From contig JAOTVS010000004.1 of assembly GCA_029863275.1 (NCBI GenBank), positions 1 to 64,000 on the forward strand: a DNA stretch of 64,000 bases. The letters are read 5' to 3'. Below, piece by piece: positions 1-64,000 of the stretch. Source of the stretch: Candidatus Nitrosopumilus sp. (GTDB lineage Archaea; Thermoproteota; Nitrososphaeria; Nitrososphaerales; Nitrosopumilaceae). The first letter of the stretch is position 1, and every line of letters starts with the position of its first letter. A program made the position numbers and the translations under genes. The notes below the pieces were generated by a model. It did not search any database and was not told the DNA's origin. It saw only the letters and a program-made list of their open reading frames with translations.

Positions 1-55
1 TACTATTTCAAAATGGGCAAAGCAACTCGTTAATCAATATGATGATTCTCCTTAA
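1..55 (+). CDS. C-terminal end of an upstream gene (partial), ...TISKWAKQLVNQYDDSP*
   Basis: Open frame from the window edge to TAA at 53-55, just before the PolB start. Confidence 0.35.
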   Translation, partial: TISKWAKQLVNQYDDSP

Positions 56-63
56 GTGATATT

Positions 64-2622
64 ATGCAAGTCGAAGTGAGTAAGCAAGAAAGGATTTCTT
101 CAATGCCTCCTTCTATGCTTGTATCTGCAACATACGATAATATCTCAAGGTCTGCCGTCCTCAAATTTTATGAACCAAAGTCACAAAAATTAATTTTGTG
201 GATTGATGAAACTAATCACAAACCATATTGTTATTCAAAATTGAATCCTGATGAGCTAGACTTTCTTGAAGAAAGAGAAGATGTTTTGAAAATTGAAAAA
301 ATAAAACGTCAAGATTTAATCAAAGATGAACAAATTGAAGTCTCTAAAATCTCTGTTTCTGATCCACTTGCTATAGGAGGTACAACTGGTGAAAAAAGTA
401 TCCGTAATGTTATTGAGACTTGGGAATCTGACATTAAATATTATGAAACATATTTGTATGATAGGTCGCTAATTGTAGGAAAATATTATGAAATTATAGA
501 TGGAAAAATAACACCTCATGATTTAGAAATTTCTGATGAGGTCAAGATTGCTCTGAAAAGTCTTCTTTGGGATAAAGTCGACAGCAAAAGTATGGTTGAT
601 TCTAAGGAGTTCAAAGAGTGTATTACTGATTGGGCAGAATTACTAAATCAACCTATTCCTAAAATAAAACGATTAAGTGTAGATATTGAAGTTGAGGCTG
701 AAATTGGCCGAATTCCTGACCCAAAAATTGCTGAAAAAAAGGTCACAGCGATAGGATTTAAAGGAACGGATGGATTTGACAAAATTTTTGTTTTGAGAAC
801 TGAAGACACTGAAGAAGGAAAAAATGAACTTGATGACAACATCGAAGTTGTATTTTATGAAAAACATCAAGAAAAAGAGATGATACTTGATGGGTTTAAG
901 GTTATGATGGAGTTTCCTTTTATTTTGACATACAATGGGGATGATTTTGATCTACCATATCTTTACAACCGAGCAGAAAGACTCGGAATAAAAAAAATAG
1001 ACAATCCTCTCTATATGATGAGAGACTCTGCGACATTAAAGCAAGGAGTACACTTGGATTTGTATCGGACTCTTTCAAACCGATCATTTCAAATTTATGC
1101 TTTCAGCCAGTCTTATACGGATTTTAAATTAAACAGTGTTTCTAAAGCTCTTTTAGGAAAAGAAAAAATAGATTACGGGATTGAATTAGGTGATCTTAAT
1201 CTTTACCAAACAGCAAATTATTGCTATAATGATGCACTGATAACCTACGAACTTACCAGCTTTAATCATGACCTTTTGATGAATCTACTTGTAATTATTG
1301 CAAGAATTGGCAGAATGCCTATTGATGATATTGCAAGACTTGGAGTATCTCAATGGATTAGAAGTCTACTCTATTATGAACACCGACAAAGAAATGCTCT
1401 GATTCCCAAAAGAGAAGACTTGCAAAAAAGATCAGAGGGTGTTTTATCTGAAGCAGTAATCAAGGATAAAAAATACCGAGGAGGTCTAGTTGTTGATCCA
1501 AAAGAGGGAATTCATTTTGATGTTGTTGTCATGGATTTTGCCAGCCTGTATCCAAGTATCATTAAAGTAAAAAATCTATCCTACGAAACAGTACGCTGTT
1601 CACATGAGCAATGCAAAAAAAACACCATTCCTCAGACAAATCATTGGGCATGCACAAAACGAAATGGAATAACTTCCATAATAATCGGTTCTTTGAGGGA
1701 CTTGAGGGTAAATTATTACAAAAGTTTATCTAAAAAAGAAACTCTATCAGAAGAACAAAGACAGCAGTACACTGTTGTTAGCCAAGCACTCAAGGTAATT
1801 CTTAATGCTAGTTATGGTGTTATGGGTGCTGAGATATTTCCTTTATACTTTCTACCTGCAGCAGAAGCTACTACAGCTATTGGTAGATACACCATTCTTG
1901 AGACTATTAAAAAATGTGAATCTATTGGAGTTGAGGTACTTTACGGTGATACTGATTCTATTTTTATTAAAAAACCATCTGACCAACAAATCAAAACAGT
2001 AATAGAACAAGCAAAACTTGACCACGGTGTAGATTTAGAAATTGACAAGATATATCGCTATTGTGTTTTAAGTAACAGAAAGAAAAATTATCTCGGAGTT
2101 ACCAAAGATGGGAAAGTAGATGTAAAAGGATTAACCGGAAAAAAATCACACACCCCAGCTTTTATCAAAAATCTATTCTACGAATTACTTGATATTTTAT
2201 CCAATGTTCAAACCATGGAAGATTTTGTGAGAGCAAAAAAAGAAATTACCGAAACGATAGCAGACTGTGCAAAAAAAGTCCAAGACAAAGAAATTCCTTT
2301 GAAGGATTTGACTTTTAATGTAATGATAAGCAAATCTCCGTCAGAATATGTAAAAACCATTCCGCAACATATACGAGCTGCTAAGCAGTTAGAATCAATA
2401 AAAGAAATAAAAAAAGGTGACATTATTTCTTTTGTAAAAATTTTGAATAAACCAGGAGTTCGTCCAATAGAGCTTGCAAAGAAAGAGGAGATTGACTCTA
2501 AAAAATACATGGAGTTTATGGAATCAACTTTAGATCAAATTACTTCCTCTATGGATATGGATTTTGATACAATTCTTGGGAAACCAAAACAAACAGGGCT
2601 GGATGAATTTTTTTGGAGTTAG
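64..2622 (+). CDS. polB: Family B DNA polymerase
   Basis: DFASLYPSI and YGDTDSIF polymerase motifs plus an exonuclease domain (DIEVEAE, YNGDDFDLPYL). Confidence 0.95.
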   Translation: MQVEVSKQERISSMPPSMLVSATYDNISRSAVLKFYEPKSQKLILWIDETNHKPYCYSKLNPDELDFLEEREDVLKIEKIKRQDLIKDEQIEVSKISVSDPLAIGGTTGEKSIRNVIETWESDIKYYETYLYDRSLIVGKYYEIIDGKITPHDLEISDEVKIALKSLLWDKVDSKSMVDSKEFKECITDWAELLNQPIPKIKRLSVDIEVEAEIGRIPDPKIAEKKVTAIGFKGTDGFDKIFVLRTEDTEEGKNELDDNIEVVFYEKHQEKEMILDGFKVMMEFPFILTYNGDDFDLPYLYNRAERLGIKKIDNPLYMMRDSATLKQGVHLDLYRTLSNRSFQIYAFSQSYTDFKLNSVSKALLGKEKIDYGIELGDLNLYQTANYCYNDALITYELTSFNHDLLMNLLVIIARIGRMPIDDIARLGVSQWIRSLLYYEHRQRNALIPKREDLQKRSEGVLSEAVIKDKKYRGGLVVDPKEGIHFDVVVMDFASLYPSIIKVKNLSYETVRCSHEQCKKNTIPQTNHWACTKRNGITSIIIGSLRDLRVNYYKSLSKKETLSEEQRQQYTVVSQALKVILNASYGVMGAEIFPLYFLPAAEATTAIGRYTILETIKKCESIGVEVLYGDTDSIFIKKPSDQQIKTVIEQAKLDHGVDLEIDKIYRYCVLSNRKKNYLGVTKDGKVDVKGLTGKKSHTPAFIKNLFYELLDILSNVQTMEDFVRAKKEITETIADCAKKVQDKEIPLKDLTFNVMISKSPSEYVKTIPQHIRAAKQLESIKEIKKGDIISFVKILNKPGVRPIELAKKEEIDSKKYMEFMESTLDQITSSMDMDFDTILGKPKQTGLDEFFWS

Positions 2623-2633
2623 TTTAACAAATC

Positions 2634-2915
2634 ATGGAGGTTGATAACACTTTTCTTACTATTTTGGGAACTCTGGCCGGCATTTTGATTCTTTCTGGTT
2701 GGGTTGAGCAGATTATCAAAGGCTATAAAACAAAAAGCCTCAAAGACATATCGAAATATTTGATGATTCTAATATCCGCGGGGGCTGCATTGTGGTTGCT
2801 CTATGGATTTATTGTCGATGATGTATTTATCATAGGCACAAATCTTGCGGCAATTATTCTGATGGTTACTGTATTGATTATGAAAAAACAATACGAGAAA
2901 GCTGCAAATAACTGA
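2634..2915 (+). CDS. SemiSWEET/PQ-loop sugar transporter family protein
   Basis: 93 aa, three TM helices, GWVEQIIKGYKTKSLKDIS PQ-loop-like pattern. Confidence 0.75.
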   Translation: MEVDNTFLTILGTLAGILILSGWVEQIIKGYKTKSLKDISKYLMILISAGAALWLLYGFIVDDVFIIGTNLAAIILMVTVLIMKKQYEKAANN

Positions 2916-2961
2916 TTTTATAATCAAGGGTTAAATAGAATCTTGGAATTTTCTAAGAAAG

Positions 2962-3618
2962 ATGTTTGTTATTAATTGTAAAAATTATGAGGAAATTGCA
3001 GGAGATAAAATAATTAAATTTGTAAAAATTTCAGAAAAAATTTCTAAAAAATACAAGATTAAAATTGCAATTTCTCCACCCCAACACCTTATGGGATTAG
3101 TTTCCAAGAGCTCCGTCCCTATATTGGCACAACATGTAGATGTATCCAAGGTTGGCAGTACTACGGGATTTATAGTTCCAGAACTTTTAAAAAAATCAGG
3201 AGTTAAAGGTTCTTTGATTAATCATAGCGAACATAGAATTTCTGGCAAAGATATTGTTTTTCTCATTTCAAAATTACGTGATCTCAAAATGATCTCGATT
3301 TTATGTGTAAAAGATGTAGCTGAGGTAAAAAAATACGTGAAGTTAAATCCTGATTATATTGCAATTGAACCTCCAGAATTAATTGGTTCAGGCAAAGCAG
3401 TGTCCAAAGAAAAACCAGACTTGATTATCAAGGCAGTTAATGCAGTAAAAAGTGCCAAAAATAACACCAAATTACTTTGCGGCGCTGGAATTGTCTCTGG
3501 TGAGGATGTATCAAAAGCAGCTGAACTTGGCTCTCATGGAATTTTAGTTGCCAGTGGAATAATAAAAGCAAAAAATTGGGAAAAAATGATTATTGAATTT
3601 GCAAAATCGCTATCATAA
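2962..3618 (+). CDS. tpiA: Triosephosphate isomerase (archaeal type)
   Basis: 218 aa; FVINCKNYEE, NHSEHR, IAIEPPELIGSG, LCGAGI motifs. Confidence 0.92.
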   Translation: MFVINCKNYEEIAGDKIIKFVKISEKISKKYKIKIAISPPQHLMGLVSKSSVPILAQHVDVSKVGSTTGFIVPELLKKSGVKGSLINHSEHRISGKDIVFLISKLRDLKMISILCVKDVAEVKKYVKLNPDYIAIEPPELIGSGKAVSKEKPDLIIKAVNAVKSAKNNTKLLCGAGIVSGEDVSKAAELGSHGILVASGIIKAKNWEKMIIEFAKSLS

Positions 3619-3716
3619 AATCTTTATTTTATTTTATCATGTTGAAATTGTGTAAACCATTACTTTGCTATTTTCTAATAAAATAATTAAAATGATTTTA
3701 CTCTATATAGTATACT

Positions 3717-3812
3717 ATGAGAAATAGAATAATCTGTAGAGAATGCAGAGTGGAACTTGAAACTAGATCTGAGCGAAGCATTCAGAAATGTGATGACTGT
3801 CAATTAGCATGA
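3717..3812 (+). CDS. 31-aa CxxC..CxxC zinc-knuckle microprotein
   Basis: Manual translation MRNRIICRECRVELETRSERSIQKCDDCQLA*; not in ORF track. Confidence 0.5.
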   Translation: MRNRIICRECRVELETRSERSIQKCDDCQLA

Positions 3813-4022
3813 GGAATATATCAAAACCCATATTTGATGTCCACATTTAAAAAAGGATTTTACGTTAACCGTTGGATTTTTTTTGCTTATAAATCAAATT
3901 ATTGCTAGGTAAAATAACAATAAATTATTTTAAAATTAATTAAAAACACGGGATTACAAAAATAATTATCTGTCAAATTAGTTTAAATTCCTCTAATTTT
4001 GATTGGTTTACCTAGATAAAAA

Positions 4023-6677
4023 ATGAAGCAAATTTATTTTTATGATGAAGGTGACGGGAAAAACAAAAAACTCCTAGGCGGAAAAGGAGCTGGTCTATGT
4101 GAAATGACCAGATTAAAGTTACCAGTCCCTCCAGGATTTGTGATTACAACTGATGTGTGTAAAAAATACTATGAAAATGACCAAAAATTACCAAAATCAT
4201 TGATTCCAGAATTAAAAAAAAATATTGCAAAAATTGAAAAAAAGACGGGCAAAAAATGGAATTCAAAGTCAAACCCCCTTTTAGTTTCAGTCAGATCTGG
4301 TGCTGCAATATCTATGCCTGGAATGATGGACACTATTTTGAATTTGGGACTAAACGATCTTACCGTTGAAGGTTTGGCAGAAAAAAGCAAGAATCCACGA
4401 TTTGCATGGGATTCGTATAGGCGATTTGTTCAGTTATTTGGCAAAGTGGTATTTGGAGTTGATGATAAAAAATTTGATAATGTTTTAGATAATGCAAAAA
4501 AAAATCAAGGTGTAAGTGAGGATAGTGCTTTAAATGAAAAATCATTAAAACAAATTGTTTCAGAATACAAGAAAATATGTGAGAAATCTACCGGGAAAAA
4601 ATTTCCTTCCGATCCATATGATCAGGTTGAACTTGCTATCAAAGCAGTATTTGGAAGTTGGATGGGTGAGAGAGCAATTGTTTACAGGGAAAAAAATAAC
4701 ATTACACGAAATATTGCAGATGGTACTGCGGTAAACATTGTAACTATGGCATTTGGAAATATGGGAAATGACAGTGCTACTGGAGTAGTGTTTACCAGAA
4801 ACCCTGGTGATGGAGAAAGAAAAATCTATGGAGAATATTTGATAAATGCTCAAGGTGAGGATGTAGTAGCTGGTGTCAGGACTGGGAAACAAGTTGATGA
4901 ACTAAAAAAAGAAATGCCTGCATCTTATGTTCAGCTAAAAAAAACATGTGACAAGTTAGAAAAACACTACAAAGAGCCACAGGACATTGAATTTACAATC
5001 GAGCAAGGAAAATTCTATCTTTTGCAAACAAGGAATGCAAAAATGAATGCAGTCGGAATGATAAAGACTTCTGTTGATATGGTAAAAGAAAAATTGATTA
5101 CCAAAAATCAAGCTTTGCTCCGTTTACATGCAGATCAATTAGAACAACTCCTTCATAAAACTCTAGATCAAAAGACTGTGAAAAATTACACTCAGATAGT
5201 TAAAGGAATTGCGGCATCCCCTGGAGCTGCAAGTGGAATTGCAGTATTTGATGTAAAAAGAGCCACAGCTCTAGGTGAAAATGGCACTAAAGTTATTTTA
5301 ATTCGTGAGGAAACAAAACCTGAGGATGTCCCTGCATTTTTTGAATCCGTAGGAATTCTAACTAGTAGAGGTGGGAAAACCTCTCATGCAGCAGTTGTCG
5401 CAAGAGGAATGGGTAAACCCTGCATTGTGGGATGTTCTGATATGAAAATTAACAATGATAAAAAAATGGCAGTAATTGGCGATAAAATATTCAATGAAGG
5501 TGATACTATTACTATTGATGGAAGTAGTGGTAAAGTATACCTAGGTGAAATTCCAGTAATTGAGCCAAAAATGACTCAAGACTTTAAAACTATTTTAGAC
5601 TGGGCACAAAAAGCAAAAAGAATTGGAATTCGTGGTAATGCCGATACTCCTGAAGGTGCAAAACTTGCAAGACAATATGGAGGACAAGGAATAGGACTTT
5701 GTAGAACCGAACGAATGTTCAATGGACGTGATAGAATAGGATTGTTTGTAGATATGATAATGGCACAAACAATTGCAGATAGAAAAAAAGTTTTAAAAAA
5801 ATTAGGAGAGCTACAAAAAAGTGATTTTATTGAAATTTTAAAGGCTATGGAAGGTTATGAGGTCACAATAAGACTATTAGATCCACCATTGCATGAATTT
5901 TTGCCAAACCCTGAAGAACTATCTGAAAAAATTCACAAACTAGAAGGGACAAATAATACTAGCGAACTAGATGATCTAAAAATTATATTTAATAGAGCCC
6001 GTGAACTAGCCGAGATTAACCCTATGATGGGACATCGAGGGGTGCGAGTTGGCGTAACATATCCTGAAATTTATGAAATGCAAATACGCGCAGTATTTGA
6101 GGCCGCAGCATTTTTAGCAAAAAAGAAAGTAAATGCCCATCCTCAAATTATGATACCTCAGGTTAGCAGCATTGAAGAGCTTAACCATATTAAGAAAATC
6201 TATGATAGTATTAAAAAGGAAATTGAAACAAAATACAAAATGAAACTAAAAATTAATTTTGGGACCATGATTGAGGTAGTTAGAGCAGCCCTTACGGCAA
6301 ATGAACTTGCAAGCACTGCGGAATTCTTTAGTTTTGGAACAAACGATTTAACTCAAGCGACCTTTAGTTTTAGCCGAGAAGATGCTGAGGGTAAATTCCT
6401 TCCAGAATATATTGAAAAAGAATTACTAGAGCGCAATCCATTTCAATCAATTGATGTTAATGGGGTTGGAAGCTTGATGGAAATTGGAATTGCCAAAGGA
6501 CGAAAACTTAAACCAAAAATGGAAATTGGAATATGCGGTGAACATGGAGGAGATCCCAGTTCCATTAAATTCTGCCATGGGGCAAATCTGAGTTATGTTA
6601 GTGCATCCCCACATCGAATTCCAATTGCAATAGTAGCTGCCGCTCAAGCAGCACTTGAACAACCTAAAATCAAATAG
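4023..6677 (+). CDS. ppdK: Pyruvate, phosphate dikinase
   Basis: 884 aa; GGKGAGL N-term, GGKTSHAAVVARGMGKPCIVG swivel His motif, PEP-utilising C-terminal domain. Confidence 0.95.
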   Translation: MKQIYFYDEGDGKNKKLLGGKGAGLCEMTRLKLPVPPGFVITTDVCKKYYENDQKLPKSLIPELKKNIAKIEKKTGKKWNSKSNPLLVSVRSGAAISMPGMMDTILNLGLNDLTVEGLAEKSKNPRFAWDSYRRFVQLFGKVVFGVDDKKFDNVLDNAKKNQGVSEDSALNEKSLKQIVSEYKKICEKSTGKKFPSDPYDQVELAIKAVFGSWMGERAIVYREKNNITRNIADGTAVNIVTMAFGNMGNDSATGVVFTRNPGDGERKIYGEYLINAQGEDVVAGVRTGKQVDELKKEMPASYVQLKKTCDKLEKHYKEPQDIEFTIEQGKFYLLQTRNAKMNAVGMIKTSVDMVKEKLITKNQALLRLHADQLEQLLHKTLDQKTVKNYTQIVKGIAASPGAASGIAVFDVKRATALGENGTKVILIREETKPEDVPAFFESVGILTSRGGKTSHAAVVARGMGKPCIVGCSDMKINNDKKMAVIGDKIFNEGDTITIDGSSGKVYLGEIPVIEPKMTQDFKTILDWAQKAKRIGIRGNADTPEGAKLARQYGGQGIGLCRTERMFNGRDRIGLFVDMIMAQTIADRKKVLKKLGELQKSDFIEILKAMEGYEVTIRLLDPPLHEFLPNPEELSEKIHKLEGTNNTSELDDLKIIFNRARELAEINPMMGHRGVRVGVTYPEIYEMQIRAVFEAAAFLAKKKVNAHPQIMIPQVSSIEELNHIKKIYDSIKKEIETKYKMKLKINFGTMIEVVRAALTANELASTAEFFSFGTNDLTQATFSFSREDAEGKFLPEYIEKELLERNPFQSIDVNGVGSLMEIGIAKGRKLKPKMEIGICGEHGGDPSSIKFCHGANLSYVSASPHRIPIAIVAAAQAALEQPKIK

Positions 6678-6721
6678 TGAATACCTATATTTTAAAACCA
6701 TTTAGATAAATTGAAAGTAAT

Positions 6722-7279
6722 ATGTTACCTCGGGTAGAATCCATAAAACAAATGAGACTCAAATTTGGAATCACTCAAAAAAAACTTGCTGCATTAACTG
6801 GAGTTAGCACATCGATGATTAATCAAATTGAATCTGGGAGAAGCCAACCAAGTTACAGTACTGCAAAAAAAATTTTTGAAATTTTAGGAGATATGGAAGG
6901 AAAGTCTTCCTCTCACAAGGCAGGAGATTTTTGCAGTAAAGATATTGTAAAATTAAAACCAACAAACACTCTTCATGATGCCATCAAAAAAATGCATGAA
7001 CTATCAATTAGTCAGATTCCTGTTTTTGAAAAAGATGAACTAGTTGGAATTGTATCTGAAGATGGAATTGTAAAACATTTGGCAGATGTTGGAGAAACTG
7101 AACTAAAAAATGCAAAACTCTCAGACACAATGGATGCCGTTCCACCAATCGTAGATTTTGATACTCCTGCAAATGTTTTGGTTCCACTAATTAGATATTC
7201 AAAATGTATTCTTGTATCAAAAAAATCAAAAATTATTGGAATTATCACTGCATCTGATACTTTGAAAATGATGGAATAG
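6722..7279 (+). CDS. XRE-type HTH plus CBS-domain transcriptional regulator
   Basis: MRLKFGITQKKLAALTGVSTSMINQIESGRSQPS HTH followed by a CBS pair. Confidence 0.85.
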   Translation: MLPRVESIKQMRLKFGITQKKLAALTGVSTSMINQIESGRSQPSYSTAKKIFEILGDMEGKSSSHKAGDFCSKDIVKLKPTNTLHDAIKKMHELSISQIPVFEKDELVGIVSEDGIVKHLADVGETELKNAKLSDTMDAVPPIVDFDTPANVLVPLIRYSKCILVSKKSKIIGIITASDTLKMME

Positions 7280-7284
7280 AATAA

Positions 7285-7680
7285 TTATTTTGGATGAGAG
7301 CATAGCTCAGCCAGAACCCCATCTAATGATTTTGGGTGGATAAAAGTAACTTTGGTCCCAGCTGATCCTGGTCTTACTTTACCTAAGAATTGAACCCCAC
7401 AACTTTCCATTCTTGTTACCTCACCGTTGATATCATTAGTTTCTAAAGCTATGTGATGAAGTCCCTGTCCTTTTTTATCCAAAAACTTTTTGATTGGGCT
7501 TGTGTCATTTGTAGGCTGCATTAATTCAATTTTTCCATTTTCTAAGTGAATAATTGCAACTTTGACTCCTTCTGATTCCACTGTTTCAAATTCAATATTT
7601 TTAACCCCGAGGGCTTTTTGGTATATTTTGGCAGATTCTTCTACATCGTTAACTGCAATTGCTATGTGATCGATTTTCAT
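7285..7680 (-). CDS. mce: Methylmalonyl-CoA epimerase (glyoxalase fold)
   Basis: 131 aa; KIDHIAIAVNDVEES, GLHHIALETNDI, IHPKSLDGVLAEL. Confidence 0.88.
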   Translation of the reverse strand: MKIDHIAIAVNDVEESAKIYQKALGVKNIEFETVESEGVKVAIIHLENGKIELMQPTNDTSPIKKFLDKKGQGLHHIALETNDINGEVTRMESCGVQFLGKVRPGSAGTKVTFIHPKSLDGVLAELCSHPK

Positions 7681-7804
7681 TGCTTATGACAGTTTATTAT
7701 AAAACCCGTTTTTATTAATTTTTTATATTTGAGGCAATTTTGTTTAAGATCCATCAAAATTATTGTCAAGACAATTAAGACGTTTAATTAATATACGATT
7801 ATAA

Positions 7805-9937
7805 TTGAGGGTGGTGGTGCAAGCGACTATTTTTCTAGTGGTGGCCCTAGGTCTTGCAGGTCTATTTGTAAGTGGATCCTCTGAGATCAGTTTTGCACAA
7901 ACCATTAGCACAGTAGATGTAGTTGAAAATAAGATTGTCACTTTAATTGGTGAGGGATTCGATGCTGATGATGATACTTTAACTTATTTCTGGGAGCAAC
8001 TTGATGGCGAGAAGGTTCAGTTATCATCATATGTAGCAAAAACACCACAATTTATGGCACCAGAAGTTGAAAATGGTGCAATCAAAGTATTGACTTTTCA
8101 ATTAACAGTAACTGATCCCTTTAATGCAAAAAGTTCAGATATTGTCGAAATTGTTGTAAATCCTGTTAATCATATTCCAATAGTGAGTGCTGGTCGTGAC
8201 CAAATAATTTTCCCATCTATTAGTGTCACAACCTTGGTAGGTAGTGCAGTAGATGCTGATGATGATACTTTAACTTATTCTTGGGAACAAACAAGCGGTC
8301 CTAAACTCCAACTTGCCAATACTAACTTAAGATACCTTACAATTTTGTCACCTTCAATTGATTTTTCAAACTTTACACCAATGACCTTTAAACTCACAGT
8401 AGATGATGGGTTTGGAGGTATAGGTAGCGATTCTGCAAGTGTTTATCCTTATAATGCACAATTAAAAAACCGATTAATTTCAATTGATGCAGGTCCAATT
8501 CAAACCGTACGAGAGGGTGAATCAGTCACGATGGATGTTACTGGGCAAACTTCAAACGGTGCACCCATTAGATATTCTTGGGCTCAATTAATTGGAACTT
8601 CTGTTTCACTAGATAAATACGTCGGTGACAAAGTACAATTCATCGCCCCTGAGATTGGTGATGTTAGTTCCGAATTATTATCATTCCAAGTAACAGGATA
8701 TTCGGAAGGTAATGGTTGGGCATCTGATATTGCAATGGTCAAAGTGCTCCCATTTAATGGCCCGCCAATTGCCGATGCAGGACCTGATCAAACTGTAAGT
8801 CAAAATGTATTTGTAAATCTGATTGGTAGTGGAACTGACCCAGAAGATAATAAATTAAGATTCCAATGGTCACAGCTATCAGGCGATAAAGTAACATTAT
8901 ACCAAAGAACTTTGCAGGAAGTCTATTTCGTTTCTCCATTTATCGAGAGCAATTCTGAGGATTTAGTGTTCCAACTAAAGGTCACTGATTCTGATGGTAA
9001 TTTTGATACAGATACTGCCACAGTTACAGTTTCCAAACAAAATCATCCTCCAAATGCAAATGCAGGACCTGATAGAAGAGTTATCAGTGAGTCATCAGTA
9101 ACTGTCACTGGGGTAGGGGTAGATCCTGATGGTGATCCAATCACATATTCTTGGAAACAACTATCAGGCGATAAATTAGCATTTGACGGCTCAAAGTCAG
9201 TCATTTCATTTACCGCACCAAAAGTCTCATCTGGTGAGACAAAACGATTGATATTACAATTAACAGTAACTGACAGTCTTGGGCAAAGCGATACTGACAG
9301 ATTAACCCTATTGGTTGTACCAGAAAATAATAAACCACGAGTAGATGCAGGACCTGATCAAGTAATAAATGAAAATACAGTCGGAAGTGTATTTTGTACT
9401 GCATTTGATATTGAAAATAGTGTATTAACCTATACTTGGACATCTGCCTCTAGTGATTTGAAATTTGACACACCATCAAATCCAGGAAGCACCTTTATGG
9501 CACCAAGTGTAGTTGACTCTAAAAATATAGAATTAACTTGTAGTGTGTCTGACGGAGTATTCACAGTATCTGATAGTTTGACACTTACAGTCCAAAATAC
9601 CCTGTCAATGCCAATTGCTGCAAATGCAGGTCCAGATCAAATTGTAAATGAAAAGGTCAAAGTTTCCTTAGATGGTAGTGAAAGCTTTGATCCTGAAAAC
9701 CAAATAATGTATTACTCGTGGACTCAAACCTCAGGTGAGAGTGTAATAATTGACTCTGCAACTAGTGTGACGCCATCATTTAAGAGTCCAACTGTTGCAA
9801 ATAATGAAATCAAGGTGTTAGTCTTTGAACTCAAAGTCTATGATGATTATGGCAGAGAATCTTTTGACACCGTCGTAATTACAGTTGATCCGGTAAACGC
9901 ACCACCAACTGCAGATGCTACTGCAATACAAGAATAA
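7805..9937 (+). CDS. Secreted PKD/cadherin-like repeat protein
   Basis: TTG start, signal peptide-like N-term, repeated xxAGPDQxV...DPDGDxxxYxWxQxSG modules. Confidence 0.8.
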   Translation: MRVVVQATIFLVVALGLAGLFVSGSSEISFAQTISTVDVVENKIVTLIGEGFDADDDTLTYFWEQLDGEKVQLSSYVAKTPQFMAPEVENGAIKVLTFQLTVTDPFNAKSSDIVEIVVNPVNHIPIVSAGRDQIIFPSISVTTLVGSAVDADDDTLTYSWEQTSGPKLQLANTNLRYLTILSPSIDFSNFTPMTFKLTVDDGFGGIGSDSASVYPYNAQLKNRLISIDAGPIQTVREGESVTMDVTGQTSNGAPIRYSWAQLIGTSVSLDKYVGDKVQFIAPEIGDVSSELLSFQVTGYSEGNGWASDIAMVKVLPFNGPPIADAGPDQTVSQNVFVNLIGSGTDPEDNKLRFQWSQLSGDKVTLYQRTLQEVYFVSPFIESNSEDLVFQLKVTDSDGNFDTDTATVTVSKQNHPPNANAGPDRRVISESSVTVTGVGVDPDGDPITYSWKQLSGDKLAFDGSKSVISFTAPKVSSGETKRLILQLTVTDSLGQSDTDRLTLLVVPENNKPRVDAGPDQVINENTVGSVFCTAFDIENSVLTYTWTSASSDLKFDTPSNPGSTFMAPSVVDSKNIELTCSVSDGVFTVSDSLTLTVQNTLSMPIAANAGPDQIVNEKVKVSLDGSESFDPENQIMYYSWTQTSGESVIIDSATSVTPSFKSPTVANNEIKVLVFELKVYDDYGRESFDTVVITVDPVNAPPTADATAIQE

Positions 9938-9976
9938 TTTTTTACAATTTTTAATAAATTAGTTTTTTAGACGAGG

Positions 9977-10381
9977 TTATTTACCGTCTAATCCCCAACT
10001 GGTTTTATTTGCAGCAATAATTTTAAGAAATGGTGCTTCATTTTCTCTCCATGGATCGTCTCTAACCCATTTAAATTTTTTAAAAAACTTTTGATAAATT
10101 GCCTCAAACTCTTCTCCATTCTCAATGACTTTAACTTTGCCTTGAATGCAAACTGCCTTGTGCTTGTCAGGTTTATAGCAGTCAATCACTATTGCTACAT
10201 TTTGATTTTTCTTAATATTTTGAAAAGATCTAGTTTCATAATCTGTTGCAACCAAAATTAGATCTTTATGAAAAATGTATGATACTGGTTTAACATGTGG
10301 GATATCTTTATTGCAGGTTGCAAGTCTGGCCTCTTCTAGGGATTCAAGAAACTTGATTTCGTCTTGAGAGTATTTTAGCAA
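9977..10381 (-). CDS. Pyridoxamine 5'-phosphate oxidase-like FMN-binding protein
   Basis: LATCNKDIPHVKPVSYIFHKDLILVATDYETRSFQNIKKNQNVAIVID pattern. Confidence 0.75.
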   Translation of the reverse strand: MLKYSQDEIKFLESLEEARLATCNKDIPHVKPVSYIFHKDLILVATDYETRSFQNIKKNQNVAIVIDCYKPDKHKAVCIQGKVKVIENGEEFEAIYQKFFKKFKWVRDDPWRENEAPFLKIIAANKTSWGLDGK

Positions 10382-10656
10382 TTAAAGATCCTTTCTCGAA
10401 TTTGCGGAATGTTTTTGTATACTAAATCCCTTACTTTTATCTGCTCTTCAGGAGTAGGTGTAGTTTCTTGAGCACTTAAAATTGCCCCACTCAAACCTAG
10501 GGCCATTCCCATAACTAGACCATATACAAATTCCTTTGGATCCTCTACTTTGAAGGTTTCTTTATTTTCTTTAATTTCATCCATATAGGCAGGTATTGTT
10601 AAAACAGCTCCGCTGATGGTCTGTTCAATTATTGTCTCTAATTCTTGCTCGTTCAT
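10375..10656 (-). CDS. Hypothetical protein, 93 aa
   Basis: ATG start, stop overlaps the start of the next ORF by 7 nt. Confidence 0.65.
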   Translation of the reverse strand: MNEQELETIIEQTISGAVLTIPAYMDEIKENKETFKVEDPKEFVYGLVMGMALGLSGAILSAQETTPTPEEQIKVRDLVYKNIPQIRERIFNC

Positions 10657-10816
10657 ATGATTGAATTAAAATAATTGTTAATAAATCTGCACTATTCAAA
10701 AAAATAATTTAATTGATAATGACTGACAAAGTAGCAAGTCTGGTTAGAAACATATTTTATTAATTTAGACATTGCATTAAATTTGTATTTAATTTTTGGA
10801 ATATAATGTGGAAATG

Positions 10817-13255
10817 CTAAGTTATTGAACCACCAAATTTAATCCAAACAGAACTTCCTGATTTTACAGTAATATTGTAACTGGTAAAATCAATGTCCAG
10901 AGTAACTCCTGGGGGAATAGTAAGCCTAGAATTATTTTGAATCAGTACATTTTCTGGAGCCGAAGCACTAGAGCCAAGATGACAATCATGTTCTACAATC
11001 CAAATTCCTGGTCCTGTTGGGGCACATGTTTCAATTTGAGTTATTATTTTAAGTAAATCATTTGTTCCATCAAAATAGCTTATTATTGGAAAATTATTCT
11101 TTGTCATGGCAATGGATGTGTAAAATCCCACATTACCCGCACTATCCAAAGTCACTGGCGTATCTTGGGTAGAACACGAAGGACTAGTACAGTGAACAAT
11201 CTTAAGATCACCATTTGTAAAATCATAATAACTAATTATTGGATTGCCGTCATTACCAATTGCAATGGATGTATACTCTCCCACATCACCTGCACTATCC
11301 AAAGTCACTGGCGTATCTTGTGTAGAACACGAAGGACTAGTACAGTGCACAACTTTGAGGTCACCATTTAGAAGATCATAATAACTAATTATTGGATTGC
11401 CGTCTTTACCAATTGTACTGGACAAGTAAAACCCATCATCGCCTGCACTATCCAAAACTACTGGCGTATCTTGAGTAGAACACGAAGGACTAGTACAGTG
11501 AACAATTTTAAGATCACCATTTGTAAAATCATAATAACTAATTATTGGATTGCCGTCACTACTAATTGCAATGGATGTATAAAACCCCACATCCCCTGCA
11601 CTATCCAAAGTCACTGGCGTATCTTGAGTAGAACACGAAGGACTAGTACAGTGCACAATCTTAAGATCACCATTTGTAAAATCATAATAACTAATTATTG
11701 GATTGCCGTCACTACTAATTGCAATGGATGTATACTCTCCCACATCACCTGCACTATCCAAAGTCACTGGTGTATCTTGAGTAGAACACGAAGGACTAGT
11801 ACAGTGCACAAATTTAAGATCAGTATTTGAAAGATCATAATAACTAATTATTGGATTGCCGTCATTGTCAATTGCAATGGATGTATAATTTCCCACATCC
11901 CCTGCACTATCCAAAGTCACTGGCGTATCTTGTGTAGAACACGAAGGACTAGTACAGTGCACAACTTTAAGATTGTCATTTGTAAAATCATAATAACTAA
12001 TTATTGGATTGCCGTCATTACCAATTGCAATGGATGTATAAAACCCCACATCACCTGCACTATCTAAAATTAATCCCTCACCCCACGGATTATCAAATAA
12101 ATTACACGAGGGACTAGTACAGTGCACAATCTTAAGATCACCATTTGAAAGATCATAATAACTAATTATTGGATTGCCGTCACTACCAATTGCAATGGAT
12201 GTATAAAACCCCACATCACCTGCACTATCCAAAGTCACTGGTGTATCTTGAGTAGAACACGAGGGACTAGTACAGTGCACAACTTTAAGATCATCAGTTG
12301 CACTATCAAAATAACTAATTATTGGATTGTCATCATTGCTAATTGCAATTGATGTGTAAAAACCAATATCACCTGCACTATCCAAAGTCACTGGTGTATC
12401 TTGATTAGAACACGAAGGACTAGTACAGTGAACAATCTTAAGATCATCAGTTGCACTATCAATATAACTAATTATTGGATTGCCGTCACTACCAATTGCA
12501 ATGGATGTATAAAACCCCACATCACCTGCACTATCCAAAGTCACTGGTGTATCTTGAGTAGAACACGAAGGACTAGTACAGTGCACAACTTTAAGGTCTA
12601 CATTGTTGTTATCAATATAACTAATTATTGGATTGCCGTCATTACCAATTGCAATGGATGTATACTCTCCCACATCACCTGCACTATCCAAAGTCACTGG
12701 CGTATCTTGTGTAGAACACGAAGGACTAGTACAGTGCACAATCTTAAGATCATCAGTTGCACTATCAAAATAACTAATTATTGGATTGCCGTCACTACCA
12801 ATTGCAATGGATGTATACTCTCCCACATCCCCTGCACTATCCAAAGTCACTGGCGTATCTTGTGTAGAACACGAAGGACTAGTACAGTGCACAATCTTAA
12901 GATCACCATTTGAAAGATCATAATAACTAATTATTGGATTGCCGTCATTACCAATTGCAATGGATGTATACTCTCCCACATTCCCTGCACTATCCAAAAC
13001 TACTGGTGTATCTTGAGTAGAACACGAAGGACTAGTACAGTGCACAACTTTAAGATCCTCATTTATAAAATCATAATAACTAATTATTGGATTGCCGTCT
13101 TTACCAATTGCAATGGATGTATACTCTCCCACAAGTCCTGCACTATCTAAAACCGTAGCCATATCTGCTATTACATAGTTGGTCTCTATGCTAATTGAAA
13201 CCAGAAAAAGAAATAAAATTACAAATAAAGTATTTGAAATTGATTTATGACTCAA
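10817..13255 (-). CDS. Secreted protein of 14 tandem 51-aa repeats
   Basis: Repeat LDSAGDVGEYTSIAIGNDGNPIISYYDxxNGDLKIVHCTSPSCSTQDTPVT; signal peptide; distinct C-terminal segment. Confidence 0.88.
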   Translation of the reverse strand: MSHKSISNTLFVILFLFLVSISIETNYVIADMATVLDSAGLVGEYTSIAIGKDGNPIISYYDFINEDLKVVHCTSPSCSTQDTPVVLDSAGNVGEYTSIAIGNDGNPIISYYDLSNGDLKIVHCTSPSCSTQDTPVTLDSAGDVGEYTSIAIGSDGNPIISYFDSATDDLKIVHCTSPSCSTQDTPVTLDSAGDVGEYTSIAIGNDGNPIISYIDNNNVDLKVVHCTSPSCSTQDTPVTLDSAGDVGFYTSIAIGSDGNPIISYIDSATDDLKIVHCTSPSCSNQDTPVTLDSAGDIGFYTSIAISNDDNPIISYFDSATDDLKVVHCTSPSCSTQDTPVTLDSAGDVGFYTSIAIGSDGNPIISYYDLSNGDLKIVHCTSPSCNLFDNPWGEGLILDSAGDVGFYTSIAIGNDGNPIISYYDFTNDNLKVVHCTSPSCSTQDTPVTLDSAGDVGNYTSIAIDNDGNPIISYYDLSNTDLKFVHCTSPSCSTQDTPVTLDSAGDVGEYTSIAISSDGNPIISYYDFTNGDLKIVHCTSPSCSTQDTPVTLDSAGDVGFYTSIAISSDGNPIISYYDFTNGDLKIVHCTSPSCSTQDTPVVLDSAGDDGFYLSSTIGKDGNPIISYYDLLNGDLKVVHCTSPSCSTQDTPVTLDSAGDVGEYTSIAIGNDGNPIISYYDFTNGDLKIVHCTSPSCSTQDTPVTLDSAGNVGFYTSIAMTKNNFPIISYFDGTNDLLKIITQIETCAPTGPGIWIVEHDCHLGSSASAPENVLIQNNSRLTIPPGVTLDIDFTSYNITVKSGSSVWIKFGGSIT
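11090..13160 (-). repeat. Tandem DNA repeat, 153-bp period, about 14 units, inside the repeat-protein gene
   Basis: E.g. 'actatccaaagtcactggcg' at 11141 and again at 11294 (153 bp apart), near-identical units through the region. Confidence 0.9.
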
Positions 13256-13495
13256 TATTTTATCCCTTCCAAAAAAATAAATTATTTAAGTTCACTATTA
13301 TTTCCCATATTTTTTGTTAATTAAATATGAGATTGTTATCTTAATTACATTCTGCAAAAATATATCTTCGTTTTCCTTGTTTTTAAATTAAAAAAGTGAA
13401 TCAATTGTCATATTTTGTTGAGACCTAATTCTTATCTTAAATATTATAGGTAAGAAGCACCCAAGATTTTTAATTAGCAAAATCGTGACTAGAAT

Positions 13496-13894
13496 GTGTA
13501 TTATTTTACGGCAAAGGATGCAAATATGGTCCTACCTGATGTAATAAAAAAATTTGAATTTGCCTTAGAAAAAAAGAATGAAGTTTCAAAACTTGAACAA
13601 CAATTACAAATGATACTCAGCACAACAAATAATTTTGCAGAATATATTCCGCTAAAACAAAAACTCAATACTGCAATTACCCAATTTTACGAAGCGTCTG
13701 AAAAGTTAGAAAAGACTGGTGTAATGATTAAAAGCATAGATCAAGGACTATTAGATTTTCCCTCCAAAAGATTTGATGAGGATGTCTGGCTTTGCTGGAA
13801 GTATGGTGAAACTGAGATAAAATTTTGGCATGAAAAAGATTCAGGCTATATGAGTCGAAAACCAGTTGATGTTAGTGATGAGTCTCTAGTATAG
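13496..13894 (+). CDS. DUF2203-like protein
   Basis: 132 aa; YYFTAKDANMVLPDV ... GLLDFPSKRFDEDVWLCWKYGETEIKFWHEKDSGY. Confidence 0.75.
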   Translation: MYYFTAKDANMVLPDVIKKFEFALEKKNEVSKLEQQLQMILSTTNNFAEYIPLKQKLNTAITQFYEASEKLEKTGVMIKSIDQGLLDFPSKRFDEDVWLCWKYGETEIKFWHEKDSGYMSRKPVDVSDESLV

Positions 13895-13900
13895 TCTGTT

Positions 13901-14728
13901 TCACTTTTTCTTTTTAACACCAACTGTATCAATTGGCTTTGCTGATTTCCATAGCATTCTGCATAGGCTATCTATATTATTAATCATATCTTTTGCATTA
14001 GTTGATAATGAAAAATCATTCTCAGAATTAGAATTTGTTTGACTAGAATCTGACATTATCATATGTTTATCTTTTTGCACTGTAATTCTTCCATTAGATG
14101 GAAGTTTACAAACTCTGGTTTCAGTTGCACCAAATCTTTTTACAAATGAAAGCATTTCGACATCGTTGACTTCAACTAGAAGCATAACTTTACCTCCATT
14201 TTTTTCACAGGTTTTAATTTTTTCTGGGATCATACTATGATACATCTTTGAGATATCCTCAAGAGTTGTTGCAATGTATAATACATCTGTACAATTTTCA
14301 ATTAATTGTCCGATATCAGAATAAATATTTGTCCTTCCTTGGATAATTTTTAGTGTTGGAATATTCGTAGTCTGATTAGTTGAGATTTCATTATTTATTT
14401 TATCAATAATTGCCTCTCCGGAAAGTTTTATTTTTCTTAATTCTTCCTCTTTCCTTTCTAATGCAGTCTTTAATGCTTTTTGTGGTTCTATTGCGATACA
14501 TAATTTGGGACTAGATAAAGTAGTTGAAATAATATTTCTATCGACTAGTTTATCTACAGTTCTGTACATTCTTGCTCTATCAATATTTAGATCTTTAGCA
14601 AGTGCACTAGCCGTGATTGGTCCAGTTCTTAATAAACTCAGATAGATTTTTGATTCCAAATCATCAAGATCCAGGGTTCCTCTTAATTCTAAGGCAAGTT
14701 TTTCAACTTGTTCTTGTGCTGACATCAA
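13901..14728 (-). CDS. TrmB-family transcriptional regulator (actual ATG probably 14725)
   Basis: LDDLESKIYLSLLRTGPITASALAKDLNIDRARMYRTVDKLVDRNII winged HTH. Confidence 0.85.
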   Translation of the reverse strand: MMSAQEQVEKLALELRGTLDLDDLESKIYLSLLRTGPITASALAKDLNIDRARMYRTVDKLVDRNIISTTLSSPKLCIAIEPQKALKTALERKEEELRKIKLSGEAIIDKINNEISTNQTTNIPTLKIIQGRTNIYSDIGQLIENCTDVLYIATTLEDISKMYHSMIPEKIKTCEKNGGKVMLLVEVNDVEMLSFVKRFGATETRVCKLPSNGRITVQKDKHMIMSDSSQTNSNSENDFSLSTNAKDMINNIDSLCRMLWKSAKPIDTVGVKKKK

Positions 14729-14820
14729 TTTTGACTACCTCTGGAATCTTTGTGTTGCTTTTCTAATTGTGGTATTTGCTCAATTTTGCTTAGATTTGTA
14801 TTGTCATTATTTGCTGTCAT
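14725..14820 (-). CDS. 31-aa ORF upstream of and overlapping the TrmB start
   Basis: Manual translation MTANNDNTNLSKIEQIPQLEKQHKDSRGSQN*, TGATG stop/start overlap with the TrmB ATG. Confidence 0.35.
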   Translation of the reverse strand: MTANNDNTNLSKIEQIPQLEKQHKDSRGSQN

Positions 14821-14950
14821 GGTTTTCATGATATAATGAATTAATTTTAGAACAAAAAGATCTGTGTGTATTATTTTGTTACCTACTGATTATGCCTACA
14901 AAGGGCTCCATTTTTAGGAAATATTCGTGGATTTTGGGTTTATTGGCACC

Positions 14951-15898
14951 CTAGACCACATTAAATGCAATTACTGCAAGGACGATCATTACAACAACGT
15001 GTTTAATTCCCGCAACATATGATCCGGCACCTATCTTTCCTGCCGCTAGACCGCCAAAAACTGCCTCAATAAGGGACATGTTAAACAAGGCAGCCTCCAT
15101 TAAAGCAATATCCATACTTGCCAGGGATCCGAACAATCCGCCTTCAGATGCCCCTCCTCCCGAAATCAGACTTTCTTGAACTTTTTCAATTTCTGTGAAA
15201 AAACTAGTTATCAACAAAACTGCTACTGCCAAAAATACTGCATAAGAAATGTAAATTGTATATGTATATGGGGCTAATTGTGACTTTCTATTTTTTTCAA
15301 TATTCTGCATCTCTGTAACATGTTTTTGAATCATGTCTAAGTTCTCATCGATGTCGCCTCCAATCTTTAAGGCCATCTCTAAAAGCACTGTCACACGTCT
15401 TGAAATCTTGGTGTTAGTTGAATCTGCAAAATGTGCAAATGCCTCATCCATTGGCATTCCCCAACTCATATTTGCTCTAAGATTTCTCAATGGAATAGTT
15501 AATCCTCCAAGATTCCTATTTGCAGTCTGCTCTATTGCTTTGATAAGATTAGCTCCACTTTGAACAGAGCTTAACAATGCTAAAAGAAAAACTGGCATAT
15601 GTTTATCAATACTGTCTCTTCGCTGAACCTCTTTTAATTGAAACAGCGTCATTGGAACAATTCCTGCAATGACTCCAAAAATCAATCCAATTTCTTTGAT
15701 TGATGATGATCCTGAAAAAGATCCTAGCAATTGTGTAGACATAATGACACTTAATGAAGCAACAATGGAGATTATTATCAACCTGACTTTATTGTTTCCT
15801 AAAATTGATTTGCTGGGAGTTAATCCTTTTATGAGTTTTTTTTCTAATCTCTTTGAATTTTTTCTTACAGATTTTTTAGTTCCTTTTTCTAGAGCCAT
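14951..15898 (-). CDS. Type II/IV secretion system platform protein (TadC/T2SF domain)
   Basis: Multi-TM; HMPVFLLALLSSVQSGANLIKAIEQTANR...NLRANMSWGMPMDEAFAHFA T2SF-like pattern. Confidence 0.85.
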   Translation of the reverse strand: MALEKGTKKSVRKNSKRLEKKLIKGLTPSKSILGNNKVRLIIISIVASLSVIMSTQLLGSFSGSSSIKEIGLIFGVIAGIVPMTLFQLKEVQRRDSIDKHMPVFLLALLSSVQSGANLIKAIEQTANRNLGGLTIPLRNLRANMSWGMPMDEAFAHFADSTNTKISRRVTVLLEMALKIGGDIDENLDMIQKHVTEMQNIEKNRKSQLAPYTYTIYISYAVFLAVAVLLITSFFTEIEKVQESLISGGGASEGGLFGSLASMDIALMEAALFNMSLIEAVFGGLAAGKIGAGSYVAGIKHVVVMIVLAVIAFNVV

Positions 15899-15902
15899 AT
15901 TT

Positions 15903-16823
15903 TTACCTCTTTGGTACCATCCCGTCCATCATTACAAGCATCATTACACCACATAGGGGCAAAATGGCAAAAGTTAGAATATTAATCAAAGTTACTAAAT
16001 CCAGTCCCCCTAAACTAGGACTCATAATTCCCATTATTGAGAGCATTATTACTGCAAGTAATGGAAATACAATCAAAAGAATTGTATAAATTTCTGCAAC
16101 TGCTCCAAGTGATTCTGTAGTTCTTGCCATTAGTTGCTTTTTTTCTTCTAATTGGACTTTGGCGGTTGCGTTAAAGTATTCTTTAAGATCCCCTCCGGAT
16201 TGGGCTGTGATTATTGCCCCTTCTAATAATTCTGAATAAGCTCCATGTGGGGTTCTATGAATAAGATCAGTAATTGCTGTAATCAAGTCCATTCCCATAA
16301 TATCCAAATTTCTAACAATGAGCTTGGAATCTTTTACAATCTCTTCTTCTGACTCTTCTCTTGCAATTGCCTTGAATATTCCCTCCAAACTCAATCCACT
16401 TGTAGCCAAGGTAGACATGTATCCAATAAAGTGAGGAATCTCCTCCATGAGCTTTGAAGACCTTGTTTTTACCTTCATTGATGGAATCATTTGCAACACT
16501 ACAAACACCATTCCACCAAAACCAAATGCCGCACCAATGGGTATGAGAATCTCTAGTATTGGTGGTTCAATATCAACTAATAATGCTACAATGATTCCAA
16601 TAACTCCTCCAGCAATGGTTGATACTAGACTAAATAATGCCATACTTGCAACATATACTTCGTAAGGGATTGGCATCATTGACTCTTTGATTGCTTTTTC
16701 TACATGTCTGAATTTTGGATGTAGAAATTTAACGTGCTCATCTAAAAGTTTGTATGCGTATATGTGGGCCGGACCTACCTTTTCACTTTCCAACACTCTT
16801 TTTTTACGTTTTACAGTGCTCAT
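15903..16823 (-). CDS. Type II/IV secretion system platform protein (TadB/C-like, second copy)
   Basis: EEIPHFIGYMSTLATSGLSLEGIFKAIAREE T2SF-like; adjacent to the ATPase. Confidence 0.85.
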   Translation of the reverse strand: MSTVKRKKRVLESEKVGPAHIYAYKLLDEHVKFLHPKFRHVEKAIKESMMPIPYEVYVASMALFSLVSTIAGGVIGIIVALLVDIEPPILEILIPIGAAFGFGGMVFVVLQMIPSMKVKTRSSKLMEEIPHFIGYMSTLATSGLSLEGIFKAIAREESEEEIVKDSKLIVRNLDIMGMDLITAITDLIHRTPHGAYSELLEGAIITAQSGGDLKEYFNATAKVQLEEKKQLMARTTESLGAVAEIYTILLIVFPLLAVIMLSIMGIMSPSLGGLDLVTLINILTFAILPLCGVMMLVMMDGMVPKR

Positions 16824-16824
16824 A

Positions 16825-18456
16825 CTAAATCATCACCCTTTTTCTTTCATAAAATCTCTCAGGATCTTCGTAGTATTCCATTATCATTTCGCTTACTTTT
16901 CTGTGCTCCCGGATGTCATTTTTTACCATCCATTCCAAGGCTACTCTTCTTTTAGTTAATTCATAATCAATTTTTTCTTGAGAATCCCCGTCTCTATCCA
17001 TTATTTTTTCAAACACTACGCTCTTTCCACTAAAGTCATGAGAATCTGTTCTGGGATTCCACTTGAAGACTGTATTTGTTTTTAACTCTCCTGTTTTTTC
17101 ATCAATTCCATCCAGCTCTGCAACTTCGATAATTCTTCTAGCCGATTTGCTACCTACGCGAATTTTTAATTGAAGTGTAATCAGGTCTAAACTATTTGCA
17201 ATCAATGCTTTTGGAACATCCATCGGTGCAGATACTAATCTAGTTAGTGTGGCATCAATCGAATCCGCATGTATTGAGGAAAATCCTCCGTGCCCTGTTG
17301 CCATTGCCTGAAATAGAGTATATGCTTCTTTACCTCTGGTTTCACCTACGATAATAATATCTGGTCGCTGTCTTAGTGCTGCACGGAGCAGGTCAAACTG
17401 ATTAATTTCACCTACCTGTGTATCTGTAAAAGTTTGTCTCGATACTGCAGGAACCCAATTCTCATGTGGTAAGTTTAGTTCTTGGGTATCTTCTATGCTG
17501 ACCACCTTTTGTCCTGGTTTGATAAATGTAGATAATGCATTTAATGCCGTAGTCTTTCCACTGGCAGTTCCTCCAGCAATAAGCATTGTGGATTTTTTTT
17601 CTGCAAGATACCACATAAAGGCTGCAATATCAATTGAACATGTTCCAAATTTTATCAAATCTATTATTGTAATTGGATCTGCTCTGAATCTTCTAATTGT
17701 AAAAGTACTTCCCCGTTTAGTAATCTCATGCCCTAATGTTAAATTTATTCTACTTCCATCTGGAAGTGTTGCATCAACAATTGGATCTGCCATTGAAACG
17801 TGCTTTCCACAAACATATGCGAGTTTTCTTGCAAAATTATTTAATTCAGCATCTTTTTGATATATGATATTTGTTGGAAGTGATTCATATTCTCGGTGCC
17901 ACACATATAGGGGAATATTCGTTCCATCGCAACTAATTTCCTCAATCATATGGTCTCTCATAAGAGGCTCTATTTTTCCAAGGTGGATGTAATCTCGAAT
18001 GGCATAATATTTTATTTTCGCAATATTTTTTTCTGGAATTTTAAGTCTGTATGTCTTGATCAACCTATCAATTTTCTTAGAAAGTCGGTACTCCGCTTCC
18101 TTTTTTGATCTAATTTCCCCCATGGCTACTGACAATTCAGTCATTAGAAGTTTTTTTATAATCCCTAACGCTTGCTCATCTTTCATGGTAAGGGCTGGTT
18201 CAATAATTTGATATCTTATCCCTCCCTTGGCAGTTGGGTCTTTGATTAAACCGGCTCTAACATCAAATCTGTCAAAATCTAATTTTGCAAGTGTCATAAA
18301 TTGAGGAATAGATTGAACGTTTGAGACTACATGCTGTTCAAGAGAATTTGGACTAGAATTATTTTCTGAATTAATTTCTTTTGTAGGGAATTTTACTGCT
18401 GCGCGTCTGATAAGTTTTGGAATATCTATCTTGCTCTTGAGAATATTTAGATTCAT
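16825..18456 (-). CDS. Type IV filament assembly/secretion ATPase (TadA/VirB11-like)
   Basis: Walker A AGGTASGKTTALNAL, IRRFRADPITI, RQRPDIIIVGETRGKEAYTLFQAMATGHGGFSSIHADS. Confidence 0.95.
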   Translation of the reverse strand: MNLNILKSKIDIPKLIRRAAVKFPTKEINSENNSSPNSLEQHVVSNVQSIPQFMTLAKLDFDRFDVRAGLIKDPTAKGGIRYQIIEPALTMKDEQALGIIKKLLMTELSVAMGEIRSKKEAEYRLSKKIDRLIKTYRLKIPEKNIAKIKYYAIRDYIHLGKIEPLMRDHMIEEISCDGTNIPLYVWHREYESLPTNIIYQKDAELNNFARKLAYVCGKHVSMADPIVDATLPDGSRINLTLGHEITKRGSTFTIRRFRADPITIIDLIKFGTCSIDIAAFMWYLAEKKSTMLIAGGTASGKTTALNALSTFIKPGQKVVSIEDTQELNLPHENWVPAVSRQTFTDTQVGEINQFDLLRAALRQRPDIIIVGETRGKEAYTLFQAMATGHGGFSSIHADSIDATLTRLVSAPMDVPKALIANSLDLITLQLKIRVGSKSARRIIEVAELDGIDEKTGELKTNTVFKWNPRTDSHDFSGKSVVFEKIMDRDGDSQEKIDYELTKRRVALEWMVKNDIREHRKVSEMIMEYYEDPERFYERKRVMI

Positions 18457-18591
18457 ATGAATAAACTATATTCGTCATTTGTGTTTTAACGCTTGTTCGT
18501 CCAATTGAACAACCTACATCTTTTACATGCAAATATGAATAAAAATTACTATGATATTTGACCTTGAGAAGAATTTAGGAGGCAATTTTTA

Positions 18592-19854
18592 ATGTTTGGA
18601 AAAATTAGTAAAAAAAACCTCGAAAAATTATCAAACATGACTAATCTTAAACCAAAAAATGATATTTCTTCTATTCTTGAAGAATCTCCTGAGAAAAACA
18701 TTACTTCGATAAAATCATCTCTGATAAATTTTTCCAAAATAAATAACTCAAAATCTAAAACCGTCTCAGAGGCAAATGCTAAATCCCCTAGTATATCAGA
18801 AAAACCTTTACAGCAACTAGAACCTGATTCTAAAACCCTTAATGTCCAGAGTCTCCAATCCAAACCCATTGTTACAGAGTCCAGCAAAATGGGAGATCTC
18901 TCTCAACGTCTTCTTTTAGAGATTGAAAAATTACCTGATAAAACCATAAAACCAATCATTGATTATAATGATAATTGTTTATTTTATCCCATTTTATCAA
19001 CAGTTGGTAAACCCACTGATGAAATTTCATATCTTGATGATCTTGTAACTGATGGAACTTTAGTAAAAGAAACTCTCGAAAAATTAATCATATGTCCTGT
19101 TCATCGTGATGCTTTTTCTTCTAGCGTAAAACTATATTGCCCAAAATGTAATTCACTAAACGTTGAAAAACTAAATCTGTTTGAGCACAAGAGATGTGGA
19201 TTTATTACAGAAAATCTTGCATATGATTTTTCAGATCCAAATAATTCTACATGCCCTTCATGTAAAAGAGCGATTAAAGATTTTAAAAAAGAAATTCGAA
19301 TTCCAGCAATGTGGCACCAATGTCTTGATTGTAAAGATAAATTTGATAACGCAATAATAAAGATGTACTGCAGACAACACGAGCATGATTTTGATATAAA
19401 CTCTGGTCAATTTGTTACTACGTATAGGTACAAAATTAAAGATTATGATGCTCCCTTAAGCGTTGAAGATACAAAAATGCGAGAAGACTTAGCTAAAATC
19501 CTAGATGGGTTTAATTTTTCATCTCAAATCAAGGCTTCAGTTAAAGGCAAAAGTGGAAACCCTCACAAAGTTCCAATATTTGCAAAAAACAACTCAAACG
19601 GGGATACGATTGCAGTTTTTATTAATAATTCTGAAATAGTATCCCAATCCGATATCAATTCAATCTTGGTTCCAATTTTAGATATTAGCCCAAAACATAC
19701 TGTACTACTCTCATTCTCTGAGGTTGACCAAGGCGTAAAACCTGTAGCAAAACAATATGGAATTCAAATTATTGCTAATCCTGATATTTCTAAAATGACT
19801 GACGCAGTTAGCGAATTTATTTCTGCAAATTACTCTATAAATGGTGAAAAATAA
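18592..19854 (+). CDS. Cysteine-rich (zinc-ribbon-like) protein, first gene of the pilin operon
   Basis: 420 aa; multiple CxxC/CxxH motifs (CPVH, CPKC, CPSC, CLDC); stop overlaps the next start. Confidence 0.7.
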   Translation: MFGKISKKNLEKLSNMTNLKPKNDISSILEESPEKNITSIKSSLINFSKINNSKSKTVSEANAKSPSISEKPLQQLEPDSKTLNVQSLQSKPIVTESSKMGDLSQRLLLEIEKLPDKTIKPIIDYNDNCLFYPILSTVGKPTDEISYLDDLVTDGTLVKETLEKLIICPVHRDAFSSSVKLYCPKCNSLNVEKLNLFEHKRCGFITENLAYDFSDPNNSTCPSCKRAIKDFKKEIRIPAMWHQCLDCKDKFDNAIIKMYCRQHEHDFDINSGQFVTTYRYKIKDYDAPLSVEDTKMREDLAKILDGFNFSSQIKASVKGKSGNPHKVPIFAKNNSNGDTIAVFINNSEIVSQSDINSILVPILDISPKHTVLLSFSEVDQGVKPVAKQYGIQIIANPDISKMTDAVSEFISANYSINGEK

Positions 19855-20372
19855 TGCCTCCTAAATCTAAAAAATTCTCGATGAAAAATCGTCGTGGAGT
19901 TAGCAATATTATTGGAAGTCTTATAGTTCTGGCAGTAGTAGCATCTATGGGTTCTGTAATTTTATTTCAAGGATTAAATCAAATTAATGCTTTTAGTTAT
20001 GAATTGACGTATCATGACAAGGAACATGTTAATGAACTCCGAGAAGACATTATTTTTGAACATGTAAGGTTTCCACCAACTGAAAAAAATCTAGAACTTG
20101 ATCTTGCAAATGTCGGAAGTGTTGATACTACAATTTCCACAGTCACTGTTGTAAGAATTGACAATCAGGAACTTATCATAAACAAGGAGGTTAGTAATGA
20201 TACTATTCTAATTGAAGATCACAAGAAAATAATTCTAACAACCGCTACCTTACCAATCGGTCCTGATCCAATATGGAACTCTACTGAATATAAGGATAAA
20301 ATTTACAAGATATCGATTACCACATCCAAAGGAAATTTCTTTTCAACTATCGCCACTCCCTTTAACACTTGA
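19854..20372 (+). CDS. Archaeal type IV prepilin-like protein
   Basis: N-term KNRRGVSNIIGSLIVLAVVASMGSVILFQ class III signal-like. Confidence 0.75.
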   Translation: MPPKSKKFSMKNRRGVSNIIGSLIVLAVVASMGSVILFQGLNQINAFSYELTYHDKEHVNELREDIIFEHVRFPPTEKNLELDLANVGSVDTTISTVTVVRIDNQELIINKEVSNDTILIEDHKKIILTTATLPIGPDPIWNSTEYKDKIYKISITTSKGNFFSTIATPFNT

Positions 20373-20375
20373 GAT

Positions 20376-21080
20376 ATGAAACAAAATAATTTAAAATCAA
20401 ATATTCAAAGACATGTCCCTAAGAGACGAGCAGTAGCTGAGGTTATTTCTTCATTATTGTTAGTAGTAATTACAGTTGTAGGTGCAGTTTTGCTTACAGG
20501 TTTTATGGATGAGTCAATGGTTGAAGGGAGTTTAGCTGTTTCATCTAGTGCAGATTCCACAATCAAAACGATCAAGCTCAAATCATTTGACACGAGAGAC
20601 GGATTAAAGTTGATGGGTTATGATGATTTAGATAATGACACCCCGACTGATTTAAAATTATGTGGTGTTGGTTGTAATTCCACTTCAAACCAGCATCCTA
20701 GGATTGGAGGGACGGAATTTTTAGTTATTCAAATTGAAAATAGAAGTTTGAATCCAATTTACTTGGAAAGTTTGTACTTGGAAAACAATCTATATCTTTG
20801 GGATGTTAATACATCTGGAGTAGTTCTTAATGCAATTCCTGGTACCTCTGCTGGGGGTGTGTATCCAAGAGATGGAATGTTTTCAATCTTATCTGATGAT
20901 ATTTCTGATAAAACTCAAAACACCAATACCCAAATTCAAAATGGCAGGATAGTTAACATACTCATAAAACTTGCCCCAGACCATCCAGATATTGAACTAA
21001 GTAAAACCAATAGAGTTCAATTAAATATTGGTGCAAATACTTTATCCGAGTTTTTGATTGAGACTGGAGGGGCCCAATGA
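20376..21080 (+). CDS. Archaeal type IV prepilin-like protein
   Basis: PKRRAVAEVISSLLLVVITVVGAVLLTGF N-terminus. Confidence 0.78.
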   Translation: MKQNNLKSNIQRHVPKRRAVAEVISSLLLVVITVVGAVLLTGFMDESMVEGSLAVSSSADSTIKTIKLKSFDTRDGLKLMGYDDLDNDTPTDLKLCGVGCNSTSNQHPRIGGTEFLVIQIENRSLNPIYLESLYLENNLYLWDVNTSGVVLNAIPGTSAGGVYPRDGMFSILSDDISDKTQNTNTQIQNGRIVNILIKLAPDHPDIELSKTNRVQLNIGANTLSEFLIETGGAQ

Positions 21081-23002
21081 ACTTTAAATCTAGTCGATTT
21101 ACGCCTAAAAAACGACGTGGACTTTCCTCTATAGTAGGTGCCTTGCTTTTTGTAGTACTTATGGTCTCTACATTCACTGTACTAGGTCAGGCCTTAGATT
21201 CTCAAACTGAAATTGTCAGTGTTAGTCGAGCAGTTGCAGATTCAGGATTGAAAAAACAACAAGAAGATTTTAGAATAAATGCCTTTACTGATAATGGCAA
21301 TCCTAATGCATTGCTTTCTGTAGATGTTGAAAATCTGGGACAAAACTCTTTGGAGATATTTAGTATGATAATTACTGAAGAGACTGATATTAATGGAATT
21401 TATCCATCAACAGTTTATGACATTCCATCAGATAAATCCTTTATTGCTCCAGGAAAAACAAACAACATTGTATCTGCACCAACGGTCATTACTTTAGCAG
21501 TTCCAACAGGATTGGAACTAACCAAAGTTTATACAATAAAGGTAATTTCCTCACTTGGAAATATTAGCACTGATAGTATTCTATGTGATCAAACTAGCTG
21601 TATGCCTGCAGTTGCAGGTCCAGGAGACGGAAGTTTAACTTCTACAGTATTTTTAGATGGTCCAAATGGAATTAACGGAAAAATATCTACCTTTGTAATG
21701 TTTGTCTCAAATACTTCTGACCTAACTATTACTGATGTACAACCTGTTTTTGGGTGGACGGCGCCAATCTGTGATGATATGTGGACCAATGATGATACAG
21801 GACAAACTGAAAATAAGGTTGATCCAGAAACAATGACACTTTGCAATGTTACTCCAGGCCCCGTCCCTCAAATAGATTTAGGTCCTTATGCTTCTGTTTT
21901 ATTCAAGTGGGATATGGTAGTTAATGGTGATATTGGATCAACTTTTACCCTATGCAACTCTGTGACTGGAGATGATGGGACTCCTCCTATCATAACTAGT
22001 GTGCAGACTTGTGATATGCTGACGATGATTGATCCTAATGATTGTGGAGGATGCGGTCCTGGTGGTACTACTATTATTTTAGTAGATGATCTTTTGATAA
22101 GACCTGAATTATTTTTGACCCTTCCAGGTCCATTTGGGGATTCCTCTTCACAAGGTATTTGGGGAGTAAATGTTGTAAACCCTACAACAAGGGATATGCA
22201 AATAACCAAATTGACTCTAGTGGCATATCCGCCAGGAGCTAACAATAATGACAAAGTTTTCATTGATGGTTGCCCATTTACTGCAATTACCCCTACTACT
22301 AATTGGTCATGTCCAAGAGAAAACACTTTGATGTGGGTAAATCCTACAGGTCCGTTAACTATTCCATCTCATTCCAGTGTTGCATTTGCAGCAAAAGTTG
22401 AGCCAGGATCTATAGCAGGAGCAGAAGATCTTGATGCAATTATTGTACAGGCAAACGCATTTACGACATCGGGTTCCTTTGGAAAAGCGGGATATCAGAG
22501 TTCCATGCTTGGCTCAACTGGAACAATTGCCAATGTCTTTCTTACAGACACGGCATTATCTCGAACGGATATTAAAACTCAAAAATTAGCAATGACTGAA
22601 TTAATTCCTCAGTCATTTAAAGTGACTTTAGCTGATATGGATGATAGTAATGCTACTTACATTAAATCCGGAGCAAGATTGGTCATCAATGTTCCAAGGG
22701 ACTGGACTGATGTTATCATAACAAGCTCAAATAATTTTGTAGCTGATGGGGATCCTGGCCCTGATGATGACAGAATTACAGCGCATGCAGATGGTTCTAC
22801 TCAAATAGTTGCAGTTACAGCCTCACATTTAGGTCAGGCAGCTGATGCATACACAATAGAATTTGATGCAACACCTCCTGCAAATGCTGATGCTGCTCCT
22901 GAAATACTGTATGTTATGTATGTTCTAGCTGATGGTTTGACTGATGATGATCTTCCAATTGGACCATTAAGTGAGGTAGTCTTGCAAGTTTTGCACCCAT
23001 AA
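21077..23002 (+). CDS. Large prepilin-like surface protein (641 aa)
   Basis: KKRRGLSSIVGALLFVVLMVSTFTVLGQ N-terminus with long extracellular-like region; ATGA overlap with upstream gene. Confidence 0.75.
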   Translation: MNFKSSRFTPKKRRGLSSIVGALLFVVLMVSTFTVLGQALDSQTEIVSVSRAVADSGLKKQQEDFRINAFTDNGNPNALLSVDVENLGQNSLEIFSMIITEETDINGIYPSTVYDIPSDKSFIAPGKTNNIVSAPTVITLAVPTGLELTKVYTIKVISSLGNISTDSILCDQTSCMPAVAGPGDGSLTSTVFLDGPNGINGKISTFVMFVSNTSDLTITDVQPVFGWTAPICDDMWTNDDTGQTENKVDPETMTLCNVTPGPVPQIDLGPYASVLFKWDMVVNGDIGSTFTLCNSVTGDDGTPPIITSVQTCDMLTMIDPNDCGGCGPGGTTIILVDDLLIRPELFLTLPGPFGDSSSQGIWGVNVVNPTTRDMQITKLTLVAYPPGANNNDKVFIDGCPFTAITPTTNWSCPRENTLMWVNPTGPLTIPSHSSVAFAAKVEPGSIAGAEDLDAIIVQANAFTTSGSFGKAGYQSSMLGSTGTIANVFLTDTALSRTDIKTQKLAMTELIPQSFKVTLADMDDSNATYIKSGARLVINVPRDWTDVIITSSNNFVADGDPGPDDDRITAHADGSTQIVAVTASHLGQAADAYTIEFDATPPANADAAPEILYVMYVLADGLTDDDLPIGPLSEVVLQVLHP

Positions 23003-23474
23003 GTTTGAAAAAATACCACAATCAAAATCTTATTGATAAAACCAATCATTATTTTTTCTTATTTGAATTTTTACATTTTAGAAAATACTTTAATTTTTAT
23101 ATTGCGACCAACTTTTTTTTCGTAAATTTATTATGGCTTTACCACTTTACAATACACAAAAAATATCTGCATAGTTTGAAAAACCTTCTATTAATCGAAA
23201 CAAAATTTTTATGAAATATAGTTTAACTTCTTTTTTAATTCATCTGTGATTTGATGTTAGAATTTTTAACACTCATGCCTAGCCCTAAAAAATTACCTTC
23301 TATTAAAACATGTGTAGAATTTTTCTCCACGCTTTTTCATTATTTTTCTAATGTCTCTACGATAACAAAATTGTGCCTATAAAGTGTAGTTCATTATGCA
23401 CACAGACAGCTATAACTCTAAATTCATTTCATGTAATTTTAATAATGACAAAGTTACACACAAAACAAAAACAA

Positions 23475-24092
23475 ATGACCTCAAGAAGAGCAGTTGCACC
23501 AGTCATTGCAACACTCTTACTGGTAGCTATCGCTGTCGTTGGTGGAAGTATCATCTTTGTGTTCTCACAAGATTTCTTTAGTTCTGCCCAAATCAGTGGT
23601 GCTCCACAAATCGAATCAGTAGAAATTACTGGTTATGATGCATCAGATGTGTTAACGTTGAAAATCCATGATGGACTTTGTACAAACAACTGCGCATTCG
23701 CAACCGCTTGGGACGGCCTAGCAAATAACGGACTAGTCACAGGTGAAAGAGTCGCAGTATATGTCCAAAACCAAAGTGCTCAAAAAGTTGTATTAACTGA
23801 AGTAGCATTCGCAGGAACAACATACGCATATGATTCTTCTGGAACAAATGTAATCCATTCAGCAGCAGCTCCTGCACCAGGTGAATTCCAAATACTCACC
23901 AGCGGTGTAAGTGGTGCAGTTGCACTGGTAAAAAGTGATCCAGTAGCTGCCTTGGAAGCCGGTGAAGAAGCAACTATCTTATTTGAATTAGATAGTGGTT
24001 TATCTAACGGCAGAGATGCACAGTTTAAGATAAAGACTGCCACAGGCGCAATATTTGTCGGAACTGTACTAGCAGGTCAGCAAAGTGGTTAA
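23475..24092 (+). CDS. Archaellin/type IV pilin-like protein (ORF track start 23373; 23445 or 23475 more likely)
   Basis: MTSRRAVAPVIATLLLVAIAVVGGSIIFVFSQDF class III signal peptide at the second in-frame ATG. Confidence 0.82.
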   Translation: MTSRRAVAPVIATLLLVAIAVVGGSIIFVFSQDFFSSAQISGAPQIESVEITGYDASDVLTLKIHDGLCTNNCAFATAWDGLANNGLVTGERVAVYVQNQSAQKVVLTEVAFAGTTYAYDSSGTNVIHSAAAPAPGEFQILTSGVSGAVALVKSDPVAALEAGEEATILFELDSGLSNGRDAQFKIKTATGAIFVGTVLAGQQSG

Positions 24093-24109
24093 CCCCACCC
24101 CTTTTTTTT

Positions 24110-26938
24110 ATGGAGAAAAAAATGAAAAATAAAATTAAAACAAAAAACATAACACTAGTACTCATATTATCATTGTCCTTACTTTTGAGTGGAAATCTTC
24201 AAGCAGTTTCTGCTCAAAACTTGGATCAATATTCTAATTACAAAGTCCACATTTCAATTAATCCTTCTCATATAGAAGAAGGCTCAAAATCTCATCCAAT
24301 AGGATATGTGTATCTATTAAATCGATCAAATATTCCAGTTACCAATCCTATGACTGTAGATGTAATGTTGACCTCAGATAATCCTTCAATTGCTTCAGTT
24401 CCAGAAAAAATTACCTTTCCTGCAAATGCCGAATATGTACAATTTGATATAACTACTGGCAAAAAGGGAAAAACCACAATCACCGGTTCAATTAATAACA
24501 ATTTAGGATTTGCTGATATCAACGTCGGAGTAAATGCAGAACATCTTCCAGATAATTTGATTTTAGAATTAAATCTTCCAACAGACAAAATGCATGTTAA
24601 TTCTGAAATGCCATTTTCAGTTTTTTTAAGAACGATTGATGAAACTGATGATGACATTGATGACTCTACAATTGTTAGAGTACCATATGATATAGATGTG
24701 ATTTTAGATTATGAGAAATCCCTTGCAATCCCAAGTAATGATACAATCACAATTAAAGCAGGAGAGTTTTATGCTTGGGGAACTATAAGCTCTGGCCAAA
24801 AAGTGGGCAATACGTTTATTCGTGCAATCCAACCTGATACTCAACTTGATACTGCAAAGAGCATAACTATAACATCTACTCTTCCTGCATCTTTGAATAT
24901 CAATATCTATCCATACTTGATACCCGCCGATATTGATAGAACTCTGGATATTTTTGTAAGTGTTGTTGATTCAAATGGAGATCCTACTGTTGCGTCAAAA
25001 GATATTCCCTTGAAATTTTTCTCAAACAATCAAGATTACATTGGTGATGAATTAGATGATGCAATGAAAGAACTAGATATGGTAATAAAGAAAGGCGAAT
25101 TTGGATATCACTTTAGGTTAGGTTTGGATTTAATTGGTTTGGTTAGCAACGATCTTTTTATTGGTGTTAGCTCTACTGGACTAGGAACTGCTATTGATAA
25201 GTTTCAAACCGTTGGAGAATCAATAAGTGTTGAAGATCAGCGAATAAATACCCAAGGGGGATTGTTAAAATCAGATAGGATTGTTAATATTAATGATAAA
25301 AAGGCAGTGCAACTTTTTGGTCCACTAAAAGTACCTAGTAACTCTACAGTTTTGTTTGGATATCAACTTACCATTGAAGAAAACGATGATAATGATAATC
25401 CAGATGATGATCCAAATTTCAAAGAAGTAAATTTGGATGATATCATAGAAAAAGATCAAAGCGCCGAGGAAAAAAGACGAGGAGGAATGAATGCTCAAGA
25501 TAGGGCAGGAAGCGGTGATGTTGAGCCAGAAAATACTGGTACTGCAACTGGTAATACTGAATCTAGTTCTGATGATGATAGTGATGTACTAATTTACACT
25601 ATAGATAATATTGAAGATGGCAACTTGTATCCAATTCAAGCAAATGAAAATTACCGTTCAACAGGATTAATTCAGTATTTAGATGTAATTTCTGAGGATG
25701 ATTCATTAGCAACTGTTACAGATGTTGGAATGATTCGCCCATCGTATTCTTATGGGGTAGCTGAAGTTGTTACCACTCAAAAAAGTGGGACGGTATTGCT
25801 TTCTGCTAACGTGAAGGGTATTGGTTCGGGGTCTTTTCTAACCGAAGTTGTAAACTCTCTTGAGCAAAAAAAGATAAAAATATTTTCTCCTACAGGAGAG
25901 AACTCTCTTTTAATTAATCGGGATGGTTCCTTTGATGTATTCCTAGTTGCACTTGATGCAAGTGATAGGCCAAAAATACTTGAAGATGATAAAAAATACT
26001 TGGTTACCCCTTCTAACGGAATTGTTGACCTTGAAAGAAAATCAACATTTTCAACTACAACATTACAAAGTGAATCATTTACACTAGAAGATGGCGGAGC
26101 TGTGGTCCTCAAAGTCACACCAATTGGAGAAGATGCCGATTTGGATTTAGAATCAACTAGTATTTTTCAGACACAATTGTCATCCGAAGTCCAAATATTA
26201 CTCCCAGTAGAAAACCTTGATATCAATACGAAAGAAAAATTTGGTATTGTTCAATTAGTTGATCTTCAAGGAAATCCTATTGAAGCATTCAAAGACATGC
26301 GAGTAAAAATCAGTTCAGATAATGAATTTGTAGCTCAAACAAATCAAGATGCAATAATAAAAAAAGGTTCATCTTATGCTGAATTTCCAATAGAAACACC
26401 GGGAACTCTTGGATCCTCAATCCTCTCTGCCAGTGCAAGGGGAGTTGTAGGATCCGATGTTGAAGTAAAAACAGTTACCTCCTCATCGGCTTTAACTATC
26501 TATACTAGTGGATTAGTTGAGCCAATGCCTGTAAATGAAGAAGTTCTAGTTAAGATAATTGTAGATGATGTAAATGGTATTTCAATTCCAGGTGCAACCG
26601 TACAAATAACTCCAAATGTAAATGCAACTGCAAATACTGAATCCATTAGAACTGGAACCGATGGAAGTGCTACATTTGGTCTTACTGCAGTAAACGGGCC
26701 AGAAATATTCGTTGACTTTAAGGCATCTGCTCCAGGATTCCAAGATAGCAAGGAAACAATAGGAATTGTAGTTGATACACCTCCAGGAGGATTAACTGAG
26801 CTTAAGCTTCCTACAGAATTAATTTATGTGATAGTTGGTGGAATGGGGGTAGTCGCAATAGCAGTGGTATTTTTCGTGAAAAAATCCAAAGAGCCTATAG
26901 ATGACGAAGAAGAACCATGGGAAGATGACGACATTTAA
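24110..26938 (+). CDS. Large membrane-anchored surface protein with Ig-like domains
   Basis: Signal peptide (LILSLSLLLSGNLQAVSAQ), C-terminal TM LIYVIVGGMGVVAIAVVFFVKKSKE with acidic tail. Confidence 0.8.
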   Translation: MEKKMKNKIKTKNITLVLILSLSLLLSGNLQAVSAQNLDQYSNYKVHISINPSHIEEGSKSHPIGYVYLLNRSNIPVTNPMTVDVMLTSDNPSIASVPEKITFPANAEYVQFDITTGKKGKTTITGSINNNLGFADINVGVNAEHLPDNLILELNLPTDKMHVNSEMPFSVFLRTIDETDDDIDDSTIVRVPYDIDVILDYEKSLAIPSNDTITIKAGEFYAWGTISSGQKVGNTFIRAIQPDTQLDTAKSITITSTLPASLNINIYPYLIPADIDRTLDIFVSVVDSNGDPTVASKDIPLKFFSNNQDYIGDELDDAMKELDMVIKKGEFGYHFRLGLDLIGLVSNDLFIGVSSTGLGTAIDKFQTVGESISVEDQRINTQGGLLKSDRIVNINDKKAVQLFGPLKVPSNSTVLFGYQLTIEENDDNDNPDDDPNFKEVNLDDIIEKDQSAEEKRRGGMNAQDRAGSGDVEPENTGTATGNTESSSDDDSDVLIYTIDNIEDGNLYPIQANENYRSTGLIQYLDVISEDDSLATVTDVGMIRPSYSYGVAEVVTTQKSGTVLLSANVKGIGSGSFLTEVVNSLEQKKIKIFSPTGENSLLINRDGSFDVFLVALDASDRPKILEDDKKYLVTPSNGIVDLERKSTFSTTTLQSESFTLEDGGAVVLKVTPIGEDADLDLESTSIFQTQLSSEVQILLPVENLDINTKEKFGIVQLVDLQGNPIEAFKDMRVKISSDNEFVAQTNQDAIIKKGSSYAEFPIETPGTLGSSILSASARGVVGSDVEVKTVTSSSALTIYTSGLVEPMPVNEEVLVKIIVDDVNGISIPGATVQITPNVNATANTESIRTGTDGSATFGLTAVNGPEIFVDFKASAPGFQDSKETIGIVVDTPPGGLTELKLPTELIYVIVGGMGVVAIAVVFFVKKSKEPIDDEEEPWEDDDI

Positions 26939-26965
26939 TTAAATTCGATTCTTTTCAAATATTAA

Positions 26966-27850
26966 ATGATTAGAGTTTGGTTACGGGTAATCCGAATAAG
27001 ATTCCTTCTAGCCTCAGTTATTGCAGTATCTGTTGGCCTTGCAATTAATTGGAACCAAAACAATTTCATTGATCCGCTAACAGCATTTTTGACTTTTGTA
27101 GGCGTAATTGCTTTGCATGCTAGTGTTGATTTACTAAACGACTTTTGGGATTATAAACGAGGTATTGATACCATTACAAAAAGAACTAAGATGAGTGGTG
27201 GAACTGGCGTTTTGCCAGAAGGGTTGCTAAAACCATCATCTGTTTATAGAGCTGGAATTATTTTTTTGATTATAGGTGGTGCCATTGGGTCATACTTTGT
27301 ATTTACTAATGGGTTGATAATTGCAGTTATTCTTGCATTTGCCATCATATCAATCTATTTTTACTCTACAAAAATTGTCGATTCTGGTCTTGCAGAATTT
27401 TTTGTTGCAGTAAAGGGAACAATGATTGTACTTGGAACATTTTTCATACAATCAAACCAAATATCTGTCGAATCTATCACTGGGGGAATAATAATTGGGG
27501 TGCTTTCCTCGATGGTCCTCTTTATTGCATCCTTTCCTGATTATGATGCAGACAAGTCAAAGGGTAGAAAAACATTAGTAATAGCACTTGGAAAAAAAAA
27601 ATCTAGTCAGATTTTTTGGATATTTCCAATTATTTCACTTGGTTCTATTATTTTGGGAGTAGGTCTTGGATTTTTCCCCATTTCATCTCTAATCGCACTT
27701 TTTCCAATACCTCTTGTTATTATGTCTGGAGTAGGTTTGAGGAAAAATTTCCAAAACCAAGATCTTCTACTTCCATCAATGTCCAAAACGTTGATGTTTA
27801 GCAGACTGACTGGTATTTTATTTGTAATTGGTATTTTGATTGGGTTGTGA
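26966..27850 (+). CDS. UbiA-family prenyltransferase (MenA-like)
   Basis: NDFWDYKRGID and DYDADKSKGRKTL Asp-rich motifs, multi-TM. Confidence 0.85.
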   Translation: MIRVWLRVIRIRFLLASVIAVSVGLAINWNQNNFIDPLTAFLTFVGVIALHASVDLLNDFWDYKRGIDTITKRTKMSGGTGVLPEGLLKPSSVYRAGIIFLIIGGAIGSYFVFTNGLIIAVILAFAIISIYFYSTKIVDSGLAEFFVAVKGTMIVLGTFFIQSNQISVESITGGIIIGVLSSMVLFIASFPDYDADKSKGRKTLVIALGKKKSSQIFWIFPIISLGSIILGVGLGFFPISSLIALFPIPLVIMSGVGLRKNFQNQDLLLPSMSKTLMFSRLTGILFVIGILIGL

Positions 27851-27897
27851 CTGTTTTGTTATTGTACAATTAAATTCAAGATTAAATAAAATAATTC

Positions 27898-28998
27898 ATG
27901 ATTTCTGGCTTTGCAACAGAACTTGGGACTGAGGAATTTGCTAAAAACTCAAATGCAAATATACAAAATTATAAAAAAATACAGAACCTTACTTTATCAA
28001 ATATAGGAATCGGCACATATCTTGGAGATCCTGACGAAATTACAGATAATGCAGTAAAAAACGCCATTAAACAATCTGTTCTTTCTGGAGTAAATGTAAT
28101 AGATACTGCAATTAATTATCGAGCCCAAAAAGCCGAACGCTCAGTCGGCTGTGCAATTGCAGAATTAATCAAAGATCAAAAAATTACCCGTAATCAAATT
28201 TTTGTTTGTACAAAAAATGGATATCTTACAAACGATGCAGACATTAAACAAGAATTTTGGGAATATGTCAAAAACGAATATTCCAATAAAGGAGTCATTG
28301 GTGAAGGCGATGTGTCATCAGGATATCATTGTATGACTGTACCTTTTCTTAATGATCAACTTGAGCGGAGTTTGAAAAATTTAGGTCTAGAATGCATAGA
28401 TTTACTATATCTGCATAATGCAGTAGAAGGACAGGTTAATGATGTTTCAAAAGCCCAATTTTTAAAAAATTTGAGCCTTGTTTTTGAATTATATGAGCAA
28501 AAAAGAAAAAAAGGGAAAATTAAATTTTATGGGATGGCTACCTGGGAATGCTTTAGGGTTTTTGATGACAGCCCACAATATCTTTCTCTCAGAGAGGTCA
28601 CAAAAATGGCCGAAGATGTAGGGGGTGCAGATCATGGCTTTAGATTTATCCAATTACCGTTTAACATGCACTATGATCAAGCCCTGTTAAAAAAGAATCA
28701 AGACATTGAAAATTCAAAGGTCTCGATTTTAGAGGCAGCATCAAAATTAGGTATAGGTGTTTTTACTAGTGTCCCATTTATGCAAGGACGCCTATTAGCA
28801 CCTGGAGTCATTCCTGAATTCAATGACTTAAAACCATCACTTCGGGCTTTACAGTTTATTCGCTCAACTCCAGGGGTAGTGGCACCTCTAGTTGGTCAAA
28901 AATTGTCAGAACATGTTTCAGAAAACTTGGAGATTATGAAAATACCGCCAATGGATGAGGTAGAGTACATTTCACTTGTCAAGAAACTCACTGCGTAA
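27898..28998 (+). CDS. Aldo/keto reductase family protein
   Basis: IGIGTYLG, VIDTAINYRAQKAERSVGCAI, LGLECIDLLYLHN. Confidence 0.85.
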   Translation: MISGFATELGTEEFAKNSNANIQNYKKIQNLTLSNIGIGTYLGDPDEITDNAVKNAIKQSVLSGVNVIDTAINYRAQKAERSVGCAIAELIKDQKITRNQIFVCTKNGYLTNDADIKQEFWEYVKNEYSNKGVIGEGDVSSGYHCMTVPFLNDQLERSLKNLGLECIDLLYLHNAVEGQVNDVSKAQFLKNLSLVFELYEQKRKKGKIKFYGMATWECFRVFDDSPQYLSLREVTKMAEDVGGADHGFRFIQLPFNMHYDQALLKKNQDIENSKVSILEAASKLGIGVFTSVPFMQGRLLAPGVIPEFNDLKPSLRALQFIRSTPGVVAPLVGQKLSEHVSENLEIMKIPPMDEVEYISLVKKLTA

Positions 28999-29064
28999 CC
29001 TGTCTAAAATATAATTAGTTTAGCAAAATTTCTAGAAAGCTAATAAGAGGGAAAAGAGGCAGAA

Positions 29065-29442
29065 ATGTCGATAAATTTGTCCAGTAAAATTTTTGACTAT
29101 CCTAAAATCTGTGAATCTATAATGGGCATAGATTCTAAAATTAGGTTTGCAGGAGTTATAAACGAACGAGGCAGATTGGTATCTGGAGGAATGAGAGAAA
29201 ATGTCGAACCACTTGAAAGTCAAAAAGATGATGAAATGATTTTCATGGAGTTGGCATTAAGAGTAAAGATGAGAAAAGAATTTGACAAACAACTCGGCAC
29301 AGTAAATTTTGCAATGGCATCAAGAGAACGTGCTCTTGCGATGAGTTTTCTTTTAGGCGAAGATATTTTGTATGTGGTATCAGAGCCTGATTCTGATTAT
29401 GGAGTTTTACCAAAGAAAATTCTAGAAATTATCCATTCTTAA
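29065..29442 (+). CDS. Conserved thaumarchaeal hypothetical protein (possibly DUF6659-type), paralogue of 35576..36052
   Basis: Shares IRFxGxINxxGRxVSGG...KEEFDxxLGxVNF with the second ORF in this window. Confidence 0.7.
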   Translation: MSINLSSKIFDYPKICESIMGIDSKIRFAGVINERGRLVSGGMRENVEPLESQKDDEMIFMELALRVKMRKEFDKQLGTVNFAMASRERALAMSFLLGEDILYVVSEPDSDYGVLPKKILEIIHS

Positions 29443-29595
29443 AATTACACATTAAAATTCAATCATTAAATTTACACAATAAAATTATTTGAAATTACTT
29501 AATTCAAGAATCAATTAAATTGAAACAAGCTCAAATAATCTGTAATATTGTATGACAGACATGAGCTTAAGTTACAAACCTTGTATTAAAAAAAC

Positions 29596-30558
29596 ATGAC
29601 AATGGAAGAAGCCTTAATTGAAAACCTAGTTTTAGGAAATGATCATAAGGAATCTCTAAAGAAAATAAATCAAAATTTGATTCAATATGGGCTTACTCCA
29701 AATCAATCAAAAGTCTATCTCTACCTAACAAAAACTGGCGAAAAGACTGCATCTACAATTTCAAAAAGTCTCAATATTCCAAGAACTGAATCTTATCATT
29801 TGCTAAATTCACTTGAACAAAAAGGAATTATTTTTTCCATTTTTGGAAAACCCACCAAATTTAATTCAGTTCCTATACAAGAGGCTTTGACTATAATTAT
29901 TGATAATGAAAAAAATAGAATTGCTGATCTTGAACTTAAAAAAGAGAAAATATTGACTCTCTGGGAAACTATTCCAAAACATGTAGATGAATCAGAAAAA
30001 GTCGATGGAAACAAGTTCCAGATTCTTCAAGGAAGAAACTCAATCTTGGTAAAAATTGAACGTATGGTAAAAATTTCAAAAAAGGAAGTATTGGTATTAG
30101 GTTCTGATACTAATTTTATTAAATTTTATCACACAGAGTTTGTGAGTTTACTAAAAAAGACCAAATCTGATCTTCAGGTACTTACAACTTATCCTAAAAA
30201 AGGATTATTTTCTTTGGATGGTTTGCCACTGAGTCAAATCAAAAAATTAGATGAGAGTAACAGGCATAATTTTTCATTTATAATAAAAGATGATGATGAG
30301 GTGATATTTTTTATAAATAGTGGGAGTGCAGAATTAATGGCAATATGGACTGATTCTAAATCCTTTGTATCCACTCTAAAATCCCTATTCAAACTAATTT
30401 GGAGAAAATCTCCATTTGTTTTAGAAAAAGATAACAAATTAACTGAAAATATGAGTGGAGATTATAAACATCGACTCAGAGAAATTGAGCAAGAAAAGGT
30501 CATTTTAGATTATCTCCAACAAAATTTAATGGTATCTAAAGGAGAAAAAAATGAGTAA
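29596..30558 (+). CDS. TrmB-like winged-HTH transcriptional regulator
   Basis: LIQYGLTPNQSKVYLYLTKTGEKTASTISKSLNIPRTESYHLLNSLEQKGII. Confidence 0.85.
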   Translation: MTMEEALIENLVLGNDHKESLKKINQNLIQYGLTPNQSKVYLYLTKTGEKTASTISKSLNIPRTESYHLLNSLEQKGIIFSIFGKPTKFNSVPIQEALTIIIDNEKNRIADLELKKEKILTLWETIPKHVDESEKVDGNKFQILQGRNSILVKIERMVKISKKEVLVLGSDTNFIKFYHTEFVSLLKKTKSDLQVLTTYPKKGLFSLDGLPLSQIKKLDESNRHNFSFIIKDDDEVIFFINSGSAELMAIWTDSKSFVSTLKSLFKLIWRKSPFVLEKDNKLTENMSGDYKHRLREIEQEKVILDYLQQNLMVSKGEKNE

Positions 30559-30955
30559 AACCCTTTCTAAAACAAAGAATCAAAAATCTCGATTAAATAT
30601 TCTAATCATTGATGATAATGAACAGATAACAAAATTAATTTCATCATTTCTTGATATGAGTAATCATGATTGCACTGTCGTAAATGATGGTAAAGAAGGG
30701 CTAGAACTAATCAAAACTAATCAATTTGATTCCATAATACTTGATCTTGCCATGCCAGAGTTTGACGGATATGAAATTATCGATGCGATTCAAAAAGAAG
30801 ATCCATTACAAATGCATAAAATAATAATATTAACTGCATCTAGCATATCTATTGACATTATTCAAAAATTCAAAAATTTAGGAGTCTCTGCTTGTCTGCA
30901 AAAACCAATTGACATTGATCAACTATTGTCTAGTATTACTGACATTGCAACTTAA
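30551..30955 (+). CDS. Response regulator receiver (CheY-like)
   Basis: ILIIDDNEQI, IILDLAMPEFDGYEII, LTASS, LQKPID. Confidence 0.92.
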   Translation: MSKTLSKTKNQKSRLNILIIDDNEQITKLISSFLDMSNHDCTVVNDGKEGLELIKTNQFDSIILDLAMPEFDGYEIIDAIQKEDPLQMHKIIILTASSISIDIIQKFKNLGVSACLQKPIDIDQLLSSITDIAT

Positions 30956-30971
30956 TTTATTTTGAAAACAA

Positions 30972-32102
30972 ATGTTTAAGATCAAACAAGCACTTTTTTT
31001 GATATTTGGTATTACTAGCTTTATTATATTCTATATAGGATTTTTAAATTACCTTAAAACCCAAGATTCCAATATGGGTTTATTGATTTTACTTTTTTCG
31101 GTGATTGTTTCTGTTGGTACACTCCTTGCAACGTTTCATGTTTCAAAAAATCTCACAAAACCTATAGAAACTTTGGTACAAAGAATGCAAGATTTTTCTC
31201 AAACTAACATTGTTACTCCAAACCCTTGTGATGATGGTGGGATTCAAGAATTACATATACTTCATAAAAATTTTGAAGAGATGGCAAACAAGGTAGGAGA
31301 GACATTGAAAAAAGAAAAACAACTTAACATAAAATTAAAAGAAATAGATACTAGGAAAACTGAATTTATGTCTATGATTTCTCATGAATTAAAAACTCCT
31401 ATCATGCCAATCATGGGGTATATTCAATTATTAAAAAAAGAAGAATTGATGGGAGAATTGAATGAAAAACAAATGAATGCATTAAACGAAATTGCTATTT
31501 CAACTGAAAGATTACAAAAAATAATTCAGGATATTTTAACTGCTCAAAAAATTGATCTTGGAAAGTTATCTTCTGAAAAGGAAAACGTGCAGTCTAGAGT
31601 TTTAGTTGAAAATGCATATAGAGCATTTTACCCTTATTGCAAAAATAAAGATGTGCAATTAACTATGCTATTAGATACAAATGATAATGTTTACTCTGAT
31701 CCTGATAGGGTATCTCAAGTTTTTTCAAACTTGATTTCAAATGCGTTGGCTTTTTTACCTGAAAAAAATGGTACAATCAAAATTGGAACTCTAAATAATA
31801 GTGATGAAAATGTAACTTTTTATGTTCAAGATAATGGAATTGGCATTTCAGATGACCAGCAAAAAAATATCTTTAAAAAATTTTATCAAGTTGATACCTC
31901 ATCAAAAAGAAAAAAGGAAGGAAGTGGTCTGGGGCTCTCCATTTGTGAGGGAATAATCAAAAATCTAGGAGGGAGAATGTGGGTCAAAAGCACATTAAAT
32001 CAAGGTACTACATTCTTTTTTGACTTGCCTAAAGCTCAAGTTCCAGTTGACCATTTAGATTCTCTAGACAAACCTTCACACTCAAATCACTTGGCAAGCT
32101 GA
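30972..32102 (+). CDS. Membrane sensor histidine kinase
   Basis: Two TM, SHELKTPIMPIMGYIQLL H-box, DNGIGISDDQQKNIFKKFYQ, GSGLGLSICEGII. Confidence 0.93.
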   Translation: MFKIKQALFLIFGITSFIIFYIGFLNYLKTQDSNMGLLILLFSVIVSVGTLLATFHVSKNLTKPIETLVQRMQDFSQTNIVTPNPCDDGGIQELHILHKNFEEMANKVGETLKKEKQLNIKLKEIDTRKTEFMSMISHELKTPIMPIMGYIQLLKKEELMGELNEKQMNALNEIAISTERLQKIIQDILTAQKIDLGKLSSEKENVQSRVLVENAYRAFYPYCKNKDVQLTMLLDTNDNVYSDPDRVSQVFSNLISNALAFLPEKNGTIKIGTLNNSDENVTFYVQDNGIGISDDQQKNIFKKFYQVDTSSKRKKEGSGLGLSICEGIIKNLGGRMWVKSTLNQGTTFFFDLPKAQVPVDHLDSLDKPSHSNHLAS

Positions 32103-32186
32103 TAAACATACAATTAATGTACCTACTTTAATATGAAATGTTTTTGCATGGCCTATCTATAAATAGAAAAGATCAGTGAAAATTTT

Positions 32187-32333
32187 GTGCCAGTTGATCC
32201 TGTTTGTGGAATTGAGCTTGATGAGAGTTTAGCGGTTGCCCATGATTACGAGGGTAAAAAAATCTTTTTTTGTTGCAATGGGTGCAGAAGAATTTTTTTG
32301 AAAAAACCACGAAAATGGCGAAAAAATATTTAG
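32187..32333 (+). CDS. 48-aa YHS-domain protein (heavy-metal-associated)
   Basis: Manual translation VPVDPVCGIELDESLAVAHDYEGKKIFFCCNGCRRIFLKKPRKWRKNI*. Confidence 0.75.
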   Translation: MPVDPVCGIELDESLAVAHDYEGKKIFFCCNGCRRIFLKKPRKWRKNI

Positions 32334-33277
32334 ATTGGAAAAGCTCCGCACATTCGACAAAATTTTGAATTTACAGTATCAAAATGACAATACGGGCAAG
32401 AGTTTTCCATCTTTTTAGCATTATCTGATAAACCATACATATTTTTATAAATTTCAAAATAGTGTAGGGACTCTTTTGATCTTATTCTAATGTTTGATTC
32501 TTTTTTTATTGTTTTCTTTTTTTCTGAAAAAACCTCATCGCTAATTATATTTTCAAATAAACCACTCAATCCTTGAGTACCTGCTCCATCCTGCATAGGT
32601 GATTTGTTTCTCCAAGCTATTTGTACCGGAATTTTGCTCTCAAATATTTTCCGCAATATCCACTTACCATACTTTTTATCATTTTTAGTATTCACCTTTA
32701 ATTTAATGGGAATACTCTTTGCATACTCGATTATTTTTTTATCTAAGAATGGTGATTCTACTTGAACCCCAAAGAATTTGCCTATTTTTTGTGTAGGGAA
32801 ATGCATTATCGAACTAATCCTTTGAATCTCTTTTTCAATCTCATTTTCGTCTTTTTTTATGAGAAAACTATACCCTGCAAATAACTCATCTGCCCCGTCT
32901 CCCGTTACTATGCTTTGTAAACCATGATCTTTTACCCATTTTATGGCAAGATACATCACTACGTTATTTCTAATCTCAATATCGTTAAAATTTTTTAAAA
33001 TTGATATTGTCCCTTTGATTGATTCTAGAATCTCTGCAGTATCAACATTAACTATGGTTAGTGGCAATTCTAATTCTTTGGATGCTAATTGACAGAAGGT
33101 CAGATCAGTGGAAGTAAAATCTCGCGCGATTATTGAAATTGCCTTTGGTTTTTTTTCTTTTAGGTAATATGCCAAAATAGTGCTATCAAGACCTCCAGAT
33201 AATGAAATTGAATCTGCTTTACAAGAGTCACATGATTCTTTTAATTTTTCAAACAAACTTTTGGAAATTTCTTCCAA
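32330..33277 (-). CDS. Stand-alone asparagine-synthetase-like ATP-dependent amidotransferase domain with C-terminal zinc ribbon
   Basis: SLSGGLDSTILAYYL PP-loop, VTGDGADELFAGYSFL; no glutaminase domain; CPYC...CRMC at C-term. Confidence 0.82.
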   Translation of the reverse strand: MEEISKSLFEKLKESCDSCKADSISLSGGLDSTILAYYLKEKKPKAISIIARDFTSTDLTFCQLASKELELPLTIVNVDTAEILESIKGTISILKNFNDIEIRNNVVMYLAIKWVKDHGLQSIVTGDGADELFAGYSFLIKKDENEIEKEIQRISSIMHFPTQKIGKFFGVQVESPFLDKKIIEYAKSIPIKLKVNTKNDKKYGKWILRKIFESKIPVQIAWRNKSPMQDGAGTQGLSGLFENIISDEVFSEKKKTIKKESNIRIRSKESLHYFEIYKNMYGLSDNAKKMENSCPYCHFDTVNSKFCRMCGAFPI

Positions 33278-33352
33278 TAAATGGATGGAGTTTTGAAACT
33301 ATAATAGGATAGCCACAAAAATTCTCCATTTTATGATCCTAATATTTTTAGA

Positions 33353-33808
33353 TTGCAAACTTTAAATCCAGTATCAAGTACTCTTGGATTTATGCTCCTT
33401 CCAGCAGAAATTGAATCAAAAACATTGATTCCTGCCCTTAGAGCAATTCTTGCAAAAAAATTAGCTGAGGATCATAATGTTCGCGAAGATGAAATCTCAA
33501 AAATGCTTGGAGTAACACAGGCTGCAATCAGCAATTATATCCGAGGAACACGCGGCGATCCTGCATTGATAACTAAATTATTATCTGAACCACAAGTTTC
33601 CAATCTGATTGATGAATTAACAGATAACTTGTCCTCAGACATGGCATATACTCCATCAAGCCTTTCAAAATTTATTGGGCTTTGTAATTATATTAAATCT
33701 AGTTTGTTAATCTGTGAAATCCATCACAACTTGGAATCTAATATTGATGAGAAGATATGCAAAGAATGTGAAAACATGCTTCTAAAAGGCCCTGGAAGCG
33801 TCTACTAA
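33353..33808 (+). CDS. HTH transcriptional regulator (COG2522-like; likely start MLLPAEIESK at 33392)
   Basis: EDEISKMLGVTQAAISNYIRGTRGD. Confidence 0.8.
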   Translation: MQTLNPVSSTLGFMLLPAEIESKTLIPALRAILAKKLAEDHNVREDEISKMLGVTQAAISNYIRGTRGDPALITKLLSEPQVSNLIDELTDNLSSDMAYTPSSLSKFIGLCNYIKSSLLICEIHHNLESNIDEKICKECENMLLKGPGSVY

Positions 33809-34116
33809 CTTTTTCTTAAAATTATCTCAATGTTTGATAGTGTCCTTCCCATTTCATGAATAGGTTCACTATCCACAGTTATTTTATGAATTTTTGAATT
33901 ACCCTTCAAAATGTTTTCAGTAATAATATTTGCCACAGCAACTGCATTTGGAATGGCGTTTCCTTTTGCTCTTAATATTATTTCTCCATACTTTACCAAA
34001 ACAGGTATCGCATCCAAGGCTGATTGCATTACTGGTTCATTATAGATTACAATCACAGAATCTTCAGATGTTTTGATCTGCTCTTGACCACTTTTTTCAT
34101 TTGTCTCCATGAGCAT
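33805..34116 (-). CDS. albA: DNA/RNA-binding protein Alba
   Basis: VIVIYNEPVMQSALDAIPVLVKYGEIILRAKGNAIPNAVAVANII. Confidence 0.85.
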   Translation of the reverse strand: MLMETNEKSGQEQIKTSEDSVIVIYNEPVMQSALDAIPVLVKYGEIILRAKGNAIPNAVAVANIITENILKGNSKIHKITVDSEPIHEMGRTLSNIEIILRKS

Positions 34117-34172
34117 TGTTCAACCTTCCAAAAATTTTGAGTTCTTTTAAGTTTTATCGACCATTGGTCCAC

Positions 34173-34676
34173 TTAAAGAAAGTAATCAATTGGAATATTT
34201 TGGAAATCACCATTTGGAAGTACTCTTCTAATTGTTATAGGTATAACTCGTTGTTCTAATTCTTCCATTGCAATATCCAAAGAAATTCTTGCAGTTTTTG
34301 GAATGGGAATAAATGGTGGTGCCCCAAGCGATAATTGAAGTGCTCTTGCACCCATAATTCTTGCCTTTTCAAATCGTGTAAGTGTTGGTGGCCCAATAGT
34401 AATTTTGCCTTTTTCACATGGGATCTCTACTGGATCATGTTCTTGAATTGTGTCAACAACGTCTCTGTTTTCAATTTCAGATAATCTTTTTTCCAGTGCT
34501 GCTTCTTGTTGTTCTGTTAATGGATCTGCATCCTTGCCCCCTTCTGTTAATTTTCTATATGTGGCCAGTGCTTTGTTTAAACCAGTGTTTACCTCAATAG
34601 TAGATTCAATTTCAGTAGATTCAATTTCAGTGGATTCAACAATTTCAGCATCTTCAGCATTAGACAAGAGTACCAA
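34173..34676 (-). CDS. rpoK: DNA-directed RNA polymerase subunit K (Rpb6) with acidic N-terminal extension
   Basis: LTRFEKARIMGARALQLSLGAPPFIPIP ... ARISLDIAMEELEQRVIPITIRRVLPNG. Confidence 0.93.
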   Translation of the reverse strand: MVLLSNAEDAEIVESTEIESTEIESTIEVNTGLNKALATYRKLTEGGKDADPLTEQQEAALEKRLSEIENRDVVDTIQEHDPVEIPCEKGKITIGPPTLTRFEKARIMGARALQLSLGAPPFIPIPKTARISLDIAMEELEQRVIPITIRRVLPNGDFQNIPIDYFL

Positions 34677-35046
34677 AATTCTCTCAAAGCGTTATATATT
34701 CCAATAATATGAAATTAGGCTATCTTATTTTTTAAAATTACAACAATCACACAAAAAGGAAAATTATTGAAGAAATTCATTTTTATCTATTGTTTGATGA
34801 AAATAAACCCAACAATTCGGTAGGGGAGGTGGGTAGATTTACCTAATTTTAAAAACTGGAATAATGAGATCTAAATAAGAAAATATTGCCAATCATATTT
34901 TGATGTTCTGATGGGTTTTGGTAAATGATTTTAACTAGTACAAAAATTAGCAATCAATGCAAAACTTGGAAGATATGTCATTTTGGATTTACAATTTTAA
35001 AAATCAGATTTTACTTTCTCTTCTAGTTTAACTTTGCAATTAAACA

Positions 35047-35394
35047 TTATACTTTGTGTTTTTTAAAACTAGCATCAATTTCCCCAAAAACCATATCATA
35101 ACATTTCCTAAGATCTTCTTCCTTTATGTGGGATATTTTTGCCATCTCTGTTAGGGTTGTGGGTTTTTCTGAAATTCGAGAAACTGTAAAGATACAGATT
35201 GGAACCATTAGATACGGGGATTCATATTTGAAAAGATTTTTTTCTATTAGATTCTCGTGCAATTTTTTAGCATAATTTATGGTCTCCTTTTCTATTTTTA
35301 ATTTAAATTGAAATTTTTTGTAAATAATTCCTACCTTCCTGTCTATCAATAAATTGAATAAAATAGAATAGATTGTATATTCTATGTTGTTCAA
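35047..35394 (-). CDS. TFB/TFIIB cyclin-box-like single-domain protein
   Basis: YAKKLHENLIEKNLFKYESPYLMVPICIFTVSRISEKPTTLTEMAKISHIKEEDLRKCYDMV resembles the second TFB cyclin repeat. Confidence 0.6.
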   Translation of the reverse strand: MNNIEYTIYSILFNLLIDRKVGIIYKKFQFKLKIEKETINYAKKLHENLIEKNLFKYESPYLMVPICIFTVSRISEKPTTLTEMAKISHIKEEDLRKCYDMVFGEIDASFKKHKV

Positions 35395-35575
35395 ATAAAA
35401 CTCTCAAAATTATAAATTCATTAATGATAAAATTTATCCTAGAAAAATAAATCTTGTTTGGATAAATTTGTTTTTTAATTTTTGTAATATCTATTTTTTA
35501 CAATTTTTGCTGGACTGTTTATGGTAATACTAACAAAATATATGTTATTGAATTACAAATATTATATTTAATTAA

Positions 35576-36052
35576 TTACGAGCATGCAGGAAAATGAGTG
35601 TTTGATTTATTTGTGGTACCTTCTCTAATTTTTTCTACTAAGCCATTGCAATTAAAGAGGGAGGTTACTTTTTTAATGATTTTTTCAATATTGGCATTTC
35701 TTTCGACTGACATTAACAAATGTAAATTTTTTATCATTGGTACGATGATAATTATTACATTATCCCTATAGGTCGAAATATAGTTAACATTGCCCAAAGC
35801 ATTATCAAACTCTTCTTTCATTGATAGTTCTAGACTTGATTGAATGTATAACATTCTTCTTAACCCCTCGTTGTCAATTGGCTGTATTCCATTTTTGAAA
35901 CCCCCAGAAACAATTCTGCCAAGTGGATTTATGATTCCACAAAATCTGATTTTGGGTTCACCGCAAAGCCTTTCACATATAATCTTCAATCCCTCATTTG
36001 TCAAGGGAGTTTTAAAATCTTCTTTGAATTGTAGATGTCTATCGATTTTCAT
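35576..36052 (-). CDS. Conserved thaumarchaeal hypothetical protein (paralogue of 29065..29442)
   Basis: PKIRFCGIINPLGRIVSGGFKNGIQPIDNEGLRRMLYIQSSLELSMKEEFDNALGNVNYI. Confidence 0.68.
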   Translation of the reverse strand: MKIDRHLQFKEDFKTPLTNEGLKIICERLCGEPKIRFCGIINPLGRIVSGGFKNGIQPIDNEGLRRMLYIQSSLELSMKEEFDNALGNVNYISTYRDNVIIIIVPMIKNLHLLMSVERNANIEKIIKKVTSLFNCNGLVEKIREGTTNKSNTHFPACS

Positions 36053-36193
36053 ATGTTGAGTTTAAAATTTAGTTGATATAATTTAATGTCTTTAAGGTTA
36101 ATAACAAACATGAGACTTTACGAAATTTTGATCATTTATTCATAAATACGAAATAGATATACCTTTTAAATTACATTAAATGCATAATGTACG

Positions 36194-36577
36194 TTGAGTT
36201 CTTCGGTATCAAAAAAACAGCTTGTTTTAGAAATTAAAAATAAATCCAAAATCCAATGTGATCTAAAACGCCACTTATCTCCCAGAACTGTTGGTACTAT
36301 TATGAGATCATTACCCCTTGATGGTCATGCACATTTAATGGGAAAAAATATCGCTTATTTTGAAACAAAAATTGATTCTGGAATTGAGCGTGGAAGACAG
36401 GAATTTAAAAAAGGCGATGTAGCTTTTCTACCATCCACAAGTAGTATTTGCTTTTTTATTTCTGATTCTGTACCTGGAAAAACAATGACATTGATTGGTA
36501 AATTGGGTGGAGACATTGATTCATTAAATGATCTTAAACCAGGTGATGTTTTTGAACTCTACGAAGACACTGGCTGA
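36194..36577 (+). CDS. Cyclophilin-like fold protein (TM1367-type)
   Basis: IAYFETKI...FKKGDVAFLPSTSSICFFISD...LIGKLGGDIDSLNDLKPGD. Confidence 0.65.
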   Translation: MSSSVSKKQLVLEIKNKSKIQCDLKRHLSPRTVGTIMRSLPLDGHAHLMGKNIAYFETKIDSGIERGRQEFKKGDVAFLPSTSSICFFISDSVPGKTMTLIGKLGGDIDSLNDLKPGDVFELYEDTG

Positions 36578-36852
36578 TAAACGTAATGGCCACTAAATCC
36601 GCCTACACGTTTGATTAGTCCCTTCTTTAGGGATTCTTTTAGAAACACATTAGCAGCTGAAACTTTAACCCCTGTTTGCCTTGCAAGGTCATGAACTGTA
36701 ATGACTTTGGCGCGTTGAATAATTTTAGTTGCCTCTTGCTCATTTAGAATTATGGATATTTCTGCTTTCTTTTGTCCACTTTCTCCTTTTTCTTTTTTAC
36801 CTTTCTTTGAATCTTTCTGAGTTGAAGGGCTTACTTTTTTTGTTCCTGCCAT
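36559..36852 (-). CDS. rps25e: 30S ribosomal protein S25e
   Basis: Basic N-term, AKVITVHDLARQTGVKVSAANVFLKESLKKGLIKRVGGFSGHYVY. Confidence 0.92.
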   Translation of the reverse strand: MAGTKKVSPSTQKDSKKGKKEKGESGQKKAEISIILNEQEATKIIQRAKVITVHDLARQTGVKVSAANVFLKESLKKGLIKRVGGFSGHYVYQPVSS

Positions 36853-36979
36853 TATTGGTTGAAAAAAATATTCCTCTTATAAACGATGTATTCAATTTAT
36901 TGCATAAAATTTAATTTAAAAATTGTTTAAACTTTTTTAAGATATTATGATTTTTCAAATATAAATAACATCGATTCCC

Positions 36980-37201
36980 TTGGATGGTATGGGCGTTGTT
37001 TCAAAAGGTGCAAAATGCAATGTTGAGGGATGTGAAAATGATGGGGTTCGGTCAATAAACACCACCAAGGTTGAAAATGCAAATTTGAGAGTAAATTCTT
37101 CAGGAAAAAAGAGTGTTTTATGCAAAGAACACTATAAAGAATACAAAAAAGAATCAAAAGATGATAGAGACCTTGAGCGAGCTAGGTTTGACAAATTTTA
37201 G
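36980..37201 (+). CDS. Small zinc-finger-like protein
   Basis: CNVEGCENDG...LCKEHYKEYKKESKDDRDLERARF. Confidence 0.65.
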   Translation: MDGMGVVSKGAKCNVEGCENDGVRSINTTKVENANLRVNSSGKKSVLCKEHYKEYKKESKDDRDLERARFDKF

Positions 37202-38292
37202 TTTATTTTCTTTTTTAATTTTTTGGATTTTGAAGGTTTTTTGAAATAATCATCACTTAGGTTTTTATAAAATATGTCTAATTTTTTGTACAATCTTTTT
37301 GGCTTTCGCGATTTTTGATTACTCAACACATACAATGCTAAAATCGGAAATGCTATTGTGGCATCTGCATATACAGTCACTGTTCCTTCATGTGCATCTT
37401 GCACTTTTCCCCAACTTTTTCCTTCTGCAAGTGTTGCACCTGACAGTCCTCCTGTATCTGGCCTTGCATCTGTTATCTGAATGATATAATCTTGACCTCC
37501 GTCATTTCTACCGAGTATTTGATCAAGTAATGGTCCTGTTTGCTGAGCTGTGTTTTTTGGAACTCCTCCACCAATTTCAACAATCCCTGATTTATTAGAA
37601 TTAAACAAAATGGCAGCTTGCTCAATAATTTCCCTTACAAAATCTAAATTGTACACCTTGCCTTGCAATCTTTGTATAACTAAGTTCAACGCAAGGGATG
37701 AATCTTTCATAGTTGAGATGTATACTGGAACATCGTAATCATATGCACTTGTTATGAAACTTTTTTCAGGATGTTTAGATTTTTCTTTACTCAACTTTCC
37801 CATTAAATTACAAAACTCTGCTGTAGTAAATGGCTTGTCTGGAAAATCTTTACCGAACATTTTTTGAATTATTTTGTCTTCAGCTTCTAATGTTTCATAA
37901 AATTTAATGTAAACATCTCTAATTCGAACTATTTCATTTTCATATAATTTCATATCGTCAACATCAAAATGACCTTGTTTGACAGGTAACCCCCATGCAA
38001 AATGATCTTCATGGTATACATTTGCACCTGTGGTTATTATCCAATCTACAAACCCTCGCTCAATCAGGGACTTGATTATACCTCCAAATCCTACTGGGGT
38101 CATTGCACCCGAAACTGTAAGGCAGATAGTTGCATTTTCTTTAATCATTTTTGCATAAAGTTTCGCAGCTTCTCCAAGTTGTCGTCCATTAAAACCAGAT
38201 CTTGAAAAGACTTCAACTAGGTCTTCGATGGTCATCTTTGGATCTAGTTTGATATGCGGAATATCTTTTCCTTGAAATTGATGGTGGTCCAC
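37198..38292 (-). CDS. dys: Deoxyhypusine synthase
   Basis: TVSGAMTPVGFGGIIKSLIERGFVDWIITTGANVYHEDH, VEIGGGVPKNTAQQT. Confidence 0.93.
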   Translation of the reverse strand: MDHHQFQGKDIPHIKLDPKMTIEDLVEVFSRSGFNGRQLGEAAKLYAKMIKENATICLTVSGAMTPVGFGGIIKSLIERGFVDWIITTGANVYHEDHFAWGLPVKQGHFDVDDMKLYENEIVRIRDVYIKFYETLEAEDKIIQKMFGKDFPDKPFTTAEFCNLMGKLSKEKSKHPEKSFITSAYDYDVPVYISTMKDSSLALNLVIQRLQGKVYNLDFVREIIEQAAILFNSNKSGIVEIGGGVPKNTAQQTGPLLDQILGRNDGGQDYIIQITDARPDTGGLSGATLAEGKSWGKVQDAHEGTVTVYADATIAFPILALYVLSNQKSRKPKRLYKKLDIFYKNLSDDYFKKPSKSKKLKKKIN

Positions 38293-38463
38293 TTTTTGAA
38301 ACTTAGGGTGACTGTAAATTAATACTTGTGTTTTACAATTATTTTTATGATTTATCTTCTTAGTTTATGAAATAGAATAAACCTGTTTTCCTAAAATATA
38401 GAAACTTGTAGGATTATTCTACTCAAAGGTTACTTATGTAAGAACTCTCTTTCCTAATATGAT

Positions 38464-38802
38464 TTGAAAATAATTGATTTGCATGATCCTAAACGTGTTA
38501 ATCGTACACCTAATCAAACAGAGATTCTGTTGAGTTCGGGGGATTTTGAGGAGCAAGGCTTTTTGATAAAACGTGTAGAATTACGTCTGTATATTGAAAA
38601 AATTGATGAAAAACTAGGAATTTTTTCCTTGATTACTTCGTATGTAGAGACCAATAAGGGATCAGTGGAAATGATTTATGATGAGGGTTATCGGGGAGAG
38701 GATTCCCTTAATCGTGCTGTAAAGTTTTTAGTTTCTAATTTGGGGCTATCATCATTGATCCTGCGTTCATTAATTTCGCTTAAAGCAAGCATTTCAAATT
38801 AA
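38464..38802 (+). CDS. Hypothetical protein
   Basis: 112-aa ORF with TTG start between dys and thrS. Confidence 0.5.
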   Translation: MKIIDLHDPKRVNRTPNQTEILLSSGDFEEQGFLIKRVELRLYIEKIDEKLGIFSLITSYVETNKGSVEMIYDEGYRGEDSLNRAVKFLVSNLGLSSLILRSLISLKASISN

Positions 38803-38861
38803 TTAGACTCTGATATTATGTCTGGTGAAGTGTTTATGAACTTGAATGAATTAGAATTAGC

Positions 38862-39167
38862 ATGCTAAATGACTCTTCTATTCAAAAATCACTTGAAAAT
38901 TATGTAAAACATAGGCTGCAAGAAATCCCATCTGAGATCAAAGAAACCTTTTTCAAAATATCTCAGGTTTGGAAATGTGAGAACGAATTAGATTTTTTGT
39001 ATGGCTATTATGTAGGTAAATTAGAAGAAGGATCTCTTCATTATTTATTAAAGGCCTCCAGGGCATCTGCAGGAGGTTATGTCGATACCTTTGAAATTAG
39101 AGGCATAATAGAAACTCATAGACAAGAATTACGTGACCTGATTAAAAAAACTCTGGAAAACCCATGA
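38862..39167 (+). CDS. Hypothetical protein
   Basis: 101-aa ATG ORF. Confidence 0.55.
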   Translation: MLNDSSIQKSLENYVKHRLQEIPSEIKETFFKISQVWKCENELDFLYGYYVGKLEEGSLHYLLKASRASAGGYVDTFEIRGIIETHRQELRDLIKKTLENP

Positions 39168-39234
39168 ATTCATAGATGCCAATTTTTGATGGCACGAAAG
39201 AATCGTATATTTATGACACTATTGACATGATTTC

Positions 39235-41115
39235 GTGCGTATATTACAACTTCATTGCGATAACATAGAATACACTCCTACTAAAAAGGAGATAAAAACT
39301 GCTGAGGAAATAACTTCACTTGAAACAATCAGATTAGAAGAATTGGTTGTAGCCTTTGTTGCAATTGAGAAAGGAGATGATTCATCAGTAGCCAACGACG
39401 CTGTATCTCAAATAAAAAACTCAATGGAAAAAATTGGCTGTAAAAAATTACTTTTGTATCCATATGCTCACCTTAGTTCAAACCTTGCATCCCCTTCTGT
39501 AGCCATGTCATTGCTAAAAGAAATGGAATCATTATCTAATGACATTGATGTCTCCCATTCACCATTTGGATGGACAAAATCTTACAAAGTTCAGGTGAAA
39601 GGTCATCCACTAGCTGAGAGCTCAAAAGTAATTACAAAAAAAGATGTATCATTAGATAATGCAAAGTCTAACGAAGATGAGGATACATCTGATGCGTTAA
39701 AATCAGAATCTAAAATCAAATCGTTTTGGCATATTTTATCTCCTGATGGAACCATGACATCAATGTCTGAATTTGATTTTAGCAATCATAAAAAATTAGA
39801 GATACTATCCAAATATGAATCTGCAAAAAAAAGAAGTGTGGATGAACCACCACCTCATGTTGCATTGATGAAAAAGCTGGCAATTGCAGACTATGAACCT
39901 GCATCTGATTCAGGAAACATGAGGTTCTTTCCTAATGGCCGTTTGATTAAATCTCTAATTGAACAATATGTAACAAACAGGGTAAAGGAATATGGGGGAT
40001 ATGAAGTCGAGACTCCAATAATGTATGACTCTCAACATCCAAGTATGGTCAGTTACTTTAATCGATTTCCTGCCAGGCAATACAATATAGACTCTGAAGG
40101 CAAGAAATTGTTTTTGAGATTTGCTGCATGTTTCGGTCAATTTTTAATGGCAAATGAATTTCAATTATCCTACAAAAACTTACCATACCGATTATACGAG
40201 CTTACGAGATATAGTTTCAGACGTGAGCAGTCAGGGGAACTAGTTGGCCTACGTCGACTCCGTGCATTTACCATGCCTGACTGTCATGCATTTTGTAAAG
40301 ATTTAGATCAATCAATTGAAGAAATCAAAAAAAGATTTGACTTGTCACAAAGTGTTTTAAAAGAACTTGGGATTGAAGAATCCGATTATGAGATGGCAAT
40401 TAGATTTACAGAGGATTTCTATAATGAAAATAAAAAAACAATCCATGAACTTGTAGGGAAACTTGGGAAACCAGTACTAATTGAAATGTGGAAAGAAAAG
40501 TTTTTTTATTTTGTTTTAAAATGGGAGTTTAATTTCATAGATAATCTAGGAAAAGCGTCGGCATTATCTACTGACCAAATAGATGTTGAAAATGGAAATA
40601 GATACGGTATTGATTTTGTTGATGAAAATAATATTAAAAAGAATCCAATTATTTTACACAATTCACCTAGTGGGGCAATAGAGAGAATAATCTACGCCCT
40701 TTTAGAAAAAGCAGCCTTTGATTCAAAACAAGGACGTAAACCACAACTACCCTTATGGCTTTCTCCAACACAAGTAAGAGTAATTCCTCTAAAGGATGAA
40801 TTTACAGATATTTGTAATTCTTTGGCAGAGAAAATATCTGCTCATGATATTCGAGTTGACATTGATGATAGAAATGACAGTATTGGAAAACGAATCAGAG
40901 AAGCTGAAAAAGAATGGATACACTACATTTTGGTAATAGGAGAAAAAGAGGCAAATTCTAAAAACCTTAGTATTCGAGATAGAAAGACAGGAGATGTTAG
41001 AGAATTATCTTTTGATGAATTTATTAAAGAAATTAACAAACAAACAAAAGGCAAACCCTTTTCGACACTAAATAATCCAAAACATCTCTCACAGAGACCA
41101 CAATTAATGGTGTAA
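39235..41115 (+). CDS. thrS: Threonyl-tRNA synthetase (archaeal, N-terminal editing domain)
   Basis: MRILQLHCDNIEY archaeal editing domain; class II motifs FRREQSGELVGLRRLRAFTMPD. Confidence 0.95.
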   Translation: MRILQLHCDNIEYTPTKKEIKTAEEITSLETIRLEELVVAFVAIEKGDDSSVANDAVSQIKNSMEKIGCKKLLLYPYAHLSSNLASPSVAMSLLKEMESLSNDIDVSHSPFGWTKSYKVQVKGHPLAESSKVITKKDVSLDNAKSNEDEDTSDALKSESKIKSFWHILSPDGTMTSMSEFDFSNHKKLEILSKYESAKKRSVDEPPPHVALMKKLAIADYEPASDSGNMRFFPNGRLIKSLIEQYVTNRVKEYGGYEVETPIMYDSQHPSMVSYFNRFPARQYNIDSEGKKLFLRFAACFGQFLMANEFQLSYKNLPYRLYELTRYSFRREQSGELVGLRRLRAFTMPDCHAFCKDLDQSIEEIKKRFDLSQSVLKELGIEESDYEMAIRFTEDFYNENKKTIHELVGKLGKPVLIEMWKEKFFYFVLKWEFNFIDNLGKASALSTDQIDVENGNRYGIDFVDENNIKKNPIILHNSPSGAIERIIYALLEKAAFDSKQGRKPQLPLWLSPTQVRVIPLKDEFTDICNSLAEKISAHDIRVDIDDRNDSIGKRIREAEKEWIHYILVIGEKEANSKNLSIRDRKTGDVRELSFDEFIKEINKQTKGKPFSTLNNPKHLSQRPQLMV

Positions 41116-41119
41116 TACA

Positions 41120-41989
41120 ATGAGTTTTTTAGAATTTTATATGGACAAAAATCCACTAATTATTTCCTCTGATGAAGGGGATCCTGTTGCCTCGGTATTT
41201 GGTGTACCTTTTGATTCCACACATTCCTACAAACCCGGCTGCAGATTTGGTCCTGAGGCAATTCGTGATGCCTTTAACAATATCGAAATATTTCATCCAG
41301 ATTTACAAATAGACCTTGAGGGTGTAAATATTGAAGACTTGGGAAATACCAAGCATACAGTAGTTGCCTCTGAGCTGATAGATATGCTTAGAAAAATAAC
41401 ACGTGAATTGGCAGAAAAAAACAGACAATTGTTTATCCTTGGGGGTGAGCATCTTATTACTTATGGGACATATTTGAGTTTTCCAAAGGATACAGGTTAT
41501 GTTGTTTTTGATGCCCATTATGATTTACGAGATGAGTATGCCGATTCTAAACTAAGTCATGCTTCTTATCTCCGACGAATAGTTGAGGAGAGAGGTTCTG
41601 ACAATATTTTGCATATTGGTGCAAGAGCATTTGTAAAAGAGGAACTAGCTTTTTTGAAAGAAAATAAAATTAAAACTATTTCTGATAAAGAGATACGCCA
41701 AGGTAAGGGCCCACAAATTTTAAAAGATCATGTATCTACTTTTGATAAACTCTATGCTAGTTTTGACCTTGATGTCTTAGATCCTGCATTTGCCCCAGGT
41801 GTTGGAAATCCCGAAGCATGTGGAATTACTTCACGAGAATTTTTTGACATGATTTATTCTTTTGAGAATAAAAAAGTAACAGGAATTGACATAGTCGAGT
41901 TGAATCCAACTTATGATAATGGCTCGACGGCATCTTTGGCTGCAAAAATAATATCTACATTAATGGCGCTAAATTTAGCGCAAAATTAG
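41120..41989 (+). CDS. speB: Agmatinase/arginase family ureohydrolase
   Basis: GGEHLITYG, FDAHYDLRDEY, SFDLDVLDPAFAPGVG, DIVELNP. Confidence 0.9.
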   Translation: MSFLEFYMDKNPLIISSDEGDPVASVFGVPFDSTHSYKPGCRFGPEAIRDAFNNIEIFHPDLQIDLEGVNIEDLGNTKHTVVASELIDMLRKITRELAEKNRQLFILGGEHLITYGTYLSFPKDTGYVVFDAHYDLRDEYADSKLSHASYLRRIVEERGSDNILHIGARAFVKEELAFLKENKIKTISDKEIRQGKGPQILKDHVSTFDKLYASFDLDVLDPAFAPGVGNPEACGITSREFFDMIYSFENKKVTGIDIVELNPTYDNGSTASLAAKIISTLMALNLAQN

Positions 41990-42062
41990 TAAAACTAGAT
42001 TGACCATTACATATCACAATTTATTTTGATTGGAATTTATCTTTCTGTCTTGAAGAGGCCAT

Positions 42063-42218
42063 ATGTTAGAAATTACCAGAATTGACTCTTGCAGGAATTG
42101 CGGTGAGACCTTGGATGTACTTAGAACGTGTAAGATATGTGAGCAGCCATCTCAGTTAAAATGTTCAAAATGTTTTCACTTTGTTGATGACCCAATCCAT
42201 TCTAGTTGTGTGATTTGA
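42063..42218 (+). CDS. 51-aa zinc-ribbon microprotein
   Basis: Manual translation MLEITRIDSCRNCGETLDVLRTCKICEQPSQLKCSKCFHFVDDPIHSSCVI*; CxxC x3 plus HxxC. Confidence 0.65.
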   Translation: MLEITRIDSCRNCGETLDVLRTCKICEQPSQLKCSKCFHFVDDPIHSSCVI

Positions 42219-42325
42219 AGATAACTTGTAATTTATGCCTAAATTACTGTGCTTTTCTTAATTTAATCAAATAAAGAGCACAAAAATATCTGATTTTTTA
42301 TATACTTGGGTTTTGGGAGAATCAC

Positions 42326-42898
42326 GTGCTAAATAATCTCAGAGAGGCCTTGGGTCCAGCTCTTGAAAAGATGGGCAAGGGTTTTGCATCAACTGGACTT
42401 TCCCCAAACTTTTGGACGGTGGTGGGATTGGTATTTGCACTATTGTCTGCTTTGGTTTATGGTTTAGGAATACAATACGGACTAGTCATTGGTGGAGTTT
42501 TGTTGCTTGTTTCAGGATTTTTTGACATGGTTGATGGTCAAGTTGCAAGAGTAACAGGACAGACATCAAAAAAGGGAGGATATCTTGACTCAATGTTTGA
42601 TAAAATTGCAGAGACTGCAATTTTCTTAGGAATTCTAGTCGGAGGTTATGCAGAACCCTACATAGTATTGCTTGCAATTACATTATCACTACTAGTAAGT
42701 TACGCTAGAGCAAAATCTGATTCATTAAATATCAAACTTCAAGGGGTGGGAATAGGAGAAAGAGCTGAGCGTCTTTTAGTAATTGCAATAATTGGTATTA
42801 TTGGTTTTATGGAAATTGCTGTAATTATAGTTGTAATTATAGCTGCTATCACACTTGTTCAAAGAATGATATTTACTGCTAAAAATATTCAAGAGTAA
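42326..42898 (+). CDS. CDP-alcohol phosphatidyltransferase (archaetidylinositol phosphate synthase-like)
   Basis: DGQVARVTGQTSKKGGYLDSMFD matches DGxxAR(x8)Gx3Dx3D. Confidence 0.88.
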   Translation: MLNNLREALGPALEKMGKGFASTGLSPNFWTVVGLVFALLSALVYGLGIQYGLVIGGVLLLVSGFFDMVDGQVARVTGQTSKKGGYLDSMFDKIAETAIFLGILVGGYAEPYIVLLAITLSLLVSYARAKSDSLNIKLQGVGIGERAERLLVIAIIGIIGFMEIAVIIVVIIAAITLVQRMIFTAKNIQE

Positions 42899-42900
42899 CT

Positions 42901-43188
42901 CTATCGTAGTTTTCCACGTTTTCTTCTATTATCAGCTGATCTGATTTTTAGGATCTTAAAATGAATTGCACATGAAATGCAATAATGTTTAAGAACAGTT
43001 GGTGAGGCAATGTATGCTCCTTGTGCCCTTAATTCTTTTGCCAAAGTATGCTCTACTAGATTTAATTTTGAGGTGACTTTTTTTGCCTTGTCTTTAGGAA
43101 CCGTTTGTCCGCAATTGGTACATTGTACAACTCCAGTTGATCCTTTTCCTCCTTTTGTACGACCTCTACTGGCACGCTTAAGTGGCAT
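42901..43188 (-). CDS. rps26e: 30S ribosomal protein S26e
   Basis: VVQCTNCGQTVPKDKAKKV...YCISCAIHFKILKIRS. Confidence 0.93.
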   Translation of the reverse strand: MPLKRASRGRTKGGKGSTGVVQCTNCGQTVPKDKAKKVTSKLNLVEHTLAKELRAQGAYIASPTVLKHYCISCAIHFKILKIRSADNRRKRGKLR

Positions 43189-43315
43189 ATCGAGAATCTC
43201 TCCTGCCTCTTTATATTCTTGTATAACTCAACGAACCCCTGCTTATATGATCAAGAACCTACCAGAAACATGTCTCAAAGATACCTCATTATGTTCTTAT
43301 ACACAAGATTTTTAA

Positions 43316-44521
43316 TCAAAAGTATTGTGCCCACCCACGGTTCACCAAAATCACCGCAGTTGAATCAGTTAAACACACTGCCTTGCCATTTGAAATTTTC
43401 TTTAGAAGATCTAGTTCCTCACCACATACAACTTTGCTTGGCTCAGCTCCTGATTTCATCTGTTTTAATGGTGAGCTATAGTCAGGAAAATCAATTATTT
43501 CTTGGGGACCCATCCCATATTCAAAAGTCATAAAGGAACTTTTTGCACTAGCTCCAGTTATCTTCACTTGATATTCTCCAAACTCTCGCAACACTCCAGA
43601 AGTAAAAACTGTCTCAGTAAATCTTGTTTCATCCCCTATTGGAATTTCTTTATGGTATACACCTATTCCTTTTGGAGAAACAATATCAAGAGAAATAGCA
43701 AATAATTGGACAGGATTTTTAATTTCACCGGAAATCACGATTTCTTCTCCTATTTCATAATATTTTTTGTCGGTAATTCCAGATATCTGATTAATTAAAA
43801 TTGGTTCCTTTATTGATAGTTTTCCAACAACTGCAGTCCCACTCACCTTGACTTGTTGGGTGTTTTCTTGCAACGTTAAAGTAAGTGTTGTAAAACCATC
43901 CATCTTTTTTAAATCAAAATCTGTAACTTGATTGTCGTTTCTCCAAACAGATTGAGGATTTTTAATAAGTTCTGAAGGTAATCTGACAATGAATTTATCA
44001 TTATTTATTTTTCCCGCAAAATTAAAAATAATCATGTTTTTTGTTGGTTCTACTTCTACGTTTACCAAAGTTCTTTGAACCTTATATGCAATATCCACAG
44101 GAGTATCTGAAATCTCAGAACCTACATTGTGATAAATCTTAAAATCTTTTTCAAGATCAACAATATTGACAATTCCAAACATCCAAGGATGTATTGTACA
44201 AAAGTATTTGATTTCGCCTATGTGCTGTTCTTGGAACAGCACTACAAATTGATCACCTGGTTTTAGATGACCACTATCAAATATTCCAGTTGGACCTAGG
44301 GTCAATGAACCGGAGGTGACGGTGTGAAATACTGTGTCAGAATTTCCCCACTGGACTCTATCTTCTGGCCTTGCTGAGACTTCTTCTGGCATAAAATGTG
44401 TGGTGGACAGTGGTGTTGATGAACCTGCGGGAATCTTGACTTTAATTGTTTCAGCAAATACGTTATCTATAATTGGTATTAGCAATAATGAAAAGAATAG
44501 AAAATAAAACAAAAATTTCAT
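43316..44521 (-). CDS. Secreted cupredoxin-domain protein (plastocyanin-like N-terminal domain)
   Basis: Signal peptide; VFHTVTSG and FCTIHPWMFG type-1 Cu ligand pattern. Confidence 0.88.
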   Translation of the reverse strand: MKFLFYFLFFSLLLIPIIDNVFAETIKVKIPAGSSTPLSTTHFMPEEVSARPEDRVQWGNSDTVFHTVTSGSLTLGPTGIFDSGHLKPGDQFVVLFQEQHIGEIKYFCTIHPWMFGIVNIVDLEKDFKIYHNVGSEISDTPVDIAYKVQRTLVNVEVEPTKNMIIFNFAGKINNDKFIVRLPSELIKNPQSVWRNDNQVTDFDLKKMDGFTTLTLTLQENTQQVKVSGTAVVGKLSIKEPILINQISGITDKKYYEIGEEIVISGEIKNPVQLFAISLDIVSPKGIGVYHKEIPIGDETRFTETVFTSGVLREFGEYQVKITGASAKSSFMTFEYGMGPQEIIDFPDYSSPLKQMKSGAEPSKVVCGEELDLLKKISNGKAVCLTDSTAVILVNRGWAQYF

Positions 44522-44713
44522 ATTTCAGATTAATTTTACAGAATTTTATATCTACATATGATTACCAAAATTGATAATCGTTTATCTGTTTAATCATATT
44601 TTATCCCTAAATTCTCTCATCATTCCAAAAGATTTTTTTGATAAATATTGCTAAAATCAATTCAATTTGATTTTTAGAGTTTAGTTAAATAGATATAATA
44701 TGTAAAAATTAAC

Positions 44714-45142
44714 ATGAGAAAATCACTTTACATGAATATTTTGGTACCCATTGATGGTTCAAAGTATTCAGAAAAAGCCCTTTTGCATGCATGTGATATG
44801 GCAAAAAACAATCGATCTCGTGTAACATTTGTATATGTTGTCGAAAAATCAATCCCTCTTAATCTTTTAGATAGAAAGGAATATCTGAAAATATTAAGAG
44901 AATTTGGAAATAAAGTTTTGATCAAAGGTAAGAATACAGCAACTCAACAAGGTGTTGATTCAAAAATAATCATGAAAGAAGGCAATATCCATGATGAAAT
45001 CATTAAACTTGCAAAAAAAGAAAAGTACAATTTGATAATTGTTGGAAATAAAGGTCTTGGTGCAACAGCAAGATTCTTTCTTGGAAGTGTTTCAAGTAAA
45101 CTTGCAAATAACTCACCTTGCTCTATTCTTATTATAAAATAG
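44714..45142 (+). CDS. Universal stress protein UspA family
   Basis: NILVPIDGSKYSEKAL...LIIVGNKGLGATARFFLGSVSSKLANNSPCSILIIK. Confidence 0.92.
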   Translation: MRKSLYMNILVPIDGSKYSEKALLHACDMAKNNRSRVTFVYVVEKSIPLNLLDRKEYLKILREFGNKVLIKGKNTATQQGVDSKIIMKEGNIHDEIIKLAKKEKYNLIIVGNKGLGATARFFLGSVSSKLANNSPCSILIIK

Positions 45143-45363
45143 TCAAAAGGAATCATTTTTTTAGAAGGCGGATTCTAAAATTTTTAGTGGGATAGTTCTT
45201 TAGGATGGTTTAAAATTTTATTGTCATTTTGCAATCTTGTAGGGGATACACACCTTGAATGCACATCTAACATATTTTGGAGTTTTCCAATAAATGAGTC
45301 TGAGATTATTTTGAGGTAAAAAACACAAAAACTAGGTAGGTTTCATCGCCGCAGCTCTTTCTT

Positions 45364-45582
45364 TTACTTTCTGATCAACAGTAGCAAGTACGAATTGGCC
45401 TCTTGTGCCTGACATTCTCCGATATTTACTGCATATCCATCCAAGGTTTCTGCAATGCATTCTGATTCAGTAATGGCAATTACCTTAACCCATTCGGTAG
45501 TTTCTTCTGCTGCAGTGTAAAACATTAGGTATGTAACCAATGAGAGTCCGATAGCTGCTAGAATTCCAGATACTATTAACAA
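45364..45582 (-). CDS. Hypothetical single-TM/secreted protein, 72 aa
   Basis: TTG start, MLIVSGILAAIGLSLVTYLMFY hydrophobic N-term. Confidence 0.5.
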   Translation of the reverse strand: MLIVSGILAAIGLSLVTYLMFYTAAEETTEWVKVIAITESECIAETLDGYAVNIGECQAQEANSYLLLLIRK

Positions 45583-45884
45583 TTATCTTTTCTCTGATGA
45601 ATTTGACTGCCTATTGATGGCTGACATAACACATCTATCTAAAATACTAAATTTAAGAAAATTATATAGTTTTTAAAAATGATTTTCATAAACTGAAATC
45701 ATATTGGACTTGATCTGTATTTGCTAAAATTTTTATTGATTTTAAAACACTAGTAAACAAAATTAGAATTATTTTTGATTTTTAAAATAGATTTAATGTC
45801 TGTAATCTTTGAGAAATTTTACGTTGAAGTTATTTTTCTTTTCATTTAGCACCCTAGTATAAATTACTGTTAGATTATGAGTAT

Positions 45885-46304
45885 TTAATTTCCCATAATT
45901 TGCAACACAATGTTCCTCTCTCTTCCTCTAGTATCTAATTCAATAAAGATGACTTGTTGCCAAGTTCCAAGCAATAAATTCTCATCATTAAAAGGAATCG
46001 TTATTGAAGGACCAATTAATGATGCCTTTACGTGAGAGCGACCATTCCCATCATGCCACATTTGTTCATGCTCATAGTTCAAATTGTTTGGAGCAATTCT
46101 AGATAACATATCAGGAAAATCTTTCAACAATCCAGGTTCATATTCAATTGTAGTCAAAGCTCCAGTAGAACCGGTTACAAAAACGATTACAATTCCATTA
46201 GAAATATGTGATTCTTTAATTTTTCCCGAAATATGGTTCGTAAGATCAATAATGTCATTTTCACCTTTAGATTGTATTTTAATAAATTTTGTAATTACAT
46301 CCAT
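45885..46304 (-). CDS. YjbQ/UPF0047 family protein
   Basis: NGIVIVFVTGSTGALTTIEYEPGL...EQMWHDGNGRSHVKASLIGPS. Confidence 0.9.
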   Translation of the reverse strand: MDVITKFIKIQSKGENDIIDLTNHISGKIKESHISNGIVIVFVTGSTGALTTIEYEPGLLKDFPDMLSRIAPNNLNYEHEQMWHDGNGRSHVKASLIGPSITIPFNDENLLLGTWQQVIFIELDTRGRERNIVLQIMGN

Positions 46305-46500
46305 GTCTTTATTATTCTCATTACCTTATTTCAATGAAATCAATTTATCATCATTAAATATAGAAACAACAAACTAATTTAGCAAAACCGCTCCTTGTAT
46401 TCTAAGAGTTTGGAACTAAAAGTATGGTATCTGACCATGAAATTTTTAGATTGAGACTAGACAGAACTAAGCAATTTTGTAGGAGTGATAACAGATTTAA

Positions 46501-46665
46501 TGTGGCATTTATAGGGCAAATCTATATTTTACTGGAAAAAAAGATATGGTTTTTAGAAATTTTAGAGCATCGAATGCTATTGCGTTGGCAACATATTACC
46601 ATATCCCAATTCTTGTAAGAAAATCAATGTTAAAAGAGATTCAAAAAAGTAAAAATAAGAATTAA
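46501..46665 (+). pseudogene. Possible 3' remnant of an unidentified gene
   Basis: Manual frame CGIYRANLYFTGKKDMVFRNFRASNAIALATYYHIPILVRKSMLKEIQKSKNKN* reads protein-like, but upstream frame has stops. Confidence 0.3.
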
Positions 46666-46729
46666 TAAAATATTATATCCAATAATACTAGAAAATAACA
46701 CTAATAATAAAAAGTAAATTCCAGGACTA

Positions 46730-47623
46730 ATGTTGAAACATAACTATTTGGTAATTGGACATCCTAATTCTGAAACCTTAGCAAAAAATATTGCAAAAAA
46801 ATTAAAAACAAAATATCTAAAGACAACTTTAAAAGTTTTCCCTGATGGAGAGAGCAAATTAACTTTTTCAGGAAATATAAAAAATGAAAAAATTATTGTT
46901 GTGTCATCCACAGGTCCACCAGTGGATTCTAATATAGTTCAAACTTTATCATTAATTTCAAAATCCCGTGAAATGTCTTCACAAGTGATAGCAGTAGTAC
47001 CATATATGGGATATGCTAAACAAGATAAAGAATTTCTCAAAGGAGAAATTATAACAATTTCCGTTATCGCAAAATTATTCAAAGCAGTTGGCGCAACACA
47101 ATTAATTGTAGTAGATTTTCACAGCCCTAATGCTCTTAGTTTTTTCAAATTTCCTACAAAAAATATTTCGGCAGTTTCCTTATTTGCAGAGTATTTCAGA
47201 AACCACAAACTAAAAAACCCACTTGTAGTTTCTCCAGACATGTATTGGAAGTCTAATGCAGAAATATTTGCAAAATACCTAAAGGCAACTGTTATTGCCT
47301 TAAACAAACAAAGAGATAGAACAAGTGGAAAACTAGTAATTAATTCATCTTTCCCAAAATTTTCCAAAGGTAACGATCTAATTCTATTTGATGACATGGT
47401 GTCTTCTGGAGAAAGTATTCTCAAGGCGATTAAATTTCTTAAAAAAGAAAATTTTCGTAAAATATACGTTGTATGTACACATCCTGTTTTTGTGGGATAT
47501 TCAGAAAAAGAAATTAAAGAGGCAGGAGTTACAACCATCATAGGCACAAACTCCATTGATGGAAAGTTTTCTAAATTGGATTTATCCGGAATTATTTCAA
47601 AATCCATTCAAGATTGGGAGTAA
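46730..47623 (+). CDS. prs: Ribose-phosphate pyrophosphokinase
   Basis: FPDGESKLTFSG, VDFHSP, DDMVSSGESILKAI PRPP-binding motif. Confidence 0.93.
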   Translation: MLKHNYLVIGHPNSETLAKNIAKKLKTKYLKTTLKVFPDGESKLTFSGNIKNEKIIVVSSTGPPVDSNIVQTLSLISKSREMSSQVIAVVPYMGYAKQDKEFLKGEIITISVIAKLFKAVGATQLIVVDFHSPNALSFFKFPTKNISAVSLFAEYFRNHKLKNPLVVSPDMYWKSNAEIFAKYLKATVIALNKQRDRTSGKLVINSSFPKFSKGNDLILFDDMVSSGESILKAIKFLKKENFRKIYVVCTHPVFVGYSEKEIKEAGVTTIIGTNSIDGKFSKLDLSGIISKSIQDWE

Positions 47624-47650
47624 TGAGTTTTAATAAAAACAAGTTTCCGG

Positions 47651-49192
47651 TCATCTATCAATCACAAAAGTTCTTTCCACTACTGGTGATTCTGTTATTG
47701 TGTGAATTAACATATCTGATTTTTCACCTACACCTAATGGCTTTTGAGTAGAAAGAATATATTTTGCTCTGTCAAGCTTGTGGACTTTCTCAGCATATAC
47801 TGTAAACAACAACTCTCCTTTGTCTACGCGGTCTCCAATTTTTTTATTAAAAACAATCCCTGCACCTTTATCTTTTGGGGCGCCAGCTGCACGTCCTATC
47901 TCCACAATAATTCTATTTTCCATCCATATTACTTGCCCAGATTTCTCAGAACGGATAACCATTGAATGTTTGCCAATTGGAATATCTTCCGGAAGAATGG
48001 AAGGATTTCCTCCTTGTGCTTTTATGATTTCACGTAATTTCTTTTCTGCTTTTCCTGACTCTAGAATCGTTTTGGCCAAGGCATATCCGTCTTTCTTACC
48101 AAGTAATCCAAATAAACTTCCAGCGATATTACATGTCTTGTCAATAAGATCAGGTACTTTCCTTTTGTTCATTATTACTTCTAATGCTTCTTTTGCTTCA
48201 AGAGCAGGCCCAACAGTATTGCCAATTGGTTGATCCCCAAACGTAACAACGCAGTGAGTGTGAATTCCTAACCTCCTTCCTAATTCTATAATATCTCGCG
48301 CAAGAAGATCTGCCTCACCAGTGGTTTTCATTTTTGCACCTCTACCAGTAGGAATGTCGACTACCAAATGAGTTGTCCCTACAGCTTTTTTCTTACTCAT
48401 GATAGATGGTAATAGTAAAGGATCAATATGTAATGAGAATTCTGTCTTTACAAACATGTCATCTGCTGGGGCCAAATCAATTGCTCCACCCCACATAATA
48501 CATCCATTTGATTTTTTAATTACATCTAGCATTTTTTTAATTTTAAATTCTACTGGCATCAAAACTTCTGCTCTATCTGCTGTTCCAGCAACAGAAGTAA
48601 TTGCCCTTGAAGATGTCTTGGGAATGGTAAATCCCTCTGATGCAATAATTGGAACAACAAGTAAGGTGGTTTTATCTCCTGGAATTCCCCCAATACTATG
48701 TTTATCTGCAATTATTTTTTTGTTGATTTTCAGGATTTTGCCAGTATCTACCATTGCACGCGACAGACTTGTTGCCTCATCCAAGTCTATTTTGTCTATA
48801 TGCAATGACGTAACAAAAGCAGATATTTCATTCTCGTTAAGATTTCCATCGACCAGATCTTGTACTATCTCTTTTATCTCATGATAGAGTAATTTTTTTC
48901 CAGATAGCTTGTTTCGGATAAATTGCAACGATTTGGGAAATGGAGCAACTTCTACCTCTACTTTGAAATTTTGTTTTAAAGATAATGATTTTCTTATTTC
49001 TTCATTTACTCCTAGATATCCTTTTTCAACAGCAATGGTAGAAATATTTGCAATTGCAGTTATTTTCTTTTTAGAATATACTATAACACGCTCAGAGGCC
49101 GTTATGTTTAGCTCATCTGCATCTTTTTTATTTAAATAAATTATTGGCTTTCCCCCTGAATCAATTCCCAGAATTTTTACCTTTAATTGCAT
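47651..49192 (-). CDS. deoA: AMP phosphorylase / thymidine phosphorylase family
   Basis: KHSIGGIPGDKTTLLVVPIIAS, archaeal N-terminal extension, GAGIVFNKKIGDRVDKGELL. Confidence 0.92.
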   Translation of the reverse strand: MQLKVKILGIDSGGKPIIYLNKKDADELNITASERVIVYSKKKITAIANISTIAVEKGYLGVNEEIRKSLSLKQNFKVEVEVAPFPKSLQFIRNKLSGKKLLYHEIKEIVQDLVDGNLNENEISAFVTSLHIDKIDLDEATSLSRAMVDTGKILKINKKIIADKHSIGGIPGDKTTLLVVPIIASEGFTIPKTSSRAITSVAGTADRAEVLMPVEFKIKKMLDVIKKSNGCIMWGGAIDLAPADDMFVKTEFSLHIDPLLLPSIMSKKKAVGTTHLVVDIPTGRGAKMKTTGEADLLARDIIELGRRLGIHTHCVVTFGDQPIGNTVGPALEAKEALEVIMNKRKVPDLIDKTCNIAGSLFGLLGKKDGYALAKTILESGKAEKKLREIIKAQGGNPSILPEDIPIGKHSMVIRSEKSGQVIWMENRIIVEIGRAAGAPKDKGAGIVFNKKIGDRVDKGELLFTVYAEKVHKLDRAKYILSTQKPLGVGEKSDMLIHTITESPVVERTFVIDR

Positions 49193-49307
49193 TAGCTTTT
49201 TTATTTGAATTTAATCTCTTATAACCTAGTCGTCAATTTTCAAAAAAATCTTTGAAATCTAACCTGATTATACTTTCAATACCAAAACCTTTTGTCTACT
49301 ATTGACA

Positions 49308-49457
49308 TCATTCTTCTACTATTTCTGAATCTGTATTTATGATATCAAAACTTGTGCCATCACATTGAGGACAACTAGTGATGATTGTAACTCCTGCTTT
49401 TTTAGAAAAAACATTTCCACACGATTTGCAAATACGCAATTCTGACAAGTAACCCAT
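49308..49457 (-). CDS. 49-aa zinc-ribbon microprotein
   Basis: Manual translation MGYLSELRICKSCGNVFSKKAGVTIITSCPQCDGTSFDIINTDSEIVEE*. Confidence 0.6.
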   Translation of the reverse strand: MGYLSELRICKSCGNVFSKKAGVTIITSCPQCDGTSFDIINTDSEIVEE

Positions 49458-49486
49458 AATATAGAATGTTAAACCATTTTAAATAA

Positions 49487-49615
49487 ATGGCATTAATGAT
49501 TATCAATACTGAAAAAGTAAAGAGTATTGTTTCAAGTTTTGAATATGAACCACAAGAATCAATAAAAGTCTTATTTGGTTTACAACTTCGAGCATATATG
49601 GAAATCATATTTTAG
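49487..49615 (+). CDS. 42-aa small ORF, divergent from the zinc-ribbon gene
   Basis: MALMIINTEKVKSIVSSFEYEPQESIKVLFGLQLRAYMEIIF*. Confidence 0.3.
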   Translation: MALMIINTEKVKSIVSSFEYEPQESIKVLFGLQLRAYMEIIF

Positions 49616-49691
49616 GATTGAATCTAACTTGTTCACCATTTGCTTTGCTGACAAAGATTTTTACAATAATATTACACAAATATCTTAGCAT

Positions 49692-50072
49692 ATGAAATTT
49701 AAATTTTCATCAGAGGATAAAGAATGGCATCAGACTTTGTTAAATGCCTTTGAAAATATTTTAAAAATGAAAATAAAGCCAGTTCTTGTATATGATCAAA
49801 AGCATTTTTCTAATTATGTGTACAAGAGCCAAGCTCGACCAAACTCAGTATGGGCAGAATGTATAAAGAAATGTGGAACGATTTGGCTAAGCCCTCATTT
49901 ATCTACTGAACCCAAAGTTGAGACGTTAAATACATTATGTCATGAATGTTTGCATATCAAATATCCAAAATTGACTGAAAAGGAAATTACAAAGCTAGCC
50001 AATAAGGTGATTCCAGTATCTACGTCAATGACTGCAAAAAAGAAATCATTTGATATAATACATAACCAATAA
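49692..50072 (+). CDS. Small HEXXH metallopeptidase-like protein
   Basis: TLCHECLHIKYPKLTEKEI contains HECLH. Confidence 0.65.
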   Translation: MKFKFSSEDKEWHQTLLNAFENILKMKIKPVLVYDQKHFSNYVYKSQARPNSVWAECIKKCGTIWLSPHLSTEPKVETLNTLCHECLHIKYPKLTEKEITKLANKVIPVSTSMTAKKKSFDIIHNQ

Positions 50073-50258
50073 ATTGTTTTAAAGTCATTCTGCGACTGCA
50101 AAATTATTTTTATTTTAATAATCCTACATTCATTTCCAAATCCAATCAATGTAATATTATTTTTTCAAATCTGAACTATTCTTGAATTATATCAAATGAA
50201 TTATAATGGTACCAATAAACCTCGGTGAAAAACTGTAAAGTTGTTTTTCAAATATTGA

Positions 50259-50696
50259 TTATTTTTTTAAGGGTTTAACCAATAGAACAGGACAGATTGA
50301 TTTGGTCATTACTCCAGAGGCCACACTGCCAAGAATTAATTTTTTAAAACCTGACCTTCCATGAGAGCCAATAACAATCAAATCAATGTTATTTTTTTCA
50401 GCAAACAAAAGAATTCCACTAGTGGCAGACGGATCATGGATTATGTTAACTGAGATATTTACATTCTCACCCTTAGAGTCCTTTATCTTACCCAGATCTT
50501 CTTTACTTTTGACTTCTGTCTCATCATGAGCTTCCTGAGATCTTACCCAATCCATACCTGAAGTATCAATATCACTACCTATCACGGTTAGAAGGTTTAA
50601 TTTAGAATCAAATTTTTTTGCAATTTCGATTGCTTTTTGAAATGCTAATTCTGAAAAATTTGTAAAATCATATGGAACAAGAATATTTTTTATCAC
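50259..50696 (-). CDS. Universal stress protein UspA family
   Basis: NILVPYDFTNFSELAF...LIVIGSHGRSGFKKLILGSVASGVMTKSICPVLLVK. Confidence 0.92.
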   Translation of the reverse strand: MIKNILVPYDFTNFSELAFQKAIEIAKKFDSKLNLLTVIGSDIDTSGMDWVRSQEAHDETEVKSKEDLGKIKDSKGENVNISVNIIHDPSATSGILLFAEKNNIDLIVIGSHGRSGFKKLILGSVASGVMTKSICPVLLVKPLKK

Positions 50697-50754
50697 AGGT
50701 TAAAGAATCATAATTTCAAATATTAACATATAGAAACAAATTACTGAAATCGTC

Positions 50755-52176
50755 ATGGTATTCAATCTTCGTTTATTGGGAATGATTTTAGGACCTTGCT
50801 TATTTTTTCTAATTCTTATCATTCCCACACCAGAAGGAATGTCCGAACCTGCAAAAGCTGTTTTTGCAATTTCAGTCTGGATGATAGTTTGGTGGATAAC
50901 TGAGGCAATACCTGTGTATGCAACAGCACTGCTTCCACTTGGATTGATTCCAGTAATGGGGGTTTTGCCTGTTAAGGATATCGCATCAGAGTACATGCAT
51001 CCAATCATTGTTCTTCTTTTAGGCATGTTTATGATTGCCTTGGCTATTGAAAAATCAGGATTACATAGAAAGATTGCATTTGAATTGATCTCAATTTTTG
51101 GATACTCTCCCAAAAAGATAATCTGGGGATTTATGATTACTACTGCCTTGTTATCTACAGTTGTAATGAGTACGACTGTTGTTTTGATTCTATTACCCGT
51201 TGCAACCGTAGTAATGTCGTCTCTATCAAAATCCAACACCATAAACAACACAAAATTTAAGATAATTTTTATGCTTTCACTTGCCTATTCATCATCAATT
51301 GGAAGTGTTGCGATATTAATTGGGGCACCTCCAAATCTTCTTTTTGCTGCCACCGTAATGGAAATGTTCCAACACAAAGTAACCTTTGCTGAATGGTCAA
51401 TGATTGGAATACCTCTTTCAGTAAGCATGCTGATTTTATGTGGAATATACATGACTAGTAAGATTGGAAAAAGCACTGTTGAGAATAATGATGACATCAA
51501 AAATACTCTTCTCTTTGAAAAATCTCAACTAGAAAAATTAACAAATGAACAAAAAACAGTATTGGCAGTATTGATTGTAGTGTTGTCTTTAATGTTTACC
51601 ACTCCTTTATGGCAACCTGAAAATTCTTTTATCACCAATTCAGTGATTGCAATTTTAGGAGGAATTTCATTATTTGTTCTACCAAAAACACGGTTTGAGA
51701 GTTTGATGAATTGGGCAGGAATTGAAAAACTTCCATATGGGCTACTGTTTCTCTTGGGAGGAGGCTTTGCCTTGTCTCTGGCATTTATAGACTCTGGACT
51801 TGCCGAATGGATTGCCATTTCTTTCTCATTTGTTAAGGATTATCCATTTGAGATAATCATAATTGTTCTAGTCACAATGATAATGTTTCTAACCAATGTG
51901 AAATCAAATACGGCAACAGCTGCAATATTTATCCCGATTGTAGGGACCATGGCTATTCTGAACCAATGGAGTCCATTACCCATTTTATTTGCTATTACAA
52001 TAGCGACCTCCTTTGCTTTTCTGCTTCCAATGGGAACTCCTCCAAACGCACTTATCTATGAAAAGGCGCATATTTCGATAAAAGAAATGATCAAACATGG
52101 TATTGTTCTTAATATAATTGCAATAGGATTAATTTCTCTTTTTACTATTCTCATATCAACAAAACTATTGGGCTGA
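50755..52176 (+). CDS. SLC13/DASS-family anion (dicarboxylate) transporter
   Basis: Multi-TM; IVWWITEAIPVYATALLPLGLIPVMG, MFLTNVKSNTATAAIFIPI, FLLPMGTPPNALIYEKAHI. Confidence 0.92.
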   Translation: MVFNLRLLGMILGPCLFFLILIIPTPEGMSEPAKAVFAISVWMIVWWITEAIPVYATALLPLGLIPVMGVLPVKDIASEYMHPIIVLLLGMFMIALAIEKSGLHRKIAFELISIFGYSPKKIIWGFMITTALLSTVVMSTTVVLILLPVATVVMSSLSKSNTINNTKFKIIFMLSLAYSSSIGSVAILIGAPPNLLFAATVMEMFQHKVTFAEWSMIGIPLSVSMLILCGIYMTSKIGKSTVENNDDIKNTLLFEKSQLEKLTNEQKTVLAVLIVVLSLMFTTPLWQPENSFITNSVIAILGGISLFVLPKTRFESLMNWAGIEKLPYGLLFLLGGGFALSLAFIDSGLAEWIAISFSFVKDYPFEIIIIVLVTMIMFLTNVKSNTATAAIFIPIVGTMAILNQWSPLPILFAITIATSFAFLLPMGTPPNALIYEKAHISIKEMIKHGIVLNIIAIGLISLFTILISTKLLG

Positions 52177-52290
52177 AAATTTCATCTTTATTTAATGTGG
52201 TAAGGATATATCATTGTGTATCAGACAATACTGGTACCTCGTGCCAGCACTCCTTTGACCTGCAGACACATTGAAGAATAGAAATTTTTT

Positions 52291-52453
52291 AATGCAGTAT
52301 TTGTAGTAGTGCCTGATTCCTTAGTAGGTAAGGTAGAACAGGTAATTATTCGAGCAGCCAGCACTAAGTCAAAAGGGGATGGTAAGATTTTCATCAGCTC
52401 TTGGTAAAGCAATCGATATTGGTATCAAAACAACAGGTGATTCTGCTCTATAA
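52291..52453 (+). pseudogene. Degenerate P-II nitrogen regulatory protein (GlnB/GlnK) 3' part with frameshift
   Basis: NAVFVVVPDSLVGKVEQVIIRAASTKSKGDGKIFISS, then after a 1-nt frameshift LGKAIDIGIKTTGDSAL*; matches P-II C-terminal layout. Confidence 0.72.
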
Positions 52454-52490
52454 TTTTTTATATATGATAATATAACAACTCCGATTCATT

Positions 52491-53453
52491 TTGGTGTTAG
52501 ACATGAATCGTTTGGGCTTGATAAAAAATAATATAATATGGATTGTGTTTGGCAGTGCATTTTTTTATATTGTATTTATCTTATATTCAGATGCCAGTGA
52601 AATATCGGATAATTTTTTAAATGTTAGAATAGAATTGGTGTTTCCAGTTTTTCTTTTAATTCTGATTTCACATATGATAAAAAGTATACGTCAAAAAGAA
52701 TTTCTTTGTTTACTTGGTGAAAAAATTTCTTTTAAACATAATTTAATAATCTATATGGCTGGAATGTCTATGATTTCCACTCCAGGTGGAGTTGGAATGT
52801 TTATTAAATCTCATTTTCTCAAAAAAAAATTTCAGATAAAAACCAATAAATCTTTTTCTGTTATTTTCTTGGAAAGATTTCATGATCTACTTGCAGTTAC
52901 ATGTATTGTTATTTTCAGTTTAATAGCGGCATTTAGTTTGATTTCTACAACCCTGGTAATAATTTCCTGCATTCTACTTATTGGAATTTACCTTAGCATT
53001 ACCAATTTGAATATTTTTTCTTTTATCCTCAGAAAATTATCTACAATTGAATTTTTGAGAAAAAAAATATCGGGGATTGGTCCTAATGAATCATTTGCTA
53101 TTTTAACGCAACCTAAAGCAATGACTAAAGGATGGATTACAAGTATTTCAGGTTGGAGTTTAGATTCTTTGGCAGTATATGTTGGATTTCTTGCATTTAA
53201 TGTGGATTTGGGATATCTTTTGACATCTCAGATTTACTTTACATCATTGGGATATGGAGTATTATCTTTAATGCCTGGTGGAATTGGTGTAACTGAAGGA
53301 ATTGCAGATTATTTGCTAGTACAGCAAGGATTGAATCTTTCAGTTGCCTCATCACTTGTTGTATTTACAAGACTAGCTACCATGTGGTTTGCGACAATTA
53401 TTGGAGTAATTTTTACTCGTTTTGCGCTGAAACAAAAAATTGACATTTCATAA
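52491..53453 (+). CDS. Lysylphosphatidylglycerol synthase TM region / UPF0104-like flippase family
   Basis: MISTPGGVGMFIKSHFL, LERFHDLLAV, LMPGGIGVTEGIADYLL. Confidence 0.85.
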   Translation: MVLDMNRLGLIKNNIIWIVFGSAFFYIVFILYSDASEISDNFLNVRIELVFPVFLLILISHMIKSIRQKEFLCLLGEKISFKHNLIIYMAGMSMISTPGGVGMFIKSHFLKKKFQIKTNKSFSVIFLERFHDLLAVTCIVIFSLIAAFSLISTTLVIISCILLIGIYLSITNLNIFSFILRKLSTIEFLRKKISGIGPNESFAILTQPKAMTKGWITSISGWSLDSLAVYVGFLAFNVDLGYLLTSQIYFTSLGYGVLSLMPGGIGVTEGIADYLLVQQGLNLSVASSLVVFTRLATMWFATIIGVIFTRFALKQKIDIS

Positions 53454-53740
53454 AAAAATTATTTATTTTAGAAAATGTTTAATGGATCCTTTTGGTTATG
53501 TAAAAAATTAATAGTCATTGAAATACTAATTGAATTATTTATTAAAACCTCTCTGCAATCAAAAAAATTATAACACAAATCAAACGGTATTAAACCTCTA
53601 GATGTAGTTGTCATAAAAATAAAATTATTTTAGCCGCTTAAATTATTGTATTTTTAAGTTATCTTTCTAGATAATTCTGTAAAAAATATTTCTTTCAAGG
53701 AAATTAGGATTTGATAATCTAATTTTGGACATTATAACAC

Positions 53741-54553
53741 TCAAAGAAACTCAATTCTGTCTGATTCCAAGGCCATGCAAATATCCCAAGGGGTAATTAC
53801 CTGATCATGATAAATCACATAAGGATGCATCATGGTGTACATTAATTTTGAAAGTTCTGCTAAATTTACATCTTTGAATATTTTTTTAGCCTCTTCAAGT
53901 CGGAATGAATCTTCAAGCTTACGTTCCAAGAACTTGACATTCCTAAAAAAATCATATTCTTGTGCTATGCTCTGAATGATCAAACGGTCACTGATAAAAT
54001 AATTTGTGTTATTTAGAATAAGTTTTCTTGTGTTTTTTTCCAACATTAAACCAATAATTTCTTTAATGGTGCTGTTTTGCTCAAACGTGACTATTTCTTT
54101 TCGAGGCAACTCTGAGATTGTTAAATCGGTAATACAATTAGCTCCGATTTCAAGAATCTTTCGTCCAGATATGGCAGAATATCCCCCAAAATTGTTTGGA
54201 ATGATGGAAAATGCACGTCTGGTCTTTTTCCATTTTCCAAAGAGTTCTCCTAAACTAACCTTGTCTGACAAAATTATTAGATTTTTATCCATAATTTGCT
54301 CTACTCTGGTATTATCAAAAAAACTTGAAGTAGGATTTTTAAAAATATTCTCAACTACTTCTCTTCCTCCAATTACACCAATGGGGTTTTCATCCCCTTC
54401 AGTTACCACAAGTGAGTCGGTAAATGATTCCAAATTGTGAATTAACATCGCTGTTGCAATCCACATCTTGTTTTCCTTTCTAATGCTTACTGCGGGAGTT
54501 GAACTGAAAGATAACGGTAAAAGTTCTCTTAAACTTTTATCAACAATTGTCAA
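53741..54553 (-). CDS. CBS-domain protein
   Basis: MWIATAMLIHNLESFTDSLVVTEGDENPIGVIGGREVVENI; repeated CBS-like units. Confidence 0.75.
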   Translation of the reverse strand: MTIVDKSLRELLPLSFSSTPAVSIRKENKMWIATAMLIHNLESFTDSLVVTEGDENPIGVIGGREVVENIFKNPTSSFFDNTRVEQIMDKNLIILSDKVSLGELFGKWKKTRRAFSIIPNNFGGYSAISGRKILEIGANCITDLTISELPRKEIVTFEQNSTIKEIIGLMLEKNTRKLILNNTNYFISDRLIIQSIAQEYDFFRNVKFLERKLEDSFRLEEAKKIFKDVNLAELSKLMYTMMHPYVIYHDQVITPWDICMALESDRIEFL

Positions 54554-54796
54554 GATTTCTCATTTTTTAAAAAATAAAGTGATTTAATACATAAACAGAC
54601 AATTCCCAAAATTGAAATTTATTCATCAAGGTTTAAATTTAATGTCACTTGTAGAAGATCCAAATTCTTCTTGGACTAGTAAATGTTGTAACGATTCCCA
54701 TCAACTAAAAAATAAAATCTTCAAAATGTCATTTTATGTTTACATATATTTTAGATTTTTATAAAATTCCACTATTAGAACTGTTGAAATGGAAAT

Positions 54797-54954
54797 TTAC
54801 TTTGTAGTCTCTTCTAAAGATATGGTATATGTAATATCAAATGGTGTCGGATTCATACTATGAAATGCAATCCCATTTCCTGAAAACTCCAAGTACCACT
54901 TGTTTTGTCAGCTTTGATAAAGGTAAATCCATACTTGGTTTTGTATCAAATTAG
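54797..54954 (-). pseudogene. Frameshifted remnant of a small secreted/surface-type protein
   Basis: YKTKYGFTFIKADKTSGT + frameshift + WYLEFSGNGIAFHSMNPTPFDITYTISLEETTK* on minus strand. Confidence 0.4.
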
Positions 54955-54993
54955 AAATAAGTATAGTTTTTTATTTTTTTATACAAATTGAAC

Positions 54994-57741
54994 TTATTTT
55001 TGAATAAATGAATTTTCAAACATTTTTTTTCTTTTATCAAACACAAATTTTTTGATTTCAATAATTATCAAAGTAAGAAAAGACACCCCGATAATTTTCA
55101 GCCATGATTCTATTCCAATTGGATGACTCTGAAAAACATCGTTCATTATTGGGGAATATGTAAAAATAATTTGGATTAGGATCATTATTCCAATTCCTAG
55201 AAAAATTAACTTGTTTGTAAAAAACCCTATTTTCAAGATAGACTTTGAAAGTGATCTGCAGTTAAGTAGATAGAATATTTCAATCATAACAATCGTGTTT
55301 ACTGCCACAGTTCTAGATTCTTCAATGGAATGCCCATCATCAAGATGCCATTCAAATAAACCATACGCTGAAAGTAGTATACTTGCACTTACAATAGATA
55401 TTTGAATTATCATTTCTGATGTTAAAATGGGCATACCTGGTTTCCGCGGTGGGCGTTTCATTACATCGATCTCCTTTGGCTCAAAAATCAACATCATCCC
55501 TAAGGCCAATGCAGTAGTCATGTTTATCCAAAGTATTTGAACAGGAAGTATAGGCAATACAAGTCCTAAAAAAATAGACACCAAAATCACCAAACCTTCT
55601 CCAAAGTTTGTAGGGAGTGTCCATGTGATGAATTTGATAAGCGTATCAAGTATACGACGTCCCTCCTCAACTGCTGTCTTGATTGAGGCAAAATTATCAT
55701 CTGTCAAAATTACATCTGATGCTTCTTTGGCAACTTCGGTACCAGTTATGCCCATTGCAATTCCAACATTTGCTTGTTTTAGCGCAGGAGCATCATTAAC
55801 ACCGTCTCCAGTCATTGCAACTATATGGCCTTTATTTTGAAGAGCCTTTACTAGTGCAAATTTCTGTTCTGGCAATACTCTTGCAAACACATCTGTTTTT
55901 TCAGCGATGGTAATCAATTCATCATCAGAATAGGTCTCTAATTCTTTTCCTGATATGGCTACTAGTTTACGTTTAGTTCCAAGAATGGATTGATTCAAAC
56001 CTATCTGCTCTCCAATGTGAATGGCTGTTTTCAAATTATCTCCAGTTATCATTTTTACGCAAATTCCAGCACTATGACATTCTCGTATTGCTTCAACTAC
56101 CTCTGATCTTGGAGGATCTAACATTGCTTGAAATCCCAAAAAGGTCAGGTCAGTTTTAACGTCAGAGAAAGTAATTCTGTTTTTATCTTTTGTAATTTCT
56201 TTTCTGGCAAAGGCAAGGACCCTCAACCCTCTTGTTGCCATACCATCTGCTATGGTTTGTAAATTTACAATATGGTGTTCAGAGAGGGTTTCTATTTCGG
56301 TAGACTCGTTTAATTGACAAGAACACATAGAAAGAATTTTCTCAACTGCCCCCTTGACATATATCATCCTATTTTTGTCAGCATCGTGCAAAGTTGCCAT
56401 AAATTGGAGATGGGATTCAAATGGGATTGTATCAACCCGGTAAAGCGATTCGACCATTTTTTGTTTAAGATTTGCCTTATGCGCCGAAGTAATCAGTGCA
56501 ACTTCCGTTGGATCGCCCTTTGCTTCCCAGTTATTTTCTTTTTGAATTAAATCAGAATCATTACAAGCTAATCCTGCCAGAAGACATTCTTTTAATGGCT
56601 CATGACAATCTATTTCAATGAGTTGTTGATCATGTGTAAACTCTCCAATTGGTTGAAACCCAGTACCTGATACTGTAAATGATTTACTCCCCGCAAAAAT
56701 CTCAATTACGGTCATTTGGTTTTCAGTAATAGTACCAGTCTTGTCTGAACAAATGATTGTGGTACTGCCCAAAGTTTCTACTGCTGGAAGTTTCCTTATG
56801 ATTGAATTTCTTTTAGCCATATACCCAACACCTATAGCAAGAGTTATTGTCATTGCCGCTGGTAATCCCTCTGGAATAACTGCAACAGATAGAGCAACTA
56901 TCTCCATGAACAACTCTACAAAAGTCCTTTGGGTAAATAAAATCCCAAAAATAAAAGTTAGAACAGATAAACCAATAATTATGTACAGTAAGTTTTTGCT
57001 AAAATATGAAATCTTTCTGGTGAGTGGGGTTTCAAGTTCTTTAGCTTCGTAAATTGTCTGGGATATTTTGCCCATCTCAGTATTATCACCAGTAGATACA
57101 ACAATACCAACTCCATACCCATTTACTACTAAAGTTCCAGCATAGGACATGTTTTTTCTCTCAGCAAGATGAATGTTTGATGAAAGAACCTCACTCAGTT
57201 TTTGAACCGATTTGGATTCTCCTGTCAATAATGATTCATCTAATTTTAGATCTTTTTCATAGTATAGACGCATATCTGCTGGAATTTTGTCTCCAGATCG
57301 AAGTTGTACAATGTCACCTGGGACAATTTCTTTTGATGATATTCTTGCTTTTTCATTATCTCTAATAACCACGTTTTCGCTAGTAACAATTCTTACAAGT
57401 GCTTGAATCGCCCTACTGGCTTTATGTTCCTGAATAAAACCGATAATGGAATTGGCAATTACTACCCCAAAAATTACTCCCGAATCAATCCATTCTTGTA
57501 AAAACAGAGTAATAGAGCCAGCAATAATCAGTATCAATACTAATGGTTGCTTGAATTGAAGAAAAAATGAGATTACTGGATTTGTCTTTTTTTTTAAAGA
57601 AATTTTATTTTCTCCAAATTTTTCCAATCTACTTTTTGCCTCGTGTGAAGTTATTCCATGCTCCACATCAGTTTGAAGTGTATTGATTACTTCAGATAAT
57701 TCAACAGAATGCCATTCTGGTTGTTTTGACAACTTTTGCAA
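54994..57741 (-). CDS. P-type cation-transporting ATPase (P2-type, PacL/Ca2+-like)
   Basis: CSDKTGTITENQMTV, TGESKSVQK, MTGDGVNDAPALKQANVGIAMG. Confidence 0.93.
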   Translation of the reverse strand: MQKLSKQPEWHSVELSEVINTLQTDVEHGITSHEAKSRLEKFGENKISLKKKTNPVISFFLQFKQPLVLILIIAGSITLFLQEWIDSGVIFGVVIANSIIGFIQEHKASRAIQALVRIVTSENVVIRDNEKARISSKEIVPGDIVQLRSGDKIPADMRLYYEKDLKLDESLLTGESKSVQKLSEVLSSNIHLAERKNMSYAGTLVVNGYGVGIVVSTGDNTEMGKISQTIYEAKELETPLTRKISYFSKNLLYIIIGLSVLTFIFGILFTQRTFVELFMEIVALSVAVIPEGLPAAMTITLAIGVGYMAKRNSIIRKLPAVETLGSTTIICSDKTGTITENQMTVIEIFAGSKSFTVSGTGFQPIGEFTHDQQLIEIDCHEPLKECLLAGLACNDSDLIQKENNWEAKGDPTEVALITSAHKANLKQKMVESLYRVDTIPFESHLQFMATLHDADKNRMIYVKGAVEKILSMCSCQLNESTEIETLSEHHIVNLQTIADGMATRGLRVLAFARKEITKDKNRITFSDVKTDLTFLGFQAMLDPPRSEVVEAIRECHSAGICVKMITGDNLKTAIHIGEQIGLNQSILGTKRKLVAISGKELETYSDDELITIAEKTDVFARVLPEQKFALVKALQNKGHIVAMTGDGVNDAPALKQANVGIAMGITGTEVAKEASDVILTDDNFASIKTAVEEGRRILDTLIKFITWTLPTNFGEGLVILVSIFLGLVLPILPVQILWINMTTALALGMMLIFEPKEIDVMKRPPRKPGMPILTSEMIIQISIVSASILLSAYGLFEWHLDDGHSIEESRTVAVNTIVMIEIFYLLNCRSLSKSILKIGFFTNKLIFLGIGIMILIQIIFTYSPIMNDVFQSHPIGIESWLKIIGVSFLTLIIIEIKKFVFDKRKKMFENSFIQK

Positions 57742-57842
57742 TTTAATTATTTAATTAAATTGTTATTTGAATAGTAATCAAAGAAAACCAAATTTGAAAA
57801 TTTGGGGTTGGTATTATATGTCATTTTTTTTTACATCGGTAA

Positions 57843-59144
57843 TTGCAAGAATCAAATGCAAACAAGGTCTTTATTGCTTATAGTAATGTGATAGAGAAAT
57901 CCTTTGAATTCTACTCAGAATATAACAAATCATTAATCCAGGCATGGTCAAAGGCTGGAAAATCTACATCTGGTTTGCAAAGGGAAAAAATTCAAGATCA
58001 GTTTCGATCTACTTTTGATACGGAATTTAGAAGTAAACTAAAAGAAACCCCATTTTGCAATGCATTGTCAGATTTTGCAGGATCATATATTACTCTTGCA
58101 CCAATATTTGGACATGATAAAATATACAGAAATCTGGAGATGTTTACATATCTTTCAGATTCATTTTTAGAGCCTATTCGAGACATCATCAATAGGACGC
58201 CATCAGAAGTAATCCCAATGAAAGGTAGATTCGAGGTACACCATTACAAATCACAATCTACTCCAAAGTTTAAAACTCCTATACTCGTGGTAGGTTCTCT
58301 TATCAATCGCCATTATATTTTGGATTTACTCCCAGAAACAAGCATAATACGACATTTTCAACAATTAGGTTTTGATGTTTATGCTACAGATTGGAAAATG
58401 CCCACGATTAATGATGAAAACATGACACTGGCAAGTTATGCACATAACTATCTTGAAAATGCAGTAGATAAAGTAGAAGAAATAACAGGTTCTAGAAATG
58501 TCAATTTATTTGGTTATTGCTGGGGGGGAATCTTGTCTTTGATTTATTCTGCCTTGCATCCTGAAAACGTAAAAAGTTTAATTTTACACGCTACACCTGC
58601 AGATTTTGGAAAGACACCTACAGTCTTAGAAACATGGTTAACAAATCTAGATGTTGGTAAGTTTGTTCAAACTTTTGGTAATGTACCATCATTTTTTCTC
58701 AACATTGCATTTTTGATGCGCAATCCACTAGAAGCATCACTAAAATATTCATTTTATTTTAGCGAACCAAAAAACACTAAAGAAATTGCAAAGTTTTTAG
58801 CTGTAGAATCTTGGCTTTATGATAGTGTTCCAATTATTGGCAAAGCTTTTGAGCAAATCATTAACGATATTTACAAGAAAAACCTTCTCATCCAAAACAA
58901 GATGATGCTTGGAAAGGAACTTGTGGATCTTAAAAAAATCACAATACCCGTGTTAAATATAGTTGGAACTAATGATGATCTTGTTTCAGCAGAGTCAAGT
59001 AGAACAATCACAAATGTAATATCTAGCACGGATAAAAAAACAATAGAATTTCCAACGGGTCATGTGGGATTGTGTATTAGTAAATCTGCTCACAAAAAAC
59101 TATGGCCTGAAGTTGGTGAGTGGCTCAAGGAGCGTTCCACCTAA
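57843..59144 (+). CDS. phaC: Poly(3-hydroxyalkanoate) synthase PhaC-like (class III-type)
   Basis: NLFGYCWGGILSL lipase-like box (GxCxGG), FDVYATDWKMP, GTNDDLVS, TGHVGLCISK. Confidence 0.88.
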   Translation: MQESNANKVFIAYSNVIEKSFEFYSEYNKSLIQAWSKAGKSTSGLQREKIQDQFRSTFDTEFRSKLKETPFCNALSDFAGSYITLAPIFGHDKIYRNLEMFTYLSDSFLEPIRDIINRTPSEVIPMKGRFEVHHYKSQSTPKFKTPILVVGSLINRHYILDLLPETSIIRHFQQLGFDVYATDWKMPTINDENMTLASYAHNYLENAVDKVEEITGSRNVNLFGYCWGGILSLIYSALHPENVKSLILHATPADFGKTPTVLETWLTNLDVGKFVQTFGNVPSFFLNIAFLMRNPLEASLKYSFYFSEPKNTKEIAKFLAVESWLYDSVPIIGKAFEQIINDIYKKNLLIQNKMMLGKELVDLKKITIPVLNIVGTNDDLVSAESSRTITNVISSTDKKTIEFPTGHVGLCISKSAHKKLWPEVGEWLKERST

Positions 59145-59300
59145 AGTTAGTTTTTCAAAAATACATTAAGATTGTTGTTTGGAAATTTTTTGTAAATTTA
59201 CCAGTAGTTTTTGATTTTCATAAAAGTCTAAATTATAAAGCTTAAAATCAATTTTGAGATTTATGTTTACCCTATTATTCTACTAGTTTGACTTATCGGT

Positions 59301-59732
59301 GTGTTACAAAACAGATTCAAGAAAATACTTGTAGGAATGGATGGTTCTGCAAATTCAATTCGTGGGATAAATGAAGCCATATCTCTTGCAAGACAATCAC
59401 AGGGGGTAATTACAGGAATACATGTTCTTCCAGAATTTCCACCATCCTATGAAATAAACCTAAAATCCTACAGAGCACAGCTAAGTAAACAAGCAAAAAA
59501 ATTCATGGAATCTGCTAAAATTAGTTCAGCACGTCACGGAATAGAATTTAATCAAAAGATTGCATCATCAAAAAACGCCGTAGATACAATAGTTGGATTT
59601 GCACGTAAAAATAAATTTGATGTCATAGTAATCGGTTCAAGGGGATTAGGCTCTCCCAAGGCTCATTATATTGGCAGTGTGGCTCATGGAATAGTGAATA
59701 ATTCAAAAACACCTGTATTGATAGTAAAATGA
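59301..59732 (+). CDS. Universal stress protein UspA family
   Basis: KILVGMDGSANSIRGINEAI...VIVIGSRGLGSPKAHYIGSVAHGIVNNSKTPVLIVK. Confidence 0.92.
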   Translation: MLQNRFKKILVGMDGSANSIRGINEAISLARQSQGVITGIHVLPEFPPSYEINLKSYRAQLSKQAKKFMESAKISSARHGIEFNQKIASSKNAVDTIVGFARKNKFDVIVIGSRGLGSPKAHYIGSVAHGIVNNSKTPVLIVK

Positions 59733-59800
59733 TTTCAAGCAAATTCATTAATGTTTTTTGAGAGATCGATTCTAAAAAATATTGAGAACAATAAAATTAC

Positions 59801-60172
59801 TTATTTCACACGTTTGTAGATCTCTTTGAATTCATTTGAAATATTGTATGAGATGTTTAACAGATGAGTTATTTGATTCATTGATGTTTTTTTCTTTCCT
59901 AAATTTCTTAAAATGGCTAATGCCTTTTGTGGAGAAGTCAAAGATGGAGATTTTTGACCAGTCCATGTCTTGAAGGAATCTCCTACATCTAAACAGAAAT
60001 TTAAAATAAACTCCTTCCAATTTGGCATTGTTTTTACCTTTTCAGTAAGAATTACATTTGATATTTCGCGGAATTCATTTTTTCTATCCTTATACAGTAT
60101 TTCAATGGCTTGTTGAATTTTCTCTTTATCATATTCTTCTGTGTTTAGCATATACATTCCAATAAGATCCAT
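59801..60172 (-). CDS. Hypothetical protein
   Basis: 123-aa ORF, in-frame ATGs. Confidence 0.55.
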   Translation of the reverse strand: MDLIGMYMLNTEEYDKEKIQQAIEILYKDRKNEFREISNVILTEKVKTMPNWKEFILNFCLDVGDSFKTWTGQKSPSLTSPQKALAILRNLGKKKTSMNQITHLLNISYNISNEFKEIYKRVK

Positions 60173-60332
60173 GAAAAATTATTCTCCTATTGAGATATAA
60201 ACTAAATAGTAAATTATGTGACTTGGATTTAACAATAGATTTTCTTTTTGAGTGTTATGTAAAATCAAAGACAAGAGTATACATTTTTAGCAATATTTGA
60301 ACATTCAAGTCTAATATCTAAGTTTAAGCATC

Positions 60333-60440
60333 TCATACTTTAGAACATTTTTCACATAATACGGGCTTGTCTAGAGTGTAAACTAAATTTGTTTCTTTTT
60401 CTGTTATACCACACTTGAAACATTCTGCAACTCTTACCAT
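60333..60440 (-). CDS. 35-aa CxxC..CxxC zinc-knuckle microprotein
   Basis: Manual translation MVRVAECFKCGITEKETNLVYTLDKPVLCEKCSKV*. Confidence 0.55.
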   Translation of the reverse strand: MVRVAECFKCGITEKETNLVYTLDKPVLCEKCSKV

Positions 60441-60591
60441 AATTATTGTCTTAATTTTCTTATTATTTCTCTTTTTTCAAATTTTAGATTCTATTTTCTC
60501 CAAACCTAAAAATCCTGTAAAAAAAGGTATTTAGAATTAATGGAAAAAATAAGACAGATCAAATAATCTGTCTCAAGGGGCGTTAGGAAAA

Positions 60592-60732
60592 TTAGATATT
60601 GGTTGCAATAAAGGCACCAATACCCATACCAATCACAACACCAATACCCATACAGATAAGATCAAATTTCACGACCTTTCTAAATGGTGCATGAACCATT
60701 TTATCCCATGTTCTGATTCTTTGCGATTGCAT
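60592..60732 (-). CDS. 46-aa membrane microprotein with glycine-rich TM
   Basis: Manual translation MQSQRIRTWDKMVHAPFRKVVKFDLICMGIGVVIGMGIGAFIATNI* preceded by a GAGGTGA Shine-Dalgarno-like sequence. Confidence 0.65.
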   Translation of the reverse strand: MQSQRIRTWDKMVHAPFRKVVKFDLICMGIGVVIGMGIGAFIATNI

Positions 60733-60839
60733 ATTTTTCACCTCGGGGTAAAAATTCAGGTTATCAAATTATTAAACTGATTGTGAGTTGAGTTAATTCT
60801 ATGCGGAATCAACTACTATCTAGTTTAAATTTATAACTC

Positions 60840-60916
60840 TAAACCCTATTTTGCCGTAACAAGGTTTGTAGGTGAAACCTAGTTGGGGTTTAACCATACG
60901 GAAAGAAAAACCTACA
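60840..60916. ncRNA. Candidate structured RNA element (strand uncertain, + favoured)
   Basis: Complementary segments CCGTA/TACGG, AGGTTT/AAACCT, TAAACCC/GGGTTTA, TGTAGGT/ACCTACA in 77 nt; downstream T-rich tract. Confidence 0.35.
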
Positions 60917-60974
60917 TTAAGAATTTTTAATAAATAATAAGAGGCAAATGAACATTGAATTAATTTTCAATTTT

Positions 60975-61187
60975 TTATTTCTGTGATTGTCTTATCAGTA
61001 TTAGTTGGTGTCTACCCGAAGTTCCTTTTGGTCTAGTTCTCAGCATTACTCCACAACATGGACAAAAAACTCCCTCCCATTGGATAAAAATCTCGCATAC
61101 AGAGCATCTCTTGTGACCTAATTCATAAAAACCTCTATAGCTGATTTTTTTAGCCTTGTAATTCTTGCATGTTCCCTTACAGACCAT
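60975..61187 (-). CDS. Zinc-ribbon protein, 70 aa
   Basis: MVCKGTCKNYKAKK...RCSVCEIFIQWEGVFCPCCGVMLRTRPKG. Confidence 0.75.
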   Translation of the reverse strand: MVCKGTCKNYKAKKISYRGFYELGHKRCSVCEIFIQWEGVFCPCCGVMLRTRPKGTSGRHQLILIRQSQK

Positions 61188-61288
61188 GAAAAAAAACTAA
61201 GAGAATTTAATATTAATGAATTAAAATTCATTCTAAACAATTAGAGTTTTATTTTTTAACTAGATTTACATATTGAAAATATTGGATA

Positions 61289-62101
61289 CTATCTTCTCGT
61301 GCGTTTAAGATAGTCTGAAATTATTTTTGTAGCCATTTCATCAGGTGTGGTATCGTTTTTGTTTGATTCGTGTGCTAGTTTTCTTGCAGCTGTCTTTGAT
61401 AACTTGAATGAAATGTTTTGTTTTAATCTCAATGATTTTGCTTGTTTTAAAAGTTTTAGGTGAGATGATTTGGGTGAACGAGCCAAGGCAACAAGATATT
61501 TTTTTCGCAAACTTGATTCAAGGTTTGCAATCCTATTTACAAATTTTTCTGCCTTTGAGATGTTGGGAATGATTTGATAAAGTCTAGTCATCTCATCTCT
61601 TGATATTATCTGTGGGACAAATGATTTTAGCTTGTCAGGAACTCCTGCAAATCCTAGATATTTGTTTAATGTACGTGGTGACATTCCCATTGATTTGGCA
61701 GCAGCAGACTTGCCTACATGTTCAGTTAAAAACTTACAAGCATCGGCAATCTCTTTGTGGTTCATATCATTTCTGTGAATGTTTTCAACTACTGAGGCTG
61801 CCTTTGCATCTTTGAGGTCATATTCTGTTTTTCTGGTAATTAGGTGAACTGGAATCTTTTTTGCACCCAGTCTTTTCATGGCAGCCAGCCGACGTTGACC
61901 TGACATCAAAAGGTAGGTGTTCTTGTCTTGTTTTTGGACTAGGGGAGGATTTAACAATCCTTCATTTTTGATGGATTTTGCAAGCTCTGAGATCCCTTCT
62001 CGATCTAGTTTTCTTGCTTGTGCTTCTTTCCATATCTTGATTTGTTTAATTGGAATTTCTTTTAGTCTATAAGAGATAACAGGTTTGTATCTTTGTGCCA
62101 C
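61289..62101 (-). CDS. ParB/RepB/Spo0J-family protein
   Basis: ISELAKSIKNEGLLNPPLVQ, YLLMSGQRRLAAMKRLG, VENIHRNDMNHKEIADACKFL, HTH KSAAAKSMGMSPRTLNKYL. Confidence 0.9.
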   Translation of the reverse strand: MAQRYKPVISYRLKEIPIKQIKIWKEAQARKLDREGISELAKSIKNEGLLNPPLVQKQDKNTYLLMSGQRRLAAMKRLGAKKIPVHLITRKTEYDLKDAKAASVVENIHRNDMNHKEIADACKFLTEHVGKSAAAKSMGMSPRTLNKYLGFAGVPDKLKSFVPQIISRDEMTRLYQIIPNISKAEKFVNRIANLESSLRKKYLVALARSPKSSHLKLLKQAKSLRLKQNISFKLSKTAARKLAHESNKNDTTPDEMATKIISDYLKRTRR

Positions 62102-62121
62102 AATTTAAGATCAAAGTATTC

Positions 62122-62215
62122 TCACTTAAGTGATTCAAGTCTATTATTGGTTATCGAAAAGTTAACTCTTTGAGCTAGATTTTGGTTTTAGATTCAAAAT
62201 GAGTGATTTGAATCT
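62122..62215. promoter_or_regulatory. Palindrome/inverted-repeat cluster upstream of the parB-like gene
   Basis: TCACTTAAGTGA (62122-62133) 12-bp perfect palindrome; AGATTCAAA-8nt-TTTGAATCT (62190-62215). Confidence 0.45.
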
Positions 62216-62450
62216 GAATTCAATTTTCGATCAATTTACATTTTATTCCTAAACTGTTTAAATTTTAATCAGGAATTAATTCTAGAGTAAATTCTTGGAT
62301 TGAGCAATGAAAATTCTAACTCGAAATTATTTTATAATTAAGTAGGTTTTTCTGGATCAAAATTCTTGCGCATGAACGACCAATTTCTTGAATTTACTGC
62401 CTATTTTTGGGCAAAATTCTCAGCATGTTTTAATCCTTGATCGTATTCTT

Positions 62451-62573
62451 ATGAATTGTATACAAATGAAGGGATTATGCCACACTTGTTATGCATCAAA
62501 TTGTGATTTGGTAATATCTAAGGGCGATATTATTTGCAAATCTTGTTTTGAAAAAAACAAAGCAAAAAACTAA
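62451..62573 (+). CDS. 40-aa zinc-ribbon microprotein (ORF track start 62388)
   Basis: MNCIQMKGLCHTCYASNCDLVISKGDIICKSCFEKNKAKN*. Confidence 0.55.
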   Translation: MNCIQMKGLCHTCYASNCDLVISKGDIICKSCFEKNKAKN

Positions 62574-62599
62574 ATCATCAACTTTACAAGTGCAACTAA

Positions 62600-63472
62600 A
62601 TGAAAATTGCCTTATTTTCTCATTGTGCAATCGATACAATTACCATAGGTGAATCAAACTATGAGCAAATAGGTGGTGCTGCCACTTATGGTGGAATTAC
62701 TGCAAAACAGTTTGGAATGGATGTAGAACTGGTAACAAAGTTTGGTCCTGACTTTCCACACAAACAGTACCTTACAGGGAATCAAATCCAATTTGAAAAT
62801 TCTTTGAGTAAAAAAGACACAACAAAATTCTCAATAATCATTAAAGGTGCTGATAGAACACTAAAACTTGAAAACCAATGTGAGCCAATTTCATATTCTA
62901 AAATTAATGCAGATGGATTTATCGTTAGTCCTATTTTCCATGAAATTTCTGCAGAGGTGTTTGAAAAATTAAAACAAGATTCTAATTTTTTATTTTTAGA
63001 TCCTCAGGGATTTTTGAGAAGAACTGATGCGGAGAAAAATGTTTTTTTAGAAAACACGGCGGTTAACTTGGATAAAGTAAATGCCATCAAAGTCAACCCA
63101 GACGAGGCTCAGCATCTAATAGGTACATCAAACATCGAGTCCTTGGAGTTGCTACAAAAAAAAGGAGTCGAATATGCCATTTATACAAATAAAGCTGAAA
63201 TATCCATGCTAGTCAAAGATAGAATTTATTCCATAACTCTTCCAAACAAAAAAATCAATGATACGACTGGAATAGGAGATATTTTTTGTTCGGCATTTTG
63301 TTGCACCATGATTAAGGAAAATGATTTTCTTTGGGCTTTTTGTTTTGCTGGAGGGGCCGCTCAAGCAGCCCTTGATTCAAAAAATGTTGGACTTTTAAAG
63401 ATTCCAAAAAAAGGAACTATTGAAAACAATGCATCCTATTTTTACAATCTAATGAATTATCGCTCAATTTAG
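62600..63472 (+). CDS. PfkB-family carbohydrate/nucleoside kinase
   Basis: QIGGAATYGGITAKQFG, NDTTGIGDIFCSAFC (DTxGxGD) motif. Confidence 0.85.
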   Translation: MKIALFSHCAIDTITIGESNYEQIGGAATYGGITAKQFGMDVELVTKFGPDFPHKQYLTGNQIQFENSLSKKDTTKFSIIIKGADRTLKLENQCEPISYSKINADGFIVSPIFHEISAEVFEKLKQDSNFLFLDPQGFLRRTDAEKNVFLENTAVNLDKVNAIKVNPDEAQHLIGTSNIESLELLQKKGVEYAIYTNKAEISMLVKDRIYSITLPNKKINDTTGIGDIFCSAFCCTMIKENDFLWAFCFAGGAAQAALDSKNVGLLKIPKKGTIENNASYFYNLMNYRSI

Positions 63473-63497
63473 CTTTATCCTTTTATGGTATGGTAAT

Positions 63498-64000
63498 TTG
63501 AAAATCTCTGTGCAAATAGGAATTTATGGAATAGGTTCAACATCGGGCTCCCAGAAAATAATAAAAAAAATATTGGCAGAAAACGACGTCAAACCATTTA
63601 TCATTACTTCCAAGTCTAAATCAAAAGAGTTTGATTGTGTGATTGTTCTTGGAGGTGATAAAGGAATTCGGAATTATTTTCACAGGGCATTTGACTCTAC
63701 CTCTCCTGTTTTAGGAATCAATGAAGGTGAATATGGTGGATTTTTAGCACAAATAGATATCAAAGAATTTCCATCATATCTAAACAGATTAAAAAAACAA
63801 AACTATTCTATTGAAGAAGTCCCTCGATTGGCAGTAAAAATTGATGGAACAAATGTATTTCCTGTTTTAAATGACGTTGCAGTTTTTCCCTCTAAAAGTG
63901 CAATGCTAATGGAGCATACACTTAGTGTAAATGGTGAGGAGGTGTGGCACGATAGCAGTGACGGAATAATTATTTCTACTCCAATTGGTTCATCTGCCTA
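63498..64000 (+). CDS. nadK: NAD kinase, truncated by window end
   Basis: Manual translation ...FDCVIVLGGDKGIRNYF...VLGINEGEYGGFL...VLNDVAVFP...SDGIIISTPIGSSA. Confidence 0.85.
   Translation, partial: MKISVQIGIYGIGSTSGSQKIIKKILAENDVKPFIITSKSKSKEFDCVIVLGGDKGIRNYFHRAFDSTSPVLGINEGEYGGFLAQIDIKEFPSYLNRLKKQNYSIEEVPRLAVKIDGTNVFPVLNDVAVFPSKSAMLMEHTLSVNGEEVWHDSSDGIIISTPIGSSA

What the first reader, a model, noticed from the sequence alone, without database searches (positions are those of the whole stretch)
14951..26938. Archaeal type IV filament locus with two separate platform proteins (Tad/Epd-like architecture)
Minus-strand block: one VirB11/TadA-like ATPase and two consecutive T2SF-like platform genes. 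Plus-strand block: a Cys-rich protein and four prepilin-like genes. Archaella and most archaeal pili use a single platform protein; paired TadB/TadC-like genes are typical of Tad and Epd-like systems. No archaellum accessory genes or prepilin peptidase are visible here. This could be an uncharacterised adhesion or secretion filament.
Basis: partly seen in the sequence, partly recalled or inferred. Interest (0 to 1): 0.68.

Follow-up and report, generated by a model that had tools for sequence, protein, structure and literature searches.

The report
Archaeal pilus with split platform protein
This ammonia-oxidizing archaeon carries a near-complete, widely shared gene set for a type IV pilus (a hair-like surface filament) whose membrane base is made as two half-proteins instead of one; pili of this kind were already catalogued, so it is a good but mostly ordinary example.

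Summary
The block holds a secretion ATPase (I), two platform genes (J1, J2), the Zn-ribbon protein TackOD1, four class III prepilins and an Ig-like surface protein. J1 matches the N-terminal half and J2 the C-terminal half of the ordinary single archaeal platform, in the same order (I-J1-J2), so they are one platform split in two, not Tad-like paralogues. The ATPase groups with a broad set of split-platform archaeal pili (Bathyarchaeia, Asgard, Thermoplasmatota), near the archaellum and AfGspE2, far from Tad. It is not an archaellum: the genome has no archaellin hit, and four relatives carry both this locus and a separate archaellum ATPase. The only prepilin peptidase found is on another contig beside a second, fused-platform pilus. 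Published surveys already note two tadC-like genes in "Clade 2" archaeal pili with a few Thaumarchaea, the TackOD1 family in thaumarchaeal pilus loci, and adhesion-like pili in these archaea. What I add: the split is near-universal in this ATPase group; TackOD1 is linked to it in Nitrososphaeria and Bathyarchaeia; the TackOD1 protein carries a degenerate restriction-endonuclease-like domain. Epd could not be compared by tree (no references available) but fails on gene content. Most likely an adhesion pilus; function inferred.

The parts
16825..18456 (-). I: filament assembly ATPase (T2SSE/VirB11 superfamily, FlaI/GspE2-like)
   Evidence: T2SSE 5e-43; NCBIfam FlaI 405.6 bits, below its cut-off of 550; best PDB match 2oap, A. 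fulgidus GspE2, 1e-110; tree
15903..16823 (-). J1: platform, N-terminal half
   Evidence: T2SSF 1e-14; matches ArlJ model 6-249/555; hhalign to N-half of fused platforms E 8e-45; about 4 TM
14951..15898 (-). J2: platform, C-terminal half
   Evidence: T2SSF 8e-14; matches ArlJ model 268-541/555; hhalign to C-half E 4e-39; about 4 TM
13901..14728 (-). TrmB-like regulator, conserved next to J2 in Nitrosopumilaceae (possible regulator)
   Evidence: PF01978 3e-13; neighbour of J2 in most Nitrosopumilaceae loci with enough sequence
18592..19854 (+). TackOD1 (arCOG06883-type) cytosolic Zn-ribbon protein with C-terminal restriction-endonuclease-like domain lacking catalytic residues
   Evidence: PF18551 1e-21; model confident from residue 96 on; Foldseek hits AF1548, EndoMS, Can2/Cdn1, MspJI; alignment
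19854..20372 (+). pA: prepilin 1, minor pilin candidate (172 aa)
   Evidence: class III signal ..KNRRGVSNIIGS.., TM 19-37; TIGR02537
20376..21080 (+). pB: prepilin 2, paralogue of pD
   Evidence: TIGR02537 over cut-off; aligned with pD
21077..23002 (+). pC: long prepilin 3 (641 aa), ArlF-like N-terminus; tip/minor pilin candidate
   Evidence: ArlF model E 2.8e-4; TIGR02537; long prepilins recur in Nitrosopumilaceae and Bathyarchaeia
23445..24092 (+). pD: prepilin 4, candidate major pilin, likely its own transcription unit with the next gene
   Evidence: TIGR02537 best in genome; model has long helix and beta headgroup, top 18 PDB matches are archaeal filament or FlaF/FlaG proteins; ~440-bp gap upstream
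24110..26938 (+). Big: secreted Ig-like S-layer/adhesin-like protein with C-terminal TM
   Evidence: Big_1 E 1.5e-4, below its cut-off; N-terminal signal segment and TM 905-923; starts 17 bp after pD

Best explanation
An assembly locus, complete except for the peptidase, for a surface type IV pilus of the broad archaeal group called Clade 2 by Makarova et al. 2016. SHOWN by sequence: ATPase, split platform, four prepilins, one peptidase elsewhere in the genome. INFERRED: the peptidase on contig C95 removes the class III leaders of pA-pD; J1 and J2 assemble side by side and do the work of one two-domain platform; the hexameric ATPase I drives insertion of pilins, pD as main subunit, pA, pB and pC as base or tip subunits; the Ig-like protein anchors or decorates the pilus at the S-layer; TackOD1 and TrmB act in the cytosol as regulators or couplers. 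No retraction ATPase was seen, so assembly rather than twitching is expected. Likely role: attachment to surfaces or cells.
For: Domains and coordinates. J1/J2 as two halves in original order. Split order I-N-C beside 94 of the ATPases examined, archaella fused or single. ATPase trees: window inside the split-platform set; S. acidocaldarius FlaI falls in the separate archaellum clade (100/100), AfGspE2 in the same larger group (99/99), CpaF with Tad. Relatives G003, G036, G051, G058 have both this ATPase (401-417 bits) and an archaellum ATPase above the cut-off. pD model matches archaeal pili and archaella. Peptidase at C95. In Ca. Nitrosocaldus (L043) I, J1, J2, TackOD1 and three prepilins lie in one co-oriented run, which links the two divergent blocks. 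Literature: Clade 2 with two tadC-like genes and a few Thaumarchaea (PMC4858521); adhesion-like pili in ammonia-oxidizing archaea (PMC7554672).
Against: Adhesion is inferred from gene content and published proposals only. Filament length and major pilin are untested: pD misses the Pfam Pilin_N cut-off (21.4 vs 25.2). The deep branching of the ATPase tree is not firm: a single split-only clade is neither shown nor rejected (AU p 0.107). Clade 2 membership was not tested against that paper's own sequences. No Epd reference sequence could be obtained.
Confidence: 0.78

Rival explanations
1. A Tad/Epd-type pilus: the two platform genes descend from the same gene fission that produced TadB and TadC.
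For: Two single-T2SSF platform genes next to a VirB11-family ATPase. Denise et al. 2019 report paired platform genes for Tad and Epd (PMC6668835). A single fission for the two split groups found here is not rejected (AU p 0.107).
Against: J1/J2 match TadB/TadC only at E 4e-7 to 2e-11 against 8e-45 and 4e-39 for fused archaeal platforms. ATPase far from CpaF. The order here is N-half then C-half; Denise et al. match TadC to the N-half and TadB to the C-half, and the usual tadA-tadB-tadC order (own knowledge) is the reverse. No TadZ/MinD, secretin, Flp-like short pilin or DUF2341 protein.
Confidence: 0.07
2. A short pseudopilus that works as a protein secretion system rather than a long pilus.
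For: Four prepilins of which one is very long (641 aa); candidate surface cargo (Big) encoded next to the pilins.
Against: pD has its own intergenic region and a full pilin/archaellin-like model. Big has its own N-terminal signal segment and membrane anchor.
Confidence: 0.1
3. A swimming archaellum or part of one.
For: Best NCBIfam hit is FlaI; ArlJ and weak ArlF matches; the archaellum clade falls within the same larger group (99/99).
Against: 405.6 bits against a cut-off of 550; no archaellin hit in the genome; no ArlH or ArlC/D/E gene in the locus; relatives carry a separate archaellum ATPase.
Confidence: 0.02

Closest known systems
Archaeal T4P Clade 2 (PilB3/PilB4 type, Makarova et al. 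2016, PMC4858521)
   Same: ATPase in the same larger group as A. fulgidus GspE2 and a Haloferax pilus ATPase; two tadC-like genes reported for many members; S-layer-like protein; long Ig-like minor pilin; a few Thaumarchaea already listed.
   Different: TackOD1 in the locus; the Haloferax mediterranei plasmid relative (L171) has a fused platform; clade assignment not tested with the paper's own sequences.
Adhesion-like pili of ammonia-oxidizing archaea (Abby et al. 2020, PMC7554672)
   Same: Same organisms; that paper reports four T4P types including two adhesion-like pili.
   Different: Its figure and supplement could not be read, so which of the four types this is remains unconfirmed.
Tad and Epd pili
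   Same: Two separate single-domain platform genes from fission of a two-domain platform.
   Different: ATPase and platform sequence (Tad), gene order and companion genes differ.
Archaellum
   Same: FlaI/ArlJ-like motor parts, pilin-like filament fold.
   Different: No archaellin hit; no accessory genes in the locus; split platform; separate ATPase clade.

Membership tests
Type IV filament superfamily | ATPase, platform, class III prepilins and prepilin peptidase in the genome | tested here: met
   peptidase on C95, not in the locus
Archaeal T4P Clade 2 | ATPase in the Clade 2 branch | tested here: inconclusive
   groups with AfGspE2, a Haloferax pilus and the archaellum (99/99); the paper's own sequences not available
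Archaeal T4P Clade 2 | two tadC-like genes (many members) | tested here: met
Archaeal T4P Clade 2 | PilA-like major pilin | tested here: inconclusive
   pD Pilin_N 21.4 vs cut-off 25.2; fold matches archaeal filaments
Archaeal T4P Clade 2 | FleN/MinD ATPase (arCOG00589) in the genome | not tested
   none among the genes scanned around the locus; genome not searched
Tad pilus | TadA-family ATPase | tested here: not met
   TIGR03819 163.8 bits against cut-off 373; tree
Tad pilus | TadZ, RcpA secretin, Flp pilin, TadE/G nearby | tested here: not met
   none in Pfam scans of locus and flanks
Epd pilus (Clade 1) | ATPase in Clade 1 | not testable with these tools
   no Methanobacteriota sequence could be fetched
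Epd pilus (Clade 1) | short (~70 aa) pilins; MinD ATPase, DUF2341 proteins and EppA in the locus | tested here: not met
   pilins 172-641 aa; no such domains
Archaellum | ATPase above the FlaI model cut-off, archaellin, single ArlJ | tested here: not met
   405.6 < 550; PF01917 no hit; platform split

The most novel reading that the evidence does not exclude
A platform split into N and C halves is the normal state of a large TACK/Asgard pilus lineage from whose neighbourhood the fused-platform archaellum arose, so platform fission and/or re-fusion happened more than once in archaea; and TackOD1 is a dedicated cytosolic part of this lineage, an inactivated nuclease fold plus Zn ribbons that regulates or couples the motor.
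Probability: 0.3. Interest if true: 0.5.

Novelty: new member of a known kind. Interest (0 to 1): 0.32.

Why it matters
It shows that a two-gene platform is not a mark of Tad/Epd alone, so calling a locus Tad-like from two platform genes is unsafe. It supplies a conserved, widespread marker set (I-J1-J2 plus TackOD1) for probable attachment pili in ammonia-oxidizing archaea and Bathyarchaeia, and a testable hint on what the obscure TackOD1 domain does.

Tried and rejected
Euryarchaeal genomes could not be sampled by phylum, so Epd is untested by tree. J1 against PDB gave only GspF at E 1.5. Tad platforms from three plasmid loci were too few to repeat the N-half/C-half assignment of Denise et al.. 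The idea that one gene fission explains all split platforms was tested and is neither rejected nor shown. The single 'fused' locus counted with TackOD1 is, as I read the coordinates, L168, which has a split-platform ATPase on the same stretch; I did not run this separately. A scan of S. meliloti TadB/TadC failed on coordinates and was not repeated.

Full report
The window is on contig C19 of a 1.76-Mb, 99% complete genome; its nearest relatives in the public genomes are Nitrosopumilus and other Nitrosopumilaceae, that is, ammonia-oxidizing archaea.

Minus strand: ATPase I (16825-18456), J1 (15903-16823), J2 (14951-15898), then a TrmB-like regulator (13901-14728). The three machine genes abut. 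The ATPase hits T2SSE at 5e-43; its best curated model is FlaI at 405.6 bits, below the cut-off of 550. The best solved structure is 2oap (A. fulgidus GspE2, name from own knowledge; 1e-110), ahead of S. acidocaldarius FlaI (1e-79) and CpaF (1e-45).

The platform is split, not duplicated. J1 aligns with residues 6-249 and J2 with 268-541 of the 555-residue ArlJ model. Profile comparison gives J1 to the N-half of fused non-archaellar platforms E 8e-45, J2 to the C-half E 4e-39; against ArlJ 5e-15 and 3e-19; against TadB/TadC 4e-7 to 2e-11. The order I-N-C keeps the order of the halves.

The split is the rule in this ATPase group. Of 80 loci fetched with the ATPase, those with enough sequence nearly all have I, then an N-half gene, then a C-half gene: Nitrosopumilaceae, Nitrosocaldus, Bathyarchaeota, Borrarchaeum, Heimdall/Hodarchaeota, Thermoplasmatota. 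L087 showed no platform in range. Among loci sampled over the phylum by a FlaI model, archaella and many other pili have one fused platform.

ATPase trees. In a quick tree of 119 rows the 54 split I-N-C loci plus two long-branched fused ones form one group (aLRT 100), apart from 12 archaella (100) and Tad. In careful trees the split loci, the archaella, AfGspE2 and a Haloferax pilus form one larger group (99-100% bootstrap where rooted), with the archaella next to the few euryarchaeal-type members; S. acidocaldarius FlaI falls with the archaella at 100/100. A split-only clade is not rejected (AU p 0.107); joining the ammonia-oxidizer ATPases directly to the archaella is not rejected at 5% either (p 0.082). 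The deep order is therefore open. A second, differently laid-out split (C-half, ATPase, N-half) occurs in other loci of the phylum.

Not an archaellum: no archaellin hit in the genome; only two pilus ATPases; four family members carry both this ATPase and one above the archaellum cut-off.

Plus strand: TackOD1, four prepilins, Ig-like protein. The four prepilins are the only TIGR02537 hits of the genome. pA, pB and pC follow TackOD1 without gaps; pD lies after a ~440-bp gap and is followed after 17 bp by Big. The pD model (mean pLDDT 78) has a long N-terminal helix and a beta headgroup; its 18 best PDB matches are archaeal pili, archaella and FlaF/FlaG. In Ca. Nitrosocaldus (L043), I, J1, J2, TackOD1 and three prepilins run in one direction. 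In Bathyarchaeia I-J1-J2 is followed by a short and a long prepilin, with TackOD1 convergent.

TackOD1. It lies near 65 of 80 split loci with enough sequence, against 0 of 11 archaella and one each among fused (26) and unassigned (9) loci; it is missing in the Asgard loci. The counts are not independent, since many loci are close relatives, and the class labels were set by me from the platform layout. The fused-locus case is, by my reading of the coordinates, L168, where a split system lies on the same stretch; the unassigned case, L143, has TackOD1 directly after a divergent pilus ATPase. The AlphaFold model is confident from residue 96 on. Its C-terminal part resembles restriction-endonuclease-like proteins (AF1548, EndoMS, Can2, Cdn1, MspJI; E about 1e-5 to 5e-3). 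In Bathyarchaeia the motif reads GKSG..H.FD...VIDxA, without the catalytic lysine; in Nitrosopumilaceae the aspartate is also gone, so nuclease activity is unlikely. The TM-scores are low because the hit covers only one domain.

Second pilus and peptidase. Contig C95 holds an ATPase, a fused platform, a pilin and an Ig-like protein, with the genome's only Peptidase_A24 hit close by.

Literature. Makarova et al. 2016 state that many Clade 2 euryarchaeal loci have two tadC-like genes, that Clade 2 includes a few Thaumarchaea, and that arCOG06883 double Zn-ribbon proteins occur in thaumarchaeal T4P loci. PMC5847659 named the domain TackOD1, noted it in Bathyarchaeota, and called its function obscure. 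Abby et al. 2020 (PMC7554672) list four T4P types in these archaea, two adhesion-like. Denise et al. 2019 (PMC6668835) described platform fission for Tad and Epd. The locus is therefore a member of a known kind.

Best reading: an adhesion-type archaeal pilus with a split platform. Assembly steps and function are inferred.

Noticed in passing
10817-13255 (-): 812-aa protein with an N-terminal signal-like segment built of about 13 near-identical 153-bp (51-aa) tandem repeats, next to the pilus locus; such arrays can vary in copy number.
   Followed up: partly
L008:9032-19611 (contig C95): Second pilus locus with fused platform, its own ATPase, pilin, Ig-like protein, TrmB-like and response regulators, and the genome's only prepilin peptidase; the 519-aa protein beside the pilin had no Pfam hit.
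   Followed up: partly
L123, L128, L145, L133: Another split platform with a different layout: C-half gene before and N-half gene after the ATPase; in L133 the C-half gene is on the other strand, and in L145 only the N-half was seen.
   Followed up: partly
L143:6235-7152: TackOD1 gene directly after a divergent pilus ATPase outside the split group.
   Followed up: no
L090:1932-6658: Two pilus ATPases in tandem (991 and 586 aa frames) before one split platform.
   Followed up: no
29596-32102: TrmB-like regulator, response regulator and histidine kinase in a row, about 3 kb beyond the locus.
   Followed up: no
L175 (G000:C77:5436-5891): Second TackOD1 gene of the same genome, on a contig without a pilus ATPase hit.
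   Followed up: no
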